DNA from: Candidatus Aerophobota bacterium
GTDB taxonomy: Bacteria; Aerophobota; Aerophobia; Aerophobales; B3-G15
Assembly: GCA_014859225.1 (NCBI GenBank)
Contig: JACUUP010000013.1
Coordinates: 1 to 23,702, forward strand
DNA: 23,702 bases
Direction of reading: 5' to 3'
The position numbers and the translations under genes are program-made. Every line of letters begins with the position of its first letter. Within the stretch, counting starts at the first letter, position 1. The notes below the pieces were generated by a model. That model was not told where the DNA came from, made no database searches, and worked only from the letters and a program-made list of their open reading frames with translations. Positions 1 to 23,702 of this stretch are shown in pieces.

Positions 1-101
1 TTAAAAATCAGGATTTTTTATTCATCCTGAAGGGGTGGCTGCCTGGTAGTAAATGGGGCAGGAGAAAAATCGTAAGATATTCATGCGCTTTAGCAGCCTT
101 T

Positions 102-1169
102 GTGTTTATCTTAACAGCTTTCAGCGCAACAGCTAAAGCAGATGACGTTGTGTATCTCATTCCAATCAAAGGAACAATCAACTCTAAAATCCCCCGACTG
201 GTTGTTCGGGGAATTGATGGTGCCAGGCAGGCAAAAGCAAGCGCCATAATACTGGAGATTAACACTTTTGGGGGTGAGCTCGCTGCTGCCACTGAGACGC
301 GGGACCTCATACTTGACTCTGAAATTCTAACTATTGCATTTATCAATAAGAGAGCGATATCAGCCGGTGCACTCATCTCGTTAGCCGCCAGGAAAATTGT
401 TATGGCTCCCGGAGCAACGATTGGTGCTGCTACCCCGGTAGATTTTTTAGGCAAAAGGGCATCAGAGAAAGTTATATCATACTGGCGAAAGGAGATGAAA
501 TCAACAGCCGAAAGGAACGACCGTCCCGCACAAATAGCAGAAGCAATGGTGGACGAAGAGGTAGAGATACTTAATCTGGTTGATAAAGGCAAGGTGTTAA
601 CTCTTACTACCCATGAAGCACTGGAACACAAAGTTGCCGATGCACAGGCAGAAAATCTTCAGGAGCTGTTGAAGAGGTTTGATTTAGCAGAAGCTCAAGT
701 GGTGTCAACTCCTGCCAATGGGATTGAGCAAATCTTGCGCCCCTGGATTCTGTGGTTGGTTCTGGCCGCTGTTTGTATAGTTGTTGAGATATTCACTGCT
801 GGTTTTTTCATTTTCTGGTTTGGCGTGGGAGGTGCAGGAGCCTCTCTTCTCGCAGCTTTGGGCCTGTCTATGGCGTGGCAGTGGGCGGCTTTCATAATAA
901 TTTCTGCCATTTGTCTTGTATTCTCCAGACGATTCGCTGAGCGGATTAGCAGGGGGCAGGGAAAAAAAGTTGGACCGGACCGGCTTATTGACCAGGTAGG
1001 GGTAGTGCTTGAGATGATTAATCCTGATGCTGGTAAGGGTAAAGTGCGAGTTGAAAGCGAGCAATGGCGTGCAATATCAGCAGATGGAGAAGTTATTGAG
1101 GCTGGTGCCCGCGTGCAGGTATTAAGAATTGAAGGAACTCATCTAATTGTAAAAAGGAGGAAAATCTGA
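102..1169 (+). CDS. nfeD: NfeD family membrane-bound serine protease, 5' end uncertain
   Basis: NfeD-type membrane protein: an N-terminal ClpP-like serine protease domain, a helical membrane region and a C-terminal OB-fold domain. The SAGALISLAA stretch carries the expected nucleophile (Ser87 counted from GTG 102), followed by MAPGATIGAATPV. The likely catalytic lysine is Lys123. Residues about 224-290 are strongly hydrophobic with several membrane helices, and the last 60 residues look like the NfeD OB fold. In PH1510-type relatives this domain cleaves the hydrophobic tail of its partner slipin, encoded here by the next gene with a one-base overlap. GTG 102 is the first start codon in frame in the window, but the frame is open back to base 3. 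The basic, hydrophobic signal-peptide-like stretch begins about ten codons before GTG 102. The true start is therefore probably upstream of the window or is a non-standard codon after the AGGAG at 60-64. Confidence 0.9.
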   Translation: MFILTAFSATAKADDVVYLIPIKGTINSKIPRLVVRGIDGARQAKASAIILEINTFGGELAAATETRDLILDSEILTIAFINKRAISAGALISLAARKIVMAPGATIGAATPVDFLGKRASEKVISYWRKEMKSTAERNDRPAQIAEAMVDEEVEILNLVDKGKVLTLTTHEALEHKVADAQAENLQELLKRFDLAEAQVVSTPANGIEQILRPWILWLVLAAVCIVVEIFTAGFFIFWFGVGGAGASLLAALGLSMAWQWAAFIIISAICLVFSRRFAERISRGQGKKVGPDRLIDQVGVVLEMINPDAGKGKVRVESEQWRAISADGEVIEAGARVQVLRIEGTHLIVKRRKI

Positions 1170-2107
1170 TGATAGTAGGAATTTTTGTTGCGGTAATTTT
1201 TATCTTAATAGTTGCGGCAAAAAGCATTAAGATTGTGAGACCCTGGCAAAAAGGGCTCATTGAGCGTCTGGGTAAATACCAGAGAACTGTAGACAGTGGA
1301 CTAACAACCCTGATTCCTTTCATTGAAAACATAAAACTCGTAGATATGAGAGAACAGGTAGTGGATGTCCCTCCTCAGAATGTTATCACCGAAGACAATG
1401 TGGCAGTGGAAGTTGATGCAGTTATCTACCACGAGGTTACTGACCCGGTGAAAGTGAGCTACAATGTGGCAGATTTTTTTGCTGCCACTACCAAGCTTGC
1501 ACAGACAAACCTGCGCAATGTCATAGGTGATATGTCCCTGGATGTGAGTCTCACCTCCAGGGAAAGTATTAATACCAAGCTTCGGGATATACTGGATGAG
1601 GCTACGGATAAGTGGGGAACCAAGATAACTCGCGTAGAAATTCAGCGAATTGAGCCTCCTGCTGATGTTACCGAATCCATGCACACCCAAATGAAAGCAG
1701 AGCGTGAACGGCGAGCCATGATTTCCATAGCTGATGGTCAAAGAGAAGCGGCTATCAGGGCGGCTGAGGGTGACAAGCAAGCCCAGATTCTACGTGCCGA
1801 AGGACAAGCAGAATCCGTAAAGAAGGTAGCCGAGGCTGAGCGATTTCGCCAGTTAACTGTGGCTGAGGGAGAAGCAGAGGCGATACAGAAAGTATTCTCC
1901 GCTATCCACGAAGGACGTCCCACTAATGACCTTCTTGGTATCAAATACTTAGAAGCATTAAAAGAAATTGCTCAGGGGCAGGCAACCAAGATATTTTTGC
2001 CACTGGATTCCTCGGGTATAATGGGAAGCATCGCGGGAATAGCTGAGCTTTTCAAAGAAGGCTCGCCAAAAAAACGAGTAATAACTGAAACTTCCAAATC
2101 AGAGTAG
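1169..2107 (+). CDS. SPFH/Band 7 (slipin, QmcA-like) membrane protein
   Basis: Slipin/paraslipin-type SPFH protein of 312 residues. It has one N-terminal membrane segment (residues about 1-20) and a Band 7 domain from about 22 to 200, starting at VRPWQKGLIERLGKYQRTV. A long Ala/Glu-rich helical region (about 190-250, repeated RAEG/AEGE units) follows, typical of SPFH oligomerisation coils. The ATG overlaps the nfeD stop codon (TGATG), and a strong AAAAGGAGG Shine-Dalgarno lies inside the end of nfeD, so the two genes are almost certainly co-translated. NfeD-slipin pairs are widespread and form membrane microdomain scaffolds with an associated protease. The specific cellular role here cannot be read from the sequence. 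Confidence 0.93.
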   Translation: MIVGIFVAVIFILIVAAKSIKIVRPWQKGLIERLGKYQRTVDSGLTTLIPFIENIKLVDMREQVVDVPPQNVITEDNVAVEVDAVIYHEVTDPVKVSYNVADFFAATTKLAQTNLRNVIGDMSLDVSLTSRESINTKLRDILDEATDKWGTKITRVEIQRIEPPADVTESMHTQMKAERERRAMISIADGQREAAIRAAEGDKQAQILRAEGQAESVKKVAEAERFRQLTVAEGEAEAIQKVFSAIHEGRPTNDLLGIKYLEALKEIAQGQATKIFLPLDSSGIMGSIAGIAELFKEGSPKKRVITETSKSE

Positions 2108-2184
2108 ATAAGGAAGTTGAAGAGATACAAAGATTAAGAAAATCAGGAATAGGATGGGTTTCGTGCAAAAAGGAGTGAGTAGTT

Positions 2185-2469
2185 ATGCCCGAACAAAAAA
2201 AGATAGGCATTAAAATCACGGATGATGTTCTTGCCGGAGTATATGCAAATGCTATGCGAGTTACCCATACCCAGGAGGAGTTTTTGCTTGATTTTATGAA
2301 TGTTTTTCCGCCCCAGGGGATTGTAACCGCGCGCATAGTCATCAGCCCTGGTCATTTAAGAAGAATCGTAAATGCTTTAAACGATAACCTGAGCAAGTAC
2401 GAGCAAAAGATAGGCAAAAAGATTGAGCCAATTGATGAGCCTCAACCAGGAATAGGGTTTACACCATAG
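2185..2469 (+). CDS. DUF3467 family protein
   Basis: Small 94-residue soluble protein matching the DUF3467 pattern: a central NAMRVTHTQEEFLLDF stretch, then PPQGIVTARIVISPGHLRRIVNAL and a charged helical tail. Its function is not established. It follows the slipin gene in the same direction after a gap of about 77 bases and has its own GGAGTGAG ribosome binding site. Members often accompany unrelated housekeeping genes. Its stop codon is followed after 13 bases by a REP tag (core at 2483-2497) that separates it from recX. Confidence 0.8.
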   Translation: MPEQKKIGIKITDDVLAGVYANAMRVTHTQEEFLLDFMNVFPPQGIVTARIVISPGHLRRIVNALNDNLSKYEQKIGKKIEPIDEPQPGIGFTP

Positions 2470-2478
2470 AAAAGATAG

Positions 2479-2502
2479 AAAAGGGGACAGATTTATTTTT
2501 TT
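2479..2502 (+). repeat. REP tag, single copy 1 (plus orientation)
   Basis: A short A-run followed by the core GGGGACAGATTTATT (2483-2497) and a T-run. It is identical to the tags that flank the transposase at 6354-7120. It lies between the DUF3467 stop (13 bases before the core) and the recX start (23 bases after the core). No recognisable Shine-Dalgarno remains in front of recX, so the insertion may have displaced it. Confidence 0.85.
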
Positions 2503-2520
2503 AATTTGCAAAAATAAAAA

Positions 2521-3003
2521 ATGAATGAGGATGATTGGAAAGAATATGTAAGAAGAGGAAAAAACTATGCGCTCCACCTTTTAACCTATTGCGATAGAAG
2601 CAAACTGGAAATTGAGGAAAAACTTAAGAAAAAGCAGTACCCCGAAGAGGTAATTGAGCATATTCTTCAGTATTTAGAAAGGATGAGGTTTATAGACGAT
2701 GAAAGATTTGCCCGGGAATGGGCAAGAGCTAATATCAAGAGAGGGATTGGGCGTAAAAGAATTGAGTATGGATTGAGAAAAAAGGGTGTAAGTGAAAAAA
2801 TCATAGCAGAAATTAGTAACCAGTTATTTGTTCAGATTGATGAGAAGGAAATGGCTCTCAAGCTCCTTTACCGGAAAAAATATCTACCTTTCCAGAAAGG
2901 ATTAGGGGAAGAAGAGAGGCTAAAACAACTGGCTAAAATATACCGGTTTCTCCTGCGTCGTGGCTTTCCTAACTCAATAATAAGCGATATAGTATGGGAG
3001 TAG
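2521..3003 (+). CDS. recX: Regulatory protein RecX
   Basis: RecX-type inhibitor/modulator of RecA, 160 residues, within the usual family range. The sequence is a series of three-helix RecX repeats: NYALHLLTYCDRSKLEIEEKL with YPEEVIEHILQYLERMRFIDDERFAREW forms the first motif, then GRKRIEYGLRKKGVSEKII, and a C-terminal repeat ending RFLLRRGFPNSIISDIV. Known family members bind RecA filaments and limit strand exchange. recA is not in the window. The ATG at 2521 has no evident Shine-Dalgarno: the preceding 40 bases are a REP tag and an A-rich spacer, so expression is either driven from upstream or weakened. Confidence 0.9.
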   Translation: MNEDDWKEYVRRGKNYALHLLTYCDRSKLEIEEKLKKKQYPEEVIEHILQYLERMRFIDDERFAREWARANIKRGIGRKRIEYGLRKKGVSEKIIAEISNQLFVQIDEKEMALKLLYRKKYLPFQKGLGEEERLKQLAKIYRFLLRRGFPNSIISDIVWE

Positions 3004-3016
3004 GAGAAAAGAAGAG

Positions 3017-3041
3017 AAAAGGGGACAGATTTATTTTTTTA
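3017..3041 (+). repeat. REP tag, single copy 2 (plus orientation)
   Basis: AAAA, then the core GGGGACAGATTTATT (3021-3035) and a T-run, 17 bases after the recX stop codon. It has the same orientation and the same purine-rich left flank (GAAGAGAAAA) as the copies at 2483 and 20759. Confidence 0.85.
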
Positions 3042-3161
3042 TTTTTCAAAAAGCCAAAATATCGCCAGCTGTTGGATAAATTGATTGTTAGAGCTTTATA
3101 ACTCATTTGCGAAAATGCTTTATTTTTTAGAACGGTGTTATTATTAATAAGTAGCGGGGTG

Positions 3162-4736
3162 ATGACTTTGCAACTTCATGAACTAATCGTCAAAGAGGCA
3201 ATTTTGACAGAGCTTGCTGGATGCACGAAACAAGAAGTGCTTACAGAGTTGATAGAAGCGCTCAAAAATGCGGGTAGATTAACCCGCTCAGATATAGTCT
3301 TACAAGATTTGCTCGCCCGGGAACGAAAGGGAACTACCGGTATAGGACAGGCAGTAGCTATTCCTCATACCTGTTCCAGCGCTGTTCATCAGCCAATGAT
3401 TGCCTTTGGAAGAAGCCGAACTGGTATTGGCCTTCAGGCTATTAATGGCAAACCAGTTAATTTAATTTTTCTCATACTGGGAAGGATAAATGGAGAGAGT
3501 CTTCAACTAAAAATTCTTGCCAGGCTGGGGCATATCTTAAGCATGCCTGGCATTATAAGGACTTTAAACAAGCTCGAATCACCAGAAGAAATTCTTAATT
3601 TTCTAAAAGCACGGGAAGAAAGTTTGGGTGAGATAGAGATGCCTGAGGGTATGCCTTCGGTGTGCGTGGTTGGCGCAGGGAACGGCGGGTTGGCTATGGC
3701 AGGACATCTTGCACTTATTGGCTGCCGGGTAAAACTTTTTAATAGAAGTGAAGAGCGGTTATCAGCTATCAAATTGTCGGGTGGCATTCAGGTTACGGGT
3801 GCAGTAAATGGTTTTGCCAGATTAAATTTAGTTACCACTAATCTTGGAGAAGCATTATCTGATGTAGAACTCGTAATGGTGGTTATTCCTGCTACGGGCC
3901 ACCGCGAGGTAGCAAGAATGCTTGGTTCACACTTAACAGATGGCCAGGTTGTAGTTTTAAACCCGGGTAGAACCGGAGGTGCGTTAGAGTTTGACGAAGT
4001 TTTTCGCCAATTAAAGGTTCCCAATTATTACTTTCTGGCTGAAGCAGAAACTCTTATCTATGCCTGCCGTATAACCAATCCTGGCCAGGTTCGGATTTTT
4101 GGAATTAAAAACACGGTTCCTGTGGCAACTCTTCCTGCCTATCATATTACGGATGTGCTTGTTGCTTTCAAGAAAGTTTTACCCCAGTTTATCCCCGGAG
4201 ATAATGTATTGAAGACGAGTTTAAGTAATATTGGTGCAGTATTTCACCCCGCTTTAACTGTGCTCAATGTTGCCTGGATTGAACAGCGTAAGGGAATCTT
4301 TGAATACTATCACGAAGGTGCAAGTCTTTCCGTGGCAAAAGTTCTGGAACATTTAGATGCAGAACGGGTTAAAGTGGCAGAAGCATTAGGTATAAGAGTT
4401 CTTAGTGCCAGAGAATGGCTTTATCAAGCCTATGGTGTAGCCGGGGATAATCTCTACGAAGCTATGCAGGCAAATAAGGGCTATAGAGGAATCAAGGCTC
4501 CCAATACTATCAATCATCGTTATGTCACCGAGGATGTTCCTACAAGCCTTGTGCCTATTGCTTCTCTGGGTGACCAATTTTCAGTGCCGGTACCCACAAT
4601 ACAAGCAATTATTCATCTTGCCAGTATTTTGCATAATCGCAATTATATGGCAGAGGGGAGAACTGTAGAAAAGCTTGGGCTGGCAGGGCTTACAGTTAGA
4701 CAAATTCGCAGGTTAGTAGAAGAAGGAAGAAAATAA
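3162..4736 (+). CDS. PTS EIIA (fructose/mannitol type) fused to opine dehydrogenase-like enzyme
   Basis: Two-domain protein of 524 residues from ATG 3162, which is chosen because GCGGGGTG lies just upstream; GTG 3135 would add nine residues. Residues about 4-155 are a PTS EIIA type-2 domain with the phosphorylatable histidine in AVAIPHTC (His69). After a short linker, residues about 165-524 are an NAD(P)-dependent octopine/nopaline dehydrogenase-like enzyme: Rossmann motif VVGAGNGGLAMAGH (about 169-182), and the family's conserved histidine in GAVFHPALTVLN. Opine dehydrogenases reductively couple amino acids with 2-oxo acids or run in reverse; the substrate here is unknown. No PTS EIIB/EIIC is nearby, so the EIIA part is more likely a regulatory phospho-sensor than a sugar-transport component. 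The stop overlaps the next start (TAATG), implying coupled translation. Confidence 0.88.
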   Translation: MTLQLHELIVKEAILTELAGCTKQEVLTELIEALKNAGRLTRSDIVLQDLLARERKGTTGIGQAVAIPHTCSSAVHQPMIAFGRSRTGIGLQAINGKPVNLIFLILGRINGESLQLKILARLGHILSMPGIIRTLNKLESPEEILNFLKAREESLGEIEMPEGMPSVCVVGAGNGGLAMAGHLALIGCRVKLFNRSEERLSAIKLSGGIQVTGAVNGFARLNLVTTNLGEALSDVELVMVVIPATGHREVARMLGSHLTDGQVVVLNPGRTGGALEFDEVFRQLKVPNYYFLAEAETLIYACRITNPGQVRIFGIKNTVPVATLPAYHITDVLVAFKKVLPQFIPGDNVLKTSLSNIGAVFHPALTVLNVAWIEQRKGIFEYYHEGASLSVAKVLEHLDAERVKVAEALGIRVLSAREWLYQAYGVAGDNLYEAMQANKGYRGIKAPNTINHRYVTEDVPTSLVPIASLGDQFSVPVPTIQAIIHLASILHNRNYMAEGRTVEKLGLAGLTVRQIRRLVEEGRK

Positions 4737-6406
4737 TGAGCTCACCACGAATTTTAGGAGCCTGTCTTGGAAAATGTGTTCATGCAGCAGGTATCCTTAA
4801 TTTTTTGCGTCTTGCTGAAAATCTCGGCTATGAAACCGAATTTATGGGTCCAGCCGTACCCATTGAAAGATTTGTCTCCAGGATATATGAAACAAAACCC
4901 CAGTTAGCTGTAGTAAGTTACCGACTGACTCCCGAGGTTGCCCGGGAGCTTTTCCGAGACTTGAAACAGGAACTTCAGAAGAAAAAAATAAGCGGGGTTA
5001 GATTTGCTTTTGGCGGGACTCCACCTGTAGCAGAAATAGCTCAAACTGCAGATATATTTGAAGCAGTCTTTTCCGGTGAGGAGCCCCGGGAGACAGTAGT
5101 TAATTATCTGAAGAAAAAGAGCCATCCGGCTAAAGTTAAGCAGTTTGCTAAGAGCCTGGTAGAGCGGATTAACGAGCAGCAGCCTTTTTCACTACTTCGG
5201 CATCATCTTGGCTTAAATACTTTAGAGAAAACGATAGAAGCAGCTCGCCAGATAGCGCTTTCTCAAGAACTGGACGTGTTAAGCATAGCCCCGGACCAAA
5301 ATGCCCAGGAATATTTCTTTCGTCCCCGGGATATGCCAACTACAGGTCATGGTGCAGGTGGTGTGCCTGTCCGCACACCGGAAGAGCTTCGGGCAATTTA
5401 CCAGGCTACTCGTTGTGGAAATTTTCCACTTGTTCGCTGCTACGCGGGAACAAACGACCTTATCCAGTGGGCGAAGATGAGTGTTGAAACGCTCAACATT
5501 GCCTGGGGAGCAATTCCCCTTTTCTGGTATAGTGAGCTGGATAAACGCTCAGAGCGACCACTTTTAGAAGCTATTAAGGAAAATCAGGCAACGATTAAAT
5601 GGTATGCTCAAAAGAAAATACCTGTGGAAGTCAACGATTCACATCAGTGGAGCCTGCGCGATGCTCACGATGCTGTTGCCGTGGCAGTTTCTTTTTTGGC
5701 AGCCTATAATGCCAGAGCACTGGGCGTCAGACACTACGTCTCCCAGTATATGCTGAATACCCCTCCTGAAATGAGCCCGGCAATGGATTTAGCTAAGATG
5801 CTTGCCAAGATGGAGATGATTGAGGCTCTTCATAATGAGCATTTCACATCTTTTCGCCAGATAAGAACAGGCTTAAGGAGTATGGCATCTGAGCTTGATG
5901 CAGCAAAAGGACAGTTGGCAGCATCAATTACCATTGGTATGGCTCTTAAGCCCCATATTGTGCATGTTGTTGGTTATTGTGAAGCAAATTATGCCGCTGG
6001 TGCGAGCGAGATTCTGGAAAGTTGTAGAATAACACGCGGTGCAATTCGTTTAGCGATAAAAGGGTTACCAGATGTGGTAGATTGTTCGGCGGTTTATCGG
6101 CGTAAAGAGCAGCTTATGGAAGAGGCAAACCTGATTATAAAAGCTATTCAGGAGCTTGGCAGGGAAGTGGAAGACCCTTTGATTGACCCGATTGTGCTGG
6201 AAAAAGCAGTGAGAACAGGAATTTTAGATGCGCCTCATTTATGTGGTTCTAAAGTTGCGAAGGGAGATGTGGTTACCGCTCCTGTTGAAGGTTGCTATGT
6301 GGCAATTGACCCGACCACTGGAAAAGTCTTGCCAGAAAAAGAGCGATTAGCTCAAAAAAAAGGGGACAGATTTATTTTTTCTTCTTTGGTCTTCCCTGTC
6401 CTCTAA
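4736..6406 (+). CDS. Cobalamin-binding-domain protein, mutase/TIM-barrel-like; C-terminus rewritten by REP insertion
   Basis: Protein of 556 residues. The N-terminal 130 residues resemble a B12-binding Rossmann domain: GKCVHAAG fits the DxHxxG motif with the cobalt-ligand histidine kept (His16) but the aspartate replaced. The rest looks like a catalytic barrel related to B12-dependent aminomutase or methylaspartate-mutase E chains (TTGHGAGGVPVRTPEEL, VRCYAGTNDLIQWA, VNDSHQWSLRDAHDAVA). The exact reaction cannot be assigned. It overlaps the opine-dehydrogenase gene by one base, so the two probably serve one amino-acid-related pathway. From about residue 540 the frame runs into the REP tag at 6354-6376 and then antisense into the transposase gene. 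The last 15 or so residues are therefore not native, and the original stop was probably near 6354. The 3' end overlaps the transposase tail by 35 bases. Confidence 0.85.
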   Translation: MSSPRILGACLGKCVHAAGILNFLRLAENLGYETEFMGPAVPIERFVSRIYETKPQLAVVSYRLTPEVARELFRDLKQELQKKKISGVRFAFGGTPPVAEIAQTADIFEAVFSGEEPRETVVNYLKKKSHPAKVKQFAKSLVERINEQQPFSLLRHHLGLNTLEKTIEAARQIALSQELDVLSIAPDQNAQEYFFRPRDMPTTGHGAGGVPVRTPEELRAIYQATRCGNFPLVRCYAGTNDLIQWAKMSVETLNIAWGAIPLFWYSELDKRSERPLLEAIKENQATIKWYAQKKIPVEVNDSHQWSLRDAHDAVAVAVSFLAAYNARALGVRHYVSQYMLNTPPEMSPAMDLAKMLAKMEMIEALHNEHFTSFRQIRTGLRSMASELDAAKGQLAASITIGMALKPHIVHVVGYCEANYAAGASEILESCRITRGAIRLAIKGLPDVVDCSAVYRRKEQLMEEANLIIKAIQELGREVEDPLIDPIVLEKAVRTGILDAPHLCGSKVAKGDVVTAPVEGCYVAIDPTTGKVLPEKERLAQKKGDRFIFSSLVFPVL

Positions 6407-7120
6407 ACTCAATTCTTCTTCTAATTTTCCTGGCAACGTCTTCAACAAATCGGATACTACCTGTTAACTGTCCTCTCTGGACTGCTTTTCGAATTATCTC
6501 CCATTCTCCCTCTGGAATGTCACCTTCGACCCACTCCTTATACCTTTTTCTACGCTCATCTTCGGTTAAGCCTAAACTATTATAGCAAGGGTCTAAATCT
6601 AACCACTCAAGGTTCTCTAACCCTACCTTATGTCTGTAACTTGACCACTTGTACTTTGTGGGTTCATCTACCATCCCAGCTCTTACAGGATTAAGTTCCA
6701 CATAACGACAACAGGCTAAAAGATATTCATCTTCCCTGATAGGGCTGGATTTGTATCTACCTTCCCATAGAGTTCCTCTTCGTTTCTTTACTTTATTTAC
6801 ATAGCGGGTTTGTCTTCCAGAGAGGTGTTTCATTAATAGTGCCAAGTTTTGTGCTTCCTTACCCGGATTGACTATTAGATGATAATGGTTAGTCATAAGA
6901 CAAAAAGCATAAACTTTACATCCCAAATCCTGCTTTAATCCCTTAAGGTTTTTAAGGTAATAAAGGTAATCCTCGTCACTTGTAAATACTACATCTCTGT
7001 TATGACCTCTTTGAATTATATGGTGCGGATAGTCAGGTAATATTATTCGTGATGTTCTTGGCATGAATTCATTTTACACAAATAAGATGTCTTGTCAATA
7101 AATAAATCTGTCCCCTTTTT
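6354..7120 (-). mobile_element. RAYT element: REP-associated tyrosine transposase with inverted REP tags at both ends
   Basis: The transposase gene (6372-7064, - strand) is enclosed by inverted copies of one sequence. The left end is an A-run plus GGGGACAGATTTATT at 6362-6376; the right end is AATAAATCTGTCCCC at 7101-7115 plus a T-run. The 15-base arms are perfect inverted repeats, and the left arm supplies the transposase stop codon. The same tag is scattered through the window, both singly and as hairpin pairs, which is the classic relation between a RAYT and its REP family. No obvious target-site duplication is visible, as expected for Y1 single-strand transposition. The element sits at the 3' end of the B12-protein gene. 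Confidence 0.88.
6372..7064 (-). CDS. REP-associated tyrosine transposase (Y1, IS200-like fold)
   Basis: Y1 HUH-type transposase of the RAYT (TnpA-REP) family, 230 residues. The metal-binding HUH motif is H60-Y61-H62 in CLMTNHYHLIV. The nucleophilic tyrosine is probably Tyr121 in CRYVELNPVRAG, which aligns with Tyr115 of E. coli TnpA-REP (VDYIYINPV). MPRTSRIILPDYPHHIIQRG at the N-terminus and WEGRYKSSPI are family hallmarks. The C-terminal extension beyond the core (Glu/Arg-rich, ending RPKKKK) is longer than in the E. coli protein. These enzymes nick and join single-stranded DNA next to REP hairpins. It appears intact: all catalytic residues are present and there is no frameshift, and its tags are nearly identical across the window, which suggests recent activity. 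It overlaps the B12-protein gene tail to tail. Confidence 0.93.
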   Translation of the reverse strand: MPRTSRIILPDYPHHIIQRGHNRDVVFTSDEDYLYYLKNLKGLKQDLGCKVYAFCLMTNHYHLIVNPGKEAQNLALLMKHLSGRQTRYVNKVKKRRGTLWEGRYKSSPIREDEYLLACCRYVELNPVRAGMVDEPTKYKWSSYRHKVGLENLEWLDLDPCYNSLGLTEDERRKRYKEWVEGDIPEGEWEIIRKAVQRGQLTGSIRFVEDVARKIRRRIEFRGQGRPKKKK

Positions 7121-7161
7121 CTATGGTCTAATAAATTACAAAGTAAGTGGTGTATACATCG

Positions 7162-7190
7162 TTGACATTATTTGCTATGTTTAATATATT
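7162..7190 (+). promoter_or_regulatory. Sigma-70-like promoter for the FkbM gene
   Basis: TTGACA at 7162-7167, a 17-base spacer and TATATT at 7185-7190, about 40 bases before the ATG at 7231. Both hexamers are near consensus. It lies just outside the right end of the RAYT element, so the methyltransferase gene has its own promoter. Confidence 0.65.
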
Positions 7191-7230
7191 TTAGCTAATG
7201 AATTAGAGAAAAATACTTGGGAGCTTATAC

Positions 7231-8217
7231 ATGAAGAGCGGCCTAAATACAGAGCTTATCAAATATAAATTAGAAAAAGATGGTTTTAAAACGCAAAGCT
7301 ACAAGTTAATAAGATCTTTACTGACAGACTTTTTTTATTCCTGGAATGATTTTATGATTGAATTAAAAAAGAGACATTTGCCACGCTCAATTATAAAAGA
7401 GATAAACGGATTTAAAATGTTCTTAGATTTAAAAAACGACAAAGGGCTATCAAGGGATTTGTATTATTATGGAAAAAGAGAAATCTTTTTAACGAATTAT
7501 TTATTAACCTCAAATATTTTGAAAAAAGGAGACGCTGTCTTAGATATAGGTGCAAATATCGGATATTATGCATTGCTTGAGTCGCGGTTAGTTGGTGAAA
7601 ACGGACGTGTCTATGCAATTGAGCCTGTCTCAAGTAGCTATGAGAATCTAATTAAAAACATTGAACTAAATAATATTAAAAATATTGACTGCTATAATTT
7701 AGGTGCTGGTAGCTATAGTGGCAAAGCGTTGATTAATGTTAGCAAAAAAAGAAACTGGTCTTCTCTTATAGACAGAACAGGTATGCACTTTTTTAAAAAA
7801 GAAGAAATTGAAATAGTGCGCATGGACGACTTTCTAAAAGGTAAAAAAATACCCAATCTAGTTCGAATGGATGTAGAAGGATATGAATATGCCATATTAG
7901 ATGGGATGCAAGAAGTTCTCGGCACAAAAGATTTAAAACTTCTTATTGAAATCCATCCCGATATAATGACAGAAAAACAAGTTCAAAATATGTTTGTGCT
8001 TTTAAAAAATAATGGATTTAAGAATGCTGTGATAATATTTGAACTTTCCCGGGGGTGGCTAAACCAAAAAGATAAAGTGAGACCAATAGTAAAATGGCTA
8101 ACCGAGAAAATAGGTGACACAGAAAGGCTTGGTGAAATCAAGGAAACAGACATGGATTCAGTTGAAAAATTTTTATTGAAAGAACGAAAATCAACCCAGG
8201 TATTTTTCTACAACTAA
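7231..8217 (+). CDS. FkbM family SAM-dependent methyltransferase
   Basis: FkbM-type methyltransferase, 328 residues. The SAM-binding motif is AVLDIGANIGYYAL (residues about 102-115), followed by GRVYAIEPVSSSYENL and the family motif VRMDVEGYEYAILDGM (about 211-226). FkbM enzymes O-methylate sugars or polyketides, often in surface-glycan clusters, but no glycosyltransferase is adjacent here. Codon use is markedly more AT-rich and lysine-rich than in the flanking B12 and aldehyde dehydrogenase genes. It is bracketed by the RAYT element on the left and a second-family repeat tag at 8221 on the right. This points to a separately acquired gene dropped between two older ones. The substrate is unknown. 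Confidence 0.88.
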   Translation: MKSGLNTELIKYKLEKDGFKTQSYKLIRSLLTDFFYSWNDFMIELKKRHLPRSIIKEINGFKMFLDLKNDKGLSRDLYYYGKREIFLTNYLLTSNILKKGDAVLDIGANIGYYALLESRLVGENGRVYAIEPVSSSYENLIKNIELNNIKNIDCYNLGAGSYSGKALINVSKKRNWSSLIDRTGMHFFKKEEIEIVRMDDFLKGKKIPNLVRMDVEGYEYAILDGMQEVLGTKDLKLLIEIHPDIMTEKQVQNMFVLLKNNGFKNAVIIFELSRGWLNQKDKVRPIVKWLTEKIGDTERLGEIKETDMDSVEKFLLKERKSTQVFFYN

Positions 8218-8220
8218 ATA

Positions 8221-8250
8221 AAAAAGGGTCAGGTCTTGAGCATTTGACAT
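8221..8250 (+). repeat. Second-family dispersed tag (AGGGTCAGGTCTTGA type)
   Basis: AAAAAGGGTCAGGTCTTGAG followed by catttgacat, four bases after the FkbM stop codon. The first 15 or so bases match the start of the long repeats at 22324 and, less well, 12064. The tail (ttgagcatttgacat) recurs at 23139-23153. Its layout (A-run, G-run, then tag) parallels the first REP family. Confidence 0.55.
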
Positions 8251-8271
8251 TCATTTAGGAGGGAGAGAAAA

Positions 8272-9705
8272 ATGGATGAGGCAAGGGTTGTTAATCCGGA
8301 CGAAGTGATGGAAAAATCAGTTCGGGCTGCGGCTATCTTCAGTCAGCTTGACCAGGAGCATACCGACCGTATTACCCGGGCGGTATACGAGGCGGGATTC
8401 AATCATCGCGTGAAACTGGCGAAAATGGCACACCAGGAGACAGGAATGGGTAGCTGGCAAGATAAAGTAATCAAGAATGTTGTCGCTACTCAGCTTGTCT
8501 ATGAAGACATCAAAAAACTGAAGACAGTTGGAATTATCTCGGAAGACGACGAACGGGGAATCGTGGAGATTGCCCAGCCAATTGGGCCCATACTTGCCAT
8601 AACCCCGGTAACCAATCCCACATCTACGGTAATATTTAAAATACTCATTGCCCTGAAAACGAGAAATCCCATTATTATCCGTCCACATAGAATGGCAGTG
8701 AAAAGCTCCATTGAAGCAGCTCGCATTTGTTATGAGGCAGCTTTACAAGAAGATGCTCCGGAAGATTGTATCCAGTGGCTGGCACAGACCTCAAGAGAAG
8801 AGACACAAGCACTCATGGCACATAAAAATCTTGCCCTTATTCTTGCAACTGGAGGAGGTGGATTGGTGAAGGCAGCATATAGCTCGGGAACTCCTGCGCT
8901 TGGGGTTGGAGCGGGAAATGTGCCTGTGTACATAGAACCGAGTGCTGATGTTACATTCGCCGTGGAGCAGATTCTTATGTCCAAGACCTTTGACAACGGA
9001 ACTGTCTGTGCCAGCGAACAGGCAATTGTAGTAGAGCGATGTATTGCCGATAAGGTAATAGGGGAGTTTAAAAAGCGCAAGGGCCATTTCTTATCTGATG
9101 AAGAAATTAAACATCTGGAGGCGGTAGCCTTCGATCGGGAACGAGGAGTAATGAATCTAAATATCGTTGGAAAATCAGCACGAGTCATTGCCAAGATGTG
9201 CAACATTGAGGTTCCTTCCGACGTATCTGTTCTGCTTGCCCCTCTGAAAGGAGTGGGGTATGAGTATCCACTTTCCTCTGAGATTCTGGCACCAATTCTT
9301 GCTTTTTACATCGTAGATGATTTTGAGGAAGCGGTAAAGCTCTGTATTGATCTCAATTTTCACGGTGGCATAGGACACACGGTGAGTCTATTTTCCAACG
9401 ATGAGGAGAGAATCAAGCAGTTTGCCTGTCTCATGAATGCCGGGCGTATCGTCGTTAATACGCCTTCTTCCCAAGGAGCGGTAGGAGGAATATACAACAC
9501 GCTTCATCCCTCATTCACCTTAGGTTGTGGAACTGGTGGGAAAAACATCACCACCGATAATGTTACTGCCACACATTTGCTCAATATTCAGCGCATTGCC
9601 CGTAGAAGAATCAACGAACGCATAGGGCGGTTTGATACCAGTTTGTACTTTAATGAATCGCTTGATGCGAATACTATTGAACAGCAGTTTAACCGTAATT
9701 ATTAG
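8272..9705 (+). CDS. CoA-acylating aldehyde dehydrogenase (AdhE N-domain/EutE-like)
   Basis: Aldehyde dehydrogenase of 477 residues, of the acetylating type that converts an aldehyde, NAD+ and CoA to acyl-CoA or the reverse. Visible motifs: PVTNPTSTVIFKILIALKTRN in the cofactor region, LATGGGGLVKAAYSSGTPALG, the catalytic cysteine Cys246 in DNGTVCASEQ, and near the end SSQGAVGGIYN with LGCGTGGKNITTDNV. These match the N-terminal half of AdhE and EutE-like enzymes. No alcohol-dehydrogenase domain is fused. It has a good AGGAGG ribosome binding site and is followed after 20 bases by a STAS gene. It may once have been contiguous with the opine-dehydrogenase/B12 pair, before the RAYT and FkbM insertions. 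The aldehyde substrate is unknown, and no microcompartment genes are present. Confidence 0.9.
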   Translation: MDEARVVNPDEVMEKSVRAAAIFSQLDQEHTDRITRAVYEAGFNHRVKLAKMAHQETGMGSWQDKVIKNVVATQLVYEDIKKLKTVGIISEDDERGIVEIAQPIGPILAITPVTNPTSTVIFKILIALKTRNPIIIRPHRMAVKSSIEAARICYEAALQEDAPEDCIQWLAQTSREETQALMAHKNLALILATGGGGLVKAAYSSGTPALGVGAGNVPVYIEPSADVTFAVEQILMSKTFDNGTVCASEQAIVVERCIADKVIGEFKKRKGHFLSDEEIKHLEAVAFDRERGVMNLNIVGKSARVIAKMCNIEVPSDVSVLLAPLKGVGYEYPLSSEILAPILAFYIVDDFEEAVKLCIDLNFHGGIGHTVSLFSNDEERIKQFACLMNAGRIVVNTPSSQGAVGGIYNTLHPSFTLGCGTGGKNITTDNVTATHLLNIQRIARRRINERIGRFDTSLYFNESLDANTIEQQFNRNY

Positions 9706-9725
9706 AAACCAGGAGGAGGTAATTG

Positions 9726-10019
9726 ATGATTGAGTTTAACATGGAAGATAAATACTTGGTGTGCTCTTTCCCGGAACGACTGGATACCAATTATTGTGCG
9801 GAAAATAGCGATGAGCTTCTCCAGAAGATTGAGGAATCGGGAAGAGAGGTTATTTTTGATTTGCAAAAAACTGCCTACATTTCCTCAGCTTTCTTGCGAA
9901 TTTGTCTCCAGATCTCTAAAGAAAAAGGCAGGGAATGTTTCTCGCTCACCAATGTGTGTCCTTCGGTAAAGAAAGTGTTCAAAATCGCAGGATTTGATAA
10001 GCTCATGAATATCAGGTGA
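9726..10019 (+). CDS. STAS domain protein (anti-sigma factor antagonist-like)
   Basis: Single-domain STAS protein of 97 residues. VIFDLQKTAYISSAFLRICLQI matches the conserved loop around the phosphorylated serine of SpoIIAA/RsbV proteins, with Ser54 in the phospho-acceptor position. The usual Gly of SSAGLR is Phe56 here. ATG 9726 is preferred over TTG 9723 because it is better spaced from AGGAGGAGGT. Family members are partner-switching regulators dephosphorylated by PP2C phosphatases and bound by anti-sigma kinases. No such kinase or phosphatase is in the window. It sits 20 bases after the aldehyde dehydrogenase and is probably co-transcribed with it, an uncommon pairing. Confidence 0.85.
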   Translation: MIEFNMEDKYLVCSFPERLDTNYCAENSDELLQKIEESGREVIFDLQKTAYISSAFLRICLQISKEKGRECFSLTNVCPSVKKVFKIAGFDKLMNIR

Positions 10020-10069
10020 ATGTAAAAGCACTGAAGTCCTGCTTGACGTGAGAAAACTCTTGGAAAATA

Positions 10070-10090
10070 AATAAATCTGTCCCCTTTTTT
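10070..10090 (-). repeat. REP tag, single copy 3 (minus orientation)
   Basis: AATAAATCTGTCCCC (10070-10084) plus a T-run, 50 bases after the STAS stop codon. It is the reverse complement of the tags at 2483, 3021 and 20759. The rest of 10020-10314 is AT-rich non-coding DNA in which only weak promoter-like hexamers can be seen ahead of typA. Confidence 0.85.
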
Positions 10091-10314
10091 CGTTTTTTTC
10101 AAATGTTCCCTGACTGATTTAATGTTATTGGGTAGTTGTTTTAAGATTGCAATTGAAGTTAAATATACTAAAATTAAAAAGATGCGTTATGTAAATATGG
10201 AAAAATTGCACAATAAATCGGGCAAGATTCAGAAAATAGCCAATCAAGAACTTGTGCATAACAAAGTATCGTAGTATTACAATTACCAGTTATAGGGCCA
10301 TAGGAGCTCTTTTT

Positions 10315-12063
10315 ATGGAAATCAGAAACATTGCTATTATTGCTCACGTTGACCATGGAAAGACCACGTTAACCGATGCATTAATGCGTCAAACTGGAGC
10401 TATTCAAGAAGGAGTCACCATGGATTCAAATGCGCTTGAGCAGGAACGCGGTCTTACTATCTATTCTAAAAATGCCGCTATTTTCTATAGAGACACAAAA
10501 ATTAATATTGTTGACACGCCGGGTCATGCTGATTTTGGCTCAGAAGTGGAGCGCGTGCTGCGCTCAATAGACTCGGTTCTATTGCTTGTAGACGCTCAAG
10601 AAGGACCTATGACGCAAACTCGTTTTGTTTTGAAAAAATCTTTGGAACTTGGACTCAGGCCCATCGTGGTGATTAACAAAATTGACAAAAAAGCTGCCAA
10701 TCCGAAACGTTGCGAAGATCAGGTTTTAGAACTTTTCTTTGAACTAGGGGCTACTGACAAGCAAATAGAGTTTCCGGTTGTCTATACTGTTGGCCGATTA
10801 GGTATTGCTAAAAAAAGCCTTGATGATGACTCCAGCGACCTTACGCCGCTCCTTGATACAGTTGTTGACTATGTTCCTTGCACGTCATCTCAAAGATTAT
10901 CTCAAAAACCCCTCATGCTTCAACCGTTTAATCTGGGATACGATAATTTTTTAGGGCGATTGGCAATTGGTCGTGTTTATGAAGGAGTCGTTTCTCCGGG
11001 AAAGAATGTTTTTATTAAAAAGCCCAATGGCGAGATGCGGTCAGGCAAAATCACCAAAGTTTTTACCTTCAAGGGATTAGAAAGAATAGAAACAACTGAA
11101 GCAGGCTCAGGAGATATTGTTCTTATTGCAGGGCTTCCCAATGTCTATATCGGAGAAACAATCACAACCGATGAAAAAGTGCAGCCACTCCCTGCTATCG
11201 CTGTTGACGAACCGACAATTGCCTTAACATTCTTGGTGAACAATTCTCCTTTTGCCGGGCAAAATGGAAAGTATGTAACATCACGGAAAATACGGGAATA
11301 CTTGAAGCGCGAAGTGGAAGTGAATGTTGGATTGCGAGTTGATTTTGATTCATCGGACAGCTTCAAAGTGTTTGGGCGAGGAGAACTGCACATTGAAATA
11401 TTGCTTGAGAATATGCGCAGGTCAAGCTACGAGCTTCAAGTCTCTCAACCGCAAGTTATTATCCGCCAGGAAAATGGAAATAAAGTTGAGCCGTTCGAAG
11501 AAGTAATTATTGACATTTCCAGTGAATACCAGGGAATGGTTATTGAACGCCTCGGTGCAAGGGGTTTTGTTTTAAAAGCGGTTATTGACAATGAAAAACT
11601 CGTACGCCTTACTTTTGAGGGTCCGACGCGCGGACTCTTGGGTTACCGCAATCAATTTATTATAGATACGAAGGGACAAGGAATCATTTCGTCTCGCGTT
11701 GTCGGTTTTCGTCCTTACGTAGGAGAAATTCGCAAGCGCAGCGTTGGGTCCATGATCTCAATGGCTAATGGAAAAGCGCTTGGCTATGCCTTATGGGGCT
11801 TGCAAAAGCGGGGGGTACTATATATTGGTCCAGGAACCAGGGTTTATAACGGAATGGTAATTGGTAATACTTCAAAGGGAGAAGAAATGGCGGTGAATCC
11901 AACCAAAGGTAAGCAGCTTACCAATATGCGTTCATCTTCTTCAGACGAAGCAACCGATTTAGTGCCTCCGTTTACACTAACTATTGGAAGAGCTTTGCAG
12001 GTTATGGCAGAAGATGAATACTTAGAGGTAACTCCTAACAATATTCGTTTGCGTAAAAAATAG
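10315..12063 (+). CDS. typA: Translational GTPase TypA/BipA
   Basis: Ribosome-associated GTPase of the EF-G superfamily, 582 residues. The start at ATG 10315 is set by TAGGAG eight bases upstream and by the family's usual opening (MEIRNIAIIAHVDHGKTTL); in-frame triplets further upstream lack a ribosome binding site. GTPase motifs: AHVDHGKTT (G1, residues 10-18), ERGLTI (G2; the family usually has ERGITI), DTPGHADFG (G3), VVINKID (G4). Downstream are the domain II barrel, the EF-G III/V-like domains with FGRGELHIEILLENMRR, and the BipA-specific C-terminal region with RGLLGYRNQF. BipA assists ribosome biogenesis and stress or cold adaptation. The gene appears complete. Its stop codon abuts the dispersed repeat that starts at 12064. 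Confidence 0.96.
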   Translation: MEIRNIAIIAHVDHGKTTLTDALMRQTGAIQEGVTMDSNALEQERGLTIYSKNAAIFYRDTKINIVDTPGHADFGSEVERVLRSIDSVLLLVDAQEGPMTQTRFVLKKSLELGLRPIVVINKIDKKAANPKRCEDQVLELFFELGATDKQIEFPVVYTVGRLGIAKKSLDDDSSDLTPLLDTVVDYVPCTSSQRLSQKPLMLQPFNLGYDNFLGRLAIGRVYEGVVSPGKNVFIKKPNGEMRSGKITKVFTFKGLERIETTEAGSGDIVLIAGLPNVYIGETITTDEKVQPLPAIAVDEPTIALTFLVNNSPFAGQNGKYVTSRKIREYLKREVEVNVGLRVDFDSSDSFKVFGRGELHIEILLENMRRSSYELQVSQPQVIIRQENGNKVEPFEEVIIDISSEYQGMVIERLGARGFVLKAVIDNEKLVRLTFEGPTRGLLGYRNQFIIDTKGQGIISSRVVGFRPYVGEIRKRSVGSMISMANGKALGYALWGLQKRGVLYIGPGTRVYNGMVIGNTSKGEEMAVNPTKGKQLTNMRSSSSDEATDLVPPFTLTIGRALQVMAEDEYLEVTPNNIRLRKK

Positions 12064-12232
12064 AGGGTCAAACCTTGACATTTAAGTTCAGCTGATGACC
12101 AGTCCGCTTTGATGCGTGCAGCATCATTGTAATCAACTGAAAGAGTAGTAGCTTGACCTTTTCCCCATCTCGTGCGATAATAATCTTGCCTGAAACACAA
12201 CCTTTTCATGAAAGAGGCTGGCTATGGAAAAC
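12064..12232 (+). repeat. Long dispersed repeat, copy 1, with conserved promoter
   Basis: About 170 bases that match 22324-22491 at roughly four bases in five. Shared blocks include ccttgacatttaag/tcttgacatttaag, GTCCGCTTTGATG, GCAGCATCATTGTAATCAAC, GTGCGATAATAATC and ACAACCTTTTCATG. It starts at the typA stop codon and ends in the first codons of the broken creatininase gene. The strongest conservation covers a promoter-like pair described separately. A reading frame on the opposite strand is destroyed by stops in the second copy, so the repeat is probably non-coding. Confidence 0.75.
12153..12181 (+). promoter_or_regulatory. Sigma-70-like promoter inside repeat copy 1
   Basis: TTGACC, a 17-base spacer and GATAAT, followed by further A/T. 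The same hexamers with the same 17-base spacing occur in repeat copy 2 although the spacer bases differ, which suggests that function rather than recent copying preserved them. It points at the creatininase relic, the XRE gene and the ABC exporter. Confidence 0.55.
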
Positions 12233-12352
12233 TTTCTTTTATCCGATATGAGTGGATATACCTACAAAAAAGTTGATTTCGACAAAGCAATACTTTGTTT
12301 GGGTTCAACGGAAAATCACGGAGACCATCTTCCTCTGGGAAAGCTACTTTAG
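12224..12352 (+). pseudogene. Creatininase family N-terminal fragment (broken gene)
   Basis: ATG 12224 follows an AAAGAGG ribosome binding site and opens a 42-residue frame that ends at TAG 12350. Residues 23-39 read ILCLGSTENHGDHLPLG, which is the opening motif of creatininase/MftE-like amidohydrolases (LPxGSTEQHGPHLPLGTD, metal-binding Glu and His present). Normal members are about 230-260 residues long, so only the first sixth remains. The sequence after it reads into the XRE gene frame, with no recognisable creatininase body. The gene was cut by a rearrangement. Confidence 0.65.
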
Positions 12353-12360
12353 AAAAGGAT

Positions 12361-12621
12361 TTGTCAGTACTTGTAGTCACCCATAAAATTAAAGAACTAC
12401 TGTATAAAAGGGAGGAGAAAATAACTTTTCACAGAAACAACGTCAAAGAAATAAGATTAAGAAAAGGACTCACTCAACATGGTGTAGGTAAAAAGGTAAA
12501 TAAATCTCATTGGTGGGTCTCTCGAGTAGAAAGAGGACTCATTAAGGTTAGCGAAGATGAGAAGATAGAGATTGCTAAAGCTTTAGAAAGTGTAGTAGAA
12601 GAAATATTTCCCCTTATTTAG
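12361..12621 (+). CDS. XRE-type helix-turn-helix protein, start unclear
   Basis: The C-terminal part is a clear lambda-repressor-like HTH: NVKEIRLRKGLTQHGVGKKV, then SHWWVSRVERGLIKVSEDEK and IEIAKALESVVEEIFP. This kind of domain binds operator DNA in phage, plasmid and toxin-antitoxin regulators. The frame is open from 12295, but no good start exists. TTG 12361 has AAAAGGA upstream, and the GGGAGGAG at 12411-12418 precedes only an ATA. The N-terminal 20-40 residues overlap or follow the creatininase relic, so the gene may itself be a fusion product or a remnant. It is followed by a REP hairpin and the ABC exporter. No toxin partner is visible. Confidence 0.6.
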   Translation: MSVLVVTHKIKELLYKREEKITFHRNNVKEIRLRKGLTQHGVGKKVNKSHWWVSRVERGLIKVSEDEKIEIAKALESVVEEIFPLI

Positions 12622-12636
12622 GAGGAGTTGATAAAC

Positions 12637-12700
12637 AAAAAAAAGGGGACAGATTTATTGTAGCTCCAATTTTCAATGAATAAATCTGTCCCCTTTTTTT
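12637..12700. repeat. REP inverted pair A (hairpin)
   Basis: Left arm: A-run and GGGGACAGATTTATT (12645-12659). Right arm: AATAAATCTGTCCCC (12679-12693) and a T-run. The arms are perfectly complementary over 15 bases, extended by seven A:T pairs. The 19-base loop contains CCAATTTTCAATG. It lies between the XRE gene and the ABC exporter. Confidence 0.9.
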
Positions 12701-12776
12701 GAGAACTGCTGTCTATAGAAAACAAAAATTAAAGAAAAACTTAAAAAAGAGGTTCACGAAGTGCTCGGGTAATACC

Positions 12777-14591
12777 ATGCTTTCAAGAGACTCAAGAGAA
12801 AAGATGCCAGTAAAAACCAGGATAGAAAAGGGATGGTGCCTGTTAAAAAGATTCTATCAGGAGTATGCTACACCTTTTAAGGGGAAAATTTTTACCATAT
12901 GGGCCCTGCATGTTCTATTTGCAGTGGCTTTGATTATGCCGCCCGTCCTTGTTAAAGAGCTCATTGATAGGGGAATACTGGGTAAGGATATGCGCCTCGT
13001 CTTTCTTATAGGAAGTATCATCGTGGTAGTGTTTGTTTTCATTGCTGTAATAGACAAACTTCGAACCTTCTGGGGCCACATTATTGCCCAAAAAGTCACA
13101 TATAACTTGCGAAACAATCTTTATGCTCATCTACAAAAACTCTCCTTTAGATTCTATGACAACATAAGGATTGGCGAGCTTCTCTCCCGAATAATAGATG
13201 ACTTAAACGTGGTTCAGGAGATAATACACCATGGTCCGGAAAATATAATTGCCAATGGATGCCTCATAGTGCTCACCATCGTGATGGTTTTGTACCTCAA
13301 CTGGAGACTTGCTCTGGCCACAATCCTCATAGTGCCTGCAATAGCTATCTGCGTCTACCTTCTTTCTCTCAAGATGTTTAAAGGGTCCCGGGAGGTGAGG
13401 GGGAAGATGGCTTCCTTTGTTGCCCGAGCAGAGGACAATCTATCCGGTATGAGAATTATCCAGTCATTTGTGCGAGAAAATTATGAAATGGGAAGATTTG
13501 ACAGAGAAAATCTGGAACATTATAAAAGCAGAGTTAAAGTGATCAGCCCTATGTCCTGGCTATTTCCCATTTCCATACTTATCCTGGGTATTTCCCTCGC
13601 TGTCACGGTAAGTTATGGTGGCTACCAGGTGATAGAAGGGGTAATGACAATTGGCACCCTTACTGCTTTTGTCATGTATCTGCAGCGGTTTATGTGGCCT
13701 CTCATTGCAATTTCAATGCTCAGTGAGACAGTTATGCGTTTTCTGGCTGGAATTGAAAGATTCTTCACGTATATGGATATGTATCCTGATATTGAAGATT
13801 CACCACAGGCTGTTACTTTGAAGGAAGTGAGGGGAGACATCCAGTTTAAAGATGTTTGGTTCAAGTACGATGAGGAGACTGCTCTAAAGGGCATAAATTT
13901 TTCTATCCGTGCGGGTGAAACTATTGCTCTGGTTGGACCTTCCGGGGCAGGAAAAACCACGATTACAGCACTTATCCCTCGCTTTTATGAACCTTACAAA
14001 GGAAACATCCTACTTGATGGGAAAGATATAAGAGATATCAAGCTTCACTCTCTAAGAGCTCAGATTGGAATTATCATGCAGGACGACTATCTTTTCTTCG
14101 ATACTCTGCTGAACAATATATGCTATGGTCGCCTGGATGCCTCCAAAGGGGAAATCATAGAAGCAGCAAAACAGGCCAATGTTCACCAGTTTGTGGAAGA
14201 GTTTCCTGATGGATATGATACAGAGATTGGGGAAAGAGGGGCTAAAGTCTCCAAAGGTCAGGCTCAACGCATCTCTATAGCACGAGCTATACTGAAGGAT
14301 CCCCCTATACTTATCCTTGACGAGGCAACCTCTTCGGTTGATACAGAAACTGAGCTTCTCATCCAGGAGGCCCTTGATAAATTAATGAAGAACAAAACCT
14401 GTATTGCCATCGCTCACAGACTCAGCACCATTATAGGGGCTGACAGAATTCTTTTTGTAGAAAATGGCAGAATTACGGAAGAAGGAATTCATGAAGAGCT
14501 CCTGCGAAAAGGTGGAAGGTACGCTAATTTCTACAATCTTCAGTTTAACCCGAGCTCGAGAGCCGTATCTCAACAGAGAATGTACCATTAA
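12777..14591 (+). CDS. ABC exporter, fused permease-ATPase (MsbA/lipid A type)
   Basis: Half-size exporter with six membrane helices (about residues 25-320 from ATG 12777) and a C-terminal ATPase. Walker A is GPSGAGKT (387-394), the Q-loop IIMQDD, Walker B ILILDEATSSVD (aspartate near 515), and the switch histidine is in AIAHRLST. The signature motif is VSKGQAQR (Ser492) instead of LSGGQ: the first conserved glycine is lysine, which is unusual and may lower ATPase activity or imply heterodimerisation. ATG 12777 or 12804 is the likely start; the TTG at 12699 lies inside the REP hairpin. The substrate is unknown (lipids, peptides or drugs). The last 243 bases and the following 23 exist again, broken, at 20807-21072, so a second paralog once existed here. 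Confidence 0.92.
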   Translation: MLSRDSREKMPVKTRIEKGWCLLKRFYQEYATPFKGKIFTIWALHVLFAVALIMPPVLVKELIDRGILGKDMRLVFLIGSIIVVVFVFIAVIDKLRTFWGHIIAQKVTYNLRNNLYAHLQKLSFRFYDNIRIGELLSRIIDDLNVVQEIIHHGPENIIANGCLIVLTIVMVLYLNWRLALATILIVPAIAICVYLLSLKMFKGSREVRGKMASFVARAEDNLSGMRIIQSFVRENYEMGRFDRENLEHYKSRVKVISPMSWLFPISILILGISLAVTVSYGGYQVIEGVMTIGTLTAFVMYLQRFMWPLIAISMLSETVMRFLAGIERFFTYMDMYPDIEDSPQAVTLKEVRGDIQFKDVWFKYDEETALKGINFSIRAGETIALVGPSGAGKTTITALIPRFYEPYKGNILLDGKDIRDIKLHSLRAQIGIIMQDDYLFFDTLLNNICYGRLDASKGEIIEAAKQANVHQFVEEFPDGYDTEIGERGAKVSKGQAQRISIARAILKDPPILILDEATSSVDTETELLIQEALDKLMKNKTCIAIAHRLSTIIGADRILFVENGRITEEGIHEELLRKGGRYANFYNLQFNPSSRAVSQQRMYH

Positions 14592-14636
14592 AAAAACGAG
14601 GAGGTGAATAGATAAGGAAGAAAAGGAAGATTTGTT

Positions 14637-15191
14637 ATGAGATTGCGTGAGAGATGGATTAATCTCATCTATAGGTCAGCGACAAGTGGTAAGAAGATTC
14701 GAGTTTTTCTCACTCCAGTAGGAGGAGTCTTATATTTTACTGTTATAGTTCTATTCATTGCAATCTCTCTTTGGATGGATAAATTTTTAGGACTTCCAAA
14801 ATTTCTTTCCACACCATTGAATATCACTGTGTCTGTGCCAATTATTGCTATAGGTTTATTCTTAATCCTATGGTCAGCTTTGCATTTTTTCAAAATAAAG
14901 GGAACACCCGTGCCTTTTCATCCGCCTCCTAAGCTGGTTACTGCTGGTCCCTATGCCTATGTTAGAAACCCCATGCTTACCGGTATATTCATCTGGCTGT
15001 TTGGATTCGGTTTTTTATTTAGATCAATTTCTCTCGTTTTTATATTCACTCCACTTTTTATTCTACTTAATGTGTTGGAGTTAAAAGCAATTGAAGAGCC
15101 AGAACTGGAGAAACGCCTTGGTAGGGAGTATGTTGAATACGGGAATAGGGTCCCTATGTTTATTCCATGGTTGGGGAGGAATAAAAAATGA
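14637..15191 (+). CDS. Isoprenylcysteine carboxyl methyltransferase (ICMT)-like membrane protein
   Basis: Integral membrane methyltransferase-like protein of 184 residues with about four or five hydrophobic helices. The conserved C-terminal part reads VTAGPYAYVRNPMLTGIF and later EEPELEKRLGREYVEYGNRVPMFIP, the SAM-binding signature of the ICMT/phospholipid methyltransferase group. In bacteria such proteins modify small molecules or lipids, and prenylated-protein substrates are not expected. Its own ribosome binding site is AAGGAAG before ATG 14637. A stronger AGGAGG a little upstream belongs to the duplicated ABC-exporter 3' region and has lost its start codon here. It probably shares a transcript with the exporter. 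Confidence 0.85.
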   Translation: MRLRERWINLIYRSATSGKKIRVFLTPVGGVLYFTVIVLFIAISLWMDKFLGLPKFLSTPLNITVSVPIIAIGLFLILWSALHFFKIKGTPVPFHPPPKLVTAGPYAYVRNPMLTGIFIWLFGFGFLFRSISLVFIFTPLFILLNVLELKAIEEPELEKRLGREYVEYGNRVPMFIPWLGRNKK

Positions 15192-15241
15192 TGGTCAGTC
15201 CATCGCCTAATCAATGATAAATATGAGCAAGGAGTATAATT

Positions 15242-16126
15242 ATGAGTAACGAAAGCTTTCCCTTCAAGATAGGTAATTTCAAATGTATGGCTGTCAGTGA
15301 CGGCACCCACACATACACACCTCCCACCTTTCCACCTCCTGCTACTTTTCTTTTTGGGAATGCGCCAAAAGGACTCCTTGAAGAGGTACTTCGCGAACAC
15401 AACCTCCAGCCAGAACGATGGGTAGAGTGGGTAAGCCCATATATCTGTTTGCTGATCGACACTGGCAAGCACCGGGTGCTGGTGGATACAGGTGCTGATG
15501 GCCTTGGCCCAAAAACAGGAAAACTTATCCAGAACCTAAATGCTGAAGGGATTACACCTGAGGACATTGACACGGTCATCCTCACGCATGGACATCCAGA
15601 CCACATCGGTGGGAACACTGTTGAGGGGGGCGAGCCAGCTTTCCCCAATGCTCGCTTCGTCATGTGGAAAGACGAGTGGGACTTCTGGACCTCAGAACGG
15701 GCGGAACTGGAGCTAGATGAACACGTCCGAGAAGTCCTCTTGAAATTCGCACGCAAGAACCTCCCACCAATTCAGGGCCAACTCGACCTCATTCATCATG
15801 AAACGGAAATCCTGCCCGGTATCCAAGCTGTGGCGGCATCGGGCCACACACCTGGTCACATGGCGCTAGCCATTTCCTCGGGAGGCAAGCAACTGCTATA
15901 CATCTCCGATGCAGCGCTCCATCCTATCCATCTGGAGCAGCCAGAATGGTATGCAGCGGTCGATTGTGCTCCCGAGCAAGTCGTAGCCACCAGGCGCCGA
16001 CTTCTGAACAGGGCTACGGCTGAGAATGCGCTGGTGCTCGCTTTTCACTTCCCCTTCCCTGGCTTGGGGCACGTTATCCAGAAGGGAGAGAGACGCCAGT
16101 GGCAGCCAATCGAGACGTTAGATTAG
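15242..16126 (+). CDS. Metallo-beta-lactamase fold hydrolase
   Basis: MBL-fold metallo-hydrolase of 294 residues. The HxHxDH motif is THGHPDHIGG (His116, His118, Asp120, His121), the third histidine is in SGHTPGHM, the bridging aspartate in YISDAALHP, and the final histidine in LAFHFPFPGLGHV. These are complete dinuclear zinc ligands of the lactonase/glyoxalase-like group. The substrate is unknown. A good AAGGAG precedes ATG 15242. GC content and codon choice (many GGC, CTC, CGC codons) are richer than in the AT-rich neighbours, which suggests a different origin. It follows the ICMT-like gene by 50 bases. Confidence 0.93.
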   Translation: MSNESFPFKIGNFKCMAVSDGTHTYTPPTFPPPATFLFGNAPKGLLEEVLREHNLQPERWVEWVSPYICLLIDTGKHRVLVDTGADGLGPKTGKLIQNLNAEGITPEDIDTVILTHGHPDHIGGNTVEGGEPAFPNARFVMWKDEWDFWTSERAELELDEHVREVLLKFARKNLPPIQGQLDLIHHETEILPGIQAVAASGHTPGHMALAISSGGKQLLYISDAALHPIHLEQPEWYAAVDCAPEQVVATRRRLLNRATAENALVLAFHFPFPGLGHVIQKGERRQWQPIETLD

Positions 16127-16404
16127 AACATCGCCGAAGCCATGCCGGAGAGGCGCAAAACTTACCGGGAGAAAAACAACATAGAAGATGTTAAACCTTA
16201 CAAAAAGCAAACACCTCGTTCGGTTACATCTTATATGACCCAACAGGAGGTCATTGGGTTACATAGTTAAATGACTTGACACGGATTTTTCTTTAAGAGG
16301 TAATTTTCCTGCGGAGACAGATTTATTTCAGTTACAATTTTCAATAAATAAATCTGTCTCCTTTTTTAGTCTCCTATGCGCATATAACGATGTAAAAACA
16401 CCTT
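16127..16404. other. Convergent intergenic region with short repeats
   Basis: Gap between the MBL gene (+) and the radical SAM gene (-). A 42-codon frame (16142-16270) is present but unsupported. Two near-direct repeats, ggttacatcttatatgac (16222-16239) and ggttacatagttaaatgac (16257-16275), flank a small imperfect palindrome (TGACCCAA ... TTGGGTTA). REP pair B follows at 16313-16361. Confidence 0.5.
16313..16367. repeat. REP inverted pair B (hairpin with matched arm change)
   Basis: Arms GGAGACAGATTTATT (16313-16327) and AATAAATCTGTCTCC (16347-16361) are perfectly complementary over 15 bases around a 19-base loop containing ACAATTTTCAATA, and a T-run follows. Both arms differ from the consensus at the same paired position (G to A and C to T), so the stem is intact. 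Lying between convergent genes with a T-run, it could also end transcription. Confidence 0.9.
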
Positions 16405-17514
16405 TCATCTTCCCAGCCACCAGAACCCCCGAATATCAAGATTGGTAAGTCCTACTTCGCGCGCTCTACCTACAACACGTTCATATTCTTCAGCAGTAAT
16501 TCTCCTGGATATTTGGGGATAATCAAATGCTTTATATTGTGGGCTGTACTGCGCCATAATATTGACATAGGTATCTTTTGGCAGATTTTCTGCTATCCAT
16601 TCAATAACCTCCTCCGAGCCACTGACCCTATCCGGCATCACTAAAACACGAATCATCAACCCTCTGTATATAATACCATCTTCTGCAGGCTTTGCCACTC
16701 CTACCTGGCGGTGCATCTCACGAATTGCTTCTTTGGTAACTTCCGGATAGCTCCTCGCTCCAGAGGAATACGTTGCTGCCATTTCGCTATCCCAGTATTT
16801 GAAATCAGGCAGGTAAATATCAACGACTCCATCAAGAAGCTTGAGTATCTCAAGGCGTTCCCAGCCAGATGTATTCCATACAATTGGTAGCTGAAGCCCT
16901 TTTCCTGCAGCTATATCAAGGGCTTTGAGAATATGTGCAGAATAATGGGTAGGAGTGACAACATTTATATTATGACACCCTCTTTTTTGCAACTCAAGCA
17001 TCATATCAGCCAGTCTCTCCGTATCGCTCTTAGAGCCCCTGCCAAGAATGCTTATTGTCCAGTTCTGGCAGAACATACATTTTAAGTTGCAGTGTGTAAA
17101 AAATATGGTCCCTGAGCCACCCCTTCCAACAAGCGGTCTTTCTTCGCCAAAATGCGCATGGTATGATGAGATGTAGAGCTCTTTGCCCGGTGCACGACAG
17201 AATCCCGTTTCCCCGGCAAGACGATTGACACCACACTTTCTGGGGCAAAGCCTGCAGCTTTCCATTACCTGCCACAGTTTTTCCGCCCGGCTTCCAAGCT
17301 CTCCACTCCTGTGAAGTTCCAGGTACGCGGGCTCAAAACCAGCATCTGTGGCAGCAGATTTTTGGGCTATAGCTTCTCTTTGCTCAGAAGCTCTTCTTTC
17401 AAAGCTTTCCTCACTCTGCTTCTCTCTAAAATCCAGGTGCAACAATGCAAACACGACCATAATCCCAACAACAATCCCTGTAAGTGTTTTTACAAACAAT
17501 GTATGCTTCATCAT
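16405..17514 (-). CDS. Radical SAM protein, PflA/AmmeMemoRadiSam-like, with N-terminal membrane anchor
   Basis: Radical SAM enzyme of 369 residues. The cluster motif is HCNLKCMFCQ (Cys142, Cys146, Cys149), preceded by a four-cysteine segment CRLCPRKCGVNRLAGETGFC (Cys87, 90, 94, 106) typical of the putative pyruvate-formate-lyase-activating enzyme group. Further family signs are GSGTIFFTHCNL, NVVTPTHYSAHI, WNTSGWE and YLPDFKYWD. Residues about 8-26 form a hydrophobic segment with a basic start, followed by a charged linker, so the protein seems to be membrane-tethered. That is odd for an oxygen-sensitive iron-sulfur enzyme. The target is unknown. It lies 61 bases downstream of the spermidine-synthase-like gene on the same strand, with GGAGGAGG upstream, so the two are probably one operon. 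Confidence 0.9.
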   Translation of the reverse strand: MMKHTLFVKTLTGIVVGIMVVFALLHLDFREKQSEESFERRASEQREAIAQKSAATDAGFEPAYLELHRSGELGSRAEKLWQVMESCRLCPRKCGVNRLAGETGFCRAPGKELYISSYHAHFGEERPLVGRGGSGTIFFTHCNLKCMFCQNWTISILGRGSKSDTERLADMMLELQKRGCHNINVVTPTHYSAHILKALDIAAGKGLQLPIVWNTSGWERLEILKLLDGVVDIYLPDFKYWDSEMAATYSSGARSYPEVTKEAIREMHRQVGVAKPAEDGIIYRGLMIRVLVMPDRVSGSEEVIEWIAENLPKDTYVNIMAQYSPQYKAFDYPQISRRITAEEYERVVGRAREVGLTNLDIRGFWWLGR

Positions 17515-17575
17515 ACCTAATTATACCTCCTCCCTGGCTTATTATCAAGCCTTTGGCAAGAATACATAGACCCTT

Positions 17576-19876
17576 TTATCTAACTTTTCCAACCTGCCAG
17601 GTTATGATGATGAAACTACTCAATTTAAGCAAAAAAACTACCATGCAGGCGCCAAAAAGTCCCAGTACAGGCAAAAGAACAACCCCACCTACAACGCCTC
17701 CGAGCCATCCGCCCACAAGGTCGCTGCTGTAAAGAAGACCGGCTGTTTTGCTAAAGCTTGCCTTTCCTTTAAGATAGATTTTATTTGCCAGTGGAAACTG
17801 ACTACCGATTAAAAGCCCACTTATAAAGGAAAAGCATAGAAATAGTATCCTTAGAAAAAAGAATATGGTAGGGCTATCCAGATACGGACGCAGAAGAAAG
17901 AATACAAAGGCAAGAAGGAGAGAAAAACAGATTATTGCAAGCTCAATGTGTATAAAAAATCTTCCGTCTCTTTGTATGCCTGGCAGCATAGATGTTATCT
18001 TCATTGCACCGCAGGCTGCCCCTGCCATAAAAGATGCCACCAGAAGACCAATCCAGCCAAAGGCATATCCGTAAATTGCCTGGAATGTAAAAATCAAAGT
18101 AAGTTCAAACATCATGCCGGCAAAGCCGCTTGTCCCTACACAGAAGGGAACGCCAGAGGGAAGGAATCCTGGTTTTTTCCTGCGCACCAGGAGAAAAAGA
18201 CCGACAAAAAGAAGGAAGAATGCAACAAACATCCACACATTTATTTTTTCAAGCCACCTAAATGGCGTGCTCAAATACGGTGTATAGATTGCATTCCAGT
18301 AGGATATGCTATAAAAGAGCCCCAGAGGTTTGAAGTCATGATTTATTTTTTGAGTCCCCCCTTCAACGAACTGCAAAAACCAATCCACCCACTGTGGGTG
18401 CAACTTATACTCAATATGGCGTGGGATAAGTAGATTTGCCCTGAGATTTCGTTCCTCTAATCTCTGAGCAAGCCGCATTTTGTCAATCAAGGAGACTTCA
18501 TCAGAATGTGATGCAAGGAATATATTCGTGCCATCTCCAGGAATTACCCGCACATAAGGGAAGACCACATGAAGCGTATTCAAGATGCAGGCATTAAGAT
18601 TTTTCAATTCGTCACTCAGGTAAGCCAAAGAACCTGGCAAACCAATAACAAGTATACCAGTTTCGGTCAGTCTCTTTTCTACCAGAGAAAAAAATTCCTT
18701 GGTGAAAAAGCGGTTTGTCTGCAAATCTGATGGCTCTGACAGACCAACCAGGACTATATCGTATTGATTCTCCGTCATTTTAAGAAAAAGTCTGCCGTCA
18801 ATGTGCTTTATTGTTACTCTGTTATCGGTGAGTTCATCCTCTGTTAAGGGTGTTGGAAATTTTCGCAGAAGCTCAAGAATGAGCGGGTCAAGTTCAGCAT
18901 ATTCAACCAGCTCTACTGAGGGATGCTTTAACACCTCGTTTATTATCCCTCCCGCTCCACCACTTACAATAAGCACACTTTCAGGGTGAGGATGCGAAAG
19001 AAAGGCAAGGTGTACAAATTCTTCAACAAATACTATATCGGGAATAGGTGTTATAGTATGAACAATACCATCCGAGAAGAAAGTATACTGTCCACCACTC
19101 TCAATAACGCAGATATTACCGTATATAGAGTTTTGATAATGGACTACATTCTGATTCTTCCACTGGGTTTTAATTGAGGAGGAGTGGAGTCTATCCGCTC
19201 CTCCAGCAAAAATAGAAAAAATTCCCAGGAACAAAAATAAAAAGCAGACTGTTGTAACTGTCTTCTGAAATCTACCGTTCCTCCAGTAGGGGATAAGGAG
19301 AAGGGTGCATACAAAAAAATTTAATACAGCAAGCCCTGCTGCCATATGAAATGCGTGGAAGTACGGAATCAAAAGATATGTCCAGACTATCCCACCGACA
19401 ACTGTCCCAACTGTCTCATACACATAAACCTTGCCAACAGACGATGCATCGGCGCGGGAAAATGAGGAGTAAATCTTGCAGCTAAAAGTAAAGAGGGCTC
19501 CGTGCGTTACGCTTGTGGGTAATAGTATGAGAAACGATGAATACAGTATGGGTAGAAGCCCCAGTCCCTCACCTATAGAAACACCTAAAATGTTTTTTAA
19601 GATGCGTGTGGAATACACTGCCGCCAGCAAGGATAACGAGAATATGATGGCGATGATTGCAAATGTTTCCACTTTTCTTTTCGTAGTTTCGGCTCTTTTA
19701 CCCAGGAAGAAAGCACCAAATGCCTCAAGGATGAGCCAGTTGGCAAGAATAATGCCGATGGAAAGTTCATTGCCTGAAAAAACGATCAAAAGCTCCCTCA
19801 AAAGGAGCATTTGGGCAACAAGCCCGCTGAATCCCATCGTCAATATGGCAAGATTAACACGCTTTTTCATTGTCAT
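17576..19876 (-). CDS. Fused membrane transporter-like/spermidine synthase-like protein
   Basis: Protein of 766 residues with a spermidine-synthase Rossmann domain between two hydrophobic halves. Residues 1-230 hold about seven membrane helices. The central domain (about 240-500) has VLIVSGGAGGIINEVLKHP (nucleotide-binding glycines), VEYAELDPLILELLRKF and IKHIDGRLFLK, followed by YDIVLVGLSEPSD. Residues about 530-766 hold six or so more helices. Such proteins are common in uncultivated anaerobes and are annotated as fused MFS/spermidine synthase; polyamine synthesis has not been shown for most, and they may make other aminopropyl compounds. The ATG at 19876 overlaps the stop of the AmrS-like relic (ATGA), which indicates translation coupling to a gene that is now mostly gone. 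Confidence 0.88.
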   Translation of the reverse strand: MTMKKRVNLAILTMGFSGLVAQMLLLRELLIVFSGNELSIGIILANWLILEAFGAFFLGKRAETTKRKVETFAIIAIIFSLSLLAAVYSTRILKNILGVSIGEGLGLLPILYSSFLILLPTSVTHGALFTFSCKIYSSFSRADASSVGKVYVYETVGTVVGGIVWTYLLIPYFHAFHMAAGLAVLNFFVCTLLLIPYWRNGRFQKTVTTVCFLFLFLGIFSIFAGGADRLHSSSIKTQWKNQNVVHYQNSIYGNICVIESGGQYTFFSDGIVHTITPIPDIVFVEEFVHLAFLSHPHPESVLIVSGGAGGIINEVLKHPSVELVEYAELDPLILELLRKFPTPLTEDELTDNRVTIKHIDGRLFLKMTENQYDIVLVGLSEPSDLQTNRFFTKEFFSLVEKRLTETGILVIGLPGSLAYLSDELKNLNACILNTLHVVFPYVRVIPGDGTNIFLASHSDEVSLIDKMRLAQRLEERNLRANLLIPRHIEYKLHPQWVDWFLQFVEGGTQKINHDFKPLGLFYSISYWNAIYTPYLSTPFRWLEKINVWMFVAFFLLFVGLFLLVRRKKPGFLPSGVPFCVGTSGFAGMMFELTLIFTFQAIYGYAFGWIGLLVASFMAGAACGAMKITSMLPGIQRDGRFFIHIELAIICFSLLLAFVFFLLRPYLDSPTIFFFLRILFLCFSFISGLLIGSQFPLANKIYLKGKASFSKTAGLLYSSDLVGGWLGGVVGGVVLLPVLGLFGACMVVFLLKLSSFIIITWQVGKVR

Positions 19877-20019
19877 ATACCGCTAATTTTTGTCTTACAA
19901 AATGTGCATGTGCCAGATTGGTCTTTTTTCCTCCTGATAACAAGAAAATGGGTTTTTTTGATAAACACTTTGTGGCACCCACAGCGTACAAATGTCTTTA
20001 TATTCTTTATGAAGCTCGG
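19873..20019 (-). pseudogene. C-terminal relic of an AmrS-type radical SAM gene
   Basis: A 48-codon frame on the minus strand, bounded upstream by TAA (20020-20022) and with no ATG, GTG or TTG before its first cysteine. It reads FVRCGCHKVFIKKTHFLVI, then RRKKDQSGTCTFCKTKISGI and stop. This fits the zinc-ribbon-like tail of AmmeMemoRadiSam-system radical SAM enzymes (C..C...I.R.gf.v ... G.C..C...I.G.W), with the first cysteine pair degenerate (CGC) and the final Trp missing. The stop overlaps the start of the spermidine-synthase-like gene as ATGA. The bulk of the gene, including the radical SAM domain, has been lost. A REP pair lies 75 bases further upstream. Confidence 0.6.
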
Positions 20020-20094
20020 TTAATCTATTTTTACTGATTTTCACAGAACAGTTTTCTGATTTTTATCTTACCATAAAAAGGATTGTAGGCAAGT

Positions 20095-20157
20095 AAAAAA
20101 AGGGGACAGATTTATTTTTCCCATATATTTTCATAAATAAATCTGTCCCCTTTTTTT
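20095..20157. repeat. REP inverted pair C (hairpin)
   Basis: Seven A, then GGGGACAGATTTATT (20102-20116), a 19-base loop ending ATTTTCATA, AATAAATCTGTCCCC (20136-20150) and seven T. The arms are perfect. It lies in the divergent region between the AmrS relic (-) and the exported protein gene (+), so here it is not a shared terminator site. Confidence 0.92.
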
Positions 20158-20174
20158 CTTTTTTTCTTGCCAAC

Positions 20175-20202
20175 TTTACAGGAGAGAAGTTTCTGGTATT
20201 AT
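20175..20202 (+). promoter_or_regulatory. Sigma-70-like promoter for the exported protein gene
   Basis: TTTACA (20175-20180), a 16-base spacer and TATTAT (20197-20202), about 30 bases before the start codon at 20234. It follows REP pair C directly. Confidence 0.5.
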
Positions 20203-20233
20203 GTAGGTATGAGCTTCCGCAAGGAGATAGACG

Positions 20234-20743
20234 ATGGATAAAAACAAATCGGTAAGAAAATCCAGGGTAGATAGCTGGTGGGCGAGAAAGACATTAGTGA
20301 GCCTTGCATGTGCGGTTATCGCCATGACAGCTTTTGTCTTTGGGAGCGCTGCAGCTGCCCAGGAAAAGGGGTTTGGTCTCGGTATTGTCGTGGGTGAGCC
20401 AACTGGCATCTGCTTCAAGAGGTGGGTGGATGAAAACTCTGCATTTGCCGGTGCTGCTGCCTGGTCGTTTACCAGACCAAGTGCGCTCCACGTGCATGTT
20501 GACTACCTTCTCCACAGAAGAGTTCAGGAGGAGCTGTATTTTTTCCACTATGGTATTGGAGGACGCATTAAGTTTGAAAAAGGTAAAAGCAGAATTGGCA
20601 TTCGCATACCCCTCGGAATAACCTATCCTTTCCCGGGAACAATCATGGATATGTTCATAGAAATTAGCCCGTTACTTGACCTTATGCCTGCAACCGAGTT
20701 TGGTGTGAATGGAACAGTTGGCTTCAGGTACTTCTTTGAATAA
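20234..20743 (+). CDS. Exported beta-barrel-like protein of unknown function
   Basis: Protein of 169 residues with a long basic N-terminus, a hydrophobic segment (residues about 20-38) and a plausible signal peptidase site after GSAAAA. The mature part alternates hydrophobic and polar residues with frequent glycine and aromatic residues: GFGLGIVVGEPTGICFKRWV, ALHVHVDYLLHRR, GRIKFEKGKSRIGIRIPLG, and it ends in Phe-Glu after GTVGFRYF. This is the pattern of small outer-membrane beta-barrels, and it resembles DUF3996-like proteins (GIVxGEPTGI...KxW). Function is unknown. AAGGAG lies eight bases before the ATG. A REP tag follows 15 bases after the stop codon. Confidence 0.8.
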   Translation: MDKNKSVRKSRVDSWWARKTLVSLACAVIAMTAFVFGSAAAAQEKGFGLGIVVGEPTGICFKRWVDENSAFAGAAAWSFTRPSALHVHVDYLLHRRVQEELYFFHYGIGGRIKFEKGKSRIGIRIPLGITYPFPGTIMDMFIEISPLLDLMPATEFGVNGTVGFRYFFE

Positions 20744-20753
20744 AGAAAAAAAG

Positions 20754-20778
20754 AAAAAGGGGACAGATTTATTTTTTG
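20754..20778 (+). repeat. REP tag, single copy 4 (plus orientation)
   Basis: A-run, core GGGGACAGATTTATT (20759-20773) and a T-run, 15 bases after the stop of the exported-protein gene. The broken ABC-exporter duplicate begins about 30 bases further on. Confidence 0.85.
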
Positions 20779-20800
20779 CAAACAAAATATAAAGCTAAAA

Positions 20801-21049
20801 CAAACAACTGAGCTTCTCATCCAGGAAGCCCTGGATAAATTAATGAAGAAGAAAACCTGTATTGCCATCGTTCATAGACTCAGCACCATTATAGGGGCAG
20901 ATAGAATTCTCTTTGTAGAAAATGGCGAAATTACGGAAGAAGGAACTTATGAAGAGTTACTACAAAAAAGCGGAAGGTAGGCTAATTTCTACAATCTCCA
21001 GTTTAACCCGAGCTCCAGAGCCTTATCTCAACAGAGAATGTACCATTAA
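20801..21049 (+). pseudogene. Broken duplicate of the ABC exporter C-terminus
   Basis: From about 20806 the sequence repeats 14348-14591 at roughly nine bases in ten and the same length (243 bases from the shared ACT codon to the stop). It encodes TELLIQEALDKLMKKKTC, AIVHRLSTIIGADRILFVEN and so on, and ends in SQQRMYH like the intact gene. A TAG at 20978-20980 replaces the Tyr codon of GGRYANF. Walker A, Walker B and all membrane helices are missing. Many differences are at third codon positions, so this copy diverged while still functional and was truncated later. Homology continues through the AGGAGGTGAATAGAT in front of the next gene. Confidence 0.88.
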
Positions 21050-21071
21050 AAAAACGAGGAGGTGAATAGAT

Positions 21072-21389
21072 ATGGCGGTGTTTAAAATAGTATTTATGTT
21101 CGTGGCACAAAATGCTGACCCTGAAAAGCATAGAGTTTCACTCTCTACATCCCCGGGGCGTGAATTGGTAGTTATCGGAGTAAAAGATTACAAACAGGCA
21201 GTTGAGGTAAGCAAGAAGCTCGTGGAACAAGAAGGGGTTGGAGTGATTGAACTTTGTGCTGGCTTTGGCCATGTGGGCACAGCGGAAGTAGCGAAGGCAG
21301 TTGGCAATAAAGTTAGGGTTGGGGTAGTTCGCTTTGATTCTCACCCCGCGTTAGAATTTAAAAGCGGCGACGATATCTTTAAGATTTGA
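21072..21389 (+). CDS. DUF6506 family protein
   Basis: Small soluble protein of 105 residues: FKIVFMFVAQNADPEKHR at the start, GRELVVIGVKDYKQAVEVSKKLVEQEGVGVIELCAGFG in the middle, and VRVGVVRFDSH at the end. It matches the DUF6506 pattern, whose function is not known; the alternation of strands and helices suggests a small ferredoxin-like or Rossmann-like fold. Its strong AGGAGGTGAATAGAT leader is shared with the 3' flank of the intact ABC exporter, so DUF6506 probably once followed a full ABC exporter gene. It ends convergently with the acetolactate decarboxylase gene. Confidence 0.8.
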   Translation: MAVFKIVFMFVAQNADPEKHRVSLSTSPGRELVVIGVKDYKQAVEVSKKLVEQEGVGVIELCAGFGHVGTAEVAKAVGNKVRVGVVRFDSHPALEFKSGDDIFKI

Positions 21390-21403
21390 TACATTGTCTA
21401 CGA

Positions 21404-21436
21404 GGGGTATCTGTCTTTTTTCCTGACAAATACCCC
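21404..21436. terminator. Hairpin between convergent genes, possible terminator
   Basis: GGGGTAT (21404-21410) pairs with ATACCCC (21430-21436). After one mismatch the stem continues TGTC/GACA around a nine-base T-rich loop. It lies in the 82-base gap between two convergent stop codons. There is no T-run directly after the plus-strand stem, so it is not a textbook terminator. Confidence 0.45.
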
Positions 21437-21471
21437 CCCTGTATCGCATCTTATACAAAAGTAAATTCAGG

Positions 21472-22257
21472 TTAACGCTCTACCTTCTCCAGTTCTTTTT
21501 CGTTATCCTGGACAAGGTTAACCCGGTAAAAATCTTCTGTCTTCGGCAATATCAAAGAAAGTTCATGGATAAAGCTAATTTCAATGTGCACACTGTCAAT
21601 CTGACAATCAAGCACATGTCCTCCCATCATTGTATCCTCAGAGATAAAATGAAAATGATAGCCCGCCATATTGAGTCCTTGAATATATACGGGACAAAAG
21701 AAGCCTACCATAGTTCCCTGCACGTTGTTAAATTCAAAAATGGATTGCTCTGCAATTGCCTGAACGAGTGGGGGATACGGCCTCTTCTGACGGGGGACAC
21801 TTCTTGCTTTAAGGAAACTGAACGTTCCTTTCACTTTGATGGCATAAAAAATGTTTTCTGTGGGTAGCAGGGTATCCAGATAGAAAAGCAATCTGTCATA
21901 ATCAGCAGGCTCATCAAAGGGTATTATCGCATCCGGGTAAAAAAAAGTTACCATGGCAAAGGGTGTTTTTGTGAAAGGGTCAACCGGTAAAACCTCTCCG
22001 TCTACTCGCACCTGGTAGAAGTTGCCATCCAAGACAACCATTTCACCATCCAGTGCATTGAAGGTCCCTATTCCAAAGTCTCCATAATGAGCCAATTCCT
22101 GGAAGGTTATTTCTCCATCGTAGATTCCTTCAAATAAGGCATTCAATGTTGAGACTTGAAATAGTACGCTCTTATTTTCCCCGGCACATGAGCACTGGGA
22201 AAAAAATATGATTAGGCACGCTGTTAGCAAAATACATATGCTACGTATTACTTTCAT
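21472..22257 (-). CDS. Exported alpha-acetolactate decarboxylase
   Basis: Acetolactate decarboxylase (acetolactate to acetoin plus CO2), 261 residues. The zinc ligands are visible in AGYHFHFISEDTMMGGHVLDC (His201, His203, His214), with the conserved QSIFEFNNVQGTMVGF (Glu175) and the N-terminal STLNALFEGIYDGEITFQEL, GDFGIGTFNALDGEMVVLDG. Unlike most cytoplasmic relatives, it starts with a clear signal peptide (residues about 1-26, ending SQCSCA), with cysteines that could form a weak lipobox. Secreted forms are known in some Bacillus-type species. No acetolactate synthase is nearby. A possible promoter lies upstream on the minus strand (TTGACA at 22312-22307, then TAAGAT or GATAAT). Confidence 0.92.
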   Translation of the reverse strand: MKVIRSICILLTACLIIFFSQCSCAGENKSVLFQVSTLNALFEGIYDGEITFQELAHYGDFGIGTFNALDGEMVVLDGNFYQVRVDGEVLPVDPFTKTPFAMVTFFYPDAIIPFDEPADYDRLLFYLDTLLPTENIFYAIKVKGTFSFLKARSVPRQKRPYPPLVQAIAEQSIFEFNNVQGTMVGFFCPVYIQGLNMAGYHFHFISEDTMMGGHVLDCQIDSVHIEISFIHELSLILPKTEDFYRVNLVQDNEKELEKVER

Positions 22258-22281
22258 AGCCGCTCCCCTTTTTAGTTTGCG

Positions 22282-22312
22282 ATTATCTTACCCTCTTTTT
22301 TCTCGTTGTCAA
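22282..22312 (-). promoter_or_regulatory. Possible promoter of the acetolactate decarboxylase gene
   Basis: On the minus strand, TTGACA (22312-22307) is followed by TAAGAT after 16 bases or GATAAT after 19 bases, then a GGGGAG ribosome binding site before the ATG at 22257. Confidence 0.4.
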
Positions 22313-22323
22313 ACGAAATCCAG

Positions 22324-22491
22324 AGGGTCAGGTCTTGACATTTAAGTTTTGCTCATCACGGGTCCGCTTTGATGTCTGCAGCATCATTGTAATCAACTAA
22401 AAGTAGTAACTTGACCTTCCACCCTCCTTGTGCGATAATAATCCTCTCAGAACTACAACCTTTTCATGGAAGAGATTGGCTATGGAAAACT
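22324..22491 (+). repeat. Long dispersed repeat, copy 2, with conserved promoter
   Basis: Second copy of the roughly 170-bp repeat at 12064. It starts AGGGTCAGGTCTTGACATTT and ends at tatggaaaact. The promoter-like pair TTGACC, 17 bases, GATAAT is kept. Downstream, a short frame (MENSKKTFKRYSIKEATYG, from ATG 22483) ends a few bases inside the flavodoxin-like gene, overlapping its start, and could be a leader peptide, though nothing else supports it. Confidence 0.75.
22412..22440 (+). promoter_or_regulatory. Sigma-70-like promoter inside repeat copy 2
   Basis: TTGACC, a 17-base spacer and GATAAT, at the same place in the repeat as in copy 1. It is about 95 bases before the flavodoxin-like gene. 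Confidence 0.55.
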
Positions 22492-22533
22492 CAAAAAAGA
22501 CGTTCAAAAGGTACTCGATAAAGGAGGCAACTT

Positions 22534-23016
22534 ATGGGTAAAATTGGTATTGTTTACTATTCACGGGGAGGTAATACAGAGAAAATGGCTCATGCAGTCT
22601 ATGAAGGAGCAAAATCAGAAGCTGGTGTAGAAGTTGAGCTGAAAAAGGCTGAAGAGACCAGCCTGGATGAGCTTACAAGGTGGGATGGAATTATAGTAGG
22701 CTCACCCACATACTACGGTCTTCCAGCAGCTCCTGTAAAGGAGCTTTTTGACCGCTCGGTGAAACGGCATGGGATGTTGGAAGGAAAAGTAGGAGGAGCC
22801 TTTTCTTCGTCTGCAAATGTTGGGGGAGGCAACGAGACCACCATTATGGGTATTATCCAGATGATGCTTATTCACGGGATGATAGTGAAAGGAAGTTCTA
22901 AGGGGGACCATTATGGACCGGTAAGTTTGGGAGAGCCGGATGAACGGGTTAAGAAACAGTGCAAAAATCTGGGAGCTACTATCGCAAAAATGGTTAAAAA
23001 GATGCCCATTTGTTAG
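22534..23016 (+). CDS. Flavodoxin-like/WrbA-type NAD(P)H-quinone or FMN reductase family protein
   Basis: Flavodoxin-fold protein of 160 residues. The FMN phosphate loop is YYSRGGNTEKMA (residues 8-19), followed by DGIIVGSPTYYGLPAAPVKELFD and VGGAFSSSANVGGGNETT, characteristic of the WrbA/flavodoxin_2-type group. Members bind FMN and either carry electrons or reduce quinones. The partner is unknown. AAAGGAGG lies eight bases before ATG 22534. It has a repeat-borne promoter upstream and stands alone on its strand before the MFS gene. Confidence 0.9.
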   Translation: MGKIGIVYYSRGGNTEKMAHAVYEGAKSEAGVEVELKKAEETSLDELTRWDGIIVGSPTYYGLPAAPVKELFDRSVKRHGMLEGKVGGAFSSSANVGGGNETTIMGIIQMMLIHGMIVKGSSKGDHYGPVSLGEPDERVKKQCKNLGATIAKMVKKMPIC

Positions 23017-23136
23017 TTACACCGACAATGAAATTAGAAAAGTATAGAGTGAAGCAACATTGAGCCTGGTGAAAAATTTCTAAATCAATCTACTTACAGG
23101 AAACATTTTGCCTACAACCTGTCCAGGGTGTGCGGG

Positions 23137-23153
23137 TTTTGAGCATTTGACAT
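23137..23153 (+). repeat. Degenerate second-family tag
   Basis: The sequence ttttgagcatttgacat matches the end of the tag at 8221-8250 almost exactly. The preceding AGGGTGTGCGGG is a poor match to AGGGTCAGGTC. It lies just before the MFS start. Confidence 0.4.
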
Positions 23154-23157
23154 CTCA

Positions 23158-23702
23158 ATGAAAGTAAAATTGTATTTCAGAGGAATAAGCGCTAATATAC
23201 TACTACTTGGCCTGGTTAGTTTTTTAAATGATTTGAGCAGCGAAATGATAATGCCCATCCTGCCAATGTTTATAACCGCACTGGGTGGTGGCGGATTGGT
23301 TATTGGACTCATCGGGGGACTCAGTGATTCTGTAGCGAGCATATTAAAGGTTTTTGCCGGTTTTTGGTCTGATAAAACGGGAAAAAGAAAAATATTTATT
23401 TCTTCGGGCTATTTGACCTCATCTTTTTTTAAATTGTTTTTAGCTTTCTCTCAAATCTGGCAGCATGTTTTAGTGTTTACAGGTCTTGAGCGAGTGGGTA
23501 AAGGATTACGCACTGCTCCCCGCGATGCAATTCTTGCAGATTCTATGTGCGGCAAAAGAGGTAGGGGATTTGGAATTCACAGAACTATGGATACCTGTGG
23601 GGCAATTGGAGGCTCAGTTGTTGTTTTCCTGCTCTTCTGGTTCTTAGCGTTTGATTTTAAATTGATTATTTTTATTGCTGCCATTATAGCTTTTTTTTCA
23701 CT
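23158..23702 (+). CDS. MFS transporter, 3' end beyond the window
   Basis: Major facilitator superfamily protein, 181 codons visible and open to the window edge. It opens with MKVKLYFRGISANILLLGLV, then SFLNDLSSEMIMPILPMFI, the usual first helix of this subgroup, and shows the loop motif DKTGKRK after the second hydrophobic region and GLERVGKGLRTAPRDAILAD later. This RxGKGxRTAPRDAL pattern is typical of a poorly characterised MFS branch in anaerobes. The start is ATG 23158; no strong Shine-Dalgarno is visible because the preceding bases are the degenerate tag. The substrate is unknown. Confidence 0.88.
   Translation, partial: MKVKLYFRGISANILLLGLVSFLNDLSSEMIMPILPMFITALGGGGLVIGLIGGLSDSVASILKVFAGFWSDKTGKRKIFISSGYLTSSFFKLFLAFSQIWQHVLVFTGLERVGKGLRTAPRDAILADSMCGKRGRGFGIHRTMDTCGAIGGSVVVFLLFWFLAFDFKLIIFIAAIIAFFS

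Follow-up and report, generated by a model that had tools for sequence, protein, structure and literature searches.

The ends of IS200/IS605 elements carry subterminal hairpins and no true terminal inverted repeats (TIRs). TIRYTs, a kind of Y1 tyrosine transposase, were reportedly named in 2013 from sequence alone. Di Nocera et al. described the units concerned, TIRtrons, as bounded by TIRs matching GGGGWSAS (PMC3733652). REPs, the repeats of REP-associated tyrosine transposases (RAYTs), are defined by a GTAG or GTGG foot beside a hairpin of their own (PMC6006769, PMC3733652), and transposition of a REPtron as a whole is said not to occur. The motif Y---NP is the signature of class-2 TnpA-Y1 proteins. 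Subclass 2.1, to which most known TIRYTs belong, has no REPs, and the TIRYTs listed in it are all said to carry an HTH-type C-terminal domain (PMC6006769), this HTH-like domain being Bac_DnaA_C, HTH_23 or HTH_28. In the literature searched, the term TIRYT is scarce and one paper calls for further analysis. TIRtrons and TIRYTs are a known but little-studied kind, for which the evidence of mobility presented here is better than that in the literature found.

We analysed a stretch of 23,702 nucleotides (the window) from a Candidatus Aerophobota genome, containing a locus that is very likely a TIRtron, probably of horizontal origin, and the source of about 40 short derivatives. Its 15- to 20-letter end sequence, hereafter the tag, is copied to about 40 places in the genome and, judged from sequence, this small jumping gene is probably active. 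A single clade of such units provides the pieces that are usually missing, i.e. an autonomous unit, a matching TIR family, MITEs and a decayed copy, and also near-identical recent copies, horizontal spread and a tag load that tracks the enzyme. The system bears on the origin of REP/REPIN systems from mobile units, and the clade provides defined substrates for in vitro testing.

The transposase unit and its ends

The first-pass annotation had described this locus as a RAYT accompanied by its own REP family. The features of the unit are as follows:

6354..7120, minus strand: autonomous TIRYT unit (TIRtron), in which inverted 15-bp tags with A/T runs enclose the transposase
6362..6376, plus strand: TIR tag, 3' end of the unit, containing the transposase TAA stop codon
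6372..7064, minus strand: Y1 HUH transposase (TIRYT), 230 aa, with H60-Y61-H62, Tyr121 and a Y---NP motif, no C-terminal HTH
7071..7098, minus strand: promoter-like TTGACA-16-TAAAAT just inside the 5' tag, 11/12 matches, the count for the region being not above that in shuffles
7101..7115, minus strand: TIR tag, 5' end of the unit, continuing TTTATTTATTGACA

The two tags, at 6362 (+) and 7101 (-), delimit a unit of 754 bp, and the same layout is observed around the relatives at L011, L012, L014, L015, L018, L032 and L154, L018 coming from a culturable carrier, Desulfuromusa kysingii DSM 7343. The gene hosting the insertion (4736-6406) is B12-binding. The tag at 6362-6376 and another at 6567-6581 of locus L098 are read in frame at the 3' ends of their host genes, and the proteins thereby gain KGDRFI(F/Y)... 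at the C-terminus.

The transposase has Y1_Tnp as its sole Pfam domain (PF01797, E 1.4e-12) and scores 79.2 bits against the NCBIfam model for REP-associated tyrosine transposases (NF047646), for which the curated cut-off is 80. The first reading of the sequence had proposed H60-Y-H62 and a probable Tyr121, and had placed the end of the gene inside its own tag. Both proposals are borne out, the former by conservation of H60, H62, Y121, N125 and P126 in 33/34 aligned sequences and the latter by the TAA stop within 6362-6376. By sequence, the nearest solved structures are the IS200-type transposases 2f4f and 2ec2, the match to TnpAREP (4er8) being weak. With subclass 2.1 of the TnpA-Y1 proteins, the enzyme shares the Y---NP motif (Y121...N125-P126), the HUH core and the absence of REPs; it differs in being only 230 aa long and in lacking the HTH-type C-terminal domain, the alignment showing that the C-terminal extension of longer relatives is absent. 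A second, different TIRYT in the same genome (contig C77, locus L117, gene at 13828, 287 aa, 34% identity) does resemble subclass 2.1; its C-terminus is HTH-like and it has a TIR of its own, GGGGTCAGGTCTTGCAATAT.

The tag is not a REP but forms the TIRs of the 754-bp unit that bears the transposase, which makes the unit a TIRtron with a TIRYT; its TIRs fit GGGGWSAS (here GGGGACAG). A REP identity was considered and rejected, as the unit conserved among 52 aligned copies has no GTAG or GTGG foot and a lone tag folds at 0 kcal/mol. Thus, of the first-pass annotation, membership of the RAYT superfamily stands (PF01797, and NF047646 just short of its cut-off), but the tags cannot be called REPs. 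In common with described TIRtrons, the locus has a Y1 tyrosine transposase, GGGGWSAS inverted repeats and a moderately abundant TIR family occurring singly, as dimers or in groups. What differs here is that one TIR is kept across phyla by one defined clade, that copies of the whole unit are demonstrated together with internal-deletion MITEs and a decayed unit, and that the C-terminus is short and without HTH. With IS200/IS605 elements and their MITE/PATE derivatives, the system shares a Y1 transposase, an autonomous unit and internally deleted non-autonomous relatives; unlike theirs, the ends of the window unit are inverted repeats without a local hairpin. No printed occurrence of the tag's reverse complement (14 of its bases) was found, and GGGGACAG occurs in one bacterial paper as part of a PCR primer.

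Dispersed copies of the tag

Beside the unit, the window contains the following elements:

2483..2497, plus strand: solo tag, 13 bp past the stop of ORF 2185-2469
3021..3035, plus strand: solo tag, 17 bp past the stop codon of a recX-like gene
10070..10084, minus strand: solo tag upstream of a typA/bipA-like gene, continuing as TTTATTT in the manner of the 5' end
12645..12693, no strand: 49-bp inverted tag pair, a hairpin-forming mini-element (fold -17.9 kcal/mol, z -8.2)
16313..16361, no strand: 49-bp inverted pair of GGAG variant tags (fold z -7.7)
20102..20150, no strand: 49-bp inverted pair, a mini-element between divergent genes (fold z -9.2)
20759..20773, plus strand: solo tag, 15 bp past the stop of ORF 20234-20743

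The twelve tag positions first listed are all correct. The tag, GGGGACAGATTTATT, was confirmed at 12/12 sites, ten of them exact, and the pair at 16313/16347, said to be the only one to differ, indeed does so, carrying GGAG and reading GGAGACAGATTTATT. The twelve tags form eight elements, i.e. the transposase unit with its two ends, three inverted pairs and four solo tags, and the pairs at 12645-12693 and 16313-16361 have the inner sequence CAATTTTCAAT in common. Allowing up to 3 mismatches, 13 matches were found in the window versus 0.93 in dinucleotide shuffles of it.

Pattern searches of the whole genome (1,806,108 bp in 273 contigs) yielded 53 exact and 5 one-mismatch copies, versus 0 for the reversed control over the same 1.81 Mb and about 0.003 exact copies expected by chance. 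The tags thus occur far above chance, and the same sequence bounds the gene, in agreement with the proposal that they are the transposase's own family. The conserved repeat is wider than 15 bases. In 52 aligned copies, it reads approximately A5-GGGGACAGATTTATT-T4, conservation starting some five A ahead of GGGG, ending some four T past ATTTATT and not extending outside these limits; most copies have nothing in common beyond about 24 bp. A 20-base version of the tag has 59 copies, 41 of them exact and almost none at three mismatches. The uniformity claimed at first reading therefore holds, and with almost no decayed tail the family is either young or tightly kept.

The window is atypical of the genome, with 8 elements versus 0.47 expected from the rest of it (Poisson P ~4e-8), and contig C82 is also enriched in tags. 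Local hopping around the enzyme may be one reading of this double enrichment. In genome G135, the largest tag cluster is about 0.65 Mb away from the closest TIRYT copy. Tag centres lie within ORFs in 6/53 cases, ORFs making up 83% of the sequence, and many tags are 3-25 bp downstream of a stop codon, solo tags often being found just past one. The orientation of tags relative to gene ends was also looked at, with few unidirectional cases. Several tags continue into TTTATTTATTG, which at the transposon 5' end is the inner sequence. As DNA, a single tag forms no hairpin and solo tags with their flanks fold weakly at best; inverted pairs fold as hairpins of 16-25 bp with z of about -8 to -9.

Genome-wide, the copies take the form of unit ends, inverted pairs (49 bp within the window, reaching 85 bp elsewhere), solo tags, tandem tags (contigs C32 and C94) and a decayed unit. 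The pairs on C13 (2951-3035) and C191 (15463-15534) have a common loop but different flanks, from which it follows that the pair was copied as a unit. The decayed unit is present on C82 (205 bp) and on C255 (168 bp). Its two ends are still there, along with a stretch of about 110 bp that aligns with the 3' portion of the transposase gene at 75-76%. Both relics lie within one duplicated segment and hence represent one insertion. The transposase of the window type has a single intact copy in the genome.

In locus L098 on contig C82, a gene for a 468-aa MBL-fold-like protein lies between two inverted tags (6567-8138), the second of which is four bases past its stop codon. The 5' inner sequence of this arrangement is also found in a 68-bp mini-element at 3591-3658. 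The gene is possibly cargo or an old transposon 5' end.

Relatives and copied units

The closest relatives of the transposase, at 59-67% identity over full length, belong to Desulfobulbaceae, Desulfuromonadaceae, other Desulfobacterota and unplaced Proteobacteria, and in most of them the 15-mer stands unchanged at one gene end or at both. A tree of 67 Y1 proteins contains one mainly Desulfobacterota clade that includes the window protein and has more than 50% identity to it; the clade's transposases, at 50-67% identity, are found in Desulfobacterota, in a P. aeruginosa plasmid record and in the window genome. A tag within 2 mismatches at one end or more was found in 33/37 clade relatives and 0/29 relatives outside (Fisher 1e-13 after removal of duplicate loci). 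Relatives outside the clade carry TIRs that differ in sequence but not in style, such as GGGGTCAGATTCyaATTATT, GGGGTCAGTTCTCGCAT and AGGGACACATCCCATTTT.

No close enzyme and 0 exact tags were found in the other 16 genomes of the phylum, in line with the expectation that tags be missing where the enzyme is missing, and this distribution fits horizontal arrival followed by recent amplification. With the window protein inside the mainly Desulfobacterota clade, horizontal arrival is the simplest reading, and the unit probably entered this genome from a lineage whose best representatives today are Desulfobacterota. A search of the phylum relatives for an empty site found no close homologue of the host gene 4736-6406. 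A phage vector was considered and rejected: viral contigs contained neither a relative nor an inverted pair, and phages gave one weak, partial hit (31%) and no match to the MITE.

Mobility of whole units is seen in NZ_CP116719.1 (locus L154), a 24.3-kb plasmid record of P. aeruginosa strain 2858. It contains three units that are 99.3-99.9% identical and have 32-bp perfect inverted ends; their 5' flanks differ and the 3' flank is common to two of them. It also contains several elements of about 160-180 bp built from the unit's first 137 and last 59 bp; these are internal-deletion MITEs of standard MITE build. At the level of sequence, units of the window transposase's clade are thus copied, and the unit with its ends, the coupling of clade and TIR, the near-identity of copies and the copying of pairs and units into unrelated flanks can all be read directly. 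The gene-and-tag pair is hence also present in unrelated bacteria, where its movement is testable. Plasmid matches to the enzyme other than this record were all below 44% identity, and none of the E. coli genomes matched the P. aeruginosa unit. In the same record (1-24299), 26 tag matches at up to 3 mismatches occur in 24 kb, and a CdiA-like orphan toxin/immunity cassette array has units and MITEs placed between one small ORF and the next, as if punctuating the cassettes.

These results bear on the canonical alternative, in which a domesticated RAYT, vertically kept as a single-copy gene, mobilises the hairpins of a REP/REPIN family and is itself immobile. The likeness is real, as the enzyme is related to RAYTs at the superfamily level, one intact gene copy is present in the genome, and the short dispersed repeats are mostly intergenic and often in inverted pairs, like REPINs. 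REPs, however, have a foot and a hairpin of their own, whereas here the tag has neither and forms the TIR of the gene unit, and the unit moves. Moreover, the close enzyme is missing from the 16 phylum relatives, and its closest relatives belong to other phyla. With whole units copied at 99.3-99.9% identity and a decayed unit left behind, the first-pass annotation's domesticated, immobile RAYT with satellites fails for this clade; this alternative is strongly disfavoured and we regard it as highly improbable.

Tag load across genomes and a model of mobility

The relation between enzyme and tags was examined in one Desulfobacterota order (257 genomes), counting as enzyme-bearing those with a protein at about 52% identity or more. 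The enzyme is present in 28/257 genomes, 17 of which have exact tags (mean 2.96 tags over the 28), and exact tags occur in 44 of the 229 other genomes (Fisher P = 9e-6 for tag presence, enzyme-bearing versus all the rest). Genomes without a TIRYT match at E 1e-40 have a mean of 0.26 tags; 32/185 of them still carry tags, at most 4. The anticipated difference in load, 2.96 versus 0.26, is therefore observed.

Genomes G130 and G135 are 93-99% identical at the flanks compared. In both, one end of the resident unit is GGGGACGG, a variant that recurs among the dispersed copies. Several tag sites differ between the two by gain, loss or replacement of a tag; at these sites, the neighbouring sequence is often replaced and not simply interrupted, and no clean empty site was found in the comparison. 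One rearrangement breakpoint coincides with a tag (L156 19700-19999 in G130 versus L163 and L161 in G135).

Such a breakpoint would fit a dispersal of tags through homologous recombination, through segmental duplication or by another transposase, the TIRYT being inactive, and some copies do have common flanks through duplication (L108/L115, C82/C255). Against this, most copies diverge immediately outside the repeat, copies match the ends of the resident TIRYT, down to the recurring end variant of G130 and G135, and tag load tracks the enzyme across the 257 genomes, which makes this explanation very unlikely. The least likely reading, that the tag is a host functional motif under selection (bidirectional terminator, uptake sequence or protein-binding site) with the transposase merely lying between two copies, draws on the perfectly conserved core, the many tags just past stop codons and the hairpins of inverted pairs followed by T runs, but is contradicted by the 0 exact tags in 16 relatives, by the motif's position on either side of the transposase in P. 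aeruginosa as well as in other phyla, by the tags that continue into the transposon 5'-end inner sequence, and by pairs located between divergent genes, as at 20102.

We therefore favour the TIRtron, for which the following model can be proposed. The autonomous transposon consists of a class-2 Y1/HUH transposase between inverted ends of about 20 bp, AAAAA-GGGGACAGATTTATT-TTT(T/A). Its derivatives are the inverted pairs of 49-85 bp (MITE/REPIN-like hairpins), the solo ends and the internally deleted copy with a transposase fragment. By analogy with its enzyme family, the transposase, by means of Tyr121 and the HUH pair, would nick single-stranded DNA within the A/T runs beside GGGG; elements would move as single-stranded intermediates, and in an inverted pair the transposase would recognise the stem formed by both tags. 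Solo ends may arise by one-ended copying or by recombination at tags. More tentatively, and with some doubt, the transposase might be able to copy a single end, in which case solo tags (about 20-25 bases in random flanks) would be near-minimal mobile DNA, with an end kept almost unchanged across several phyla by an enzyme clade that has itself diverged to about 50% identity.

Other repeats were observed alongside. In Omnitrophota, loci L026 and L029 have a transposase of a different clade and a different end sequence, AAATAGGGACACATCCCATTTT, and each has an inverted pair immediately upstream of the transposase gene. In the window genome, another dispersed repeat of about 70-240 bp, with AGTGTCAAAACTA...TTCAATGTCAAGATCTGACCC, is found at L091, L095, L107, L108, L110 and L115, and some of its copies directly adjoin a tag. 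Finally, the window itself has two repeat pairs unrelated to the tags, 14348-14617 / 20806-21075 (91% identical over 270 bp) and 12062-12233 / 22322-22491 (83% over 172 bp).
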